64,000 nucleotides of DNA from Rhodocyclaceae bacterium (GTDB lineage Bacteria; Pseudomonadota; Gammaproteobacteria; Burkholderiales; Rhodocyclaceae), in the NCBI GenBank assembly GCA_003963315.1, contig RXJP01000016.1:62001-126000 (forward strand). Reading direction: 5' to 3'. Under the pieces are notes generated by a model. The model was not told the DNA's origin and made no database searches. It saw only the letters and a list, made by a program, of their open reading frames with translations. The first letter of the stretch is position 1. Every line of letters begins with the position of its first letter. This document shows positions 1 to 64,000 of the stretch, piece after piece. The translations under genes were made by a program, and so were the position numbers.

Positions 1-1
1 A

Positions 2-262
2 CCCGCCACGGTGAACGATGTGCCGATGCGGGTGCTGATCCCGGCCTTCGTTACCTCGGAGCTGAAGACAGCCTTCCAGATCGGCTTCATCGTCTTCATT
101 CCCTTCCTCATCATCGACATGGTGGTGGCCTCGGTGCTGATGTCCATGGGCATGATGATGATGTCCCCGGTGATCGTGGCGCTGCCCTTCAAGCTGATGC
201 TGTTCGTGCTGGTGGACGGATGGAATTTGTTGATCGCCTCTCTGGTCCAGAGCTTCGGGTGA
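2..262 (+). CDS. fliP: Flagellar biosynthesis protein FliP, C-terminal part (truncated by window edge)
   Basis: C-terminal FliP sequence [23 protein letters not shown]...[23 protein letters not shown]; followed by fliQ, fliR. Confidence 0.95.
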
Positions 263-266
263 CCCC

Positions 267-536
267 ATGACTCCCACTACCGTCATCGACATCGGCCGCC
301 ACGCCGTGGAAATCACCCTGCTGATTTCCGCACCGCTGTTCATCGCTGCCCTGGTCACCGGCCTCATCATCAGCATCTTCCAGGCGGCTACCCAGATCAA
401 CGAATCCACCCTGTCCTTCGTGCCCAAGTTGATTGTGGTCTTCGTCACCCTTTTGCTGGCCGGCCCCTGGATGATCACGGTACTGACGGACTACATCCGC
501 CGCCTCTACGAAGCCATTCCCAGCCTCATCGGCTAA
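267..536 (+). CDS. fliQ: Flagellar biosynthesis protein FliQ
   Basis: 89 aa, two hydrophobic helices, FliQ-like (ALVTGLIISIFQAATQINESTLSFVPK). Confidence 0.97.
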   Translation: MTPTTVIDIGRHAVEITLLISAPLFIAALVTGLIISIFQAATQINESTLSFVPKLIVVFVTLLLAGPWMITVLTDYIRRLYEAIPSLIG

Positions 537-699
537 AGCCCGGATATTCCACCAGACCGGCCCGTATACGTCGACATGCCGCAGCCAATGAGGAATGAGA
601 TGATTTCACCGGCCATCAGACTTGTGCCACCGGCCTTCGCGGTTGCTGGCGGCCGATACGCGGCGCCTTCACGCCACGATCCGGTGGAATATCCGGGCT
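537..699. repeat. 163-bp interval bounded by a perfect 17-bp inverted repeat (AGCCCGGATATTCCACC / GGTGGAATATCCGGGCT), MITE-like
   Basis: Arms 537-553 and 683-699 read directly; lies exactly between fliQ stop and fliR start. Confidence 0.7.
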
Positions 700-703
700 A
701 GCC

Positions 704-1513
704 ATGATCAGCATCAGCTCCGCTCAGCTCAACGCCTGGATCGCGCTGTTCATATTCCCCTTGGCCCGCATCATGGCGCTGCTGGCCACGGCGCCCATTT
801 TCAGCAACGCCACCCTGCCCCACCGCAGCCGCATCATCCTCGGTCTGGTGATCGCCTATGCCCTGGCGCCGGTGCTGCCGCCCATGCCCGCCGTACCGGC
901 CGGGTCCTGGGTGGGCCTGGCCATCCTGGCGGAGCAGGTCCTGATCGGGCTCATCATGGGCATGACCCTGCGCATCATCTTCGCCGCCATCGACTTGGCG
1001 GGAGAACTGATCGGCCTCCAGATGGGCCTGTCCTTCGCGGTGTTCTACGATCCGCAAAGCAGCGGCCAGACGCCGGTGGTGACGGAATTCCTCACCCTCT
1101 TCGCGTCGCTGATCTTTTTGGCCATGGATGGGCACCTGATGTCCCTCGCCGCCCTGGCGGAAAGCTTCCAGATGTTGCCGGTCACCCTTGAACCGTTTTC
1201 CGTCAAGGGTATCGCCGCCTTGCTATCCAAGGCCGGCGCATTGTTTTCCGCAGGGATCATGCTGTCCCTGCCCCTGGTCGCAGCCCTGCTCATCGCCAAC
1301 CTGGCGCTGGGGGTGCTCACCCGCATGGCGCCGACATTGAACTTGTTCGCCATCGGCTTTCCGGTGACCCTGGCGGCAGGCTTCCTGGTGCTGCTGCTGT
1401 CCCTGCCTTACATGGCCGCCGCCCTGGAACGATTCTATGGCGAGGGATTCAATGCCCTGGAAATCGTGCTGCGGGCCTCAATGCCAAAGCCCGGAAACCT
1501 GGGGCCGCAATAG
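704..1513 (+). CDS. fliR: Flagellar biosynthesis protein FliR
   Basis: 269 aa membrane protein following fliPQ; FliR-like sequence. Confidence 0.96.
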   Translation: MISISSAQLNAWIALFIFPLARIMALLATAPIFSNATLPHRSRIILGLVIAYALAPVLPPMPAVPAGSWVGLAILAEQVLIGLIMGMTLRIIFAAIDLAGELIGLQMGLSFAVFYDPQSSGQTPVVTEFLTLFASLIFLAMDGHLMSLAALAESFQMLPVTLEPFSVKGIAALLSKAGALFSAGIMLSLPLVAALLIANLALGVLTRMAPTLNLFAIGFPVTLAAGFLVLLLSLPYMAAALERFYGEGFNALEIVLRASMPKPGNLGPQ

Positions 1514-1521
1514 ACAGAAGA

Positions 1522-2028
1522 TCAACCGCCCGCCGGTTTCCCCTGGGGGGTGCCCGCCAGGCCGGTCAGCACGATCACGCCCTCTGAAGTGCGCTGCGAG
1601 CCGATGGCGTTGGATTCCAGGCCTTCGCTGTATTCCAATATCTTGAAATCCGAAAACCCCCCGGCATTGGCCAATTCCTTGGCCCGCCGGTTGAACACCA
1701 CGCGCGCCTCGCCGGCGCCGCCGGCGTAATAGCGCTTCATCTTGAGGGACAGCATGTAGTGGTTGTCCGCGAACTTGGCTTCCCGGATTTGCCAATTGGG
1801 CGCCAGGGGATCCACCACGTAATAGGCGATGGCGCCCACACCGCCCCAGTACAAAAGTTTTTCCAGGCTTACGGTGTAGGTGGGTGTCAGGGCGATATTC
1901 GTGGCCGGCACGATGGCGCCGCCCTTGGGGTAGGTTCCCGCTGCATTGGTGGAGCTGGTGAGGCTTCCCAGACTTTCGCAACCGGCCAGCAGCGCGGCAC
2001 CGAGCAGGAGGACGAGGCGCAGCTTCAT
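1522..2028 (-). CDS. Putative lipoprotein, translationally coupled to flgL
   Basis: Starting at ATG 2028: MKLRLVLLLGAALLAGCESLGS, signal peptide with LAGC lipobox; 1 bp after flgL stop. Confidence 0.8.
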   Translation of the reverse strand: MKLRLVLLLGAALLAGCESLGSLTSSTNAAGTYPKGGAIVPATNIALTPTYTVSLEKLLYWGGVGAIAYYVVDPLAPNWQIREAKFADNHYMLSLKMKRYYAGGAGEARVVFNRRAKELANAGGFSDFKILEYSEGLESNAIGSQRTSEGVIVLTGLAGTPQGKPAGG

Positions 2029-2029
2029 A

Positions 2030-4912
2030 TCAGAGATAGTTGAACAGGTTGAGATTGGATATTTTGGCAAAGGACTGCTGCGCCGCCTGCAATTCAGTCT
2101 GCTGCCGCATCAGGTCGGTAATGGCCTTGGAGTAATCCAGATCCTGAATACCGGACAAGGCCTGCTGGTATTGCAAGTCGAGATTGGAGCCGACGCTGTC
2201 CAGGCTGTCCAGTTCGTTCAGGGCCGAACCCACCGATGCCCGGGTCTTGCTCACATTATCCTGGGCCTGGCCCAGGTTGGTCAGGGCCTGGCCCGTCATA
2301 TTGGTCAGATAGTTGTTGCCCGTGGTGCCGATGGGTTTCGGATCTTCCAGGGCGGTGACCAGATTGGCGATGGTGTCGAAAACGCTTTGCGTGGTGGACG
2401 GCTTGATGGTGAACACATCGCCGCTGGCGGGCGGGCCATCGATCTTCACGGAAAAGCCGAGGTCGGTCACCGTGGTGGGCGGCGATCCCGCCACCGGGAT
2501 GTTGAGGCCAGAGAAGTTGATGGTGTCCCCGGGGCTGAATTTATGGGTGTAGGTCGTACCTGCCCCGCCGGCCACGGAAGTGCTGTTGGTGAACAGGGAC
2601 TTCTCCGTGGTGACATCCACCAGATCGTAGTACATCTGGTTCGGCGTAGTGCTGGTGTCATTCCAGAACCGCACTTCCAGATTGCGGGAGTTGGCGGGAT
2701 TGTTCCACTTGGACACATCCAGCACCTCTCCCGTGCCGACGATGGCGCTGCCGGTATTCACCGCGGCGGCGGTTTTATCCCCGGTCAGGAAATAGCCGTT
2801 GCCCAAGCCGTCGGTGCTTGCCTTGATGGTGAAGGCGTCGCCGGTCACCGGCGTACCGCTCACCGTCACCAGGGCGCCGAAATTGAAGGCGGCTTCAGCG
2901 GGAGACCCCTGCCCGCCGGCGCTGGCGATGTTGATGGCCTGGCCCGGTACATAGACGTGGTTGAAGGTATTGCCGGCGCCGCCGGCGGCGGAGGCATTGC
3001 CGTTGAAGAGGGAATGGCCGGTCGTCGCATCCACCAGATCGTAGAAGGTCGTTCCCGGCGCTGCGGTGACGCCAGCCGTGGCGGCAGGCGTGCCGAACAG
3101 GGTGGCCAGGCCGGTGTTGCCGCCCACGGCGGTGAGGTTCACGCTGGAGCCGAAACCCGCGGCGCTGGAAGTCACGACCAAGTGGTTGGATGCATCCAGG
3201 CTGACGGTGGCCCCCGCCGGCAGCACGCCCTGGATGGCCGTTACCAGGGAAGCGGCCGTGGTATAGGTGCCTGTGGGAACCGTCACGGTGGTGGCGGGAT
3301 TGGCGCCATCGAGGGAAATATTGAACTGGTTGTTGGCGGCGGTGAGCGTCAGCGGCGTCGCGGGGGCGGGCGGTGTGGCGGCGGCGGGAATGGGAACGGC
3401 CGTTCCTACCGACTGTCCTTGGGTCGTGGTGCCGCCGACGGTATCCACCCAGAAACGCACTTCCAGATTGCCGCTGTTGGCGGACTGCTGCCAGGCGGCG
3501 GGGTTGTTCACCAAGCCCTTGTCGATGGTGGCGTCGGCGTGCCAGGCGGCCACCGTCTTGGGCGTCACGGCGATCTGGCCGTTCTGCGGCCGGGCGATGC
3601 TGAACACGTCGCCGGATGCGGGGACGCCGGTAAAGGTCATGGTGGCGCCGAAACCCGTTGCGCCGCTGCCGGTGGTGTAGGCGGCGTTGAACCCGGACAG
3701 GCTGATGGGAACGCCGCTGGCATAGGCATGGGTGAAGGTGTTGCCCGCGCCGCCGGCCGTGGAGGCCGAGTTGGAGAACAGGGAATTGCCGGTGGTGGTA
3801 TCCACCAGGTCGTAGAACACGCTGCCGGGGGCGCTGGTGCTGCCCTGGGCATAGGAAGGCGTGCCCGCCAGGGCGGCATAGCCGGTGTTGCCGGACACGG
3901 CGCCCAGTTGGATGCTGGAGCCATTGCCTGCGGTGTTCGACGTGACGACCAATTGGTTGTTGCCATTCAGGCTCGCCGTCACCCCGGCTGGCAAAGCCCC
4001 TTGGATCGCGGTCAACAAGGCACCCGCCGAGTTGTAGGTGGCGGCGGGTATGGTCACGGTTTGCGCCGCACCGCCGTTCACCCGCAAGGTGAACTGGTCG
4101 TTGCTGCCGCCGGTGATGGTCAATCCCGGGCCGGCTGTCGCCGCCGCCAGATCCACGCTGCCGGCGCCGACGCCGTTGGTCACGACGCTGCCGCCGGCGG
4201 TGTCGGTCCAGAAGCGAGCCTCCAGGGCGCCGCTGTTCACCGGGTCGTTCCAGTCCGCCGCGGTGGTGACGGCAGCCGACGCCAGGCTGACGGCGACGGT
4301 ATTCGCCGTCTTGGCCGTTTGCATCCCGGTCTGGAACGTGCCGTTGCCGTTGCGAATCTTCATGAAGATATCGTCACCGGGAGCGCTGATGCCCAATTGC
4401 CGGGACGAGGACACTTGCAATTGGCGGATGCCGCTGTCGCCGCCGTACAGCACGCCGTTCTCGACGCTACCGCCGAAGGGACGGCTGCTGTCCTGGAAAC
4501 CCGCGAACAGGTAGCGGCCCGAACCGTCGGTGCTGTTGGCCAGGCCCACCAGTTCGGAGAAGCGGGCGCGCAGCTCGGTGGCGATACTCTTCTTGTCCAA
4601 ATCCGAAAGCGCCGCATCCCCGGCCTGGACCGCCAGTTCCTTGACCCGGGTCAGTAGGTCGGTCACCGACCCCAACTGGTTATCCACCAGTCCCAGGGCG
4701 CTCTTGGCATCAGTACGGGTAGACGCCTGGCTGCTGTTGATGTTCTGGGCCTGGCTCAAATCCAGCGCCCGGGCGGCACCGACCGGATCATCCGAGGGCG
4801 TGAGGATGCGACGCCCACTGGAGAGCTGCTGCTGGGTACGCAGCAAGTCGGAGGTACGGTTCTGGATGCCCCCCGACCCGGCGTTAAAAATCATCCCTGT
4901 ACTGACGCGCAT
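2030..4912 (-). CDS. flgL: Flagellar hook-associated protein 3 (HAP3), greatly expanded (960 aa)
   Basis: N-term MRVSTGMIFNAGSGGIQNRTSDLLRTQQQLSSGRRILTPSDDPVGAARAL and C-term flagellin-like helix; large repeat-containing insert. Confidence 0.93.
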   Translation of the reverse strand: MRVSTGMIFNAGSGGIQNRTSDLLRTQQQLSSGRRILTPSDDPVGAARALDLSQAQNINSSQASTRTDAKSALGLVDNQLGSVTDLLTRVKELAVQAGDAALSDLDKKSIATELRARFSELVGLANSTDGSGRYLFAGFQDSSRPFGGSVENGVLYGGDSGIRQLQVSSSRQLGISAPGDDIFMKIRNGNGTFQTGMQTAKTANTVAVSLASAAVTTAADWNDPVNSGALEARFWTDTAGGSVVTNGVGAGSVDLAAATAGPGLTITGGSNDQFTLRVNGGAAQTVTIPAATYNSAGALLTAIQGALPAGVTASLNGNNQLVVTSNTAGNGSSIQLGAVSGNTGYAALAGTPSYAQGSTSAPGSVFYDLVDTTTGNSLFSNSASTAGGAGNTFTHAYASGVPISLSGFNAAYTTGSGATGFGATMTFTGVPASGDVFSIARPQNGQIAVTPKTVAAWHADATIDKGLVNNPAAWQQSANSGNLEVRFWVDTVGGTTTQGQSVGTAVPIPAAATPPAPATPLTLTAANNQFNISLDGANPATTVTVPTGTYTTAASLVTAIQGVLPAGATVSLDASNHLVVTSSAAGFGSSVNLTAVGGNTGLATLFGTPAATAGVTAAPGTTFYDLVDATTGHSLFNGNASAAGGAGNTFNHVYVPGQAINIASAGGQGSPAEAAFNFGALVTVSGTPVTGDAFTIKASTDGLGNGYFLTGDKTAAAVNTGSAIVGTGEVLDVSKWNNPANSRNLEVRFWNDTSTTPNQMYYDLVDVTTEKSLFTNSTSVAGGAGTTYTHKFSPGDTINFSGLNIPVAGSPPTTVTDLGFSVKIDGPPASGDVFTIKPSTTQSVFDTIANLVTALEDPKPIGTTGNNYLTNMTGQALTNLGQAQDNVSKTRASVGSALNELDSLDSVGSNLDLQYQQALSGIQDLDYSKAITDLMRQQTELQAAQQSFAKISNLNLFNYL

Positions 4913-4936
4913 GATGTGGTGCTCCTAGATGTCGAC

Positions 4937-7753
4937 TCAGTGACCCAAACTGGTCAGCAGGTCGAACAGCTTGCTGGATATATCGACAATCTTGGCCGAG
5001 GCTTGATAGGCCTGCTGATAGCGGATCAGGTTGGCTGCCTCCTCGTCCAGGTTCACCCCGGAGAGCGATTGCACGGCGGTTTCCCCCTGGGTGACGAGAT
5101 TTTCCTGGGCGGTTTGGGTAACAGACAGTTCCCGGGCCTTGTTGCCCACCTGGCTGACGATCTGCGAATAAGCCGACTGGTAGCTGGCCGTCCCCCCCAG
5201 CAGGGTATTGGCGGTTTGCAAGCCGCCCATCGCCAGCAGGTTGCGGTTATCACCCGAGGCCGAAGGATTGGGGCTCACGGTGAAGGTATCGCCATCCACG
5301 GGGGCGCCACCGATCTGGAAGCTGAGCCCGTTGAAGGACACCGTCGCCCCCGCTGTGTAGGGCACGTAGTCGGCGCCGGCCACGGTGGGATCCATGGGGT
5401 AGGTCTTCATGCTGCCGTCGGCCTGGGTCACGGTGACCGTGGTACCCACCGGGAATCCGGTCAAGCGGTCCGGCAAGCCGCTGGCAGCGCTGCCCTGCTT
5501 GAAGGTGAGGGGAATATCCGCTGTCGGTAGGCTGGAAGGTGTCTTGACGAAAAAAGACAGGGGCGTGATCTGCTGGTTGTTGGCCAATTGCCCGCTGACC
5601 CGCACAGTCACCCCGTTGTAATTCACGGCGACGCCAGTAGTGGGCAGGGTCACGGGGGGTTGCGGCACCTGGGTCGTGCCGTTGACGATCACCACACTCG
5701 CCAATACGTTGGGCGGCGTGGCGAGATCGGTCAGCGTCACCGTAGCGCCGGCGGGGAAGCCGCTCAGGGTCTGGGTGGCGGCACTGTAGGTCAGGGTATT
5801 GGCGGCGGAAGCGTTACCCGGGCTGTATTCCGCCTTGACCATGGGGTTGGTGCTGTTCCCGGTAATGACCTGGTTCGGGCCGACGACGAAGGTATCCCCA
5901 TTGGCGGGCGTATTGGCGATCTGGAAACTGGTGCCCTGAACGCTGATGATCGCCCCGGCCTGGAAAGGGATGCGCTGGGTGGCGCTGCTCACGTCGAACA
6001 CAGTGCTGCCCACCTGCACCCGGGCGCCGATGGGGAAGCCCACCAGGGCATTGGCGGCGGCATCGTAGGTGAGTTTGAAATTGGCGGTCAGCCCGATGGT
6101 GCTGCTGTCCACGCTGCCGGTGCTGATGGTTCCCGTGCCGCTGTTGGCGGAACCCACCGAGGTGCGGATAGGGACCGCGGCGGCAATGTTGTTCACATCG
6201 TTGATGGCCACGGCCATTTGTTTGGCGGCATCCCGGGTGGGACGAATCAGGAAGCTGTCGCCAGGATTGGCCGCCCCATTGATGTTGAGGGTGAACCCCT
6301 GGGGTCCCGCCGCCACCATCAAGGATTGCAAGGCCTGGGCCTGGGTGCCGCCCGAGGCGGTCCAGGTCACGTTGTCGGACAACCGGGTCAGGGTCACGCC
6401 GCCATTGGTGAAGGTGAGACGGTAATCGCTATCGGTCAGGGATTGCAGATTCGACGCGGAGGAATCCAGTATCGCATTGCCGGTGTTGGTGCCATAGGTG
6501 GAAATCCGTTTGCCTGCGGTATTCGCCGGCTGGACCAGGAAAGTATCCCCCACCGACGGCTGGCCGGAGGTGAGGGAAATCTTGACGCCGTCCAGGGTCT
6601 GGGGCAATTGGGAAAAGGTGCCCAGATTGGTGTTGTCGGACAGGCGCGTCACGGAGTAGCCGCTGCTGCCGTACACGACCTTGTAGTCGCTGACGGTAAT
6701 GTTGGCCGAAATCGCGCCGGTGCCCGTATTGGTGGCGGCGCCGACCACCGTGGACGTCACCGGCTTGAAGAAATCCCCGCCCATGGCCCCGGTCAGATCC
6801 TCCCCCAGGTGATGCTGGGCATTGAAGGTGGTGGCGAACGTCAGGGCGATACGGCCCAGGGCATTCTGGGCGCTGTTCAGGGTTTCGCTACGGAACTGGA
6901 GCAGGCCGCTGAGATTGCCGCCGGCAATCAGGCTCTCGGGCAGTTGGATGGTTTGTCCGCTGGGGGAGGTCAGGGCGATACCCAATTCGCTCATGTCTTC
7001 CGGCGACGGTACCGCCTTGAGCTGGTAGGTTTGCGAGCCGGCTACCAGGGGCTGGCCGTTGCCGAAGAAAACGCTGTAGGTGCCGTCCGACTCCAGTTGT
7101 GTGCTGATGCGCACTTCCTTGTTGAGCTGGCTGAGCAGGTTGTCCCGTTGGTCGAGCAGGTCGTTGGCAGGCTGGCTGTCGCCGGCGGCCTGGGCCAGGA
7201 CGATGCGCTGGTTGATGTCCGCCACCTGCTTGACCAGGGAATTGATGGTGCCGACTTCGGTGGTGATCTGGGTATTGACCCCTTCGCGCAAGCCGCTGAG
7301 CTGCTGGTCCAGGGACTGGAACCGGGCCACCAGGGCCTGGGCCGAGGACAGTACGGCTTGGCGCGCAGGCACCGAAGAAGGCGTGGAACCCAGGGTCTGC
7401 AAGGACGAGAAGAAGCTGTCCATACCCGGGCTGAGGCCGGCGGAAGCATCGGCCAACAGGTTGTCGATCTGGCTGATCTGGTCGGAATAGGTCTGCAACT
7501 GGGCGACGTTGGTCTGGGCCGTCAGCACCTGGTTGTTGAGGAAGGAACTGTAAATCCGTTTGACGGTATCGACGTTCGTCCCGCTGCCGAGAAAGCCGCT
7601 CCCGGAAAAGAAGGGCGTGTTGGTGGTCTGGACGATGGTCTGCCGGTTGTAGCCCGGCGTGGACGCGTTGGAAATATTGTGGCTGGCCGTCTGGATGCCC
7701 ACTTGCGCGGCATTCAATCCCGATACGGCAATATTGAGAACGCTGGATCCCAT
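4937..7753 (-). CDS. flgK: Flagellar hook-associated protein 1 (HAP1), expanded (938 aa)
   Basis: N-term MGSSVLNIAVSGLNAAQVGIQTASHNISNASTPGYNRQ; C-term SGVNLDEEAANLIRYQQAYQASAKIVD. Confidence 0.96.
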   Translation of the reverse strand: MGSSVLNIAVSGLNAAQVGIQTASHNISNASTPGYNRQTIVQTTNTPFFSGSGFLGSGTNVDTVKRIYSSFLNNQVLTAQTNVAQLQTYSDQISQIDNLLADASAGLSPGMDSFFSSLQTLGSTPSSVPARQAVLSSAQALVARFQSLDQQLSGLREGVNTQITTEVGTINSLVKQVADINQRIVLAQAAGDSQPANDLLDQRDNLLSQLNKEVRISTQLESDGTYSVFFGNGQPLVAGSQTYQLKAVPSPEDMSELGIALTSPSGQTIQLPESLIAGGNLSGLLQFRSETLNSAQNALGRIALTFATTFNAQHHLGEDLTGAMGGDFFKPVTSTVVGAATNTGTGAISANITVSDYKVVYGSSGYSVTRLSDNTNLGTFSQLPQTLDGVKISLTSGQPSVGDTFLVQPANTAGKRISTYGTNTGNAILDSSASNLQSLTDSDYRLTFTNGGVTLTRLSDNVTWTASGGTQAQALQSLMVAAGPQGFTLNINGAANPGDSFLIRPTRDAAKQMAVAINDVNNIAAAVPIRTSVGSANSGTGTISTGSVDSSTIGLTANFKLTYDAAANALVGFPIGARVQVGSTVFDVSSATQRIPFQAGAIISVQGTSFQIANTPANGDTFVVGPNQVITGNSTNPMVKAEYSPGNASAANTLTYSAATQTLSGFPAGATVTLTDLATPPNVLASVVIVNGTTQVPQPPVTLPTTGVAVNYNGVTVRVSGQLANNQQITPLSFFVKTPSSLPTADIPLTFKQGSAASGLPDRLTGFPVGTTVTVTQADGSMKTYPMDPTVAGADYVPYTAGATVSFNGLSFQIGGAPVDGDTFTVSPNPSASGDNRNLLAMGGLQTANTLLGGTASYQSAYSQIVSQVGNKARELSVTQTAQENLVTQGETAVQSLSGVNLDEEAANLIRYQQAYQASAKIVDISSKLFDLLTSLGH

Positions 7754-7815
7754 GTCTGTTTCCCTGGCCGGTTCAACGGCAACAATTGCCGGAAGTTAAG
7801 GTCATGCCTTGCTTC

Positions 7816-7831
7816 AGCAACTGGCATGCCA
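7816..7831 (-). promoter_or_regulatory. Predicted sigma54 (RpoN) promoter for flgKL: TGGCATGCCAGTTGCT
   Basis: Matches TGGCAYG-N4-TTGCW with GG-N10-GC spacing; about 62 bp upstream of flgK ATG. Confidence 0.75.
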
Positions 7832-7903
7832 TAGCCGGGAATAAAAGGGAAAAATCCGCTTAATCCGTCACAGGTGGACGGGGAGTGACAACGCTATTCC
7901 GGA

Positions 7904-8839
7904 TCAGCCCTGCAACGAGGCGCGTAATGTCGTGCCGCCGATGATGCGCTCCAGCTTGGCGGCATAGGACGGGTCCGTGGCGTAGCCCGCCTGCTGCAAA
8001 CCCCGGGCGAAGGTGCCGCCGTCCCGGGCGCCCAGCACCCCCGCATAGCGCGGGTTGCCCGCCAACAGCCGGGCGTAATCCTGGAAGGACTCGGCGTAGG
8101 AGTTGTAGGCACGGAAGCGATCCACCTGCCGTTGCGGCTGGCCGTCCACGTATTCGGTGGTGGCAGCCTCCACCGCGGCGCCCGACCAACTGCGTCCGGC
8201 CTTGACGCCAAATAGGTTGTAGCTGGGCCGCCCGTCGCCATGGCGCGGCTCGGCGCGGCCCCAACCGGTTTCCAGGGCGGCGTGGGCCACCAGGAATTGG
8301 GCCGGGATGCCTGTACTGCGGCTGGCCTCCTGGGCATGGGGCCAGACCCGGGCGACGAATTCCTTCGCCCCCGCAGGCAGATCGCCGCTGCCGGAACCGC
8401 CGTTGTAGTCGTTCAGGGACGTGGGCGCCAAAGGTGAAGTTTGATCCAGGGGCCAGGCGCCACTGCCTTTCTCTAGGGGGATACCCTTGAGGATGGGATT
8501 GAGCAGCGGTGCGGACTCGGGTGCCTTAGGGTCCAAGGTCGTCATTCGCGACAATTGCTTTTCAATCAGGGCGGCAAGGCCGGTACCGTTGCCCTTGCTG
8601 GACATCACCTGGGCCAATTGCTGATCCAGCAACGACTCGTACATGCGGGTCTGGTCGCTGTCCATGAGCTCATCCTTGGGCGTCGCGTCCCGCATGGACT
8701 TGAGCACCATCTGCAGGAACATGGCCTCAAACTGGCGGGCAGCGGATTTCAGCGCCTGGGGATCGTTGCTCTTGGAAAGACGCTTGATGTCCGCCAGGCC
8801 GCGCTGGTCGAAAATATTGGCGTCGACAGGAACGGTCAT
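7904..8839 (-). CDS. flgJ: Flagellar rod assembly protein / muramidase FlgJ
   Basis: N-terminal rod-binding domain (AARQFEAMFLQMVLKSMRDA) plus C-terminal glucosaminidase domain. Confidence 0.96.
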   Translation of the reverse strand: MTVPVDANIFDQRGLADIKRLSKSNDPQALKSAARQFEAMFLQMVLKSMRDATPKDELMDSDQTRMYESLLDQQLAQVMSSKGNGTGLAALIEKQLSRMTTLDPKAPESAPLLNPILKGIPLEKGSGAWPLDQTSPLAPTSLNDYNGGSGSGDLPAGAKEFVARVWPHAQEASRSTGIPAQFLVAHAALETGWGRAEPRHGDGRPSYNLFGVKAGRSWSGAAVEAATTEYVDGQPQRQVDRFRAYNSYAESFQDYARLLAGNPRYAGVLGARDGGTFARGLQQAGYATDPSYAAKLERIIGGTTLRASLQG

Positions 8840-8902
8840 AGCCGCAAGGGTGTCACCAAAAGCCGCGGGGCGATCCCCGGATAAAACGGCAAAAATCAGC
8901 CG

Positions 8903-10015
8903 TCAGATAATTTCCAGTTCGGCCCGCAGGGCGCCCGCCGCCTTCATGGCCTGGAGGATCGCGATCAGATCCTGGGGATTGGCGCCCAGGGCATTCAGGG
9001 CCTTGACCACCTCCGCCAGGTTGACCCCGGGCTTGACGTTCATCAGGGCGCCACCTTCCTGCTTGATGCTGATATCGGCATTGGTGACGGCGGCGGTCTG
9101 CCCGCCGGACAGGGCGCCGGGCTGGCTGACGCTGTTATCCGCATTCACCGACACCGACAGATTGCCGTGGGCCACGGCGCAACGGTCCAGGGTCACCGCC
9201 TGGTTCATGACGATGGAACCGGAGCGGGAATTCACGATCACCTTGGCAACCCCCTGGGCGGCCTGGAGTTCGATGTTTTCCATGCGGCCGATGAAGCTCA
9301 CCCTGTCGTCGGCATTGGTCGGCGCCCGCACCCGTATCTGGCGACCGTCGGCAGCCGAGGCAGCGCCGGGCATGATGCGGTTGATGGCTTCCACCATGCG
9401 CTGGGCGGTGCCGAAATCGGTGGTGTTCAAATCCAGGTAGACGAATTCGCCTTGCCCCAAGGGAGTGGCGACTTCCCGTTCCACCGTGGCGCCGCCGGAG
9501 ACGCGGCCGACGGAAAGGTGGTTGATGGTGACCTTGGAGCCGCCGCCGGAAGCCCCGGCGCCGTTCACCACGACATTGCCCTGGGCCATGGCGTAGATCT
9601 GGCCGTCGGCGCCCTTCAGGGGCGTCAACACCAGCGTGCCGCCCTTGAGGCTTTTGGCATTGCCGATGGAAGATACGGTGATGTCGATCTGCTGCCCGCT
9701 GCGGGCGAAGGGCGGCAGGTTGGCGGTGACCATCACCGCGGCGACATTCTTCAACTGGAGGCTGGTGCCCGGCGGCATGGTGACGCCAAGGTTGGACAGC
9801 ATGTTCACGATGCTCTGCACGGTGAAGGGCGTCTGGGTAGTTTGGTCACCGCTGCCGTCCAGGCCCACGACCAAACCGTAACCCACCAATTGGTTGTTGC
9901 GCACCCCGGCGATGGACGCCAGATCCTTGACCCGTTCCGCCCGGGCAGCGTCCGCCACCAGCAGGCTAGCGAACAACCACATCAGGCCGATCAGGATTTT
10001 GTGGGTGAGGCTCAT
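8903..10015 (-). CDS. flgI: Flagellar P-ring protein FlgI
   Basis: RVKDLASIAGVRNNQLVGYGLVVGLDGSGDQT hallmark. Confidence 0.98.
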   Translation of the reverse strand: MSLTHKILIGLMWLFASLLVADAARAERVKDLASIAGVRNNQLVGYGLVVGLDGSGDQTTQTPFTVQSIVNMLSNLGVTMPPGTSLQLKNVAAVMVTANLPPFARSGQQIDITVSSIGNAKSLKGGTLVLTPLKGADGQIYAMAQGNVVVNGAGASGGGSKVTINHLSVGRVSGGATVEREVATPLGQGEFVYLDLNTTDFGTAQRMVEAINRIMPGAASAADGRQIRVRAPTNADDRVSFIGRMENIELQAAQGVAKVIVNSRSGSIVMNQAVTLDRCAVAHGNLSVSVNADNSVSQPGALSGGQTAAVTNADISIKQEGGALMNVKPGVNLAEVVKALNALGANPQDLIAILQAMKAAGALRAELEII

Positions 10016-10187
10016 GACAGTTCCTTTGTCAAAACTCCGGCCGCAACGCGGCCGCTAACTCCGTCCCCCCCTCCCTCGGGGCGGGGGCCGGGGGGAAGGC
10101 AAACACCTTCAGCCAGAGCGCTTGCGCTCCAGGCTGGGTTGGTTTTTCCTGAATGCATCGATGGACCACGGGAAACCTCGTCGATCA

Positions 10188-10856
10188 TCACAAGGGCAGG
10201 AAGCTCAGGAAAAACTTGCCCAGCCATCCCATCACCTGGGTGTCGTTGATGAAGCCGTTGGCCTTGTATTCGATGCGCGCATCCGCCACTTGGGTGGATT
10301 GAACCGTGTTCGCAGTGGTGATGGTGTTGGGGTTCACCACGCCGGAGAAGCGCACGAACTCTTCGCCCTCCTTGAGGCCGATCTGCTTTTCCCCCGAGAC
10401 CAGCAGGTTGCCGTTGGGCAACACCTCGATCACCGTCACCGTGATGGTGGAGGTGAAGTCTGCCGTGGAGGAATTGGAACCCTTGCCGTCGAACTTGCTG
10501 GTGTCGTTGGCCGATACGCTCAGATTGGAAAGCCCCTTGAACGGAACACCGTCAAGGGTAGGCACGCCGGCATCCACGGTGTGGCTGCGGTTGGCGATAT
10601 TCTCCGATTGCTTGGAAGCCTGGACTTTTTCCGCGATATTGATGGTGATGATGTCGCCCAGGAAGCGGGCGCGACGATCCTCAAACAAAGGGCGAGCACT
10701 GGCGGTGTTGTAGATAGAACCGTTGCTGCCGATCAAGGCTTCCCGCGGCTGGGGACGCATGGTCATGGGTTGGTGCACAGCGGTGGGAGGCACCGTGGCA
10801 ACGCAGCCGCTGAGGGCTGCCATGGTGAAACCGAGGGAGATCAATTTGCGCATCAT
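10188..10856 (-). CDS. flgH: Flagellar L-ring lipoprotein FlgH
   Basis: Lipobox LSGCVATV, LFEDRRARFLGDIITINIAEKVQASKQ. Confidence 0.97.
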   Translation of the reverse strand: MMRKLISLGFTMAALSGCVATVPPTAVHQPMTMRPQPREALIGSNGSIYNTASARPLFEDRRARFLGDIITINIAEKVQASKQSENIANRSHTVDAGVPTLDGVPFKGLSNLSVSANDTSKFDGKGSNSSTADFTSTITVTVIEVLPNGNLLVSGEKQIGLKEGEEFVRFSGVVNPNTITTANTVQSTQVADARIEYKANGFINDTQVMGWLGKFFLSFLPL

Positions 10857-10875
10857 GACGTCACCCTCCTTTCAA

Positions 10876-11658
10876 TCAAAGTTGAGTCAGGCGGGCCAGC
10901 ATCTGGTCCGACGTGGAAATGGCCTTGGAATTCATTTCATAGGCACGCTGGGTTTGGATCATGCTCACCAACTCTTCCGCCACATTGACGTTGGAGGTTT
11001 CCACATAGGTCTGGTTGAGCAGGCCGGCGCCGTTGAGGCCCGGCGTGTTGGGCGTCGGCGTACCGGAGGAAGCCGTTTCCACGAACAGATTCTCCCCCAC
11101 GCTCTGTAAGCCACCGTTATTCACGAACGTCGCCAATTGGATAGTGCCCAACTGGGTGGCTGCAGCGGTGCCAGGCTGGGTGATGGACACGATGCCGTCG
11201 CGGCTAACGGTAACGGTCAGCGCGTTGGAAGGAATGGTGATCGGCGGCGACAAGGGATAGCCGCTGGAGGTCACCACCTGCCCGGTGCTGTCCTTCTGGA
11301 AGGAACCGTCGCGGGTGTAGGCCAGGGTGCCATCGGGCATCTGGATCTGGAAGAAGCCTTGGCCGTTGATGGCCAAGTCAAGGGCATTGCCGGTCTGTTG
11401 CAGATTGCCCTGGGTGAAGATGTGCTCGGTGGACACGGGACGCACACCGGTGCCCAGCATCATGCCGGAGGGGATGGTGGTCTGCTGGGACGACAGGGCG
11501 CCGGGCTGGCGCATGGTCTGGTAGAGCAGATCCTCGAACACAGCCCGGGAGCGCTTGAAACCATTGGTGCTGACGTTGGCCAGGTTGTTGGAGATGACAT
11601 CCAGATTGGTTTGCTGGGCATCCAGGCCGGTTTTGGCGATCCACAGGGAACGAATCAT
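10876..11658 (-). CDS. flgG: Flagellar distal rod protein FlgG
   Basis: [48 protein letters not shown]. Confidence 0.98.
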
Positions 11659-11667
11659 GATTCAGTC

Positions 11668-12429
11668 CTAACGGGCGTTGATTACTTGCGTGGCGGAACG
11701 GTCGTTCTGGTCCGCGGTGGAAATCATCTTCATCTGCATCTCGAACTGGCGGGCCAGGGAAATCATGCTCACCATCTGCTCCACCGGATTGACGTTGCTG
11801 TTCTCGATATATCCGTCAGCGACGGATACCTTGTCGTCCACCGGGGGAACGCTGCCGTCGTTGGTGCGAAACAGGCCGTCTTCCCCCCGTTTCAAGGTTT
11901 CTTCGGGCGGATTGACCAGCTTGATGCGGCCGATGGAGTTCACCGAATTCTGCGCACCGGTTTCCGGCACGATGGATACGGTGCCGTCCTTGCCGATGGC
12001 GATCTTGGAATCCGGCGGCACGGTAATCGGTCCGCCATCGCCCAACACCGGAATGCCACTACGGGTTTGCAACACGCCGTTGGCGCTGAGTTCCAGGCTG
12101 CCGTCCCGGGTATAGGCCTCGGAGCCATCGGGCATGGATAGGGAAATCCAGCCCTTGCTGGTCACGGCCACATCCAGGTTGCGCCCGGTTTGCAGCATGG
12201 GGCCTTGGGAAAAATCCGTATGGGTGCTGGCATCCACGGCAAAGGCGCGGGTCGGCAAAGCGGCGCCGATGCCGGGCTGGGTTTTGCTCAGGACTTGTAC
12301 GGCCCGCAGGCGATGTTCTTCCGAGCGGTAACCGGTGGTGGTCACGTTCGCCAGATTGTGGGACACCGCCGCCTGGCGATTCAGGGTCTGGGAAGCCCCG
12401 GACATGGCGGTGTAGATCAGGCGATCCAT
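11668..12429 (-). CDS. flgF: Flagellar proximal rod protein FlgF
   Basis: MDRLIYTAMSGASQTLNRQAAVSHNLANVTTTGYR. Confidence 0.97.
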   Translation of the reverse strand: MDRLIYTAMSGASQTLNRQAAVSHNLANVTTTGYRSEEHRLRAVQVLSKTQPGIGAALPTRAFAVDASTHTDFSQGPMLQTGRNLDVAVTSKGWISLSMPDGSEAYTRDGSLELSANGVLQTRSGIPVLGDGGPITVPPDSKIAIGKDGTVSIVPETGAQNSVNSIGRIKLVNPPEETLKRGEDGLFRTNDGSVPPVDDKVSVADGYIENSNVNPVEQMVSMISLARQFEMQMKMISTADQNDRSATQVINAR

Positions 12430-12455
12430 TCAGCGGCTCCCTTTGTCTATGACGT

Positions 12456-14765
12456 TTAGCGCAGGTTCACCAAAGTCTGGAGCACTTGGTCCAGGGTTTT
12501 GATGGTCTGGGCATTAGCCTGGTAAGCCCGTTGCTGGGTGATCATGTTCACCAGTTCGGCGGTCAGGTCCACGTTGGACTCTTCCACCGCCGCGGCCTGG
12601 AGCACGCCCAGGCTGCCTTGCCCCGGCGTACCGGGAATCGGCTGGCCGGACTCGGCGGTTTCCGCCCACTGGTTGCCACCCAGGGATTGCAGTCCGTTGT
12701 TGTTGTTGAATTTCACCAACACCAACTGCCCCATGTTGCGGGATTTGCCGTTGGAATAACGGCCAAGGATGGTGCCGTCGGAGGACACTGAAATCGCCGA
12801 GAGCCGACCCGAGGTGAAACCATCCTGCAGGAGCTGGTTCACCCCGAACACCACGCCGTACTGGGTGGATCCGGTGAAATCCAGGGAGAAGGCCAGGGGG
12901 GAGGTCGCGCCGTTGTTTAGGGTATAGCTCTGGGTCAGCGGCATTGCCGTGGTCAACACGCCGGAGGTGTTGAACTGAAGCGCAATGGGGCCCGTTTGCC
13001 CGTTGCCGTCCAGGGTCGTGTAAGCCTGCCAACGATTACCCTCGGACGTCTTGACGAAATAGATGTTGAGGTTGTGGGGGTTGCCCAGGGAGTCGTACAC
13101 CGTCTGGGACGTGGACGAGGTGTAGCTCAAGGTATTGGTGGGGCTGAAATTGTCGCCACCGCTGGTATAGGTCGGGCCCGTACCAGCGGTAACCACCGGG
13201 GTTGCGCCAAGCAAGGCGGTGGCGGCCGTACCGCCAGCCAAAGTGACGGATGATCCTGTACCGGCGCTACCGCTGGAGGTGATCACCAAGTTGCCGGTGC
13301 CGTTGGTGCCGACAGTGACGCTCTTGCCGGAAGTGCCCAGGGCGGTATTGATGGCAGTCTGAATAACACCGACCACCGGCGGCACGGCAGCGGGATTGCC
13401 TGCGAGTTGGGCAGCGGTGTAATTACCGGCAGGAATGGTGACATTGGCGGTCACGCCATCCACAACCACCTGGAAAGTGTCATTCACCCCCTGGGTAATG
13501 GTGGTGGCGGCCAGCACATTGGACCCTGTCAAGCTGGCGGCAGTGGAGGAGGTCGGCCCGGTGGCGCCGGCCACCACGGAAGGCGCGGCGCTGAACAGCG
13601 AAGCTGCCGCCGAACCGCCCAAGGTATTGACGCTGGAGGAAACGCCCGTGGAATTGGAAGTGATCTGGAGTTGATTACCGGCGGCCACGGAAACCGTCAC
13701 CTGACCGGCCTGGGAGGCCGCGATCAAGGCGGTATTGATGGCATTCTGGATGCTGGTGGCCAAGGCCTGGATGGTGCCGTAGGTTTGGGTGCCCAAGCTG
13801 GCGGTGGTGACCGTCGCACCACCATCCACTTTCAAAGACAGCACATCGTTGGTTCCCGAGGTGATGGTCATCGGGAACGACAGGGAGGTACCGACACCGG
13901 TCAATGTGCCGTGGGTTGCGGAGCTCAGGATAGTCGGCACGGAGCTGCCGCCATTGAGCACCACGGACGATCCGGAACCCTGGCTGCCGACGGTGCCGAC
14001 GCTATCGGACTGGATCTTCAGTTGCCCGGCAGTATCCACCGACACCGTCACGGCGGCGCCAGAACTACCCAGGGCGGAATTGATCAGGGACTGGACGGTG
14101 GTGGCCAGGTTGCCCTGGGTGTAGGCGCCAGGGGGAATGGTGATGTTGGCGGTAATACCGTCGACGGCGAGTTGCAGGATGTCGTTGACGCCGGTGGTGA
14201 TGGTGGTCGTCCCCCCCAACACGAGGTTGCCGCTCAATGTCCCCGGGGTCAAGGCGGTAGGCGGTGTCGCCCGGGAATCCAGGTTGAACTGAATCTGGCT
14301 CGCGGTGGTGACTTGCGGGGCGATGTTGCTGTTGTTGACCTGGAGATCGACGATATTGCCGGGAACGATGTTGCCGGTGGCATCCGCCGTGTATCCCGTT
14401 ACATGCAGCCCGCTGGCATTGACAATGAAGCCGTTCTTATCCAACTGGAACTGGCCGTTCCGGGTGTAGCTGATGATGCCGTTGTTGGACAGGCGGAACA
14501 TACCCGCGCCGTTGATGGCCATGTCCAGGGGATTGCTGGTGGACGTGATATTGCCCTGGGTGAATTGCTGGGCCACCGTGGACAAGGAAGCGCCGATACC
14601 GATCTGGCTGCCGCCGCCGCCCGCCAAGGAGGAGGCGAAAACGTCGGCGAACTCCGCGTTGGCCGCCTTGAAACCCACAGTACCGGAGTTGGCCACGTTA
14701 TTGCCGATGGCTTCAAGCGCTTTTGAGGAGGCGGCGAGACCGCTTAACCCTTGTTGAAAACCCAT
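12456..14765 (-). CDS. flgE: Flagellar hook protein FlgE, expanded (769 aa)
   Basis: MGFQQGLSGLAASSKALEAIGNNVANSGTVGFKAANAEFADVF; C-term rod/hook motif; three tandem inserted modules. Confidence 0.96.
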   Translation of the reverse strand: MGFQQGLSGLAASSKALEAIGNNVANSGTVGFKAANAEFADVFASSLAGGGGSQIGIGASLSTVAQQFTQGNITSTSNPLDMAINGAGMFRLSNNGIISYTRNGQFQLDKNGFIVNASGLHVTGYTADATGNIVPGNIVDLQVNNSNIAPQVTTASQIQFNLDSRATPPTALTPGTLSGNLVLGGTTTITTGVNDILQLAVDGITANITIPPGAYTQGNLATTVQSLINSALGSSGAAVTVSVDTAGQLKIQSDSVGTVGSQGSGSSVVLNGGSSVPTILSSATHGTLTGVGTSLSFPMTITSGTNDVLSLKVDGGATVTTASLGTQTYGTIQALATSIQNAINTALIAASQAGQVTVSVAAGNQLQITSNSTGVSSSVNTLGGSAAASLFSAAPSVVAGATGPTSSTAASLTGSNVLAATTITQGVNDTFQVVVDGVTANVTIPAGNYTAAQLAGNPAAVPPVVGVIQTAINTALGTSGKSVTVGTNGTGNLVITSSGSAGTGSSVTLAGGTAATALLGATPVVTAGTGPTYTSGGDNFSPTNTLSYTSSTSQTVYDSLGNPHNLNIYFVKTSEGNRWQAYTTLDGNGQTGPIALQFNTSGVLTTAMPLTQSYTLNNGATSPLAFSLDFTGSTQYGVVFGVNQLLQDGFTSGRLSAISVSSDGTILGRYSNGKSRNMGQLVLVKFNNNNGLQSLGGNQWAETAESGQPIPGTPGQGSLGVLQAAAVEESNVDLTAELVNMITQQRAYQANAQTIKTLDQVLQTLVNLR

Positions 14766-14777
14766 GATTCAGCCCCC

Positions 14778-15452
14778 TTAGAAAATCTGTTGTATTTCAG
14801 ACAGCTTGAAAGATCCACGGCCATTGACATTCACCGTCAGGCCGTCGCTGCCGTTGGTCACGCTGGAAACAATGCCCAGGGTCAGCGCATTTGCGGTCAC
14901 ATTGCTTCCCCCCTGGGTCGCCTCGATGGAGAAGGTGTAGTTGCCGTCAGCCGCCGTAGCGCCCGAATCGGCCTTGCCGTCCCAGCTGAAGGAGTTGATG
15001 CCGGCCTTGCCCGCGCCCAGGCTCATGGTACGGATGGCGAGGCCGTTGGCGTCCTTGATGGTCAGCTTCACGTTGTCGGCGGCGCTGTTCAAGGTATAGC
15101 CGCCGACGGCTGCGCCGCTGGCCAAGGCCATTGTAGAACCGGGAACCAAGACGCCGTGGTTGACCATGGAAGCGGCCTGCATGGTTTGCGAACCGTTCAT
15201 GGAGGCCAGCAGCGTCTGCATGGTGGTGTTCATCTTGTTGATGCCGTCCACCATGTTCAGCTGTGCGATCTGGGACGTCATCTGGGCGTTGTCCATGGGA
15301 TTCAACGGGTCCTGATTCTGCAACTGGGTGGTGAGCAACTTGAGGAAGCGGCTTTGCGCATCGGCAGTGCTGGAAGTGCTGGTGGAGGTGCTCGTCCCGT
15401 TCAAGGATGTGAAGTCGAAGGCAGAGCTGGTATCGACGCTGGTAGTGGCCAT
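14778..15452 (-). CDS. flgD: Flagellar hook capping protein FlgD
   Basis: FLKLLTTQLQNQDPLNPMDNAQMTSQIAQLN. Confidence 0.97.
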   Translation of the reverse strand: MATTSVDTSSAFDFTSLNGTSTSTSTSSTADAQSRFLKLLTTQLQNQDPLNPMDNAQMTSQIAQLNMVDGINKMNTTMQTLLASMNGSQTMQAASMVNHGVLVPGSTMALASGAAVGGYTLNSAADNVKLTIKDANGLAIRTMSLGAGKAGINSFSWDGKADSGATAADGNYTFSIEATQGGSNVTANALTLGIVSSVTNGSDGLTVNVNGRGSFKLSEIQQIF

Positions 15453-15474
15453 GATGTATCTCCTCGAATCTTTC

Positions 15475-15873
15475 TTACTGGCCCAGGGCCAGCGTCTTCA
15501 GCATGAGCGACTTGGCCGAGCTCATGACTTCGGCATTGGTTTGGTAGGCCCGGGAGGCGGAGATCATGTTCACCATCTCCTCCACCACGTTCACATTGGG
15601 CATCGCCACATAGCCGTCGGCATTGGCCGCCGGATTGGTCGGTTCGTAAGTCATGCGCAGCGGTGCGGCACTGTCCACCACCTGGGTGACGCGCACGCCG
15701 GTGCCGCCTTCGTTGCCCATGGGCGTGGCCTGGAACACCACTTGTTTCGCCCGGTAGGGTTTGCCATCGGCCCCGGCGACACTGTCGGCGTTGGCCAGAT
15801 TGCTGGCCACGGCATTGAGTCGGGCGGACTGGGCGGTCAGGGCGGAACCGGCGATGGAGAAGATATTGAACAT
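15475..15873 (-). CDS. flgC: Flagellar rod protein FlgC
   Basis: [54 protein letters not shown]. Confidence 0.98.
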
Positions 15874-15881
15874 GGCTTACC

Positions 15882-16286
15882 TCACTGCCCGACGATCGCT
15901 GTTTGCATGTCCTTGAATTGACCCCGCATGAAAGTCAGCAGGGCCTCCATTTGGACTGCGTTCTCGGTGAAAGCGCCCCGCTCCACGTCGATATTCACGG
16001 TGTTGCCGTCCACGGCGCCCTGGTACTCGGTGCGGTACTTGGCTTGGCTTTCGAAACGACCGGTGCCAGTGCCGGGAAGATGACCCGGGGCGGTGGTAGC
16101 CAAGGTGACGCCCTGATTACGGCCCGACAGTGCATTCGCGAAGGCCGACTTGAAATCCACGTCCTTGGCCTTGTAGTGCGGGGTATCGGCGTTGGCGATA
16201 TTGGAAGCCAGCAGCTCCTGACGATAGGCGCGCAGGTTCAACGCAGTTTGCGTGGCGTTGAGTTCGCGATCCAGTCGATCGATCAT
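15882..16286 (-). CDS. flgB: Flagellar rod protein FlgB
   Basis: LLASNIANADTPHYKAKDVDFKSAF. Confidence 0.97.
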   Translation of the reverse strand: MIDRLDRELNATQTALNLRAYRQELLASNIANADTPHYKAKDVDFKSAFANALSGRNQGVTLATTAPGHLPGTGTGRFESQAKYRTEYQGAVDGNTVNIDVERGAFTENAVQMEALLTFMRGQFKDMQTAIVGQ

Positions 16287-16321
16287 GGCGTGGCCTAAAG
16301 AATTTCAGATAGCTGCCGAAA

Positions 16322-16337
16322 TGCAGAAACCATGCCA
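16322..16337 (-). promoter_or_regulatory. Predicted sigma54 promoter for the flgB operon: TGGCATGGTTTCTGCA
   Basis: TGGCAYG-N4-(C)TGCA, GG-N10-GC; one mismatch to consensus; 35 bp upstream of flgB. Confidence 0.55.
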
Positions 16338-16525
16338 CCAAACCAGACCGCATGGTTAAGCCAAACCACCCCGGCAGCTATGCCACCAACCCCGCCAACT
16401 GCCACCGCTGTTGCCGTTCCCAGGCGGCCATCGGCAAAAGTTGCCGGTGCCTCCTTCCCGGCAAACCCAGGATTTCCTCGGTGTTCGGACCATCAACCCG
16501 CTCATGACTGTGTTTAGATACGGGC

Positions 16526-17209
16526 ATGCGCATGAAGACCTTGCTTTGGGCTGCGCTGTCCTTCGTGGCAGTCGCTGCCTTCGCCTACCAGGATCCCCTG
16601 CCTGTCAAACAGGCGGTGGAAGATTATCTGCGCATCCAAACCCGCGGCATGTCGGGCAAGACGAGCTACTCGGTGGGGAGCATCGATCCGACCAATCAGT
16701 TGCCCCCCTGCGCAGCCTTCCAGGTTCGCCAGGAAAACGGGGCCCGGCTCTGGGGGAGAACCACCGTTACCGTGCAATGCCAGGCCGGCGCCAATTGGTC
16801 GCTCTTCGTCCCGGTACAGATCAAGGTACAGGGCCATTACTTGGTCGCCAGAAAAAACCTGGGCAGCGGACAAACCCTTGCCGAAGGCGACGTGGACGTT
16901 CGCCAGGGCGATCTCACCGAATTCCCCGCTAATTTGCTGGAAGCGCCGGAGCAAACCTATGGCAAGACGCTGGGGGTATCCCTTGCGGCCGGTCAGCCCA
17001 TACGCAGCGACGCCCTCCGTCTCCCCCTGGTCATCCAGCAAGGGCAGCGGGTAGCGGTGGTGGGAAAAGGTAGCGGGTTCGAAGTATCCAGCGAAGGCCA
17101 GGCCCTGAATGCCGCGACGGAAGGTCAAGTCGTGCGGGTCAGATTAGCCAATGGGCAAATCATCAATGGATTGGCGAAACCCGGCGGATTTGTTGAAATA
17201 AGCTACTGA
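16526..17209 (+). CDS. flgA: Flagellar P-ring assembly chaperone FlgA
   Basis: SAF-domain-like GHYLVARKNLGSGQTLAEGDV; RVRLANGQIINGLAKPGGFVEI C-term; divergent from flgB. Confidence 0.94.
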   Translation: MRMKTLLWAALSFVAVAAFAYQDPLPVKQAVEDYLRIQTRGMSGKTSYSVGSIDPTNQLPPCAAFQVRQENGARLWGRTTVTVQCQAGANWSLFVPVQIKVQGHYLVARKNLGSGQTLAEGDVDVRQGDLTEFPANLLEAPEQTYGKTLGVSLAAGQPIRSDALRLPLVIQQGQRVAVVGKGSGFEVSSEGQALNAATEGQVVRVRLANGQIINGLAKPGGFVEISY

Positions 17210-17251
17210 TTCAACGTAAAATCAGACGCATATTCCAAACAGATGCGTCGC

Positions 17252-17278
17252 TAAAGTTTTACGGAATGCAGCCGTTAA
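17252..17278 (+). promoter_or_regulatory. Predicted sigma28 (FliA) promoter for flgM: TAAAGTTT-N11-GCCGTTAA
   Basis: 15/16 match to TAAAGTTT-N11-GCCGATAA with exact spacing, 36 bp upstream of flgM ATG. Confidence 0.88.
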
Positions 17279-17314
17279 TCTGTTCAGAACGCCCTGAGTG
17301 GAAAGGAAACCTTC

Positions 17315-17614
17315 GTGAAAATCACCAATTCGACACCCAATCCGGGCCTGCAAGGCGCAGGAACGGTCCAGCCCAGGACCGCTCCCGCTCAGCCGACCTC
17401 CGGCAGCGTGGCGGAGGTCCAGGTTTCCACATCCACACCGGGCATCCAGGAATTGCAGCACGCCCTGGCCAATGCGCCCGTGGTGAATACCGACCGGGTC
17501 AAGGAAATCAAGCAAGCCATTGCCGAGGGACGTTTCCGTGTCGATCCGGAGAAAATCGCCGATGGCTTGATCGACAACGTCAAACAGATGTTGCGTGACC
17601 GCCGCCAGGCCTGA
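17315..17614 (+). CDS. flgM: Anti-sigma28 factor FlgM
   Basis: VVNTDRVKEIKQAIAEGRFRVDPEKIADGLIDNVKQML. Confidence 0.97.
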   Translation: MKITNSTPNPGLQGAGTVQPRTAPAQPTSGSVAEVQVSTSTPGIQELQHALANAPVVNTDRVKEIKQAIAEGRFRVDPEKIADGLIDNVKQMLRDRRQA

Positions 17615-18110
17615 TACCGAAACGAGTGGCTCAGTGACCGTAGCCAACCCCCTCGCTTTGCTCGTCAAAGCTTTGGATGAGGAAAAGCAGGTACTGCTGA
17701 AGTTTGTGGCGATCCTCGAAGAAGAACAAAAAATTCTGATCCAGGGCGGCAAAGATGAGTTACCGCCGATCACCAAGACAAAAACCCAACTGACTGACTC
17801 GCTCACAAGCGCGGGGGAGAGCCGCGCTGCCGCCTTTGCAGCGGCTGGTGTCCCGGTGGATAAGGAAGGGTTTTCCACTTGGTTGCAAAAAGCCCCGGTC
17901 AAGTTCCGCGAACAATGGGCGGCTTTCATCGCACTGGCCGGTACGGCAAAAAACCTGAATGATATCAATGGCCGCTTGGTGGCGGAGCGCCTGAGCAACA
18001 ACCAGCAGGCGATCCAAGTGCTGATGGCGGCGGCCAATCGCCCTGCCACTTATGGTCCCGACGGCCAAACCAACGCCCTCGGCAGCGGCCGGACGCTGGG
18101 CAGCGCCTAG
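17595..18110 (+). CDS. flgN: Flagellar export chaperone FlgN (GTG start overlapping flgM; downstream GTG at 17632 also possible)
   Basis: Helical protein directly after flgM; FlgN-like LDEEKQVLLKFVAILEEEQKILIQG. Confidence 0.85.
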   Translation: MTAARPDTETSGSVTVANPLALLVKALDEEKQVLLKFVAILEEEQKILIQGGKDELPPITKTKTQLTDSLTSAGESRAAAFAAAGVPVDKEGFSTWLQKAPVKFREQWAAFIALAGTAKNLNDINGRLVAERLSNNQQAIQVLMAAANRPATYGPDGQTNALGSGRTLGSA

Positions 18111-18209
18111 TCCTCAAGTAACCGCCCAGTCCCGGGTTCCCAAACCCAATTCACGCCAAGCCCTTGTCACCCCGGAAACCCCGGGCGCGGGACCCATTTG
18201 CCCCGGGGC

Positions 18210-18989
18210 CTACTGGCCCACGTTCACCTCTACCGGATTATCCGGATTCTGGGATTCAATCGTGATGGCGACACGGCGATTGCGCTGGCGTCCATCGGGG
18301 GTCGCGTTGTCCGCCACCGGACGCTGGTCGGCATAACCCGTGGCCGTCAGGCGGCGCGGATCGACGCCGTTATCGATGAACAACCGTACCACGCTGGAGG
18401 CCCGTACGCCGGAAAGCTCCCAGTTCGAGGGGAACTGGGGCGTACTGATGGGGGTATTGTCGGTATGCCCCTCCACTGTGATGGGGAAGGTGGACGGCGC
18501 AATGATCTGGGCGACTGCCGTCAGCGCCTTGACCGCCACCAGATCAAGGCGGGCATCCCCCGGTGCGAATAGCACGCTGGCGTTGATTTCCACCGTGATG
18601 CCCCGCGCGCCCTCCGTGACCCTCACTTTGCCTTCCTGAACCAGGGGGGCCAAGGCGGTGTTGATTTCCTTGGCCATGGTGCGCACTTTTTCCCGATTCA
18701 CGCGGGTGGTCTCGTCGGTCTTTAGCCCTGGCTGCTGGCGCCGCAACGGAATCGCCAAGGGCATCGGCGCATCAGGATTGATGGCGACCTGGGCGCCGCC
18801 CGTGGTGCCGGGGATACTGCGGAAGGCCGAATTGATGGCGTCGGACAAGACCCGGTATTTCCCCTCGTTCACCGATGAGATGGCGTACATCACCACGAAA
18901 AAGGCGAACAGCAGGGTAATGAAGTCGGCATAGGACACCAGCCAACGTTCGTGGTTCTCGTGTTCTTCCTCTTGTTTGCGCCGGGCCAT
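18210..18989 (-). CDS. motD: Flagellar motor stator protein MotD (MotB family, OmpA-like domain)
   Basis: RWLVSYADFITLLFAFFVVMYAISSVNEGKYRVLSDAI; C-term VEGHTDNTPI...NWELSGVRAS. Confidence 0.93.
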   Translation of the reverse strand: MARRKQEEEHENHERWLVSYADFITLLFAFFVVMYAISSVNEGKYRVLSDAINSAFRSIPGTTGGAQVAINPDAPMPLAIPLRRQQPGLKTDETTRVNREKVRTMAKEINTALAPLVQEGKVRVTEGARGITVEINASVLFAPGDARLDLVAVKALTAVAQIIAPSTFPITVEGHTDNTPISTPQFPSNWELSGVRASSVVRLFIDNGVDPRRLTATGYADQRPVADNATPDGRQRNRRVAITIESQNPDNPVEVNVGQ

Positions 18990-18995
18990 GGTCGG

Positions 18996-19736
18996 TCAGA
19001 CGATATAACCTTGCAAACGGCTTTCGATAATGCGGGGATTGTCGCCGTTGGCGATGCCCACCAGGCCGTCCACATACATTTCCTTGATGGCGACCGTCCG
19101 GGCGATATTCGACATCAGCTTCTTCGCCATGGGCAGGAAGATCAGGTTGGCGGCACCGACACCGTAGATGGTAGCAACGAAAGCCACGGCGATGCCGGCG
19201 CCCAGCTTGGACGGATCGGACAGGTTTTCCATGACATGGATCAGGCCCATCACGGCCCCCAGGATGCCGATGGTAGGCGAGTAGCCGCCGGCCGATTCCC
19301 ATATCTTGGCCGCCTGCTTCATTTCAGACTCATAGGTGGAAATTTCCACTTCCATGACTTCGCGCAGGCGCTCCGGTTCAGCGCCATCTACCAGGAGCTG
19401 GAGCCCCTTGCTCAAGAAAGGGTCGTCCAGGCTTTCCGTCTGCGCCTCCAGGGAAAGCAAGCCCTCCTTGCGGGCCAGGTGGCTCCAGTGGGCCAATTGC
19501 TCAATCAGGCCAAGGGGATCCAGTATCGGCGGACGGAACACCCAGGATGCCATTTTCATGCCCTTCTGCACGGTGCGCAGGGGACTTTGCAACAGCACGG
19601 CCCCCAGGGTACCGCCGATGACGATGAGGAATGCGGTAGGCTGAACCAGGGAATCCACATGCCCGCCTTCCAGCAACTGGCCGCCGATAATGGCAACCAC
19701 GCTGAGCACCAGGCCGAATATGCTGACGAGATCCAT
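18996..19736 (-). CDS. motC: Flagellar motor stator protein MotC (MotA family)
   Basis: MDLVSIFGLVLSVVAIIGGQLLEGG; GGYSPTIGILGAVMGLIHVMENL. Confidence 0.93.
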   Translation of the reverse strand: MDLVSIFGLVLSVVAIIGGQLLEGGHVDSLVQPTAFLIVIGGTLGAVLLQSPLRTVQKGMKMASWVFRPPILDPLGLIEQLAHWSHLARKEGLLSLEAQTESLDDPFLSKGLQLLVDGAEPERLREVMEVEISTYESEMKQAAKIWESAGGYSPTIGILGAVMGLIHVMENLSDPSKLGAGIAVAFVATIYGVGAANLIFLPMAKKLMSNIARTVAIKEMYVDGLVGIANGDNPRIIESRLQGYIV

Positions 19737-19748
19737 AGGCTCCTTTCC

Positions 19749-20522
19749 TTAGGCGGCTTTGGGCTTGCGCCCGCGCCGGGCTTTTGCCAGGGGCTTGTCC
19801 TGCTGCCCACCCACGCCGACGATGGTGGCCCGCAAGCGGGCGACAGCCTGACTGTGCAACTGACAGACGCGGGATTCGGTAACACCCATCACTTCACCAA
19901 TTTCCCGCAGGTTCAGGTCCTGCTCGTAGTAAAGCGCCATCATCAACTTCTCGCGTTCGGGCAAGGCCGCGATGGCTTGCACCAGCGCCGCCTTCATCCC
20001 CGCATCTTCCAATACCGCCAGGGGGTCCGGATTGGCGCTGGACAGGCTGCGATCCAGGTAGTCGTCCCCGTCCTCGCCGGAAAGGTCTTCCAGGTAAACC
20101 AGTTGGTGGCCCCGGGCCTCCAGCAACAATTTCTGGTATTCGTCCAGGCTCATGCCCAGGCAGGAAGACAGCTCGGTTTCCGAAGGCTGCCGTCCGTGTT
20201 CGTGCTCGAGCTTCTGGATCGCCGCCTCGACCCGGCGCATCTCCCGTCGCACGCCCCGCGGCAGCCAATCGTTTTCCCGCAGGCCATCGAGCATGGCGCC
20301 TCGAATCCGCTGCACGGCATAGGTTTCGAATTGGGCACCCAAGCCTTCTTCATAACGGCCCATGGCATCCAACAGCCCCAGCATGCCGTTCTGGATCAGG
20401 TCGTCCACCTGCACACTGGCCGGCAGCTTCGCCATCAGATGGAAGGCGATGCGTTTCACCAGGGGGGCATATTGAGTTACGAGCTGACTGCGGTCCAGCG
20501 CGCCTTGGGCGGTATACATCAA
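19749..20522 (-). CDS. fliA: RNA polymerase sigma factor FliA (sigma28)
   Basis: YAPLVKRIAFHLMAKLPASVQVDDLIQNGMLGLLDAM; region 4 LNLREIGEVMGVTESRVCQLHSQAVARLR. Confidence 0.98.
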   Translation of the reverse strand: MMYTAQGALDRSQLVTQYAPLVKRIAFHLMAKLPASVQVDDLIQNGMLGLLDAMGRYEEGLGAQFETYAVQRIRGAMLDGLRENDWLPRGVRREMRRVEAAIQKLEHEHGRQPSETELSSCLGMSLDEYQKLLLEARGHQLVYLEDLSGEDGDDYLDRSLSSANPDPLAVLEDAGMKAALVQAIAALPEREKLMMALYYEQDLNLREIGEVMGVTESRVCQLHSQAVARLRATIVGVGGQQDKPLAKARRGRKPKAA

Positions 20523-20560
20523 TCAGATGGTTGAGCTGTGAGTACGGGGATTCCGCTTGA

Positions 20561-21379
20561 CTATACCACCGATTCAAACAGTCCCGAGGCGCCGAAAAGC
20601 GCCCGCAGCGCGACCACATTGCTTCGTCCCCCGGGGCCTGTTTTGGCGCCGGGCAAACGGGACAGCAACCCTTGCACCAAATCGTCCACCTGACTGGAAG
20701 ACAGGGTGGCGAGATGGGACAACTCCACAGACAGATGCTTGCGGGCGGTGGACCTCAGGTTATCCAGCGCGGTACGAACGTCCTCGGCGTTTGGGGCCGG
20801 GTCCACCAGGACGACTTGAAAGTCATTGCGCCCTGCGAACAGATGTTGCCGTTTCAGCAAGGCATAAGTATCGGTGACGCTGCGACCACCGCTACCCAAC
20901 ACAACGGCGAGATGCAGGGCAGCGGCAGCCAATGGGGAAATATCCCCCTGACGACAAACGCCATCCACCAGGACGTAGCCGGCGTCGTTGCCCGCTTCCG
21001 CCAGACAGGCGGCCATGCGCTCGGCGATATCCACTTCGCCATGGGCGAACTCCCGCGCCGCCCGGGCAGCAGGAATCACGGTGATGCCCGGCGCCGCCTG
21101 GATACGGATGTCGGCCAGGGTGCAGTCGCCGACGAAGACATCGAAAAGGTCAAGGCGCGGCGTCTGCCCGGTGATGGCAGTCACGCTACCCGGCCCGGCA
21201 TGTTCGTCCACGATCACCACCCGCCGTCCCTCGCTCGCCAGGGTGCTGGCGGTGCGGGCCAGGCGCATGGCCCAGGCGGCATCGCGACGGGCCTGGACGA
21301 AGGCCACGCTGCAGGCGCCACGGTTGCCGAACAGGCGGCGCAATCCGGCCGCTTGGTCGATCACGCCCAATTCAGCCAA
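20561..21379 (-). CDS. flhG: FlhG/FleN-like MinD-family protein lacking a canonical Walker A motif
   Basis: Position after flhF; N-terminal DQAAGLRRL; deviant-ATPase fold sequence VVIVDEHAGPGSVTAITG but no GKGGVGKT. Confidence 0.82.
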   Translation of the reverse strand: MAELGVIDQAAGLRRLFGNRGACSVAFVQARRDAAWAMRLARTASTLASEGRRVVIVDEHAGPGSVTAITGQTPRLDLFDVFVGDCTLADIRIQAAPGITVIPAARAAREFAHGEVDIAERMAACLAEAGNDAGYVLVDGVCRQGDISPLAAAALHLAVVLGSGGRSVTDTYALLKRQHLFAGRNDFQVVLVDPAPNAEDVRTALDNLRSTARKHLSVELSHLATLSSSQVDDLVQGLLSRLPGAKTGPGGRSNVVALRALFGASGLFESVV

Positions 21380-22880
21380 GATGCGAACCCTTGACGCCCT
21401 TGGTCGGCATCACGCCGGGGCCGCCCTGCCGGGACAGGACCATGCCGACTTCGTTTTCCCGCAGGCGATGGGGGGACCCGGCAATCGGCTGCTTGAAGGC
21501 ACGATGCAGCAGGTAGTTGCGATTGGGCAGATGCATGTCTTCCGGCACCCGCTGGCCATTGGCGAGATAGGTCAACAGCAGGCCATGGCGCACGATGGCA
21601 TCCACTGCCGGGGCGAGGGCTACGGTCTCGTCGGTCTTGGTGATGATGCAACCCGCCAGATCCTCGCCGGCGTAGGCGCGGATCACATCGTCCAAGGTGT
21701 CGCCGCGGCTGCCGGCGTTGAGCAGCAGGAGTCGATTCACTTCCCCGGCCCGCATCAACATGGCGGCCTGCTCCGCCACCATGCGGTCGCGCTGGCTCAT
21801 GCCGACAGTGTCGATCAACACCATGTGCTTGTCCTTGAGGTCGGCCAGCGTATGACGCAGGTCGTCGCCATCGCGCACCACATGCACCGGCACGCCGAGG
21901 ATGCGACCATAGATGCGCAGTTGCTCATGGGCGCCGATACGGTAGCTGTCCGTGGTGAGCAGCGCCACCTTGTCGGCGCCGTAACGCACGACACAGCGGG
22001 CCGCCAGCTTGGCGGTGGTGGTGGTCTTGCCCACGCCGGTGGGGCCCACCAGGGCATAGACGCCGCCGCGATCGATCAGGTCGCCTTCGTTGCCCAAGGT
22101 GCGCAGGCGGCGATTCAGGGCGGCCATGAGGGATTTGCGCCCCTCTTCCAAGCCGATGTCCGCAGGCAACTCGGAGGTCATGCGCCGGGCCAACTGACCC
22201 GAGAAGCCGGCTTCCAGCATTTCCGACAACAACAGGGCGCGCACCGGTGCGCTCTTGGACATTTCGCCCCAGGCGAAGCCCGCCAACTGCTGTTCCAACA
22301 TGCCCTTGATGGCCTGCATCTCCACCAGCAGCTCATTAACGCGGCCATCATTCCCCGGCTTCGCGGCAACGCGCTCCCCTTCTTCGAGGGAGGACTTGAG
22401 CGTAGCGGCCACCTGGGCAGGGCTGGGAATGGCATCCGCCGCTTGGCGCATCTTGGGCGGCAAGGGACGCAAGCCGGCGGCCCCGCCCGCTCCAGTCCCC
22501 TGGGCCTTGTCCTGGGCATTCCTGGCCGCTTCAACGGCGGGCTGCCAGGGCTTGAATGCCGGCTGCTTGCGGGCCTGGGCGGACAGACTGACCGTGTAGT
22601 CGTCCGCGCCCGCAGCCGCACCGGCCAGCGGCGCCGACGCAAAAGGGGACCGGGGCGGTGACGCCGGCCGGGGGGCGCCGTTGGCCACCGCCGCCGAGAC
22701 CGCGGTATCCACATTGGCCTGGCGCGACAGCGCCTCCAGACTGTCGGCGGACATGGCGGTGATTTCCACGCCGCCTTCCACTGCTCGGTTGGAAACGACA
22801 ATGGCATCAGGCCCCAGCTCTTCCTTCACCCGGCGCAGGCATTCCCGCGCGGTCTCGGCATAGAAGCGTTTGACTGTCAT
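21372..22880 (-). CDS. flhF: Flagellar GTPase FlhF (SRP-type)
   Basis: MTVKRFYAETARECLRRVKEELGPDAIVVSNR; YALVGPTGVGKTTTTAKLAAR. Confidence 0.98.
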   Translation of the reverse strand: MTVKRFYAETARECLRRVKEELGPDAIVVSNRAVEGGVEITAMSADSLEALSRQANVDTAVSAAVANGAPRPASPPRSPFASAPLAGAAAGADDYTVSLSAQARKQPAFKPWQPAVEAARNAQDKAQGTGAGGAAGLRPLPPKMRQAADAIPSPAQVAATLKSSLEEGERVAAKPGNDGRVNELLVEMQAIKGMLEQQLAGFAWGEMSKSAPVRALLLSEMLEAGFSGQLARRMTSELPADIGLEEGRKSLMAALNRRLRTLGNEGDLIDRGGVYALVGPTGVGKTTTTAKLAARCVVRYGADKVALLTTDSYRIGAHEQLRIYGRILGVPVHVVRDGDDLRHTLADLKDKHMVLIDTVGMSQRDRMVAEQAAMLMRAGEVNRLLLLNAGSRGDTLDDVIRAYAGEDLAGCIITKTDETVALAPAVDAIVRHGLLLTYLANGQRVPEDMHLPNRNYLLHRAFKQPIAGSPHRLRENEVGMVLSRQGGPGVMPTKGVKGSHLG

Positions 22881-24976
22881 TTGTTGGCTCCAATAATCGT
22901 CGTCACCTTGATGGTGCGGGAATCAGGCACTTCGCCATTGGCGATGACCTTGAGTTGGGGAACTGCACGGCGCAGGAATCGGGACAGCAGCCAGCGCAGG
23001 GAACCCGGCACCAGCAGCACCGGGGGCAAGCCCAGGTCTTCCTGGCGTTGGGCGGAAGCCGCGGTTTCGCGCAGCAGGGTATCGGCCAGCCCCGGCTCGA
23101 TGGCGCTGGCATCGCCGCCGGCACCCAGCGCCTGGGACAGGATGCGTTCCAGCCCCGGCTCCAGGGCCATGACCTGGAGCTCGCTGTTGCCCGGGAAAAT
23201 CTGCTGCACGATGGCCCGGCCCAGGGCGATGCGTACCAGGGCGGTGAGTTCCATGGGGTCCTGGATGCGGGTAGTGTGTTCGGCCAGGGTTTCGACGATG
23301 GTGCGCATGTCGCGGATGGGCACCCCCTCCTCCAGCAGGTTCTGCAGCACCCGCTGCACCACGGAGAGGGACACCTGTTTCGGCACCAGGTCTTCCACCA
23401 GTTTGGGCGCGTCCTTGGCAATGTGGTCCAGCAGGGCCTGTGTTTCCTGCCGGCCCAGCAATTCGGCCGCATTGGACAGGATCAGATGGTTGAGATGGGT
23501 AGCCACCACCGTGCTCGGGTCCACCACGGTATAGCCCAACATGCCCGCCTGGTCCTTGAGATGGGGCTCGATCCAAACGGCGGGTAAATTGAAGGCCGGA
23601 TCGCGGGTTTCCAGTCCGGAAAGGGGGCCGCTCACCCGTCCCGGATTGATGGCCAGGAACATGCCGCTGTGGGCTTCCCCGGAGCCTATCTCCACGCCCT
23701 TCATGGTGATGCGGTAGCCGATGGGCTTGAGTTCCAGGTTGTCGCGGATGTGCACCGGCGCGGCCAGGAACCCCACTTCCTGGGCGAACTTCTTGCGCAG
23801 GCCGCGAATGCGTTTCAACAAATCGCCATCCTGGGCCTGATCCACCAAGGGGATCAACCGATAACCCACCTCCAGGCCCAGCACGTCCACCGGCGCCACA
23901 TCCGTCCAACTGGCTTCCAGGGATTCGGTCTTGGGTTCTTCTTTCTTTTCGGCTTCGGCTTCGGCGGCAGCGCTTTGCTCCGACTGTTCCTGCAACTTCC
24001 AATAGGCCAAGGCCCCCACCACCACGGCCAACAGCAGGAACACCAGATGGGGCATGCCGGGAATGATGCCGAGGATGCCGAGGATGGCGGCGGTGAGCAC
24101 CAGCACCGCCGGATTGCCGAAGATCTGGCCGATGAATTGTTGGCCGATATCGGTGTCGTCGTCGCCCACCCGGGTCACCACCAAACCCGCGGCGGTGGAA
24201 ATGATCAGCGCCGGCAACTGGGCCACCAAACCGTCGCCAATGGTGAGCAAGGTGTAGGTCTTCGCCGCCAGGGCGGCATCCATATCGTGCTGGATGACGC
24301 CGACAATGAGGCCGCCGATGACGTTGATGAACAGGATCAGGATGCCGGCCACGGCATCGCCACGGACGAATTTCGATGCACCGTCCATGGAACCGTAGAA
24401 GTCGGCCTCGGCCGCCACTTCCTTGCGTCGCTTGCGCGCGTCATCCTCGCCGATGAGGCCGGCGTTGAGATCGGCGTCGATGGCCATCTGCTTGCCGGGC
24501 ATGGCATCCAGGGTGAAGCGGGCGCCCACTTCAGCGATCCGCCCGGCGCCCTTGGTAATGACCACGAAATTGATCACCGTGAGGATGATGAACACCACGA
24601 TGCCCACGGTGTAGTTGCCCCCCACCAGGAAGTGGCCGAAGGCTTCGATCACTTTGCCCGCGGCGTCTGGGCCGGTATGGCCCTGGAGCAGGACGATACG
24701 GGTAGAGGCGACGTTGAGGGACAGACGCAGCAAGGTCGTCACCAGCAGCACGGTGGGGAACACGGAGAAATCCAGGGGCCTGACCGTGTACATCGCCACC
24801 AGCAGCACCATCACCGACAGGGCGATATTGAAGGTGAAGAACAAGTCCAAGGCGAAGGACGGCAGGGGCAACACCATCATGGACAACACCATGATGATCA
24901 AGGCCGGCGCCGCCAGGGCCTTCAGGTTGGCTTTGCCGAATATCTGGTTGAAGGCGAGGACCAGGGTCTGGTTCAT
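22877..24976 (-). CDS. flhA: Flagellar export apparatus protein FlhA
   Basis: FHIPEP-family sequence VLLVTTLLRLSLNVASTRIVLLQGHTG...RFTLDAMPGKQMAIDADLNAGLI. Confidence 0.99.
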   Translation of the reverse strand: MNQTLVLAFNQIFGKANLKALAAPALIIMVLSMMVLPLPSFALDLFFTFNIALSVMVLLVAMYTVRPLDFSVFPTVLLVTTLLRLSLNVASTRIVLLQGHTGPDAAGKVIEAFGHFLVGGNYTVGIVVFIILTVINFVVITKGAGRIAEVGARFTLDAMPGKQMAIDADLNAGLIGEDDARKRRKEVAAEADFYGSMDGASKFVRGDAVAGILILFINVIGGLIVGVIQHDMDAALAAKTYTLLTIGDGLVAQLPALIISTAAGLVVTRVGDDDTDIGQQFIGQIFGNPAVLVLTAAILGILGIIPGMPHLVFLLLAVVVGALAYWKLQEQSEQSAAAEAEAEKKEEPKTESLEASWTDVAPVDVLGLEVGYRLIPLVDQAQDGDLLKRIRGLRKKFAQEVGFLAAPVHIRDNLELKPIGYRITMKGVEIGSGEAHSGMFLAINPGRVSGPLSGLETRDPAFNLPAVWIEPHLKDQAGMLGYTVVDPSTVVATHLNHLILSNAAELLGRQETQALLDHIAKDAPKLVEDLVPKQVSLSVVQRVLQNLLEEGVPIRDMRTIVETLAEHTTRIQDPMELTALVRIALGRAIVQQIFPGNSELQVMALEPGLERILSQALGAGGDASAIEPGLADTLLRETAASAQRQEDLGLPPVLLVPGSLRWLLSRFLRRAVPQLKVIANGEVPDSRTIKVTTIIGANK

Positions 24977-26148
24977 GCGTCAGCCACTCCCGGGTCCAGA
25001 TCGGCGGGTACCGACAGCGCCTTGGGCATGACAGGAGCGATCAAGGTGCGGCCACCATCGGCGATGAACTGGTTGAGCTGGTACACATAGGCCATCACTT
25101 CCGCCACGGCGGTGTAAAGGGCCGAAGGAATCTGGTCGCCGATTTCGGTGTGGCGATACAGCGCCCGGGCCAAGGGAGGCGCTTCCAGCACCGGCACATT
25201 GGCTTCCGCGGCCAACTCGCGGATTTTCAGCGCCACGGCGTTCACGCCCTTGGCCACGACTACCGGCGCGCCCATGGCGCCGCTGTCGTATTTCAAGGCC
25301 ACGGAGAAGTGGGTCGGGTTGGTCACCACCACGTCGGCCTTGGGTACTTCGGCCATCATCCGGTTGCGGGCCATCTCCCGCTGCTGGGCGCGGATCTTGG
25401 CCTTGAGGTGGGGATCGCCTTCCTGCTCCTTGTGCTCCTGCTTCAGCTCTTCCTTGGTCATGCGCAGCCGAGAATAGTATTGCCAGAGCTGGAAGGGCAC
25501 ATCCAGGGCGACGATCAATGCCACCCCCACCAACAACACCATGCCGGCCTTGAACAGGATGTGGAAAAAGGAATTGATACCTTCGTCCACCGGCTGGCCC
25601 AGGAGGGAAAACAGACTCTCGCCATCGTGACGGATCATCCACCACACCACGCCGCCGATAAGCAGGGACTTGAGGATGGCCTTCACCAGTTCGCCCAAGC
25701 CGTGCATGGAAACCACCCGCTTCATGCCCGACACCGGATCGATACGGCTGAAATTCAGGGCCAGGGCCTTGGGGGAGAACACCAGGCCGCCGATCATGGC
25801 CGGTGCCAGAATCGCCCCGACGATGGAAAGCAGAAAAATCGGCGCCGCCAGCAAGAGGGCTTCGCCACTCAAGGTCACCACGCTGAGCTGCATGGCCTTG
25901 CTGCTGAAAGCGGCCTCCCGGTCGAAGGTCAAGCCGTGGCGCATGATGGTTTCGGCGTGCTTGCCTATCCAGTCGGACATGGTCCACATGCCGCCCACGG
26001 TAGCCAGCAGGACCATGAACGCCAGCAGCTCGCGGGACTGGGGGACCTGTCCCTCCTCGCGAGCTTGCTCCAGCCGTCGACTTGACGCTGGTTCCGTACG
26101 TTCGAGATCGCTGTCTTCAGCCATAGACCCACTTTTCCATGCCGGCAA
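24973..26148 (-). CDS. flhB: Flagellar export apparatus protein FlhB
   Basis: ERTEPASSRRLEQAREEGQVPQSREL; autocleavage site VVTNPTHFSVAL. Confidence 0.99.
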   Translation of the reverse strand: MPAWKSGSMAEDSDLERTEPASSRRLEQAREEGQVPQSRELLAFMVLLATVGGMWTMSDWIGKHAETIMRHGLTFDREAAFSSKAMQLSVVTLSGEALLLAAPIFLLSIVGAILAPAMIGGLVFSPKALALNFSRIDPVSGMKRVVSMHGLGELVKAILKSLLIGGVVWWMIRHDGESLFSLLGQPVDEGINSFFHILFKAGMVLLVGVALIVALDVPFQLWQYYSRLRMTKEELKQEHKEQEGDPHLKAKIRAQQREMARNRMMAEVPKADVVVTNPTHFSVALKYDSGAMGAPVVVAKGVNAVALKIRELAAEANVPVLEAPPLARALYRHTEIGDQIPSALYTAVAEVMAYVYQLNQFIADGGRTLIAPVMPKALSVPADLDPGVADA

Positions 26149-26238
26149 TTATTGCCGCCGGGGTCCGCCGTTAACCTGAGGAATAGCCTCCGTTACCCGG
26201 GTCTATTCAAGCCGTTAACAATTGATGGAAAAAGAAAA

Positions 26239-26256
26239 GGCCCGCACAAGCGGGCC
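26239..26256 (-). terminator. Rho-independent terminator GGCCCGC-ACAA-GCGGGCC with T-rich tail on minus strand
   Basis: 7-bp perfect stem, TTTTCTTTTT tract in minus-strand sense, just downstream of 26281-26661 stop. Confidence 0.75.
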
Positions 26257-26280
26257 TTGGTGGCTGCATGCGGGACAACA

Positions 26281-26661
26281 TCAATTGCGGTGGCGTCGCT
26301 CCATGCGGGGATGATCCACCTTGCCATCGTGATTGAAGTCGTGCTGGCGATCGTGTTTTTCCCGGCGAATCGCCCGGCTCTCGCGGTTTTCCATGTGTTC
26401 CATGCGCATCCGTTCCCGCGGGGTGACCTTGCCGTCCGCCTTCATGCGGTCTTCGGCCCGGTCCATATGGGCTTCGCCCTTTTCCAGGCGATTGGCTTCC
26501 CGGGGCGTCAGGGCGCCGGAACGCTCGCCCTGGTCGATGCGGCGTTGCTGGTTGGCTTCACGGGCGTCAATGTTGGGCGTATTGGTGGATTGGGCGAATA
26601 CGGGCAGGGCCAGTGCGGAAACGGCAAGGGCCAGCGTCAGTCGGGCGTGCAGTGTCTTCAT
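26281..26661 (-). CDS. Secreted small basic protein with one EF-hand-like motif
   Basis: Signal peptide MKTLHARLTLALAVSALALPVFA; DFNHDGKVD calcium-loop-like motif; SD AGGAGATCATC. Confidence 0.8.
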   Translation of the reverse strand: MKTLHARLTLALAVSALALPVFAQSTNTPNIDAREANQQRRIDQGERSGALTPREANRLEKGEAHMDRAEDRMKADGKVTPRERMRMEHMENRESRAIRREKHDRQHDFNHDGKVDHPRMERRHRN

Positions 26662-26772
26662 GATGATCTCCTTGGCGGATGACATGGGCGATTCCCATGG
26701 CGCTATTAAGGCACAAGCGCACAGCCCCCGACATCGCGCTGTGTAAGGGGCCGTAAGCCGGCGGCGACTTAT

Positions 26773-28083
26773 TTACCGGACATTTACAGAACCGCCGACA
26801 GCGCCACCGTTGGCCTGCCGCATGGCATTGTCCAGTACCTCCTTGGCCGGTTTTTCATCCCGCCATAAAGCATCGGTTTCCTCGGTAAGAATGGTGCGCA
26901 GACGCTCCAGGCTGCCGCCGCTCTTGACCCGGGCCACTTTGGGATCGGACAAGCGCCGGGCAGCGGCATCCAGCAAGTCGGCGGGGCCACCTGACTCCTT
27001 GAGGGCCGCCACCGCCTGCGCCGTCATGGGCAGATAGCCCGTGGCGCGTACCCAGTCCCGCTGATTTTCAGGGCGCATCAGGAAGGCGACGAACTGGGCC
27101 ATGGCCTGGTACTCGGCCTTTTTGTAGCCCGCCAGGAACCACAGTCCGGCGCCGTCGGGCACCACATTGCGCGGCGTCACGCCATAGACGTCATCGTAAT
27201 AGGGCATGGCGGAAACCCCCACCGGCAGATGGCAGGCGACCGCTTCGGCATAGAGGCTGGATTCGCTGGTCAGCATGCCGCATTCGCCATTCAAGAAATG
27301 CTGATCGCCTTCGGCGCGGGGACCGTAGTAACGAAAGTAGAGACTCTTGTGCCAGCTCTCCAGCAAGGCCAGATGCTTGACGTTGATCAGGCTGTTGAGG
27401 ACCACGCGATTGGGGCGCTGGATCATGGGCTCGTTATGCTGGGCGGACACATTCTCTAATTGCGTCCAAGTGAACCGGGAGGTGGTAAACGGGCAATGGC
27501 TGTTGTTATCGAACAACTTGCCGGCGGCGTTCTGTACCTCCCACCAGGTCTTGGGCGGTTTTTCCGGATCAAGGCCGGCCTTGCGGAACAACTCCTTGTT
27601 CCAGAACAGCACCGGCAACGAAAGACCGATGGGCAGGGCCTGTAGCCGTCCGGCGCTGTCGTCCACCGCATCGGCCACCAAGGGATAGAACTGCTTGGCA
27701 TCCAGCTTGACGCCTCCGTCCGCCATCACCTGGTACAGGGGTCGGAAACGGGGCAGGGTCTCGAAGAAATTCAGGCTATCGTCGGTGTGCAGCACGGCCA
27801 TATGGGGCAGGCGGCGACGCTCCTCCGCCCCGGCAAGGCCACCTAAGCCCTGCAGGACCACCCTTACCTTACCTTTCTGGGTCTCGTTGAACTTGAGCGC
27901 CAGGGTGGCCAGGGTGTCCAGGGCCCGTCCCTCCAAACCGTGCCGCAGCAGGATTTCCTCGGCCTTTGGGGGCTCGGCGACCTGCTTTTCGGCAGCCTTC
28001 TTCGGCGGCGTCTTGGCGTCCGCCGGCAGATGAAGAAGGAGTGCCGCCAGCCCGGTAGCGGTGATCAACAACAGCTTTCGCAT
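26773..28083 (-). CDS. Extracellular solute-binding protein (ABC transporter sugar/glycerol-3-phosphate-binding-like)
   Basis: Signal peptide; LSLPVLFWNKELFRKAGLDPEKPPKTWWEVQNAAGKL; MRPENQRDWVRATGYLPMTAQA. Confidence 0.85.
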   Translation of the reverse strand: MRKLLLITATGLAALLLHLPADAKTPPKKAAEKQVAEPPKAEEILLRHGLEGRALDTLATLALKFNETQKGKVRVVLQGLGGLAGAEERRRLPHMAVLHTDDSLNFFETLPRFRPLYQVMADGGVKLDAKQFYPLVADAVDDSAGRLQALPIGLSLPVLFWNKELFRKAGLDPEKPPKTWWEVQNAAGKLFDNNSHCPFTTSRFTWTQLENVSAQHNEPMIQRPNRVVLNSLINVKHLALLESWHKSLYFRYYGPRAEGDQHFLNGECGMLTSESSLYAEAVACHLPVGVSAMPYYDDVYGVTPRNVVPDGAGLWFLAGYKKAEYQAMAQFVAFLMRPENQRDWVRATGYLPMTAQAVAALKESGGPADLLDAAARRLSDPKVARVKSGGSLERLRTILTEETDALWRDEKPAKEVLDNAMRQANGGAVGGSVNVR

Positions 28084-28224
28084 AACGACTTCCTGTTCGG
28101 ATCCATCGAAAAGGGCGCAAGTTTAACGGAGCACCCGATAGCCAGGGCATCCTCTCCCTACTCGCCATTGCGGCCCTGGGTAAAGTCGTCTAGGCTTCGG
28201 CCAGTTCATTTACGCCCACCCTCC

Positions 28225-28800
28225 ATGAACCGTCGACAATGGATCGCCCTGGCAGTCACCCTGGCCAACTTGGCCTTGGTACTGATCTTTCCCCCCTTCG
28301 ACTACCTCTCCCTGCAACGGGGCAACGTGCCCACCTTCAGCGGCTTCCATTTTGTTTTTGCAGCCCAGCCCAACCGGGTGCTGAACCAGGATTTCCTCAC
28401 CCTGGAAGTGCTGGTCATTCTCATCAATGCCAGCATTGCCTGGCTGTTGTTGCGGGACAAACCCATTAAAAAGACCGAACGCAAGGTCGCCCGTTACCAG
28501 CAAGGCCTGCTTGCCGTGGTGGCGGTTAATCTGGTGGTCATGCTGCTTTTCCCGCCCTTCGAGAATTACATGGCCATCAGCAAGGCGGCCCTGCCCACCT
28601 TCGAAGGCTTCTATTTCGTCTTCGGCGACAACAGCCAGCGCCAAATCGTCACCACCCTGCTTTATCTCGAGGTGGCCCTGGTCCTCATCAACGGCGGCTT
28701 GCTCTGGCTGTTCCTGCGCAGCAAGGGCGAAGAACAACTCACCCCGGAACAGATCAAGGCCTTGGCCCAACGCCTGCGCCAGGAGCAGGGCGGCCGCTGA
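28225..28800 (+). CDS. Small integral membrane protein with internal duplication
   Basis: Two copies of (N)L.(L/M)LIFPPF(D/E).Y...PTF.GF.FVF...LEV.(L/V)(I/L)IN...WL.LR. Confidence 0.8.
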   Translation: MNRRQWIALAVTLANLALVLIFPPFDYLSLQRGNVPTFSGFHFVFAAQPNRVLNQDFLTLEVLVILINASIAWLLLRDKPIKKTERKVARYQQGLLAVVAVNLVVMLLFPPFENYMAISKAALPTFEGFYFVFGDNSQRQIVTTLLYLEVALVLINGGLLWLFLRSKGEEQLTPEQIKALAQRLRQEQGGR

Positions 28801-28838
28801 TTTCCCGGTTGCGAAACAGGTTTTTCGCCATTCCCATC

Positions 28839-28882
28839 ATTTTGTGCTGCAAAGCACAAAATAGACATGCACTGCGTCTATT
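28839..28882. promoter_or_regulatory. Two overlapping dyads upstream of the monooxygenase operon: ATTTTGTGCT-GCAA-AGCACAAAAT and AATAGAC-N9-GTCTATT
   Basis: 10-bp and 7-bp perfect inverted repeats in the 5' intergenic region. Confidence 0.6.
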
Positions 28883-28933
28883 GATGCCTTAAACTTCTCA
28901 AGTCGCCCATTTCAGGGCAATTTGATTGAGTCC

Positions 28934-31192
28934 ATGCGCATTGTCTGCCTGGGGGGAGGCCCCGCAGGCCTTTACTTCGCCACGCTGATAAAGCGGGTCG
29001 ACCCAAGCCATGAGGTCGTCGTCATCGAGCGTAACCCGCCCGACGACACCTACGGTTGGGGCGTCGTCTTTTCCGACCGCACCCTGGACGGCCTGGAAGC
29101 CGCCGATCCCGTCACCTATCGGGCCATCAATGAATCCCTGGTGCGCTGGGACGACATCGACATCCACTTCCGCGACACCTGCATCCGTTCCCGCGGCCAC
29201 GGCTTTGCCGGCATCGGCCGCGCCCGCCTGCTGCATATCCTCCAGGAAAGGGCGCAGGAACTGGGCGTGACGCTGCGTTTCGGCACCCCGGCGCAACACC
29301 TCGAACACTACGCCGACGCCGACCTGATCGTCGCGGCGGACGGCATCAACAGCAGCCTGCGCAACGCCCACCCGGATATTTTCCAGCCCGAGGCCCGGGA
29401 AGGGGAGTGCCGCTATCTTTGGCTCGGCTGCGACCGGCCACTGGACGCCTTCACCTTCGACTTCCGCGAAACGGAATGGGGCTGGTTCACCCTCCACGCC
29501 TACCGCTACGACCAAGGCAATTCCACCTTCATCGTCGAGACACCGCAATCCGTATGGCAAGCCGCGGGGCTGGACAAAGCCGACAGCGCGGCCTCCCTGA
29601 CTTTTTGCGAGCGCTTGTTTGCCGATCGCCTCCAGGGAGCCCGTTTGCAGTTGCGTACCTGCCATGCCCGGGGAGGCGCCTGGCTGCGTTTCAACCGACT
29701 GGTATGTCGCCGCTGGTACCACGGCAAGATCGTCCTGCTCGGCGATGCGGCCCATACCGCCCATTTCTCCATCGGTTCCGGTACCAAGTTGGCCATGGAG
29801 GATGCTATCGCCCTGGCTGCCGCCCTCCAGGCGGAAGCGGATGTGCCCGCCGCCTTGGTCCGCTACCAACAGGAACGGGAGCCCGCCGTGTTGCGCCTGC
29901 AAAGCGCCGCACGCAACCGCCAGGAGTGGTTCGAAAACGTGGCCCGCTACACGGGCTTCGATCCCTTGCAGTTCAGCTATACCCTGCTCACCGGCAGTCA
30001 GCGCCTGGGTCACGCCAGCCTGAAGGAACGGGATCCCGCCTACATCTCCCAGGTGGAGGCCGACCTGTCCCGCCGTTGCGGCCTGGACCAAACCGCGCCG
30101 CCCATGTTCACCCCCTTCGTCCTGCGTGGTGTGACGCTACGCAACCGCGTCACGGTCGCGCCCATGGCCACCTATTCCGCAATGGATGGCATCCCCGGCG
30201 ACTTCCACTTGACCCACCTGGGCAACCGCGCCCTGGGCGGCGCCGGCCTGGTGGTGACGGAAATGACCGCGCCCTGCGCCGATGGCCGCATCACGCCCCA
30301 CTGCACAGGACTCTGGAACGACGCCCAGCAGCAGGGATGGCAACGCATCGTGGATTTCGTGCATGCCAATAGCCCGGCCAAGATCGGTCTGCAACTGGGG
30401 CACGCCGGCGCCAAGGGTTCTACCCGGGCGCCCTGGGAAGGAACCGACCTTCCCCTGGAACAAGGCAATTGGCCCCTGCTCGCCGCCTCGGCCCTGCCCT
30501 GGCGCCCCCACAGCGCCACGCCCAAGGCCATGGACAAAACCGACATGGCACAACTGCGCGCCGATTTCGTGGCCACCGCCAAGCGCGCATTGGAGGTCGG
30601 CTTCGACTTACTGGAACTGCATTGCGCCCATGGCTATTTGCTGTCCGGCTTCCTCTCGCCGCTCTTCAACCAGCGCACGGACGAATACGGCGGCTCCCTG
30701 GAAAACCGCCTACGCTTCCCCCTGGAGGTTTTTTCCGCCCTCCGCGCATGCTGGCCCAAACCGCTGCTGGTGCGCATCTCCGCCCATGACTGGATGCCCG
30801 GCGGCAACACGGGCGACGATGGCGTCGCCATCGCCCGCGCCTTCAAGGCCGCCGGCGCCGACATGATCGATGTCTCCAGCGGCCAGACCCACCCCGAGGC
30901 CCGGCCGGTGTATGGCCGCATGTACCAGACGCCCTTCGCCGACCGCATTCGCAACGAAGCCGGCATTCCGACCATTGCCGTGGGCAACATCACCACAGCC
31001 GACCAGGTGAACACCATCATCGCCGCTGGCCGCGCCGACCTGTGCGCCCTGGGCCGTCCCCATCTCGGCGACCCCATGTGGACCCTGCGCGCCGCCGCCG
31101 AACAGGGCTATCGGGATACGGGCTGGTCGCCGCGATACTTCCCCGGTCGGGACCAGATGCAGCGACTGATGCACGCGGAGACCACGCAATGA
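28934..31192 (+). CDS. Bifunctional FAD monooxygenase/OYE-type reductase (2-aminobenzoyl-CoA monooxygenase/reductase or salicylyl-CoA 5-hydroxylase/oxidoreductase family)
   Basis: N-term MRIVCLGGGPAGLYFATLIKR and GDAAHTAHFSIGSGTKLAMEDA; C-term OYE domain VTLRNRVTVAPMATYSAMDG...FDLLELHCAHGYLLSGFLSPLFNQRTDEYGGSLENR. Confidence 0.92.
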   Translation: MRIVCLGGGPAGLYFATLIKRVDPSHEVVVIERNPPDDTYGWGVVFSDRTLDGLEAADPVTYRAINESLVRWDDIDIHFRDTCIRSRGHGFAGIGRARLLHILQERAQELGVTLRFGTPAQHLEHYADADLIVAADGINSSLRNAHPDIFQPEAREGECRYLWLGCDRPLDAFTFDFRETEWGWFTLHAYRYDQGNSTFIVETPQSVWQAAGLDKADSAASLTFCERLFADRLQGARLQLRTCHARGGAWLRFNRLVCRRWYHGKIVLLGDAAHTAHFSIGSGTKLAMEDAIALAAALQAEADVPAALVRYQQEREPAVLRLQSAARNRQEWFENVARYTGFDPLQFSYTLLTGSQRLGHASLKERDPAYISQVEADLSRRCGLDQTAPPMFTPFVLRGVTLRNRVTVAPMATYSAMDGIPGDFHLTHLGNRALGGAGLVVTEMTAPCADGRITPHCTGLWNDAQQQGWQRIVDFVHANSPAKIGLQLGHAGAKGSTRAPWEGTDLPLEQGNWPLLAASALPWRPHSATPKAMDKTDMAQLRADFVATAKRALEVGFDLLELHCAHGYLLSGFLSPLFNQRTDEYGGSLENRLRFPLEVFSALRACWPKPLLVRISAHDWMPGGNTGDDGVAIARAFKAAGADMIDVSSGQTHPEARPVYGRMYQTPFADRIRNEAGIPTIAVGNITTADQVNTIIAAGRADLCALGRPHLGDPMWTLRAAAEQGYRDTGWSPRYFPGRDQMQRLMHAETTQ

Positions 31193-31938
31193 GCATGCCT
31201 TTGCAAGGACGCCACGCCCTGGTCACCGGCGCCTCCCGCGGCATCGGCGCCGCCATCGCCACCGCCCTGGAGCAGGCCGGCGCCCAGGTCAGCCGCCTCG
31301 CCCGCAGCAGCGGGCCGAACATCATTGCCTGCGATGTTACCGAGGCAGCCGCGGTGGCTGCGGCGTTTACCCAAGCCAGGCAACAGCACGGCCCGATCCA
31401 CATCCTCATCAACAATGCCGGCCAGGTCGAAAGTGCCTCCTTCGCCAAGAGCGGTACGGACCTGCTGCAACGCATGCTGGATGCCAATCTGAAAAGCGCC
31501 TGGCTGTGCAGCCAGGCCGCCCTGGCGGATTTGACGGCCGCCGGCAAGGATGGGCAAGGCGGGCGCATCGTGAACATCGCCTCCGTCGCCGGGCAAAAAG
31601 GCTATGCCTACGTCAGCGCCTATTGTGCCGCCAAGCATGGTCTGGTGGGGCTGACCCGGGCCTTGGCGGCGGAACTGGCCACGGCCAACGTCACCGTGAA
31701 CGCCCTCTGCCCAGGCTATACCGATACCGACCTGGTGCAGGATGCCGCGCGCAACATCGCCGCCAAAACCGGGTGCAGCGAAGCAGATGCCCTGGCCAAG
31801 CTGGCGGCCACCAATCCCCAGGGACGTTTGATTCGTCCCGCAGAAGTCGCAGCAGCCGCCCTCTGGCTGTGCAGTCCCGAAGCAGCGGCCGTCACTGGCC
31901 AATCCCTTTCAATATCCGGTGGAGAAATCATGTCATGA
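31189..31938 (+). CDS. SDR-family oxidoreductase
   Basis: LVTGASRGIGAAIA, NNAG, YxxxK (YCAAKHG); ATGA overlap with upstream stop. Confidence 0.93.
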   Translation: MSMPLQGRHALVTGASRGIGAAIATALEQAGAQVSRLARSSGPNIIACDVTEAAAVAAAFTQARQQHGPIHILINNAGQVESASFAKSGTDLLQRMLDANLKSAWLCSQAALADLTAAGKDGQGGRIVNIASVAGQKGYAYVSAYCAAKHGLVGLTRALAAELATANVTVNALCPGYTDTDLVQDAARNIAAKTGCSEADALAKLAATNPQGRLIRPAEVAAAALWLCSPEAAAVTGQSLSISGGEIMS

Positions 31939-32438
31939 GCAAGAACAAAACAACCGTGGCGGCAACCGTCGCCGATACCGAAACCCGTGCCACCCGCGAC
32001 GACCATCAGTCCCTGCGGCTCTGGCTGCGCCTCTTGGCCTGCACCAACCTGATCGAAGGCCAGATCCGCAGCCGTCTGCGCATCCAGTTCGACACCACCC
32101 TGCCCCGCTTCGACCTGATGGCGCAACTGGAGCGTTCGCCCGAAGGCCTCAAGATGGGCGAGCTGTCCAAGCGCATGATGGTCACCGGCGGCAACGTCAC
32201 CGGCATCACCGACCAGTTGGTGGCGGAAGGCCTGGTGGTACGGGAAGACAATCCCGCCGACCGCCGCGCCTACATCGTCAAGCTCACGCCCGACGGCAAG
32301 AAGCAATTCAAGAAGATGGCCGAGGCCCATGAGAAGTGGATCCTCGAGCTGTTCTCCGGCCTCAAGGAAACGGAAAAGAACCAGCTTCACAATCTGCTCG
32401 CCGTACTCAAGACCCACGTCTCCGGCGTCCAGCGCTGA
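31935..32438 (+). CDS. MarR-family transcriptional regulator
   Basis: MGELSKRMMVTGGNVTGITDQLVAEGLVVREDNPADRRAYIVKLTPDGK wHTH. Confidence 0.93.
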   Translation: MSKNKTTVAATVADTETRATRDDHQSLRLWLRLLACTNLIEGQIRSRLRIQFDTTLPRFDLMAQLERSPEGLKMGELSKRMMVTGGNVTGITDQLVAEGLVVREDNPADRRAYIVKLTPDGKKQFKKMAEAHEKWILELFSGLKETEKNQLHNLLAVLKTHVSGVQR

Positions 32439-32475
32439 GTTTCAGGATATCCCCGCAACACTGTAATCGAGCACC

Positions 32476-34554
32476 ATGACCCCCAGCGCCCATCAGGACA
32501 CCTTCGCCCGCAACCACCTGCCGCCGCCCAAGTTGTGGCCGGAGCTGCTTTTCGAACTGCCGGAACTCCAATATCCGCAGCGCCTCAATTGCGCCGCGGA
32601 AATCCTGGACAAGGCGGTGACGGAAAAAGGTTGGGGCGAAAGGATCGCCCTGCGCGGACCGATGGGCACTTTCAGCTACCGGGAATTGCTGGCCCAGGCC
32701 AACCGCATTGCCCGGGTGTTGACGGAAGACATGGGACTGGTGCCGGGCAATCGGGTATTGCTGCATTCGCCCAATGCGCCCTTGATGGTGGCCTGCTGGC
32801 TCGCCATCCAGAAGGCCGGGGGCATTGCCGTGTCCACCATGCCGCTACTGCGGGCCAAGGAGCTTGGGGAGATCATCGCCAAGGCGCAGATCAGCCATGC
32901 CCTCTACGACCACAGCCTCACCGGCGAGCTGGAACTGGCCCGCAGCCACCAGCCGGTCATCACCCGCGCCCTACACTTCCAGGGACCGCAAGGCAGCGGG
33001 CTCGAGGCGCTGATGCAAGGCAAGGCCGACGACTTCGACAACGTGGACACCGCCGCTGATGACGTGGCCATGATCGCCTTCACCTCCGGCACCACCGGCA
33101 AGCCCAAGGGAACCATGCATTTCCACCGGGATGTCATGGCCATCTGCGACTGCTTCCCCCGTTCCACTTTGAAACCGGAGCCGGATGACATCTTCTGCGG
33201 CGCGGCGCCCCTGGCCTTCACCTTTGGTCTTGGTGGCCTGGTGCTGTTCCCCCTGCGCTACGGCGCCTCCTCGGTAATTGGCGTCAAGCCCGGCCCGGAA
33301 GCCCTGCTCCAGGCCATCCAGGATTACCGGGTGACCATCGGCTTTTCCGTTCCCACCGGCTACCGCCTGGCGCTGCCCATGCTGCCGCGCTTCGATATCG
33401 CTTCCCTGAAAAAATGCGTATCGGCAGGAGAGGCCCTGCCCGTCGCCACCCGGGAAGCCTGGCTGAAGGCCACCGGCATCAAGCTCATCGACGGCATCGG
33501 CTCCACCGAGATGCTGCACATCTTCATTTCTGCGGCGGGAGACGATATCCGCCCGGGCGCCATCGGCAAACCCATTCCCGGGTATCGCGCCACCATCCTC
33601 GACGAAGCGGGGAACCCCCTTCCCCCGAGGAAGATCGGCCGCCTGGGGGTGAAGGGCCCCACCGGCTGCCGCTACCTGGACGACTCGCGCCAGCACGACT
33701 ACGTGGTGAACGGCTGGAACGTCACCGGCGACACCTTCTTCAAGGATGAGGACGGCTACTTTTTCTACCAGTCCCGCAACGACGACATGATCATCACCGC
33801 CGGCAACAACATCGGCGGACCGGAAGTGGAAGACGCGCTGCTCAAACACCCGGCGGTATCCGAGTGCGCCGTGGTGGGCACGCCCGACGACGAGCGGGGC
33901 CAAGTAGTGAAGGCCTTCGTCGTCCTCAACTCGGGCCATGAAGCCTCCGACGAGCTCAAGACCGAACTGCAAAACCACGTCAAACAACTGCTGGCGCCGT
34001 TCAAGTACCCTCGCATCATCGAGTTCCGCCACGTCTTGCCCCGCACGGAAACCGGCAAGCTGCAGCGCTTCAAGTTGCGGGAGGAAGCATTGCGTGCGCA
34101 GGCGGAAGCCGAGAAAACGCCCACGCCCCAAGCGGCGATGAAGCCCCATAACTCCCCCCACGAGATCATCCAGCCGGAACACTGGGCACGGCCCCGGGGG
34201 TTTTCCAACGGCATCAAGGCCCGCGGCAGCTATGTCAGCATCGCCGGCCAGGTGGGCTGGGACGCCCAACGCCGCTTCGTCAGCAGCAACTTCACCGCCC
34301 AGTCGAAACAAGCCTTGCAGAACGTGGTGGAAGTGGTGCGCGCCGCCGGCGGCAAGCCGGAGCACATCGTGCGCTTGACCTGGTACGTGACCGACAAGCG
34401 GGAATATCTGGCCCAAGCCCGGGAACTGGGCCTGGCCTACCTGGAGATCATGGGCCGCTTCTACCCCCCCATGTCCGTGGTGGAAATCGCCGAGCTGGTG
34501 GAAGATGCCGCCAAGGTGGAAATCGAAGCCACCGCCATCATCCCCGACGAATGA
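32476..34554 (+). CDS. Aryl-CoA ligase (benzoate/2-aminobenzoate-CoA ligase-like, ANL superfamily) fused to a C-terminal RidA-family domain
   Basis: MIAFTSGTTGKPKGTMHFHRD and ETGKLQRFKLREEAL; residues 555-692 RidA-like (FSNGIKARGSYVSIAGQVGWD...VEIEATAII). Confidence 0.93.
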   Translation: MTPSAHQDTFARNHLPPPKLWPELLFELPELQYPQRLNCAAEILDKAVTEKGWGERIALRGPMGTFSYRELLAQANRIARVLTEDMGLVPGNRVLLHSPNAPLMVACWLAIQKAGGIAVSTMPLLRAKELGEIIAKAQISHALYDHSLTGELELARSHQPVITRALHFQGPQGSGLEALMQGKADDFDNVDTAADDVAMIAFTSGTTGKPKGTMHFHRDVMAICDCFPRSTLKPEPDDIFCGAAPLAFTFGLGGLVLFPLRYGASSVIGVKPGPEALLQAIQDYRVTIGFSVPTGYRLALPMLPRFDIASLKKCVSAGEALPVATREAWLKATGIKLIDGIGSTEMLHIFISAAGDDIRPGAIGKPIPGYRATILDEAGNPLPPRKIGRLGVKGPTGCRYLDDSRQHDYVVNGWNVTGDTFFKDEDGYFFYQSRNDDMIITAGNNIGGPEVEDALLKHPAVSECAVVGTPDDERGQVVKAFVVLNSGHEASDELKTELQNHVKQLLAPFKYPRIIEFRHVLPRTETGKLQRFKLREEALRAQAEAEKTPTPQAAMKPHNSPHEIIQPEHWARPRGFSNGIKARGSYVSIAGQVGWDAQRRFVSSNFTAQSKQALQNVVEVVRAAGGKPEHIVRLTWYVTDKREYLAQARELGLAYLEIMGRFYPPMSVVEIAELVEDAAKVEIEATAIIPDE

Positions 34555-34573
34555 GCCTGTCAGCGGTAAATGC

Positions 34574-34600
34574 TAAAGAAGCGTCCATCACTGCCGTAAA
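34574..34600 (+). promoter_or_regulatory. Candidate sigma28-type promoter TAAAGAAG-N11-GCCGTAAA
   Basis: TAAAG and GCCG cores with exact N11 spacing upstream of lipoprotein gene. Confidence 0.4.
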
Positions 34601-34647
34601 CTGACGTTAGCCCCATAAGGAACCCTGCCCCTAGGAAACCCCGCCTC

Positions 34648-35133
34648 TTGAACGCCCCCGCCCGACTCCTACTTGCCGGATTGTTCGCCCTGCCCCTCCT
34701 GGCAGGCTGCGATCAATTGGGTATCGAAACGCCAGCCCAGACCCAGGCTCGGCAGGATGCGGAAGGCAAGGCCATCGGTAGCGCCTGCCGCCAATCGGGG
34801 CGGGCCCTGGAAGATTGTTATGACCGGGCGCAAAAGGACAAGAAGAACCGCGCCTTCAGCAAGGCCTCCATCTTTGCCGGCTGGAAGGAAATGGACGCCT
34901 ATATGCGGGAGAACAATTTGGCCGTCGTACCACCGGCGCCGGCGGAAAGCGAAGCCACACCAACCGCCGCTGCGGAGATCACGCCGCCGGCCACCGAGCA
35001 GAAGACCAGCGAGAAGACGGTAGAAAACAAAACGCCCGCCGCCGAAACGCAGAAGGCCGAGCCGGCTGGGGACAAGAAACCCAAAAACAGCGGCAAGGTT
35101 TCGGCGCGCCTGGGCACACCGGGCTACGCCTGA
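34648..35133 (+). CDS. Putative lipoprotein (TTG start as supplied)
   Basis: LLLAGLFALPLLAGCDQLG lipobox; P/A/E/K-rich C-terminus. Confidence 0.75.
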   Translation: MNAPARLLLAGLFALPLLAGCDQLGIETPAQTQARQDAEGKAIGSACRQSGRALEDCYDRAQKDKKNRAFSKASIFAGWKEMDAYMRENNLAVVPPAPAESEATPTAAAEITPPATEQKTSEKTVENKTPAAETQKAEPAGDKKPKNSGKVSARLGTPGYA

Positions 35134-35154
35134 CCGCAACGCACTGCTTGCGCC

Positions 35155-36192
35155 TCAAGGCGCGGGGTCGGGGTATTCCCGATAAATGCGGCCGATGGCG
35201 TCTAGCACTTCCTGGGACAGTGTCACTTCCGCGGCCGCCAGGTTTTCCTTGAGTTGCGCCATGGACGTAGCGCCGATGATGGTGCTGCCGACGCACCAAC
35301 GCTGATAGACAAAGGCCAAGGCCAGTTGGGTCGGCGTCAATCCATGGGACCGGGCCAACTCGACGTAGGCCGCCACGGCCTTGGCCACCGTGGGCCGGGC
35401 ATAACGCCCGGCAAAACCCTTGAACAGATTCGCCCGCCCCTGGGCATTGGGGTCGGCCAGGTATTTGCCGCTGAGAAAACCGAATCCCAGGGGTGAATAC
35501 GCCAATAGGCTCACCTGTTCGCGAAAACCGATTTCGGACAGTCCCTGCTCCCAGGTCCGGTTGAGCAGGCTGTAGGCGTTCTGCACCGACACCGGTCGCG
35601 GCAGCCCCAATTCGTCGGCCAGGCGCAGATAGCTCATCAATCCCCAGGGGGTCTCATTGGACGGCCCCCAGTGCCGCACCTTGCCCGCCTTGATGAGATC
35701 GGCCAAAGTCTCCAGGGTTTCCCGCAAGGGCACGGTCTCCCGCTCCAAATCCGGGTTGAAGGGCGTGTTGCCGAAGATCGGCGCGTTGCGATCCGGCCAG
35801 TGCAATTGGTACAGGTCGATATAGTCCGTTTGCAGACGCTTGAGGGAGCCGTTCACCGCATCGATCAGGCAATCCCGGGAAAAATTCAGTTTGCCGTCGC
35901 GCATCCAGGGTTGGTTGCGGCCGGGGCCCGCGGCCTTGGTGGCCACCACCACCTGGTCCCGGGCCTGCCCCTTCAACCAGGTGCCCACGTATTCCTCCGT
36001 CCTGCCTGTGGTTTCCGCCCGGGTCGGCACCGGATACATCTCGGCGGCATCGATGAAATTGATGCCCTGGCCGAAGGCGTAATCCAGTTGCGCGTGGGCT
36101 TCGGCTTCGGTGTTCTGCTGGCCGAAGGTCATGGTGCCGAGGCAGATGTTGGAGACTTGCAGGGTGCTGTTGCCAAGATTGACGGTTTTCAT
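35155..36192 (-). CDS. Aldo/keto reductase (Tas-like)
   Basis: MKTVNLGNSTLQVSNICLGTMTFGQQ; INFIDAAEMYPVP; YIDLYQLHWPDR. Confidence 0.93.
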   Translation of the reverse strand: MKTVNLGNSTLQVSNICLGTMTFGQQNTEAEAHAQLDYAFGQGINFIDAAEMYPVPTRAETTGRTEEYVGTWLKGQARDQVVVATKAAGPGRNQPWMRDGKLNFSRDCLIDAVNGSLKRLQTDYIDLYQLHWPDRNAPIFGNTPFNPDLERETVPLRETLETLADLIKAGKVRHWGPSNETPWGLMSYLRLADELGLPRPVSVQNAYSLLNRTWEQGLSEIGFREQVSLLAYSPLGFGFLSGKYLADPNAQGRANLFKGFAGRYARPTVAKAVAAYVELARSHGLTPTQLALAFVYQRWCVGSTIIGATSMAQLKENLAAAEVTLSQEVLDAIGRIYREYPDPAP

Positions 36193-36408
36193 GGTCTTTT
36201 CTCTTTGGGGAAGATGGCATTCTAGGACGTGTTCCCATCCCCATGGGTCGCCCCGCGGGCGAATGTCCGCAGCATCGCGCCATGCAGGGAGCGGGACGGG
36301 GATCAGGTACAATGCGGCAGTTTCGCGCCCTGCCGGTTGGCGCGTGCTTTTCGGCCAAGGACGTTTCGTCCCGCTTTCCCAGGCCGCTCAACCCCCAATG
36401 TGTTTCCG

Positions 36409-36451
36409 CCTGAACCGGACCTTGCCTGATTGGCAAGCGGGCCGATTCAGG
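36409..36451 (+). promoter_or_regulatory. Leader hairpin overlapping the Shine-Dalgarno of the DEAD-box helicase gene
   Basis: CCTGAA/TTCAGG + CGG/CCG + CTTGCC-TGATT-GGCAAG; SD AGGAG at 36449-36453. Confidence 0.5.
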
Positions 36452-36458
36452 AGTTTCC

Positions 36459-37937
36459 ATGACCACGACCAACCCCGACGCCCCCGCCGACATCCAGGCA
36501 GGCGTCGACGATAAGCCCAAGTTCTCCGACCTGGGCCTGATGCCCGAATTGCTCCGGGCCATCGCCGATACCGGTTACACCCATCCGACGCCGATCCAGG
36601 CCCAGGCCATTCCCATCGTGCTGCAAGGCCACGATGTCATGGGCGGCGCCCAGACCGGCACCGGCAAGACCGCCGGCTTCACCCTGCCCCTACTGCAACG
36701 CCTGGCGCGCCACGCCACCAGTTCCCCCTCCCCGGCCAAACACCCGGTGCGGGCGCTGATCCTGGCGCCGACGCGGGAGCTGGCGATGCAGGTGCACGAA
36801 AGCGTCAAGACCTACAGCAAACACATTCCCCTGCGTTCCGTCTGCATCTATGGCGGCGTGGATATCCGCCCGCAAATCGCCGAACTGCGCGAAGGCCGCG
36901 AAATCGTCGTCGCCACGCCAGGCCGTCTGCTTGACCATGTGGAGCAAAAAAGCGTCAGCTTCAACCAGGTGGAAGTGCTGGTCCTGGACGAAGCCGACCG
37001 CATGCTGGACATGGGCTTCATTCCCGACATCAAGCGCATCCTCTCCCTGCTGCCGGCCAATCGCCAAAGTCTGCTGTTCTCCGCCACCTTCTCCAACGAG
37101 ATCAAAAAGCTGGCCGACACCATGCTCAAGGCCCCGAAGCTGATCGAGGTGGCCCGCCGCAACCAGGTGAACGACACCATCACCCACCGCATGCACCCGG
37201 TCTCCGCCGATAACAAGCGCCATCTGCTGCTGCATATGCTGAAGGAATCGGACCTGAAGCAGGTGCTGATTTTCGTCGGCACCAAGTTCGGCACCAGCCG
37301 GCTGGCCACCTGGTTGGATCGGCAGGGCATCAAGGCCGACGCCATCCACGGCGACAAGAGCCAGCAACAGCGTACCGACGCCCTGGAAGCCTTCAAGGCG
37401 GGCACCGTGCAGGTGTTGGTGGCCACCGACGTGGCCGCCCGCGGCCTGGACATCGACGACCTGCCCCATGTGGTGAACTACGAACTGCCCCACACCGCCG
37501 AGGACTATGTGCACCGCATCGGCCGCACCGGCCGCGCCGGCAAGAAAGGCAACGCCATCTCCCTGGTGGCGCCGGAAGAAAAGGGGCGTCTCGACGACAT
37601 CGAGAAGCTGATCAAATTCAAGATCGAGCAAGTGGTGGTGCCCGGCTTCGAGCCAGGTGCACCGGCGATCCGCGAAGACCGCCCGCGCCACGGCCATCTG
37701 AAGGAACGGGAAGAACGCCGCCCCCACGGCCCCCGTGGCGCGGTGAAGCTGCCCTCGAGCAGCGCCCACCTGCCCAAGGTGGCGGCCGACGGCTTCGATT
37801 TCAGCAAGCCCTACGAATCCAAAACCGCCCCTGCCGCGGAGACACAGGAGGGCGGCAAATCGAACCCCATGCCGCGCCGCCCGTTGCGTCCTGTCGCCGC
37901 GCTGCTGGGCGGCTTGATGAAACCGGACAAAAGCTGA
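36459..37937 (+). CDS. DEAD-box RNA helicase (RhlE-like)
   Basis: AQTGTGKTAG, PTRELA, VLDEADRMLDMGF, SATF, HRIGRTGRAG motifs. Confidence 0.96.
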   Translation: MTTTNPDAPADIQAGVDDKPKFSDLGLMPELLRAIADTGYTHPTPIQAQAIPIVLQGHDVMGGAQTGTGKTAGFTLPLLQRLARHATSSPSPAKHPVRALILAPTRELAMQVHESVKTYSKHIPLRSVCIYGGVDIRPQIAELREGREIVVATPGRLLDHVEQKSVSFNQVEVLVLDEADRMLDMGFIPDIKRILSLLPANRQSLLFSATFSNEIKKLADTMLKAPKLIEVARRNQVNDTITHRMHPVSADNKRHLLLHMLKESDLKQVLIFVGTKFGTSRLATWLDRQGIKADAIHGDKSQQQRTDALEAFKAGTVQVLVATDVAARGLDIDDLPHVVNYELPHTAEDYVHRIGRTGRAGKKGNAISLVAPEEKGRLDDIEKLIKFKIEQVVVPGFEPGAPAIREDRPRHGHLKEREERRPHGPRGAVKLPSSSAHLPKVAADGFDFSKPYESKTAPAAETQEGGKSNPMPRRPLRPVAALLGGLMKPDKS

Positions 37938-37989
37938 AGGGCGGTAAGGTCATACCCGGCTGTCCCAGGCAGCCCGCAACGACCAGCGC

Positions 37990-38937
37990 CTAGCCGCCAA
38001 TATTAGCCAGGGGAATCTCCTTCTGCAGGAAGTCGATGAGCAAGCGGACCCGGTACAAGACGCGGCGGTTGGGATAGGTGATCCACAACCCGGGCAACTC
38101 CCCGTTGGAATACACGCACTGGTAATCCGGCAGCACCTGCACTAGCCGTCCGGCGGACAAGTCACTGGCCAGCGTGTCCTCCCGTACCCGGGCGATGCCC
38201 AGGCCCTGACGGGCCATTTCCCGGATCATCAGGAAATTGTCGGACTCGACCCGCGCCTTGACGGCCTGGGTGATGAGTTTTCCATCCTTGCGGAAAAACC
38301 AGTTGGTCGGCTCGTTCACCGAGTGCACCAAACAGCCATGGCTGGCCAGATCCTCCAGGCTCATGGGCATGCCGTAACGCTCGATATAACTGGGCGCGGC
38401 GCAGAGTATCCGGTGGAACTCCACCACCCTGACCCCGATCACGCTGCTGTCCGGAATACGCCCGGTATGGATCACCAGGTCGAACTCGTTGTCGATCTGA
38501 TTCACCAACGCGTCGGTAGTGACGATGCTGATGGTGATGTCCGGATAGCTGGCGCAAAACCTGGCCAGCAAAGCCGGCATCAGGATATTGGCCGCATAGT
38601 GGTTCACCGCGATGCGGATGCGGCCTGCCGGCTTTTCCGCCATGGAAGCCAAATCGTCGAAAGCCACTTCAAAAGCGTCCAGGGTTTTGCGGGCGCAATC
38701 CAAGGCCACGGCGCCGGCTTCCGACAACTTCATGCTGCGGGTGGTGCGCTGAAAGAGCCTGACCCCCAACACCTGTTCCAGGGAGGACAGCTTGCGCGTC
38801 GCCATGGAAGGCGAAATCCCCAACTCCCGTGCAGCGGCGGCAATACTGCCCCGACCGGCAACCCGCTCGAAGAGTTTGATGGTTTCAAGGTTAATACGGG
38901 ACAAATCCTCAATCAGCTTCATATTCAATAAAAACAA
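37990..38937 (-). CDS. LysR-family transcriptional regulator (start may be 38922)
   Basis: N-term HTH NLETIKLFERVAGRGSIAAAARELGISPSMATRKLSSLEQVLGVRLFQRTTRSM. Confidence 0.95.
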   Translation of the reverse strand: MFLLNMKLIEDLSRINLETIKLFERVAGRGSIAAAARELGISPSMATRKLSSLEQVLGVRLFQRTTRSMKLSEAGAVALDCARKTLDAFEVAFDDLASMAEKPAGRIRIAVNHYAANILMPALLARFCASYPDITISIVTTDALVNQIDNEFDLVIHTGRIPDSSVIGVRVVEFHRILCAAPSYIERYGMPMSLEDLASHGCLVHSVNEPTNWFFRKDGKLITQAVKARVESDNFLMIREMARQGLGIARVREDTLASDLSAGRLVQVLPDYQCVYSNGELPGLWITYPNRRVLYRVRLLIDFLQKEIPLANIGG

Positions 38938-39114
38938 ACAATTAAAGCAAACCCGGAACAGTCGTTCAGCAAATTATTGCATTTTATGAACTATTGAATG
39001 TATCGAGAATGTATTTTTTTACATCATTTAATCCTGCACTATCCGCCAGTACCAAACCATCAATCCCGCGTTTTTGTTCAAAACCTGATTCGCATAAATC
39101 ACAGGAGGAACGCC

Positions 39115-40104
39115 ATGAATCGTCTTTTATCCGCCGTCCTTGCCCTTGGACTGGGATTCACCCTTGCAACATCCCATGCCGCCGATGTCACCTTCAAGCT
39201 CGGTCACGGCGTCTTCGAAACCCACCCCTACCATGACGCCGCCGTCCGCTTCAAGGAAGCCGTGGAAAAGGCCTCCAAGGGCAGCATCAAGATCCAGATC
39301 TATCCCGCCCGCCAGTTGGGTGATGTGAAGGAACTGATGGAAGGCGTGCAACTGGGTACCGTGGATATGACCATGAACCCCACCTCCGCCATGGCCACTT
39401 CGGTGCCCGCCATGGATGCCTTCCAATTGCCCGGCGTGATCAAGGACTACCGCCACTTCGTCAAGATGGCCAAATCTCCCCAGGCCCGCATCATTCTCGA
39501 TACGCTGAAACCCAAGGGCATCATCGCCCTCGGCCTCTACGATGGCGGTCAGCGCCACTTCCTCAGCACCAAGAAGCTGGTCACCAAGATGGAAGACTTC
39601 AAGGGCTTGAAGACCCGCGTCGCCCCGGCCCGCCTGTTCCTTGACACCTGGAAAGCCATCGGCACCAACCCCACCCCCATGGCCTATGGCGAGATCTATT
39701 CCGCCCTGGAAACCGGCACCCTGGACGCGGTGGAAATCAACCTGACTTCCATCGAGAGCGAAAAGATGTACGAAGTGGCGAAGAACGTGACCCTGACCGG
39801 CCACTACTTCTTCCCAGCCGCTCTTTACATGAACAAGGCCAAGTTCGATGCCCTGACGCCCGAGCAGCAGCAAATCATGCGCACCGCCGCCAACGACATC
39901 ATTGAGCCGCAAGTCATGGCCATCGATGCCCTCGACAAGAAGCTGGTCACCGCCTTCAAGGCCAAGGGCCTGAAAGTGGTGGAAGCCGACGCCAAGCTGG
40001 AACAAGGCATCAAGGCCGCCGTCAAGCCCGTGGTGGATTCCTACAAGGAGAAGGACCCCTACGTCGCCGCCTTCATCAAGGCTGCGGAAGAGTCCGCCAA
40101 GTAA
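39115..40104 (+). CDS. TRAP transporter substrate-binding protein (DctP family)
   Basis: Signal peptide; FKLGHGVFETHPYHDAAVRFKEAVEKASKGSIKIQIYPARQLGDVKELMEGVQLGTVDM. Confidence 0.96.
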   Translation: MNRLLSAVLALGLGFTLATSHAADVTFKLGHGVFETHPYHDAAVRFKEAVEKASKGSIKIQIYPARQLGDVKELMEGVQLGTVDMTMNPTSAMATSVPAMDAFQLPGVIKDYRHFVKMAKSPQARIILDTLKPKGIIALGLYDGGQRHFLSTKKLVTKMEDFKGLKTRVAPARLFLDTWKAIGTNPTPMAYGEIYSALETGTLDAVEINLTSIESEKMYEVAKNVTLTGHYFFPAALYMNKAKFDALTPEQQQIMRTAANDIIEPQVMAIDALDKKLVTAFKAKGLKVVEADAKLEQGIKAAVKPVVDSYKEKDPYVAAFIKAAEESAK

Positions 40105-40175
40105 TTGGCTTCGAGGCGCGCGGCCGGAGCGGCGGCGCGCCTTCCCGAACACATAAAACATAAGAGCCCGGAGCC

Positions 40176-40712
40176 ATGAACAACACATCATCTCCCCACG
40201 GCGGAAAGACGCAGCCGCGCTGGGTCCGCTGGTACCTCGGCACCGTGGAGTGGACCGCCATCCTCGCCACCGCCGTTCTCCTGATCGTCGCCGTCACCCA
40301 AGTCTTCTTCCGCTTCGTATTGGACAACTCCCTGTCCTGGACCGAGGAGCTGATGCGCTATCTGATGGCCTGGACCGCCTTCATCGGCTGTGGCGTCGCT
40401 TACTCCCGCGGGGAAATGCTGGGCATGCGCTTCATCATCGATGCCGCGCCCAAGCCGGTGCGCACAGTGGTGGACATCACCAGCCGCCTCGCCATCATCG
40501 GCTTCCTCAGTGTTACCGCCTGGTACGGCGCCCAATTCGCCTTACGTACCGCCGACGACCAGGCCATCGCCCTGGAGATCTCCATGGTCTGGATCCACAG
40601 CGCCGTCGCGGTCGGCTCCCTCCTGCTGGCTTTCCATGTGCTGTTCCACCGCCTTTTCCATGTTGCGACCCAGCCTGAGGGACACGCGCAACTGCAGGAG
40701 CCTTCGCTATGA
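40176..40712 (+). CDS. TRAP transporter small permease (DctQ family)
   Basis: QVFFRFVLDNSLSWTEELMRYLMAWTAFIGCGVAYSRGEMLGM. Confidence 0.95.
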   Translation: MNNTSSPHGGKTQPRWVRWYLGTVEWTAILATAVLLIVAVTQVFFRFVLDNSLSWTEELMRYLMAWTAFIGCGVAYSRGEMLGMRFIIDAAPKPVRTVVDITSRLAIIGFLSVTAWYGAQFALRTADDQAIALEISMVWIHSAVAVGSLLLAFHVLFHRLFHVATQPEGHAQLQEPSL

Positions 40713-41986
40713 CCTGGCTGATCCTTACCTTCTTCATCACCTTGGCGGCGGGGATGCCCATTGTCTTCGTACTGGGCGTCAGCACCCTGGTGTATTTCCT
40801 CGGCACCGGCCAGACCCAGTTCCTCGTGGTGCTGCCCCAGCGCATGTTCTCCGGCATGGACCAGTTCGTCCTGCTGGCGATCCCCCTCTTCATCCTCGCC
40901 GGCAACCTGATGGATGTGGGCGGTCTCACCCGTCGCCTGCTGGACTTCGCCAATGTCTGGGTCGGCCGCTTCCGCGGCGGCGTTTCCCTCACCACCATCT
41001 GGGGCAGCTTCCTCTTCGGCGGCATCAGCGGCTCCGCCGCGGCCGATGCCGCAGCCCTGGGTTCGGTGCTGATCCCCGACATGAAACGCCAAGGCTATGA
41101 CGAGAACTACGCCGCGGCCCTGGTGGCCGTCAGTTCCCTGATGGCGCCCTTGGTCCCCCCCAGCATCGCCATGATCATCTATGGCGCCTTGAGCGGCACC
41201 TCCATTGCCAAGCTGCTGGTGGCGGGCATCGTTCCCGGCATCCTGCTGGCCGTCTTCCTCACCATCTATGCAGTCTGGATTGCCGGCAAACGCGGCTATC
41301 CGCGCAAGGCGCCGGCCGGCCTCAAGGAAATCTGGAAAACCACGGTGGCCGCAGGTCCGGTCATGCTGCTGCCCATCATCATCATCGGCGGCATACGCGG
41401 CGGCGTGTTCACCGCCACCGAAGCCGCCGCCATCGCGGTGGTGTACGCCCTGATCGCTTCCGGCGTGTTCTACCGCGCCCTGACCTTTGCCCATATCAAG
41501 CGCGCCCTGCGTGACACGGCCATCGTCAGCTCGGCGGTGTACATCCTGATCGCCATGGCCAACCTGTCGGCCTTCGTCTTTGCCCTGGAGCGGGTTCCCC
41601 AAGCCATCGTCAGCGGGCTTTTTTCCATTACCCAGAACAAGGTGTTGGTGCTGTTGATGGTCAACGTCGTCCTGCTCTTCCTCGGCATGTTCTTGGACGT
41701 AGTGGGCATCCTCATCCTCACCGTGCCGGCCCTGGTGGGCATCGGCCAGGCCCTGGGCATGGACTCGGTGCACCTGGGCGTGATGGTGGTGTTCAACGTG
41801 CTGATCGGCTTCGTCCATCCTCCCCTGGGCCTGTGCCTGTTCATCGTCGCCGGCATCACCAAGACGCCGATGGAAAAGATCGCCATGAAGGCGTTGCCCA
41901 TGATCGGCCTTGCCTTGATCGTGTTGATGCTGATCACCTTCGTGCCGGATCTGGTGTTGTTCCTGCCCCGCCTGATCGTCAACTGA
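40709..41986 (+). CDS. TRAP transporter large permease (DctM family)
   Basis: GGLTRRLLDFANVWVGRFRGGVSLTTIWGSFLFGGISGSAAADAAALGSVLIPDMKRQGYDENYAAALVAVSSLMAPLVPPSI. Confidence 0.97.
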   Translation: MTWLILTFFITLAAGMPIVFVLGVSTLVYFLGTGQTQFLVVLPQRMFSGMDQFVLLAIPLFILAGNLMDVGGLTRRLLDFANVWVGRFRGGVSLTTIWGSFLFGGISGSAAADAAALGSVLIPDMKRQGYDENYAAALVAVSSLMAPLVPPSIAMIIYGALSGTSIAKLLVAGIVPGILLAVFLTIYAVWIAGKRGYPRKAPAGLKEIWKTTVAAGPVMLLPIIIIGGIRGGVFTATEAAAIAVVYALIASGVFYRALTFAHIKRALRDTAIVSSAVYILIAMANLSAFVFALERVPQAIVSGLFSITQNKVLVLLMVNVVLLFLGMFLDVVGILILTVPALVGIGQALGMDSVHLGVMVVFNVLIGFVHPPLGLCLFIVAGITKTPMEKIAMKALPMIGLALIVLMLITFVPDLVLFLPRLIVN

Positions 41987-41993
41987 TAGCGCA

Positions 41994-43037
41994 ATGAACG
42001 ACCGCCTCCAAACCCGTATCGGGGGATTGACGTTGAAGAATCCCCTGATTGCCGGATCGGCAGACCACCTCATGGAAAGCGAGGGGATCATGGCATCCGT
42101 CAACGCCGGCGCGGGGGCGGTGGTGGTCAAGTCCTTCAGCGGCCAGGCCGGCAAGAAGCAAACTCGGGCCATAGCCGATTATCTGGCCCTGGACACCCAG
42201 TGGAACCCCGTGCCCTGGGGCTACGGGGCACCCGAGGACGTCACCATCGCCGCCCGGCCCAGCGAGACCGGACAAAGCTTCTCCCAATGGCTGGAGCAAT
42301 GTGCGCAAATGACGCGCTACGCCGGCCATCAGGATTGCCTGCTGGTGGCCAGCCTGGCGCAAGACGATCCGGCAAAAAACCGGAAGCTGGCCCAGCAACT
42401 GGCGGCGGCAGGCATACCGGCACTGGAACTGTCGATCAAGACTGGCGGTGACAACGATCCATCGTCGCTGGATAGGGTGGTCGCCGTTAAAACCGTACGC
42501 AACTTGGTTGCGGATTTGCGCGAAACGATCACCATCCCCCTCTGGGTCAAGCTATCCGCGCCGCAACTGCTCTCGCCCGCGTTGGCCGAAGCGGCGTTCG
42601 CCGCCGGCGCGGATGCCGTAACAGTAACGGAAAGCCACACCGGATTCATTCCCGACCTGGAAACTTTCGCCCCCCGCCTCGGCGGCAGCATCGGCGTCGG
42701 TGGTTTCTGGACACTGCCCCTGGCTTGCCAAGCGCTGGTGCAATGCCGCGCCACCGTCGGCCCGGAAAAATCGTTGATCGGCGCCGGCGGCGCCAGGAAT
42801 GGCGGCGACGTGGCCCGCATGCTGCTGGCCGGTGCCAGCGCAGTCGGCCTCGCCTCCTCCATCATCTTGCGCGGCTACCAGGTGATCCCGGCCGCCTTGC
42901 AACAACTGGAGGCCTATCTCAGCGCCCGCGACCTCAAAGTGGCCGATCTGATCGGCCGCGCGGCAGATAACGCCAAAGCCCCTCCCAAACCCCATAGCGA
43001 CGGCGACCACTGGCGGCAGTTCATGCCCTCGGTATAA
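41994..43037 (+). CDS. Dihydroorotate dehydrogenase-like flavoprotein (PyrD/DHOD fold)
   Basis: IGGLTLKNPLIAGSADHLM; PLWVKLSA; GAGGARNGGDVARMLLAGASAVGLAS. Confidence 0.75.
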   Translation: MNDRLQTRIGGLTLKNPLIAGSADHLMESEGIMASVNAGAGAVVVKSFSGQAGKKQTRAIADYLALDTQWNPVPWGYGAPEDVTIAARPSETGQSFSQWLEQCAQMTRYAGHQDCLLVASLAQDDPAKNRKLAQQLAAAGIPALELSIKTGGDNDPSSLDRVVAVKTVRNLVADLRETITIPLWVKLSAPQLLSPALAEAAFAAGADAVTVTESHTGFIPDLETFAPRLGGSIGVGGFWTLPLACQALVQCRATVGPEKSLIGAGGARNGGDVARMLLAGASAVGLASSIILRGYQVIPAALQQLEAYLSARDLKVADLIGRAADNAKAPPKPHSDGDHWRQFMPSV

Positions 43038-43070
43038 GCCGCGCCGACACCCACCCCTACGGAGAGCAAC

Positions 43071-43823
43071 ATGACCATCCCCCTCCCACGCATGAAGACT
43101 GCAGGCTTGGTGAACGGCACGTTCATCAAGACGCCATCCCCCCATGTAGTGGAAATCCTAGGTCTCAGCGGCCTCGACTTCGCCGTGGTCGACATGGAGC
43201 ACGCCCCCTTCGATCGACTCACCCTGGACGGCATGATTTTCGCCTCCTGCGCAGTGCAACTGCCTCTGCTGGTGCGTATCCCGGAACCGACGCCGGTGGC
43301 CATCCTATCAACCCTGGACATGGGCGCCGCCGGCCTGCTGGTGCCCCATGTGGACACAGCGGAGCAAGCCAAGGCCATCTATGCGGCCACCCGCCACCGC
43401 AACGGCAGCCGGGGATTCTCCGGCTCCCCCCGCTTCGCCAGCTACGGCACCATGGACATGAAGCATTCCATGGATGCCGGGGAACACAGCTTCCTCATGT
43501 GCCAGATCGAAAGTGTCCAGGCCGTGGAAAACGCCGCCGACATCGCTACGGTGGACGGGGTGGACGGCCTCTTCATCGGCTACGCCGACCTGGCCCTGTC
43601 CATGGGCCTGGAAAGCCCCCAGGACGAGCAAGTGACCCGGGCCGCCCAGCGCGTCATTGAGATTGGACTCGCCGCCGGCAAGGTGGTGGGCATGTTCGTC
43701 GCCAACACCACCGAGCGCGACAAGTTCGCCGCCCTGGGCGTGACCTGTTTCGTCATCGGCTCCGACCAGTCCCTGCTGCGCAACGCTGCGAAGGCCCTGA
43801 CCGTCCCGGTGGCCAAGGCATAA
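43071..43823 (+). CDS. HpcH/HpaI-family aldolase
   Basis: LSGLDFAVVDMEHAPFDRLTLDGM; LVRIPEPTPVAILSTLDMGAAGLLVPHVDTAEQA; GLFIGYADLALSMG. Confidence 0.93.
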   Translation: MTIPLPRMKTAGLVNGTFIKTPSPHVVEILGLSGLDFAVVDMEHAPFDRLTLDGMIFASCAVQLPLLVRIPEPTPVAILSTLDMGAAGLLVPHVDTAEQAKAIYAATRHRNGSRGFSGSPRFASYGTMDMKHSMDAGEHSFLMCQIESVQAVENAADIATVDGVDGLFIGYADLALSMGLESPQDEQVTRAAQRVIEIGLAAGKVVGMFVANTTERDKFAALGVTCFVIGSDQSLLRNAAKALTVPVAKA

Positions 43824-43833
43824 GGAAACCATC

Positions 43834-44694
43834 ATGGCTGAAACCCTCTCCCCCCTGAACCCCTCCCTCGAGCCCTACTACGACATCGTGCCAACCCAGC
43901 GTGATGTGCTGGCCGACACCTGGATTTCCCGCGGCGGCAACTTCGTCATCGCCCTGTCCAAGGTCAAGGCCGGCGCTGTCCTGGCCCGCAACGACAATCC
44001 CGATGAATACATGGTGCTGCTGCACGATGTGGCCGCTACCATCGAGGCGGGCAAGGAAACCATCACGGCCGCCGCCGACACCCTGACCATCGTGCCCCCG
44101 GGCGCCAGCAAGGTGGTGGCCACTGGCGCCGGCACCATCGTCCGCATTTTCTCCGTGGAAGCCAAGGATCTGGTTGCTGTGTCCCACAACGCATCGCACT
44201 ATGCCGCGGGCGCTCCCCACGTCGCGCCGCTGGTGTCCTGGCCCGCGCCGCCGGACGGTTACCGCCTGCGTCATTACGTGTTGTCCGAGTACGTCAAGCC
44301 CGGCTCCAACATGCGCATCTTCCGCAGCCGGAACCTGATGGTGAACGTACTCACCTGCTGGGAAGCGCCGCGGGACATCCATAAGCTCAGCCCCCATTCC
44401 CACGAAGACTTCGAGCAAGGTTCCCTGGCCCTGGCGGGCAACTGGGTCCACCACCTGCGTTACCCCTGGACCCCGGACATGAGCCGCTGGCGCGACGACG
44501 AGCATGCGGCCATCGGCAGCCCTTCCCTCACCGTGATCCCGCCCACGGTGATCCACACCAGCCGCAACACCGACCCCAACGCCATCCTGGTGGATGTTTT
44601 CGCACCGCCCCGGGAAGACTTTTCCAACATGTCCGGCATGGTCCGCAACGAAGCGGAATACCCCATGCCCGGCAAACACAACGCCGCGTCCTGA
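43834..44694 (+). CDS. Bicupin-like protein
   Basis: Two beta-rich halves; cupin metal motif HKLSPHSHEDFEQGSLALAG. Confidence 0.7.
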   Translation: MAETLSPLNPSLEPYYDIVPTQRDVLADTWISRGGNFVIALSKVKAGAVLARNDNPDEYMVLLHDVAATIEAGKETITAAADTLTIVPPGASKVVATGAGTIVRIFSVEAKDLVAVSHNASHYAAGAPHVAPLVSWPAPPDGYRLRHYVLSEYVKPGSNMRIFRSRNLMVNVLTCWEAPRDIHKLSPHSHEDFEQGSLALAGNWVHHLRYPWTPDMSRWRDDEHAAIGSPSLTVIPPTVIHTSRNTDPNAILVDVFAPPREDFSNMSGMVRNEAEYPMPGKHNAAS

Positions 44695-44720
44695 GACGCT
44701 ATTTTCGATAAGGAAAAACC

Positions 44721-45671
44721 ATGGACCACGCCCCCGCAGCCCCCAGCGGCAAAACCTATCCCGCTCCCGACCCCGCCGTAGTCGACCGCCTGATGCGCGG
44801 TGCAGTGGACCTGCACTGCCATAGCGGCCCCTCGGTGATGCCCCGCTACTGCGACCACATCGAAGCCATGCACGAGGCTTCCGAGGCCGGCATCGGCGCC
44901 TTGCTGATCAAGGACCACTACTACTCCGCCACCCCCATCACCGAGATGCTCAACAAGCACTACGGCAAATTGGGCGTGACCCTGCTCTCCGGCGTTCCCC
45001 TCAACAACACCACCGGCGGCCTCAACATCTACGCCGTAGAGCACGGCATCAAGCTCGGCGCCCGCCTGGTGTGGATGCCCACTTTCTCCGCCAAGAACCA
45101 CCTGGACCACCATCGCAAGGAAAAGGAGGACTTCAAGTTCCCCAAGACCAAGATTGAAATGATCCAGCCTACCCCCCTAACGGTAGTGGATGAACAAGGC
45201 AAGCTGCGGGACGAGGTCATTCCCATTCTCGAGCTGATCGCCGAAGCCGACATCGTGCTTTCCGCCGGCCACCTCCATATTTCCGAAATCTGGCCCCTGT
45301 TCGAAGAAGCCATCAAGCGCGGCGTCAAGCGCCTGTTGGTGAACCACCCCACGTTTGTGGTGGATGCCAACCTGGACGACATCCGCAAGCTCACCGCCAT
45401 GGGCGCCTATGTGGAACACTCCATGTGCATGTTCGTACCTGATTCCAAATTCTATTTCTACACTCCGGAAATCCTGGCCGACTTGATCGAGGCCGCTGGT
45501 GTGGATAAGACCATCCTCGGCTCCGACCTGGGCCAGGTGGGCAATCCCAACATCACCGACGGCTTTCGCAACGTGGTGGAAACCTGCCTCGCCATCGGCC
45601 GCAGCGAGGATGAAGTGCGGAAGATGGTTTCCACCAATGCCCGCCAGCTGATCGGACTTCCCGCCCTGTAA
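44721..45671 (+). CDS. Amidohydrolase-like metal-dependent protein (DUF6282-like)
   Basis: VDLHCHSGPSVMPRYCDHIEAMHEASEAGIGALLIKDHYYSATPITE; NHPTFVVDANLDDI; LGSDLGQVGNP. Confidence 0.72.
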   Translation: MDHAPAAPSGKTYPAPDPAVVDRLMRGAVDLHCHSGPSVMPRYCDHIEAMHEASEAGIGALLIKDHYYSATPITEMLNKHYGKLGVTLLSGVPLNNTTGGLNIYAVEHGIKLGARLVWMPTFSAKNHLDHHRKEKEDFKFPKTKIEMIQPTPLTVVDEQGKLRDEVIPILELIAEADIVLSAGHLHISEIWPLFEEAIKRGVKRLLVNHPTFVVDANLDDIRKLTAMGAYVEHSMCMFVPDSKFYFYTPEILADLIEAAGVDKTILGSDLGQVGNPNITDGFRNVVETCLAIGRSEDEVRKMVSTNARQLIGLPAL

Positions 45672-45677
45672 ACCTAT

Positions 45678-45745
45678 GCCGGGCGTCCGCCAAGGCAGAC
45701 CCCTGACTTTTACCCCAGAGCGACAAGCCTTGGGGTACGTCCGGT
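45678..45745 (+). promoter_or_regulatory. Long imperfect hairpin in leader of CoA-transferase gene
   Basis: Outer stem CCGGGCGT/ACGTCCGG, inner stem CCAAGGC/GCCTTGG, alternative stem TACCCCA/TGGGGTA. Confidence 0.45.
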
Positions 45746-45786
45746 CGAGTATCCTCACACCCACCCTTCCGAATTAAGGACCCATC

Positions 45787-47145
45787 GTGAGTAAAGTATT
45801 TCCCACCGCCGCCGCTGCCTTATCCGGCCTCCTGGCGGATCACCAGACCATTGCCGCCGGTGGTTTCGGCCTGTGCGGCATCCCCGAGAACCTGATCGTC
45901 GCCCTGCGCGACAGCGGAGTCTCGGGTCTCACCATCGTCGGCAACAACGCCGGCGTGGACGGCTTCGGCATGGGCATTCTGTTGACGACCCGCCAGGTTA
46001 AGAAGGTCGTCGCCTCCTATGTGGGCGAGAACAAGGAATTCGAACGCCAGGTCCTGGCGGGAGAACTGGAACTGGAACTCACCCCCCAAGGCACCCTGGC
46101 GGAGAAACTCCGCGCCGGCGGCGCCGGCATCCCCGGCTTCTACACCCGCACCGGCTACGGCACCCTGTTGGCCGAAGGCAAGGACCTGAAAAGCTTCGAC
46201 GGCCAGGAATACGTCCTGGAACCCGCCATTCGTGCCGACGTTTCCCTGGTCAAAGCCTGGAAGGGGGACAAAGCCGGCAATCTGGTCTATCGCAAGACCG
46301 CCCGCAATTTCAACCCCATGATCGCCACCTGCGGCAAGATCACCGTGGCCGAAGTGGAAGAGCTGGTGGAAGTGGGGGAACTGGACCCGGATGAAATCCA
46401 CACACCGGGCATCTACGTGGACCGCATCGTCCAAGGCAGCGGCTACGAAAAGCGCATCGAGTTCCGTACCGTCCAAGGCACCGCCGGTTCCAAGAAGGAA
46501 TCCCCCATCCGCAATCTGATGGCCCAGCGGGCCGCCCGGGAGTTGAAAGACGGCTATCACGTCAATCTGGGCATTGGCATCCCCACCCTGGTGGCCAATT
46601 TCATCCCCGAGGGCATCCAGGTCACCCTGCAATCGGAGAACGGTTTATTGGGGATTGGCCCCTTTCCCGCAGACGATGCCGTGGATCCCGATCTGATCAA
46701 CGCCGGCAAACAGACCATCACAACGATTCCGGGCAGCAGTTTCTTCTCTAGCGCCGACTCCTTCGCCATGATCCGGGGCGGACACATCGATTTGTCCATC
46801 CTGGGGGCCCTGGAAGTAAATGACCGGGGCGACATCGCCAACTGGATGGTGCCCGGCAAGATGGTCAAGGGCCCCGGCGGCGCCATGGACCTGGTTGCCG
46901 GGGTCAAGCGCGTGGTGGTGCTGATGGAGCACTGCGCCAAGGATGGCAGCCCGAAGATCCTGCCGGAATGCACCCTGCCCATCACGGGCAAAGGCTGCGT
47001 CAACCTCATCATCACCGACCTGTGTGTGTTCGAGGTGGTCCATGGCCAGGGGCTGGTGCTGACCGAGCTCCATCCCGGGGTCAGCCTGGAAGAGGTGAAG
47101 CTGAAAACTGGCGTGCCGTTCCTGATTGCAGAATCGGCTCAATAA
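45787..47145 (+). CDS. 3-oxoacid CoA-transferase, alpha and beta subunits fused (SCOT-like)
   Basis: GGFGLCGIPENLI (alpha) and NLGIGIPTLVANF...VTLQSENGLLGIGPFP (beta) in one ORF. Confidence 0.94.
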   Translation: MSKVFPTAAAALSGLLADHQTIAAGGFGLCGIPENLIVALRDSGVSGLTIVGNNAGVDGFGMGILLTTRQVKKVVASYVGENKEFERQVLAGELELELTPQGTLAEKLRAGGAGIPGFYTRTGYGTLLAEGKDLKSFDGQEYVLEPAIRADVSLVKAWKGDKAGNLVYRKTARNFNPMIATCGKITVAEVEELVEVGELDPDEIHTPGIYVDRIVQGSGYEKRIEFRTVQGTAGSKKESPIRNLMAQRAARELKDGYHVNLGIGIPTLVANFIPEGIQVTLQSENGLLGIGPFPADDAVDPDLINAGKQTITTIPGSSFFSSADSFAMIRGGHIDLSILGALEVNDRGDIANWMVPGKMVKGPGGAMDLVAGVKRVVVLMEHCAKDGSPKILPECTLPITGKGCVNLIITDLCVFEVVHGQGLVLTELHPGVSLEEVKLKTGVPFLIAESAQ

Positions 47146-47282
47146 CATCCGTCTGCCTAGCTCATCCAGGCTCACAAAATGTTATTGGACCAGCACACTC
47201 CATAAGTGGGTCCATGAGGGAACGTCCATTACTGCCGCATCGCATTCAGGCGACCCCGACAAAGATAACTGGCATCGATTGG

Positions 47283-47306
47283 GAGGGGGCGTTATCGCCC
47301 TCTTTT
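47283..47306 (+). terminator. Probable terminator GAGGGGGCG-TTAT-CGCCCTCTTTT
   Basis: About 9-bp GC-rich stem (two G-U) with short T tract, downstream of CoA-transferase. Confidence 0.5.
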
Positions 47307-47515
47307 CCCGCCAAAGACACCTGTCGTTTACTCTGGCTACTCTTTGGCGCTGACAGAGCCTTTGTGGAATGATCATGCAAAGCCACCAGGCGCTCGTGGC
47401 GTTCATGGCTTAAATACCCGACTTAAGCTTGACCCTTGGTACAAGCCATCTTTGAAAAGTGGGTTCCCGCTCCAAAGTAGAGGCCACCATTCCGCCCACC
47501 GTACCCTGCTGCAAC

Positions 47516-47570
47516 TAGGGCCTGTTCACACTATGTCGGCGGACCGTCGCCATAGTGTGAACAGGCCCTA
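47516..47570. repeat. Near-perfect palindromic element: 20-bp perfect arms TAGGGCCTGTTCACACTATG / CATAGTGTGAACAGGCCCTA
   Basis: Direct reading; outermost TA could be a target-site duplication; 15-nt near-palindromic centre. Confidence 0.8.
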
Positions 47571-47762
47571 ACTGAGCAAGCGGCCCACATTGGAGCAAGT
47601 TGCCCACTCGCCATGTGTAAGAAACAAGACAACCTCCGGCTGCCCTTGTATCCTGAGACGAAGGAAAATCCCGGTCTTACCATGCCTTGTCAGGAGCACA
47701 GTCCACTTCCTGTGGATATTGCCGCCACTCAAGTTGCTATGGCATATAGCCTGCTTCCAGCA

Positions 47763-47790
47763 CTGGCTCGCCTAGAGCCAGCGTTTTTTT
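47763..47790 (+). terminator. Rho-independent terminator CTGGCTC-GCCTA-GAGCCAG-CG-TTTTTTT
   Basis: 7-bp perfect stem followed by seven T; lies 82 bp before pntA with no convincing ORF upstream of it. Confidence 0.8.
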
Positions 47791-47871
47791 GTATCCTAGT
47801 CCGATTAAATTAATCATACGGGGCGGACTCGATTTGCCCCCGCATTCAAACTTTGTCCGTGGGAGGGCAGC

Positions 47872-49458
47872 ATGGCCTTAATCATTGGGGTGCCCCGGGA
47901 AACATTCGCCAACGAGAAACGTGTAGCGACAGTTCCCGAGGTAGTGGAAAAACTGATCAAGCTGGGTTTTGGCGTACTGGTGGAAACCAATGCCGGCGTT
48001 GGCGCCAATTGTGGCGACGATGCCTATGTGGCGGCAGGCGCCCAGATTGCGGCCAACGCAGCAGAGCTTTGGTCCAAGGCCGATGTGGTATTCAAGGTGC
48101 GGGCGCCGAGCACGGAGGAAATGGCTCTGATGCGGGAAGGCACAGCCCTGCTCAGCTTCGTCTGGCCGGCCCAGAACCCCGAATTAATGCAGCAATTGGC
48201 GGCCAAGAAGGCCACCGTGCTGGCCATTGACTGTTTGCCGCGCACCCTTTCCCGCGCCCAGAAGATGGATGCCCTGACTTCCCAAGCCGGGGTCGCCGGC
48301 TACCGGGCGGTCATCGAGGCGGCCAATGCCTTTGGCCGCTTCTTCAACGGCCAGATCACCGCCGCCGGAAAGGTGCCCCCCGCCAAGGTATTCATCGCCG
48401 GCGCCGGCGTGGCCGGCCTGGCTGCCATCGGCACGGCTGCCGGTCTGGGCGCCATCGTCCGCGCCAACGATACCCGGGCGGAAGTGGCTGACCAGGTGGT
48501 GTCCCTGGGCGGCGAGTTCGTCAAGGTCGATTATGAAGAGGAAGGTTCCGGCGGCGGCGGTTACGCCAAGGTGATGTCCGAAGGCTTCCAGCAGGCCCAG
48601 CGCGAGATGTACGCCAAGCAGGCCAAGGAATGCGACATCATCATCACCACCGCCCTGATCCCCGGCAAGCCGGCCCCGCGCCTGATCACCGCCGACATGG
48701 TGAAATCCATGAAACCCGGCAGCGTGATCGTGGACATGGCCGCCGAACAAGGGGGCAATTGCGAGCTGACCGAACCCGGCCAGACCGTGGTGAAGCACGG
48801 CGTCACCATCGTCGGTTATACCGACCTGACCTCCCGCCTGGCCAAGCAATCCTCGACCCTCTACGCCAACAACCTGCTGCGCCTAACGGAAGAACTGTGC
48901 AAGGCCAAGGACGGCAATCTCAACGTCAACATGGAAGACGACGCCATCCGCGGCCTGACCGTGGTCAAGGAAGGCGCCGTCACCTGGCCGGCACCGCCCC
49001 TCAAGGCGGCACCGGCGCCGGCCCCCAAAGCCGCGGCACCGGCCGCGGCGGCGGCGAAGAAGAGCAGCGGCCACGGCGCGCCCAGCGAACCCATGCCCGG
49101 CGGCAAATTGGCCGTTATGTTCGGCGTGATGGCCGTGCTGTTCTGGCTGGTGGGCGCCTTTGCGCCCCCGGCCTTCCTGGCCCACTTCACCGTATTTGTG
49201 CTGGCCTGCTTCGTCGGTTACATGGTGGTCTGGAACGTGACGCCTTCCCTGCACACGCCGCTGATGAGCGTGACCAATGCCATCAGCTCCATCATCGCCA
49301 TCGGCGCGTTGATCCAGATTGCACCGCCCCTCGCCGAGGGCACAGCGCAGAATGAATGGATCCGCTGGCTTGCCGTAGGCGGCGTGGTGCTCACCGCCGT
49401 CAATATGTTCGGCGGCTTCGCCGTGACCCAGCGCATGCTGGCCATGTTCCGCAAGTAA
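47872..49458 (+). CDS. pntA: NAD(P) transhydrogenase subunit alpha PntA (full length)
   Basis: [64 protein letters not shown]-terminal TM helices. Confidence 0.97.
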
Positions 49459-49472
49459 GGGAGACCCGTTTC

Positions 49473-50891
49473 ATGTCTGCAAATCTGGCTACCGTCTCCT
49501 ATATCGGAGCAACCATCCTCTTCATCCTCAGCCTGGGCGGCCTGTCCAACCAGGAATCCGCCCGCCGCGGCAACCTCTTCGGCATGATCGGCATGACCAT
49601 CGCCGTGGTGGCCACGGTGTTCGGCCCCCGGGTCACTGGTGCAGGCCTGCCCTGGATCATCGGCGCCATGGCCATCGGCGGCACCGTGGGCCTGGTCGCC
49701 GCACGCAAGGTGCAAATGACCCAGATGCCCGAACTCGTGGCGCTGATGCACAGCCTGGTGGGTCTGGCCGCGGCCCTGGTGGGCTTTGCCAGCTACATCG
49801 ACACGTCGTCACCCATGGTGGGTGCGGAAAAGACGATTCATGAGGTGGAAATCTACGTCGGTATCCTGATCGGCGTGGTCACCTTCTCCGGTTCGTTGAT
49901 CGCCTTCGGCAAGTTGGCCGGAAAAATAGGCGGCAAGCCCTTGTTGCTACCTGGCCGCCACTGGCTCAATCTGGCCGGGCTGTTGATCGTGATCTGGTTC
50001 GGCCGCGAGTTCCTCAACGCCCATACCGTCGCCGACGGCATGACGCCCCTCATCGTGCTGACCGTGATCTCCCTGCTCTTCGGGGTACACATGGTCATGG
50101 CCATCGGCGGCGCCGACATGCCCGTGGTGGTGTCCATGCTCAACAGCTACTCCGGCTGGGCTGCCGCCGCCACCGGCTTCATGCTTTCCAATGACCTGCT
50201 GATCGTGGTGGGCGCCTTGGTGGGTTCCTCCGGTGCGATCCTGTCCTACATCATGTGCCGGGCCATGAACCGCAACTTCGTCAGCGTGATCGCCGGCGGC
50301 TTCGGCAGCGGCGCCCCGGCGCCGAAGGGCGCGAAGGATGCCGCCAGTGCGGAACCGGCCGGCGAGGTCAGCCCGATCAATGCCGCCGAAACGGCCGAAC
50401 TGCTCCGCGAATCGAAGAACGTCATCATCGTTCCAGGCTATGGCATGGCCGTAGCCCAGGCCCAACACACGGTGTTTGAAATCACCAAGACCCTGCGCGA
50501 AAAAGGCGTAAACGTCCGCTTCGGCATCCACCCCGTTGCCGGCCGCATGCCCGGCCACATGAACGTGCTGCTGGCGGAAGCCAAGGTGCCCTACGACATC
50601 GTGATGGAAATGGACGAGATCAACGAGGACTTCCCGGACACTGATGTGGCCATGGTGATCGGCGCCAATGACATCGTGAACCCCAGCGCGGCGGAAGATC
50701 CCACCAGCCCCATCGCCGGCATGCCGGTGCTGGAGGTGTGGAAAGCCAAGACCACGGTGGTCATGAAGCGCTCCATGGCCTCCGGTTACGCGGGCGTGGA
50801 CAATCCGCTGTTCTACAAGGAGAACAACCGGATGCTCTTCGGCGATGCCAAGAAAATGCTGGACGAGGTGCTGATCGCCCTCCACGGCTAA
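49473..50891 (+). CDS. pntB: NAD(P) transhydrogenase subunit beta PntB
   Basis: [66 protein letters not shown]. Confidence 0.98.
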
Positions 50892-50907
50892 GCGTTCGCC
50901 ACCCCAT

Positions 50908-50941
50908 AAGGCCGCAGCCCCATTGGGCTGCGGCCTTTTCT
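50908..50941 (+). terminator. Rho-independent terminator AAGGCCGCAGCCC-CATT-GGGCTGCGGCCTTTTC
   Basis: 13-bp perfect stem followed by T-rich tract, just after pntB. Confidence 0.9.
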
Positions 50942-50966
50942 TTGGCCCTATTCCGTTGCCCTGCCT

Positions 50967-51770
50967 TTAGGAAACAGTGGATTTTTTCGGCGCACCGGCT
51001 GCAAAGGGCTTTTTCTTCGGCGTCTCCACTTCCACCACCTTGATGATGGCCACGGAGCAATTGTCGCCCCGGCCCTTGGCCCTTTCCCGGGCCCTTTCGA
51101 TCAAGGTTTCCGCCGCCTGCCTAGGCGGCATGGCGTCCAGGATGCCGCCCATCTCATCGTTCTTGAAATAAGCCCAGATACCGTCGGAACACACCAGGAA
51201 GCAATCCCCGGCCTGCAAGCCCACCGCCTCGCCGAAATCGATCTCGGGCTTGGCCTCGTCCCCCAGGCAGGACACCAGGAGGTTCTTGTTGGGGTGCTGC
51301 TCCGCCTGCTCCTCGGTGATGTAGCCGGGGACGACCATCTTGCGCATGACGAGGGAATGGTCCACGGTGCGCGCCAGCAACTCCCCGTTGCGGAAGTGGT
51401 AGATACGGGAATCGCCACAATGGGCCCAGTCCACCCGTCCCGGCTGGAGCAGCAGGACGCAGGCGGTGCTGTGGGGCTCCAGGCCCGAGGTCATGGCCGC
51501 CAGGCGGATGCCCTCATGGCCGTCGTTGATGCAGTTGCCGAGCATCTCCTTCACATCGCCGCCAGGACCGAATCGGTCGAAGCTTTGCCGCGCAGATTGG
51601 ATGACCTGCTCCGCCGCCATGGAGCCGCCGCTCAATCCGCCCATGCCATCGGCCAAGGCCACCAGCATCGCCCCGGCGTACTTGGGATTGGGAAAAATGG
51701 CAACACGATCCTGCTGCTCCTCGCGGTCGCCGATATGCTGGGCTGCGCAGCTATCTATGGAAAGGGCCAT
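50967..51770 (-). CDS. PP2C-family protein serine/threonine phosphatase
   Basis: MLVALADGMGGLSGGSMAAEQV; WAHCGDSRIYHFRNGEL; FLVCSDGIWAYF; GRGDNCSVAIIKV. Confidence 0.94.
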   Translation of the reverse strand: MALSIDSCAAQHIGDREEQQDRVAIFPNPKYAGAMLVALADGMGGLSGGSMAAEQVIQSARQSFDRFGPGGDVKEMLGNCINDGHEGIRLAAMTSGLEPHSTACVLLLQPGRVDWAHCGDSRIYHFRNGELLARTVDHSLVMRKMVVPGYITEEQAEQHPNKNLLVSCLGDEAKPEIDFGEAVGLQAGDCFLVCSDGIWAYFKNDEMGGILDAMPPRQAAETLIERARERAKGRGDNCSVAIIKVVEVETPKKKPFAAGAPKKSTVS

Positions 51771-51856
51771 GGGTCAGTTGCCATTCCTGGAAACAATGGG
51801 CTGCCGCCCATTCTGATCGCAGAGGGAATGCCGCCGCATCTGTCTTTGCAAATTCC

Positions 51857-52708
51857 TCATGCCTCGCCGTGGAAACGCTCTTCCATATCCTGGCGAAACT
51901 CTTTTTCCTCGTCGGGATGCAGCCCCAGTTCCGCCAGCACCTCCGCTTCCAAATCCTCCCAGCCCGGCGTCTCCACGTGCATCACGTGATTGCAGTAGTG
52001 CCTGGCCAGGTGCAGGATCGCCACCAGGGAACGGACAGCACCGAATTCCTCCCGGGGCATCTCTTCGTGGTACAGGATCGCCGTGGCCACGAAATCCGGC
52101 AACTTCCAATGGCGGGCCACCAGATAGCCGATGACGCAGTGGTCCACATTCAGTTTCGCGTCCTCGTCCTCCACATCCAGTTCACATTGCAAACGGTCGA
52201 AGGACACCTTCTTGCAGTAGTCGGGGAAACGTTGCATCAACACAGGGATTCCGCACTCGCGGAATATGCCCGCCATATAGGCCTGTTCAGGGAAGATATT
52301 GCACACCGATACCCTGTCGTCGGCGATCAGCGCCGCCATCTCGGCGATATCCGAAGAGCGCGTCCAGAAGGCATCGAAGGCCTTGCGCTTACCCTCGGAC
52401 AACGAGGTGGTCAGCGCCACGGCCTGGACCAGGCTGAGCAGCTGCTTGGTTCCAAGCATCATCAACACCTGATCGAGGCGATCCATGTTCTTTTTGCCCT
52501 TGGCAAAAAGGGGAGACTTGGCCACCTTGAATACCATGGCAGCCAGCCCCGGATCCTTACCGATGATCCGCGCCAGGGTATGGTTATCGTAATCCCCTTG
52601 CTCCAGCGATTGCTGCAACTCGGCCAACACCTTGGGCCAAGGAGGAATCTTCAAGCCCCGGCCTATGAGGTCCTTGAGGGCTTCTTCGTCGTTGATCGCC
52701 TGTTTCAT
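51857..52708 (-). CDS. HDOD domain protein
   Basis: LKIPPWPKVLAELQQSLEQGDYDNHTLARIIGKDPGLAAMVFKVAKSP; HCVIGYLVARHWKLPD. Confidence 0.9.
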   Translation of the reverse strand: MKQAINDEEALKDLIGRGLKIPPWPKVLAELQQSLEQGDYDNHTLARIIGKDPGLAAMVFKVAKSPLFAKGKKNMDRLDQVLMMLGTKQLLSLVQAVALTTSLSEGKRKAFDAFWTRSSDIAEMAALIADDRVSVCNIFPEQAYMAGIFRECGIPVLMQRFPDYCKKVSFDRLQCELDVEDEDAKLNVDHCVIGYLVARHWKLPDFVATAILYHEEMPREEFGAVRSLVAILHLARHYCNHVMHVETPGWEDLEAEVLAELGLHPDEEKEFRQDMEERFHGEA

Positions 52709-52849
52709 AACGTACTTTCCGCAGCGTCGTCAGACGGCCGCCGCAGTCCTTGCTGTTGTTCGGTACGGGCTGCAAGGTTAGCATCGCCGGGACCGTCATG
52801 GGCGGCTTTGCGAACCGAAGTCGCCCGTATTGGCCTCTATAATCCGCCC

Positions 52850-53398
52850 ATGGGACACCGACTTTCGAAAATCTACACACGTACCGGCGACGGCGGCACC
52901 ACTGGTCTGGGCGATGGCAGCCGGATTAATAAGGACGCCCTGCGGGTAGCGGCCATGGGCGATATCGACGAACTCAACGCCAGCCTTGGGCTGCTCCTGT
53001 GCGAACCCTTGCCGGATGGCGTGCCGAGATTGCTCACGGCCATCCAGCATGATCTGTTCGACCTCGGCGGAGAGTTGTGCATCCCCGGTAGCCGCCTGCT
53101 TCCTGAAAGTGGAACAGAAGTGCTCGAAGAAGCCATCGACCACTACAACAGCGAGTTGGCTCCCCTCAAAGAATTCATCCTACCCGGCGGCTGCCGCGCC
53201 GCCGCCCTCGCCCACCAGTCACGCACCATCTGCCGCCGCGCTGAGCGCAATGTGGTAGCCCTGAGCAGGGACGAGGCCGTATCCGCAAACATACTCGGCT
53301 ATGTCAACCGCCTCTCCGACCTGCTCTTCGTCCTGGCGCGCTGGCTCAACCGCAATGCCGGATGCGGCGACGTGCTGTGGAATCGGCAACGGGGATGA
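52850..53398 (+). CDS. Cob(I)alamin adenosyltransferase, PduO type
   Basis: LSKIYTRTGDGGTTGLGDGSRINKD; ILPGGCRAAALAHQSRTICRRAER; YVNRLSDLLFVLARWLN. Confidence 0.96.
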   Translation: MGHRLSKIYTRTGDGGTTGLGDGSRINKDALRVAAMGDIDELNASLGLLLCEPLPDGVPRLLTAIQHDLFDLGGELCIPGSRLLPESGTEVLEEAIDHYNSELAPLKEFILPGGCRAAALAHQSRTICRRAERNVVALSRDEAVSANILGYVNRLSDLLFVLARWLNRNAGCGDVLWNRQRG

Positions 53399-53417
53399 GC
53401 TGACGGAGACCAAGAAA

Positions 53418-53446
53418 AACGCCAGGCAGTGCCTGGCGTTTTTCTT
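53418..53446. terminator. Likely bidirectional terminator AACGCCAGGCA-G-TGCCTGGCGTT with T tracts on both sides
   Basis: 11-bp perfect arms; TTTTTCTTT on plus and GTTTTTCTT on minus; convergent adenosyltransferase and tRNA. Confidence 0.85.
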
Positions 53447-53450
53447 TGGA

Positions 53451-53526
<76 letters not shown>

Positions 53527-53539
53527 GTCAAAGCACTTC

Positions 53540-55438
53540 CTAAGCGGCGGCCACCGTCGGCGGCAGCAAGGCCGAACGGGGGATACCGCGCCCTTCGCCT
53601 AGGGCGACGAGCAGTTCCTTCATGTCCAGGATCAACACGATCTGACCATTGGAGAGCGTGGTGACGCCGGCGACGCCCTTGGGACGGAAATCATCCAGGG
53701 ATTTGATAACGGCGTCTTCCCGGCCCATGAACCCATCAATGGCCAGGATGAAGGTATGTTCGGCCGTCTGCATGAGCACGCCATAACCCGGCACGCGGCT
53801 GCTGCTCCACCCCAGGAGATAGGAAAGGGGATAGATGGGCATGACCTCGCCACGCACCACCATGGTGGCACGGCCACCCACTTCCTGGATGGCGCCCACT
53901 TCAATGGGCAGGATTTCGCGCACCATGGATAGGGGCACGGCGAAAGGTTGCTCTTCCAACTGCACTAACAGCACCGGCAGGATGGCGAGGGTCAGCGGCA
54001 GCGAAATGACGAAGGTGGTGCCCTTGCCCTGCTGCGACTTGATATCGATGGAACCGTTGAGCTTCTGGATGTTGGTCTTCACCACATCCATGCCGACACC
54101 GCGTCCGGATACGTCAGATGCCACATCCTTGGTGGAGAAGCCCGGCAGGAAGATCAGGTTGTAGCTTTGCCGCTCATCCATGGTGTTGGCCTCTTCATCG
54201 GTGATGAGGCCTTTCTCCAAGGCTTTGGCGCGCAACCTTTCCGCATTCATGCCGCGTCCATCGTCAGCGACGATAAGGACGATGTGATCGCCTTCCTGCC
54301 GCGCTTCGAGCCGCACCTGGGACTTCGGCGTCTTGCCTACGGCGATACGATCTTCGGTGGGTTCGATGCCGTGATCCACGGCATTGCGAATCAAGTGGAT
54401 GATGGGATCCGAGAGATCCTCGATCATGGTCTTGTCAATTTCGGTGTCTTCGCCCACCAATTGCAGCTCGACGTCCTTACCCAGGGAGCGGGCCAAGTCA
54501 CGGGCAATACGGGGATACTTCTGGAACAGGCGGCCAATGGGCTGCATGCGGGTCTTCATCACCGCGTTTTGCAGGTCGGACACCAGCAAGTCCAGTTGGC
54601 TCACGGCCTGGTCGAGGGCGTGCAGGGTATCGGTATCGTTGCGGCCGTTGAGAATATCGGAACGCAACGAGTTGAGCCGGTTTTTGGTCAGTCCGATTTC
54701 GCCGGACAGGTTGAGTACCTGGTCCAGGCGGGTGGTATCCACGCGGATGGAATTGTCGCGGCTCTTCTCGGTCTCACGGCGTCCGCCCACCACCTGGGCG
54801 CCGGGTTTGTCGGTAGTGCGGCGGCCGATGGCGGCATGGATGATCTGTTCCGGGGTTTCACCCGCAACATCATGGTGCAGAACCACGGGCGCGGGTACGG
54901 AAGCAGTGGCAGCGGGCGCGGGCGCTGCCACTGCGCCGGCCACAGCGGAAAACATCTGATTCCAGTCGGGATTGGCGCCGGCGGGGGCCGACACAGCCAC
55001 CGGCGCTATGGGCGCCGCCGGAGCCGCAACGGCGGCTTTGCCCAATTCCCCAGCAATGGCGGCCTTGAGACGGGCGATCAGCGAGGGATCGGCGGGTGCA
55101 GGCTGAACGCCACCCTCCAGGGCACCGAACATATCCCTGACCGAACCGGTAGCGTCGAGGATGACATCCATCATATTGGGCGTCACATCCATCTCGCCGT
55201 TACGCAACAAGTCGAACAGGTTCTCCGTCAGATGGCACAAGGTAACCAGTTCAGTGGCGGCGAGGAAGCCTGCTCCCCCCTTGATGGTGTGGAAGCCGCG
55301 AAAGATATCGTTGAGAAGTTTCTTGTCCTGGGGATTCTGTTCCAGGTCCACCAACTTGTTGTCCACCCCGGACAGCAGGTCAGCCGCCTCCACCAGGAAA
55401 TCCTGGAGAAGGTCTTCCATTCCTTGAAAGTCGCTCAT
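53540..55438 (-). CDS. cheA: Chemotaxis histidine kinase CheA
   Basis: Hpt FHTIKGGAGFL; HATPase DHGIEPTEDR, DDGRGMN; GRGVGMDVVKTNIQKLNG; CheW-like C-term. Confidence 0.97.
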   Translation of the reverse strand: MSDFQGMEDLLQDFLVEAADLLSGVDNKLVDLEQNPQDKKLLNDIFRGFHTIKGGAGFLAATELVTLCHLTENLFDLLRNGEMDVTPNMMDVILDATGSVRDMFGALEGGVQPAPADPSLIARLKAAIAGELGKAAVAAPAAPIAPVAVSAPAGANPDWNQMFSAVAGAVAAPAPAATASVPAPVVLHHDVAGETPEQIIHAAIGRRTTDKPGAQVVGGRRETEKSRDNSIRVDTTRLDQVLNLSGEIGLTKNRLNSLRSDILNGRNDTDTLHALDQAVSQLDLLVSDLQNAVMKTRMQPIGRLFQKYPRIARDLARSLGKDVELQLVGEDTEIDKTMIEDLSDPIIHLIRNAVDHGIEPTEDRIAVGKTPKSQVRLEARQEGDHIVLIVADDGRGMNAERLRAKALEKGLITDEEANTMDERQSYNLIFLPGFSTKDVASDVSGRGVGMDVVKTNIQKLNGSIDIKSQQGKGTTFVISLPLTLAILPVLLVQLEEQPFAVPLSMVREILPIEVGAIQEVGGRATMVVRGEVMPIYPLSYLLGWSSSRVPGYGVLMQTAEHTFILAIDGFMGREDAVIKSLDDFRPKGVAGVTTLSNGQIVLILDMKELLVALGEGRGIPRSALLPPTVAAA

Positions 55439-55469
55439 TTTGTGTTCTCCTGTCCGGATGGCGCAGGGC

Positions 55470-56285
55470 TTAGAAGCCCAGGCTCTCCAGCAACTCGTCC
55501 ACCTGGGCCTGGGTGGTGACCACATCACTGCGGCCAGCGGCATTCACCACCGGACCGTTCAGCAATCCGTCCGGCGTCTCCGCCTTCTTTTCCTGGGGCA
55601 TGGCTTCTATCAATACGGACAACAGTTGGCCTTCAAGGCCCTGGGCCATTTCGACCACTTTCTTGATCACCTGCCCGGTCAAATCCTGGAAATCCTGGGC
55701 CATCACAATTTCCATCATCTGGGCATTGACCGCCTTGATCTTGCCACTGCCGCCATGGAAAAAACTGCGGGTATCGGCAGCCAGGGCCTTGAATTCATCC
55801 ACCGACAGTTGGTTGGCGAACATGCGATCCCAACGGGCACCCAGGGACTCTGTGCCCGCCAGAAGATCGTCCTGTATCGGTTTCACGATATCAGCGGCAT
55901 TGAGTACGCGGCTTGCCGCCTGTTCGGTCATCTGCGCAATGTAAGTCAGCCGCTGGCGGGCATCCGGCATTTGCTTGGCGGTGTCCTCCAGCATTTTGTC
56001 GTAACCCAATTCCCGCAGACTGTCATGGAGTTGGCGGGCCAAATGGCCCAACCGATTGAACACCACGTCATCCTTGCTCTCGGGTTCGGCAGGGGCCGAG
56101 TCGGGCAGCGCGATTTCCGATGCGACACTATCGAACAAAGCCTGAAGATCATCGGAATCCCCAGATGCATCCGGTTCCGCTACCGGCGCCGCAGGCAGTT
56201 TGGCCGATGTGTTGGCGATAGTATCGAACAGCGCTTGCAGATCGTCTGAATCGCCGGATTCGTTCAGCTGGACGGGATTTGACAT
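55470..56285 (-). CDS. cheZ: Chemotaxis protein phosphatase CheZ
   Basis: EIVMAQDFQDLTGQVIKKVVEMAQ; C-term QAQVDELLESLGF. Confidence 0.96.
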   Translation of the reverse strand: MSNPVQLNESGDSDDLQALFDTIANTSAKLPAAPVAEPDASGDSDDLQALFDSVASEIALPDSAPAEPESKDDVVFNRLGHLARQLHDSLRELGYDKMLEDTAKQMPDARQRLTYIAQMTEQAASRVLNAADIVKPIQDDLLAGTESLGARWDRMFANQLSVDEFKALAADTRSFFHGGSGKIKAVNAQMMEIVMAQDFQDLTGQVIKKVVEMAQGLEGQLLSVLIEAMPQEKKAETPDGLLNGPVVNAAGRSDVVTTQAQVDELLESLGF

Positions 56286-56295
56286 GATGCGCCCC

Positions 56296-56691
56296 TTACA
56301 TTCCCAGCTTTTCGAAGATCTTGCCCATCTTCTCGTTAAGGGTTGCTGCGGTAAACGGCTTGACGATATAGCCCGATGCACCCGCCTGGGCGGCCGCGAT
56401 AATGTTTTCCTTCTTCGCTTCGGCGGTGATCATGAGCACCGGCAGGTGCTTTAAAGCGGCATCGGCACGGATAGTCTGCAACAGGGTCAGGCCATCCATA
56501 TTGGGCATGTTCCAGTCGGTCACGACGAAATCGAAACTGGCGGCCCTGAGCTTCTGCAAAGCGACAACACCGTCTTCCGCCTCGTCCACATTGGTGAAAC
56601 CGAGTTCCTTGAGAAGGTTACGGACGATGCGGCGCATGGTAGAAAAATCATCCACCACCAAAAACTTGATCTTGCTGGGATCCGCAGGCAT
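56296..56691 (-). CDS. cheY: Chemotaxis response regulator CheY
   Basis: [33 protein letters not shown]...[12 protein letters not shown]. Confidence 0.98.
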
Positions 56692-56705
56692 TACTCTCTC
56701 CAGGT

Positions 56706-57671
56706 TCAGTCTCTTTGGGATTTCAACAACAGCGGACGCAGGGTATCAGCCAGCGCGTCTGCATCAAACTTTGCCACATATTGATCCACGCCCACACTCT
56801 TGCCCATGGCCCGATTCGCCTCGGAAGACAGGGAAGAGTGCATCACAACGGGAATACCGTTGAAGCGGGCGTCGGACTTGATGTTCTTGGTCAGCACATA
56901 CCCGTCCATCTCCGGCATTTCGGCATCGACCAGGATCAGATTCAATTCATCCAGCAGATCCCGTCCCGATTGCTGGGCGGCAGCGGCCATACCCACCAAA
57001 CGGGTCCATGCCTCCATGCCATTCTGGGCATGTTTGTGCTTCACCCCCAGCTTGTCCAGCACCTCGGCGATCTTCTTCCGGGCCACGGCCGAATCATCCA
57101 CGAAGAACACGTTCAGATCATGGGCGTCGCGGATGGGCTCGATCTGACCAACCAGGGCCTCGCCAAAGGTGTTGGCCATGATCTGCTCCACGTCGACGAT
57201 GGAGACCAGTTTGCCGTCCGGCAATTCGGTGATGGCGGTGATGTAGGCATGGGCGCCGCTGGTAACGGCCTCGGGCGCCCGTACCTTGTCCCAGTCCACA
57301 CGGATGATGCGGTCTACGCCATGGACCAGGAAGCCCAGAGTGCGCTTGCTGTATTCGGTCACCATCATGGACTGTCCGAGCCCGGCGGGGGCGTCGCCCA
57401 ATCCCATGGCGCGGGACAGGGAAACCACCGGGATCACGTTGCCGCGCAGGCTGATCAAGCCTTCCACACCGGCGGGCATATTGGGTGTCTTGGTGATGAC
57501 GGGGGTCTTGCTGACCTCGCGTACTTTGAATACGTTGATACCGAAGGTTTCGTGGGTGCCCAACTCGAACAGCAGAATCTCCATTCGATTGGAACCCGCC
57601 AACTTGGTACGGGCATCCACGGTGTCCAGCAAGGAATTGTTCGCGGGATTGGCGATGGCATTGGTGTTCAT
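56706..57671 (-). CDS. cheV: Chemotaxis protein CheV (CheW-REC), paralog 1
   Basis: CheW-like N-term + [21 protein letters not shown]...[15 protein letters not shown]. Confidence 0.95.
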
Positions 57672-57683
57672 GTCAATCTCCGG

Positions 57684-58655
57684 TCAAGCGGTTGCGGCGC
57701 TGGCGGCAGCGCTTTGGCGCAGAATGCGCGCCAAGGTATCGGCCAGGCGCTGCGGCTCGAACTTGGAAACATATTCGTCCACCCCCACCGAAATCCCCAA
57801 TTGCTGGTTGGACATGGAGGACAGGGACGAGTGCATGAGCACAGGAATACCGGCAAAGCGCGGGTCGGACTTGACGTGCTTGGTCAGGATATAGCCGTCC
57901 ATTTCCGGCATTTCCACATCGGTCAGGATAAGGTGCACCAAGTCCCTGACCCGCTTCCCCGCCGCGTCTGCGCTATTGGCGATCTTCTGCAACTCGTCCC
58001 AGGCGGCGCGTCCGTTGATGGCGCCAATGAACTTGACGCCCAGGGCGTTCAAGGTCCGCTCAATTTGGTTGCGTGCCACTGAAGAATCGTCGGCGAACAC
58101 CACGGTGAAATTGTTCTGGCCCAGGGGGGTAATGCTGGTGAACAGGAATTCGTCGTCGTACTTGGTGGTTTCGGCCAGGACCCGTTCCACGTCCAGCATC
58201 ATCACCAAGCGGTTGTCCTGCAATTCGGTAACGGCCGTTACCAAGCCCCCCAGGTTGGAAGTGAGCATTTCGGGAGGTACACGCATTTGCGCCCAGTCGA
58301 GGCGGAGGATGGTGTCCACCGATTCCACCAGGAAGCCCTGGGTATGGCCTGCATATTCAGTGACGATCATGATGTCCCGGGGCGTACCGGAATCCATGCC
58401 CACATACTGGGCAAGATCCACTACCGGGACCAGGGCGCCACGCAGGCTGACCATACCCTTGACGGAACTGGGCATGTCCGGAGCGGCGGTCACCTGGGGC
58501 GTACGCATCACCTCCCGCACCTTGAACACGTTGATGCCGAAAGTTTCCCGCCGTCCCGTGCGCTGATCCACGCCCAGGGAAAAAAGCAGGATTTCCAGCT
58601 TGTTGGTGCCAGCCAGACGGGTTCGCGCATCAATATTTTTCAGCAATTCAGACAT
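57684..58655 (-). CDS. cheV: Chemotaxis protein CheV (CheW-REC), paralog 2
   Basis: [53 protein letters not shown]...[15 protein letters not shown]. Confidence 0.95.
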   Translation of the reverse strand: MSELLKNIDARTRLAGTNKLEILLFSLGVDQRTGRRETFGINVFKVREVMRTPQVTAAPDMPSSVKGMVSLRGALVPVVDLAQYVGMDSGTPRDIMIVTEYAGHTQGFLVESVDTILRLDWAQMRVPPEMLTSNLGGLVTAVTELQDNRLVMMLDVERVLAETTKYDDEFLFTSITPLGQNNFTVVFADDSSVARNQIERTLNALGVKFIGAINGRAAWDELQKIANSADAAGKRVRDLVHLILTDVEMPEMDGYILTKHVKSDPRFAGIPVLMHSSLSSMSNQQLGISVGVDEYVSKFEPQRLADTLARILRQSAAASAATA

Positions 58656-58834
58656 TTCTCAGCCTTTCAACGAAAGCCGAAGGGGCGGCTTGTCGTACTC
58701 CCGAACAATCTTACGCGATTTTTATAAATTTCATCCCTGGGAGCGGCCCTGGCACCGGGATTGGGGGAATACCGTCAGGATATTGCGCCGCACACAACAC
58801 ACCGGTATCAGGCCGATTTATCCCATGGGTCCGG

Positions 58835-60487
58835 CTAACACAGACTCAATTCCACCCGGAGCTGATTGCCCTGGGTATTGAACTCCACCCGTCGTGCCAT
58901 GGATAGCACTAGGGAGAGCCCCCTGCCATAGGGGAGCGGCTCGTCGTCCTTGGCTGATGGGGTTCGATTCAAGATGTCGGAATAGTCGAACCCCTTGCCG
59001 CTATCCCGGCAAACAATGACCACCCCCGCTCCCTCCGGCCCCTGTTCTAGCACCAGAGAAAGCTCGATCTGCGCGGACACCAAACCGGCCAGGCGCTTCG
59101 CTCGCTCGTCGAGATAGGTTTCCATGCCTTGCTCGCCGAGTTTGAGGGAGGAGTCGAGACCCAATACCCCATGATCCAGGGCATTGTTGTATAGCTCGGA
59201 TAACACGACGAACAACACCCCGCCCATATCCTTCACCGCCTCGAATTGGGCTATGGCGCTGAGCATCAGGGGCACCACATCCACTGACCGCATTTCATCC
59301 GGCCCCACGGACAGGGACAATTTCCATTGACCAACGGAAGAGGCGCCCTCCACCGCGCGTTCCCGATCCTGGCGCGACGTCTGATCGCGGTGGCAACTGA
59401 CCACGATCAAGGACATATCGTCCCGGGCGATCAACCCCCCTCCGCTTTGCATTGACGGGGCCTCCGGCAGCGCATGTTGCAGATTGCCATAGCCCTCCAA
59501 CCAGCCCCGGAAGGCCTGCAAGGCACCAGCCCGGTCCGCCCCCGGGGCGAGTTGCCGCAACAATCCGCCAGACCCTAAGGCCAGCATTTCCTTGTCACGG
59601 AAGGTCCAAACATCCGTCTCCACATGGAAGGCAGCGGGCGGCAAGCTGCCCAGGGGAGCGTGTGGTGTAGCCTCGGCTGATTCGTTGTGTTGCCGGGACA
59701 ACAAAATCGGCGCCGGCGTCCCGCCGTTCCAGACATGGATGACGCCGTCGGCGAAATCCACCGAGACCAAGGTGGCGTGCACCGGGCATCCTTCCGGATA
59801 AAAACGAAAAATCCGAGAATTGGCCTCGCGTACGATGGCATCGATGCCAAAGCCTTTTTCCGTCATGCGGTAAAAGGGGGCGACCACGGGCAAGGTACTG
59901 ACCGCCGCCAACGTCCCTTTCTGCATGTCGTCCACCAGCATGATGTGCAGCGCCCCCGCCGGCGTCCGGGCCGCCAACAGCAGATCGCCGCTGAAAATGT
60001 CGGCGGGGCGGGTCCAGGATTGGATCGCCGGATCGCTCAGGGTCTCGTTGTGGACGAACTGTTCCAGCATGCGCCGCGCCTGCCGATGTTCGCCATCGAC
60101 CGCCACGCGCAGATGGTCCACTTGTTTGGTCAAGAGGGCATTGCGCTGCGCTTGTTGGGCGGAAACCTTCAGCAAGGCAAGAATGGCTTGCAGGGTTTCA
60201 ACCGTCGAGGAAGCGGACAAGGGGATGGGCATCGCATGGCCGGGAGACGCCAAGGGCGGTTTCCCGCCCATCCACAGGCAAGGCACCGCACTCAACCACT
60301 CTTTTTCCAAGCCTGGCGGCAACAGGCGGGCGCCGACATCCTCGGCGACGATCACCACATCGCACGCCTCAGGCACTTGCAGCAGCTTTTTATTGGCGGA
60401 ACCGGGACAATCGACTTCGTGGCCCAGATGCATCAATCCCTGAGCGATGGCAAGGGACGAGGCCTCCCCGAGAAAGAGAATCTTCAT
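58835..60487 (-). CDS. Degenerate receiver-like domain + SpoIIE/PP2C phosphatase + HATPase_c protein (HsbR-like)
   Basis: SGDLLLAARTP...MLVDDMQKGTLAAV; RDDMSLIVVS; VLSELYNNALDHG N-box; RDSGKGFDYSD G-box. Confidence 0.85.
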   Translation of the reverse strand: MKILFLGEASSLAIAQGLMHLGHEVDCPGSANKKLLQVPEACDVVIVAEDVGARLLPPGLEKEWLSAVPCLWMGGKPPLASPGHAMPIPLSASSTVETLQAILALLKVSAQQAQRNALLTKQVDHLRVAVDGEHRQARRMLEQFVHNETLSDPAIQSWTRPADIFSGDLLLAARTPAGALHIMLVDDMQKGTLAAVSTLPVVAPFYRMTEKGFGIDAIVREANSRIFRFYPEGCPVHATLVSVDFADGVIHVWNGGTPAPILLSRQHNESAEATPHAPLGSLPPAAFHVETDVWTFRDKEMLALGSGGLLRQLAPGADRAGALQAFRGWLEGYGNLQHALPEAPSMQSGGGLIARDDMSLIVVSCHRDQTSRQDRERAVEGASSVGQWKLSLSVGPDEMRSVDVVPLMLSAIAQFEAVKDMGGVLFVVLSELYNNALDHGVLGLDSSLKLGEQGMETYLDERAKRLAGLVSAQIELSLVLEQGPEGAGVVIVCRDSGKGFDYSDILNRTPSAKDDEPLPYGRGLSLVLSMARRVEFNTQGNQLRVELSLC

Positions 60488-60514
60488 TCCCGGCGCCCGA
60501 TCCCGGTTTGGGAC

Positions 60515-60820
60515 TTAGGAGATGGCGAAGAGCTTGCCGAAGTTAGCGATATCCAACACTTGCTTGACGGCGCCACGACAGTTGCTCAGGCTGACTTCCT
60601 TGTTGCAGCCCCTCGCCTTGTCCCGCAACATGAGCAGCATGCCCAGGGCGGAGCTGTCCAGGTAGTCCACGCCGCCGAGATCTACCACCACTTCCCGGAT
60701 CGCCCCTTGTTGCAACACCCCGTCCACACATTCGCGGAATTCCCGGTGGCTGTTGAAATCAAACCGGCCTTCCAGCTTGATGACGGCACGGGCATCGGTT
60801 GTTATGACTGTGGTTTGCAT
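60515..60820 (-). CDS. STAS-domain anti-sigma-factor antagonist (HsbA-like)
   Basis: IREVVVDLGGVDYLDSSALGMLLMLRDKARG. Confidence 0.92.
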   Translation of the reverse strand: MQTTVITTDARAVIKLEGRFDFNSHREFRECVDGVLQQGAIREVVVDLGGVDYLDSSALGMLLMLRDKARGCNKEVSLSNCRGAVKQVLDIANFGKLFAIS

Positions 60821-60866
60821 ATCTAGGTCCCTAAAGCGCGATAGATGGAAAGTATAGCCTGCCGCC

Positions 60867-61931
60867 TCAATGGCCACGCAAGCGTGCCACCAACCTTGCC
60901 GCAATCGATGACAAGGGGGCCACGTCATCCAGCGCATTGATTTCCGCCGCGGCCCGGGGCATGCCATAGACCACGCAGCTTTCCTTGTCCTGGCCGATAT
61001 TCCACGCGCCCGCCTGGTGCATCTCCAACATTCCCTGGGCGCCATCGCGGCCCATGCCGGTCAGTATGACCCCCAGGGCGTTGGCCCCCACCTCCGTGGC
61101 CACCGAGGAGAACAGCACGTCCACCGCGGGGCGGTGGCGATTCACCGGTTCCGTCGTCAACAATTCGGTAACGTAGCCGCCCCCCTTGCGTCGCACCCGC
61201 ATATGGGAGTGCCCGGGCGCCAGATAGGCGTATCCCGCTTGCAACAGCTCCCCGCCCCTGGCTTCCAGCACGGTCAGCTTGGACAGGGTATTCAGACGTT
61301 GGGCAAAGGACGGCGTGAATGTCTCGGGCATATGCTGGACCATCACAATGGGCGGCATCTCGGCCGGCAATGCCGACAGCACAGTCTTGATGGCTTCAGT
61401 CCCCCCGGTGGACGCGCCGATGGCGATCACTTTTTCAGCCAGGCAGCGGGCGGGCAGCATGCCCTCGACACTCGCCCCTTGGGTACCTTGCATAGCGGCT
61501 GCCGTCGCTCCGGGTTTAACACCGCGGGCCTTGCCGGAACCGTAGGCAGCGCGAATCTTGTCGCGAATTTCCTCGCCGTACCCCTGCAACTGGGCGCCGT
61601 TGCCTGCCTGCGGCTTGGCCACAAAATCCACCGCACCCAATTCCAGCGCCTGTAGGGTCACCTCCGAACCGCGCGCGGTCAGGGAGGAAATCATGATGAC
61701 CGGCATGGGCCGCAGCTTCATCAAACGGGAAAGGAACTCCAACCCATCCATTTTCGGCATTTCCACATCCAGGGTCAGCACGTCTGGATTCAACGCCTTG
61801 ATCATTTCCCGTGCGGCGATGGGATCGGGAGCAGTGCCCACCACGTCGATGTCCGGCGCCATGCCGATCACCTCGGAGAGCAGTCCGCGCATCAAGGCGG
61901 AGTCGTCGACAATCAATACCTTGATGGTCAT
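60867..61931 (-). CDS. cheB: Chemotaxis methylesterase CheB
   Basis: IKVLIVDDSALMRGLLSEVIG; VIAIGASTGGTEAIKTVL; LTGMGRDGAQGMLEM. Confidence 0.98.
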   Translation of the reverse strand: MTIKVLIVDDSALMRGLLSEVIGMAPDIDVVGTAPDPIAAREMIKALNPDVLTLDVEMPKMDGLEFLSRLMKLRPMPVIMISSLTARGSEVTLQALELGAVDFVAKPQAGNGAQLQGYGEEIRDKIRAAYGSGKARGVKPGATAAAMQGTQGASVEGMLPARCLAEKVIAIGASTGGTEAIKTVLSALPAEMPPIVMVQHMPETFTPSFAQRLNTLSKLTVLEARGGELLQAGYAYLAPGHSHMRVRRKGGGYVTELLTTEPVNRHRPAVDVLFSSVATEVGANALGVILTGMGRDGAQGMLEMHQAGAWNIGQDKESCVVYGMPRAAAEINALDDVAPLSSIAARLVARLRGH

Positions 61932-61940
61932 GCCGTCGCC

Positions 61941-62543
61941 TTAGGTAAACAACTCGATATCGCCCACCACCGGCACCTCCGAGAGGCGATTGGCGTATTC
62001 CTTCTCGCGCCGGGTCACCGTGTCGTTATGCAGGCGTGCCAACTTCTTCATCATCACCCGCCCGGTCACCGGGAAGAAATACACCTTGCGCGGATAAACG
62101 TCCAAGAGATCCTGGGACACCACGGGAATGCGCTCCGTCTGCAGGTAATTCAGGACGAAATCCGAATTGCGTTCGCCCACCATGGCACCGGACAGGCTGG
62201 CCATGACTCGTCCGCCGCCGAAGACCTTGGCCTCAAGACGATCACGCCTCGCACCCAGCTTGAGCAGATGATTGATCAGGATTTCCATGGCATAGCTGCC
62301 GTAACGGGCCGAGGCGGTCTGGTCGTCGCCGCCTTCCGCCAGCATGAAATGATTCATGCCGCCTATGCCCTTCTCCCGGTCGCGAATACAGGCGGCCACG
62401 CAGGAACCCAGAACGGTCACCACCACCATGTCGGTGGTGGTGACAAAGTATTCCCCCGGCAATACTTTCACCGCCTCGATTTCGAAGTTTCGATCGAAGT
62501 AGCGGTTCCTGGCCAGGTGTTCGGCAAACCCGATCTCGTCCAT
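61941..62543 (-). CDS. cheD: Chemotaxis deamidase CheD
   Basis: VVTVLGSCVAACIRDREKGIGGMNHFML; GGGRVMAS. Confidence 0.96.
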   Translation of the reverse strand: MDEIGFAEHLARNRYFDRNFEIEAVKVLPGEYFVTTTDMVVVTVLGSCVAACIRDREKGIGGMNHFMLAEGGDDQTASARYGSYAMEILINHLLKLGARRDRLEAKVFGGGRVMASLSGAMVGERNSDFVLNYLQTERIPVVSQDLLDVYPRKVYFFPVTGRVMMKKLARLHNDTVTRREKEYANRLSEVPVVGDIELFT

Positions 62544-63400
62544 CAGCCGGTATTCCTAGGCAAGTGAGGCTGCTCGGTGTGCTGGTACACCGTCTTGCCC
62601 AGGGAATGGAACAGGTCGGCCGCATGAAGGAAGCTCTCCGAATGTCCCGCGAACAGCAAACCGTCTGCTTTGAGTAGCGGCTTGAATTTGGTCAATATGG
62701 TGCGTTGGGTAGGCTTGTCAAAATAGATCATCACATTGCGGCAAAACAAGGCGTCGAACATGCCATCAACCCCCAGCCGCGCATCCAGCAAATTGATGCG
62801 CTGGTAGGTAATCAATGCCTGCAATTCGCTGCGCACCTTGACGAAGCCCGTCTTGCCGCCCGTGCCTTTCAGAAAAAACTGCTGCAGGCGCTGAGGGGAA
62901 AGCTTGTCTACCCGGTCATTGCCGTAGACCCCTTGCCGCGCGGTATTCAGCACGTTGGTATCGATGTCGCTGGCGATGATGGAGACCGGCGGCGTAAGCG
63001 TATTGAAGGCCTCGCAGGCCGTCATGGCCAGGGAATAGGGCTCCTCTCCGGTGGAAGCGGCTGAGCACCAAATGCGATAGGGGCGGCTGCGGCTGGCCTT
63101 CATGTGATTCGCCAGAATCGAAAAGTGATGGGCCTCGCGGAAGAAGTAGGTCAGATTGGTCGTCAGGGAGTTGACGAAGGTTTCCCACTCCGCCTCATCC
63201 CCCCGTTCCAACACCTGTAAATAATGGGCGAAGGAGCCCAAGCCCAGGGCCCGCAACCGCCGCACCAGGCGGCTATAGACCATGTCGCGCTTGATGGGGG
63301 CAAGGGCGATCCCGGCATGGTCGTAGATCAGCTTGCGCACCCGTTCGAAGTCACCATCGGTGAATTCGAACTCCCGTTCCGACCTATCGACAATACTCAC
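62543..63400 (-). CDS. cheR: Chemotaxis methyltransferase CheR
   Basis: RIWCSAASTGEEPYSLAMT; FDALFCRNVMIYFDKPTQRTIL; GHSES. Confidence 0.97.
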   Translation of the reverse strand: MSIVDRSEREFEFTDGDFERVRKLIYDHAGIALAPIKRDMVYSRLVRRLRALGLGSFAHYLQVLERGDEAEWETFVNSLTTNLTYFFREAHHFSILANHMKASRSRPYRIWCSAASTGEEPYSLAMTACEAFNTLTPPVSIIASDIDTNVLNTARQGVYGNDRVDKLSPQRLQQFFLKGTGGKTGFVKVRSELQALITYQRINLLDARLGVDGMFDALFCRNVMIYFDKPTQRTILTKFKPLLKADGLLFAGHSESFLHAADLFHSLGKTVYQHTEQPHLPRNTG

Positions 63401-63463
63401 CTGCGCATCCTTCCCACGACAACGACTTTGCGAGCCCTACCGGCCCAGGGACATCCGGAGGAA

Positions 63464-64000
63464 TCAGAATTCCTCCCACTCATCGTCCGTATCGGACAGG
63501 TGCGCGGGAATTTTTTTGATACTACCCTCCGCTTTGGGTTGCGCCTGATAGGAAGCCCCCTTGTTTGCACCTCCGGACAGGCTCATCTGCATTTGCCGAA
63601 TCGCCTTGATCGTCAGAGAGGACAGCGTTGAAAAATCCCCATACAACAGCGCGTTGGCGTTCTCCTTGGCGCCGCCGTCATTGCAGCGGATCACTTCGGC
63701 CGCACAACGATGGAAATCCGCATGGTTGCTACGCAAGCCCTGGTAGGCGGGAGCGCTGGCGTGACGATGGCCTGGGCCGTAGATCCATTTGCCCAAGGTG
63801 CACTTATCGTCGCAAGCCACCACCGCGGGGTCCAGCGCTTCACCTACACCGTCGATGTAGTTCCTCAACCGCAGCTTCCACTGATCGTGGGCGGCCACCA
63901 TGGCGTCAAAATCGGTGGCACTGCTGCCGGATATATCGCTAGTCAGCAAGGCGCCGTCCGCCAGTTTGAACATACTGACGGCCTGTACCAGGCCGCGGGC
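63464..64000 (-). CDS. Methyl-accepting chemotaxis protein, C-terminal part with CZB zinc-binding domain (truncated by window edge)
   Basis: LVQAVSMFKLADG MCP C-term; HDQWKLRLRNYIDG...CTLGKWIYG...HADFHRCAAEVI CZB signature; C-terminal DEWEEF. Confidence 0.85.
   Translation of the reverse strand, partial: ARGLVQAVSMFKLADGALLTSDISGSSATDFDAMVAAHDQWKLRLRNYIDGVGEALDPAVVACDDKCTLGKWIYGPGHRHASAPAYQGLRSNHADFHRCAAEVIRCNDGGAKENANALLYGDFSTLSSLTIKAIRQMQMSLSGGANKGASYQAQPKAEGSIKKIPAHLSDTDDEWEEF

Follow-up and report, generated by a model that had tools for sequence, protein, structure and literature searches.

The window, by which we mean the entire 64,000-nucleotide stretch of Rhodocyclaceae bacterium DNA that was analysed, carries at positions 2030-4912 of its minus strand a gene encoding FlgL, the hook-filament junction protein. 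The 960-aa product scores 302.8 bits against NCBIfam TIGR02550 (cut-off 127.2), and its flagellin-like helical ends are recognized by Pfam PF00669 (Flagellin_N, aa 3-138; 81.4 bits, cut-off 26.6) and PF00700 (Flagellin_C, aa 877-959; 27.4 bits, cut-off 23). These matches lie within the N-terminal helical part of D0/D1 (aa 1-185, positions 4358-4912) and the C-terminal helical part of D1/D0 (aa 845-960, positions 2033-2380), respectively. The gene adjoins flgK, which lies directly upstream on the same strand (4937-7753) and encodes 938 aa with several D2/D3-type outer modules that match PF22638, PF21158 (three stretches) and PF21159 (three stretches). The 769-aa hook protein FlgE is encoded further along the minus strand (12456-14765). 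A follow-up scan of the genome's contigs returned one flgL locus only; the gene is present as a single copy in this genome, and the remaining proteins with a Flagellin_N domain are the two flagellins. Downstream of flgL, a 182-aa open reading frame (1522-2070, minus strand) has a signal-like start with LLAGC and possibly encodes a lipoprotein; it had no match in NCBIfam.

Between its helical ends, FlgL is built from three repeat units. Because a BLASTP comparison of the whole protein with itself returned only the trivial self-match, the units were compared separately. The motif W...FWxDT occurs at aa 221, 474 and 736, YDLVD at aa 367, 624 and 762, and GDxFxI at aa 434, 691 and 831, so that the motifs together span positions 4252-2405 of the window. 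On the basis of the motif positions, core comparisons and profiles, the unit 1 core consists of a first part at aa 218-239 (4196-4261) and a second part at aa 364-446 (3575-3823), the unit 2 core consists of aa 471-492 (3437-3502) and aa 621-703 (2804-3052), and the unit 3 core runs uninterrupted from aa 733 to 840 (2393-2716). With the inserts removed, the cores are 48.5-49.5% identical in pairwise comparisons (E 5e-37 to 1e-32), with unit 3 being 49.5% identical to cores 1 and 2. Their Smith-Waterman scores of 241-268 compare with maxima of 53-73 for shuffled sequences (z 31-39), confirming the three repeats that the initial annotation had read from the sequence and placing the repeat signal well above background. 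The cores of units 1 and 2 are each interrupted at the same point. Insert 1 (aa 240-363, 3824-4195) contains a profile-defined module at aa 263-360 (E 1e-37), and insert 2 (aa 493-620, 3053-3436) contains the module at aa 520-617; the two inserts are 50% identical to one another (E 3e-37, z 25). At the corresponding point unit 3 reads FWNDTSTTPNQMYYDLVD, a link of about 8 residues as compared with about 125 residues in units 1 and 2. The annotation was thus also right that the block is placed at one point, between FWxDT and YDLVD, and only in units 1 and 2.

The repeat probably also takes in a linker of about 35 residues that precedes each core. The linker preceding unit 3 (aa 700-736, 2705-2815) matches the sequence before unit 1 as well as the sequence before single-unit D2 domains in relatives, and the shared pattern GNGxFxTG...KTA...W gives a score of 64 between the linkers of units 1 and 3 that was reached by 0 of 2000 shuffles. 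Units 1 and 3 show this likeness clearly; the linker of unit 2 resembles the others only weakly (p 0.02-0.07). At the DNA level the repeat copies are only about 61% identical, and third codon positions match in 52% of the columns when units 1 and 2 are aligned, indicating that the duplication is old and is neither a recent event nor an echo of assembly. That 52% figure likewise gives no sign that gene conversion has recently acted between the first two units of the window's FlgL, a possibility that we considered. The assembly is in 168 contigs, which might raise the concern that faulty assembly or sequencing produced the repeats. We regard this as having a negligible chance of being correct, however, as the copies have diverged too far to be mistaken for one another, no stop interrupts the frame, and four other genomes in three other genera have the identical architecture.

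The repeated core is probably an ordinary D2-type domain. In published structures the D2 of FlgL is an accessory beta-sandwich (PMC6155364) that faces outward at the junction and is missing from some species (PMC6155364, PMC12221982). A profile of the core matches solved FlgL chains weakly and over its conserved end only (7c7z, E 0.03; 5yti, E 0.06; 5ziz, E 0.11), and it matches the FlgK structure 4UT1 with E 0.0019 over the conserved C-terminal part. Two AlphaFold models, built from alignments that comprised 3 and 6 rows of window sequence and nothing else, have mean pLDDT values of 53 and 56, which are too low for claims about the fold, and structure searches with the FlgL models gave no PDB match at E <= 0.001. 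For the insert, strands and one helix are predicted in a strand-helix-strand order with pLDDT 57-82 in the best blocks and with no confident PDB match, and the module profile found nothing among the PDB sequences.

The inserts had initially been described as flagellin-IN-like. This holds as a partial similarity: Pfam PF07196 (Flagellin_IN) matches the strand-helix-strand part of insert 1 with 18.0 bits when the whole protein is searched and 20.6 bits when the module is taken alone. It does not hold as a family assignment, as both scores fall below the cut-off of 22.7 and PF07196 is detected in only 1 of 13 homologous inserts, leaving the other 12 undetected. Its homologues in FliD, FlgE and FlgK define the module better. 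At E <= 0.01 the module profile finds exactly six copies in the bacterium's own 3.77-Mb genome, two in FlgL, one in FliD and three in FlgE, the last of which lie in tandem at positions 13176-14240 (minus strand; E 4e-14, 5e-11 and 2e-10). No copy was detected with this profile in the window's FlgK. In relatives, FlgK may contain as many as three copies, and FlgE and FliD carry further ones; for example, the open frames of flgK in G146 and G180 (L062 and L063) encode about 1100 aa with three consecutive copies, and that of G022 (L067) contains two. In a tree of the modules, copies from the same kind of host protein mostly group together, with low support for the deep branches, suggesting that they are for the most part old residents. 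The same pattern led us to set aside a recent exchange of modules between proteins.

Of 398 genomes searched in the family Rhodocyclaceae, 344 gave a FlgL match, and the architectures of the relatives' proteins were assigned with profiles of the core and the insert. They form a graded series from about 300 to 960 aa in which occupied and unoccupied sites are found in otherwise alignable proteins. Some relatives have a FlgL of about 300 aa with no core unit, and the commonest form has one unit and is about 395-470 aa in length. One unit with a block is found in five proteins of 540-559 aa (G079, G123, G141, G191 and G234), and three units with no block in another five of 693-704 aa (G017, G022, G100, G105 and G151). 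In two three-unit proteins of 805-812 aa (G093 and G180), unit 1 is the only one with a block. The layout of the window's FlgL (G000), with blocks in units 1 and 2, is shared with four other Rhodocyclaceae genomes in three other genera (G029, G146, G154 and G210), and these five proteins are 914-960 aa in length. The insertion point is identical throughout, after FWxD and before YYDLVD, and the profile detected a module in unit 3 in none of the twelve three-unit proteins. One unit is the norm for FlgL in this family, a point that, like the D2-type identity of the core, goes beyond the initial annotation. In a class-wide search of 369 genomes at E <= 1e-14 the core profile matched only the bacterium's own genome, indicating that outside the family the sequence has diverged too far for that threshold.

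The twelve three-unit proteins form one group in a tree of the D0/D1 regions (support 96/92). Their cores sort mainly by position, with unit 3 cores together at 99/94, unit 2 cores at 98/93 and unit 1 cores at 98/96 for 10 of the 12, suggesting that the triplication preceded the spread of the three-unit group. Unit 3 cores group with several single-unit proteins (95/88), so that unit 3 is probably the original FlgL domain; of the three copies it is the nearest to the lone D2 found in most relatives. The two unit 1 cores that depart from this order are the window's own, which is not placed among the other unit 1 cores, and that of G105, which falls among the unit 2 cores. For much of its extent, the unit 1 core of the G105 gene (L065) shows 76-88% amino acid identity to unit 2 of the same protein, which suggests gene conversion between units in that gene. 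Together, the two odd placements suggest old exchange between units that has blurred the order.

The inserts have a history of their own. In G146, inserts 1 and 2 are sisters (99/92) and join insert 1 of G180 at 97/87, while the G146 unit 2 core remains among the unit 2 cores, indicating that site 2 acquired a copy of the site 1 block while the surrounding unit kept its own core. Forcing all insert 2 copies into one clade was rejected (p-AU 6.6e-5), as was forcing the two-insert proteins into one clade on the D0/D1 tree (p-AU 6e-4); the groups for these tests were named after the trees had been seen, which makes both p-values optimistic. On the tree, site 1 and site 2 each need two changes. 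The block-free proteins of G017 and G100 branch inside the G146/G180 group, which has the block, indicating that the site-1 module has been lost there and that an empty site is not always the original state. Deep branches of the insert trees are weakly supported.

Outside FlgL, the genome encodes two flagellins of 1008 aa (L170, 695-3721 and 4490-7516, both on the plus strand), on contig G000:C149 about 24-31 kb to the left of the window. A giant flagellin has been defined as one of over 1000 aa (PMC6248924), and the organism therefore belongs among the giant flagellin bacteria by that definition. The two genes lie just upstream of fliD, and internal repeats are visible by eye in their products. 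We compared the lengths of flagellar proteins in 53 Rhodocyclaceae genomes, and FlgL with the largest flagellin in 45 relatives. The two lengths are correlated (Spearman 0.73, n=45), and the correlation persists in phylogenetic contrasts (r 0.54, sign-permutation p 5e-5), these values being based on open reading frame lengths from draft genomes in a sample enriched for large FlgLs and on a tree built from FlgL itself. Leaving out the three-unit group changes the contrasts little (r 0.52, p 6e-4), and inside that group alone the correlation is not significant. The same comparison with FlgL gave a weaker relationship for FlgK (r 0.45, p 0.007) and a marginal one for FlgE (r 0.33, p 0.03), both of which fade without the three-unit group, and in the same survey FliD length does not track FlgL length. 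Median lengths are 981 aa for FlgK and 654 aa for FlgE in the three-unit group, as compared with 671 aa and 451 aa elsewhere. Enlargement of the flagellin, FlgK and FlgE is a further point that the initial annotation did not include.

The explanation that we favor, and consider likely, is one of stepwise expansion, in which D2 was triplicated once, the module came to lie in a loop of the first two copies, and the resulting array fits a thick filament. The exposed D2-type domain of an ordinary FlgL would have been triplicated in one group of Rhodocyclaceae, with the duplicates presumably arising by unequal recombination between repeated D2-coding stretches. The module would then have entered site 1 early in the three-unit group and site 2 in the ancestor of the window's lineage, while in G146 site 1 would have been copied independently to site 2 and losses would have occurred elsewhere. 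In units 1 and 2 the module is predicted to sit in the loop between the first two strands of the domain, and insertions there would be tolerated because that loop presumably points away from the helical D0/D1 core, leaving assembly undisturbed. The enlarged, module-decorated D2 array would form a thick outer collar at the junction, fitting a filament made of flagellins of about 1000 aa. The most likely role of this FlgL would be that of a bulky collar matching the junction to the thick filament, and the collar may stiffen or shield the junction. More tentatively, and with a probability that we put somewhat below one half, a single D2 loop may have been the recurrent point of insertion for a module family of hook, junction and cap proteins, with gain, copying and precise loss all taking place there, and with the size of the FlgL outer array being selected to match the flagellin and the thicknesses of junction and filament co-evolving.

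Two alternatives concern the history of the inserts. It is conceivable that all three units once carried the module and that the empty site of unit 3 is the scar of a loss, given the loss in G017 and G100 and the existence of single-unit proteins with the module, some of which group near unit 3 (G123, G191 and G234). The initial observation that the block is absent from unit 3 stands, but the empty site need not be ancestral. Nevertheless, we consider loss from unit 3 to be quite improbable, as none of the twelve three-unit proteins has a module there, most single-unit proteins lack it, and two gains explain site 2 best. A second alternative is a variant of stepwise expansion that differs only in the donor, with the window's insert 2 having been copied from its own insert 1 rather than from FlgK or another axial protein. 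The two modules are 54% identical, G146 demonstrates that such copying takes place, and the inserts of three-unit FlgLs all fall on one side of a branch (79/86) that separates them from the FlgK and single-unit inserts. However, insert 2 resembles a module in G180 FlgK just as closely (55%), its best match being insert 2 of G029 (61%), and third positions in the inserts match about as well as in the rest of the unit, so that any copying would be old. This balance leaves an internal donor nearly, though not quite, as probable as an external one.

The size correlation can also be read differently, as the tendency of a lineage to gather surface-exposed sequence through neutral drift of outer domains and not as a matching of junction and filament. 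In favor of this reading, the three-unit group has enlarged FlgE and FlgK as well, the link of these two proteins to FlgL vanishes without that group, and the length of FliD does not follow that of FlgL. We nonetheless find it rather unlikely, in that the link to flagellin persists without the three-unit group and in phylogenetic contrasts, and the added sequence consists of conserved modules and not of low-complexity filler.

Elements of this arrangement are known from other systems. Xanthomonas campestris FlgL has an accessory domain inserted in the helical D1 and exposed like the D2 of FlgK, a domain that is absent in B. cereus, but it has a single D2 where the window's FlgL has three tandem units, two of them with an extra module (PMC6155364). 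The giant flagellins of marine gammaproteobacteria, also about 1000 aa in length and vertically inherited, evolved by duplicating an outer domain and then taking up an additional segment (PMC6248924), and the same sequence of events, tandem duplication and then insertion, can be traced for FlgL through its relatives. In that case flagellin itself is the protein concerned, with its insert between two repeats, whereas the window's junction protein has its inserts within the repeated domain. Campylobacter and its relatives have FlgLs of similar size (750-950 aa) together with a hook protein that has extra domains of its own (PMC5691160). B. pseudomallei FlgK (PDB 4UT1) has two outer domains of similar fold, D2 and D3, in tandem; it is a different protein, and the available part of that source reports no inserted module of the type found in the window's FlgL (PMC5691160). 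Duplication of outer domains with further insertion was therefore known before from the giant flagellins (PMC6248924), as were the very long FlgLs of Campylobacter (PMC5691160). We found no description of the present FlgL arrangement in the open-access literature, a scope that takes in few subscription papers. As far as that search extends, what is new is a nested junction protein for which almost every step survives as an intermediate in living relatives, the gain, copying and loss of a module at one site, and the scaling with flagellin.

The diversity of outer domains has been studied mostly in flagellin, and the junction protein FlgL is present in few copies per flagellum. Living relatives display nearly all of the intermediate steps in the multiplication of a FlgL domain, including one site that has been both occupied and vacated. 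FlgL also scales with flagellin across the family. Together these findings make the purpose of its D2 testable, and the prediction is that trimming of FlgL would matter most where the flagellins are giant.
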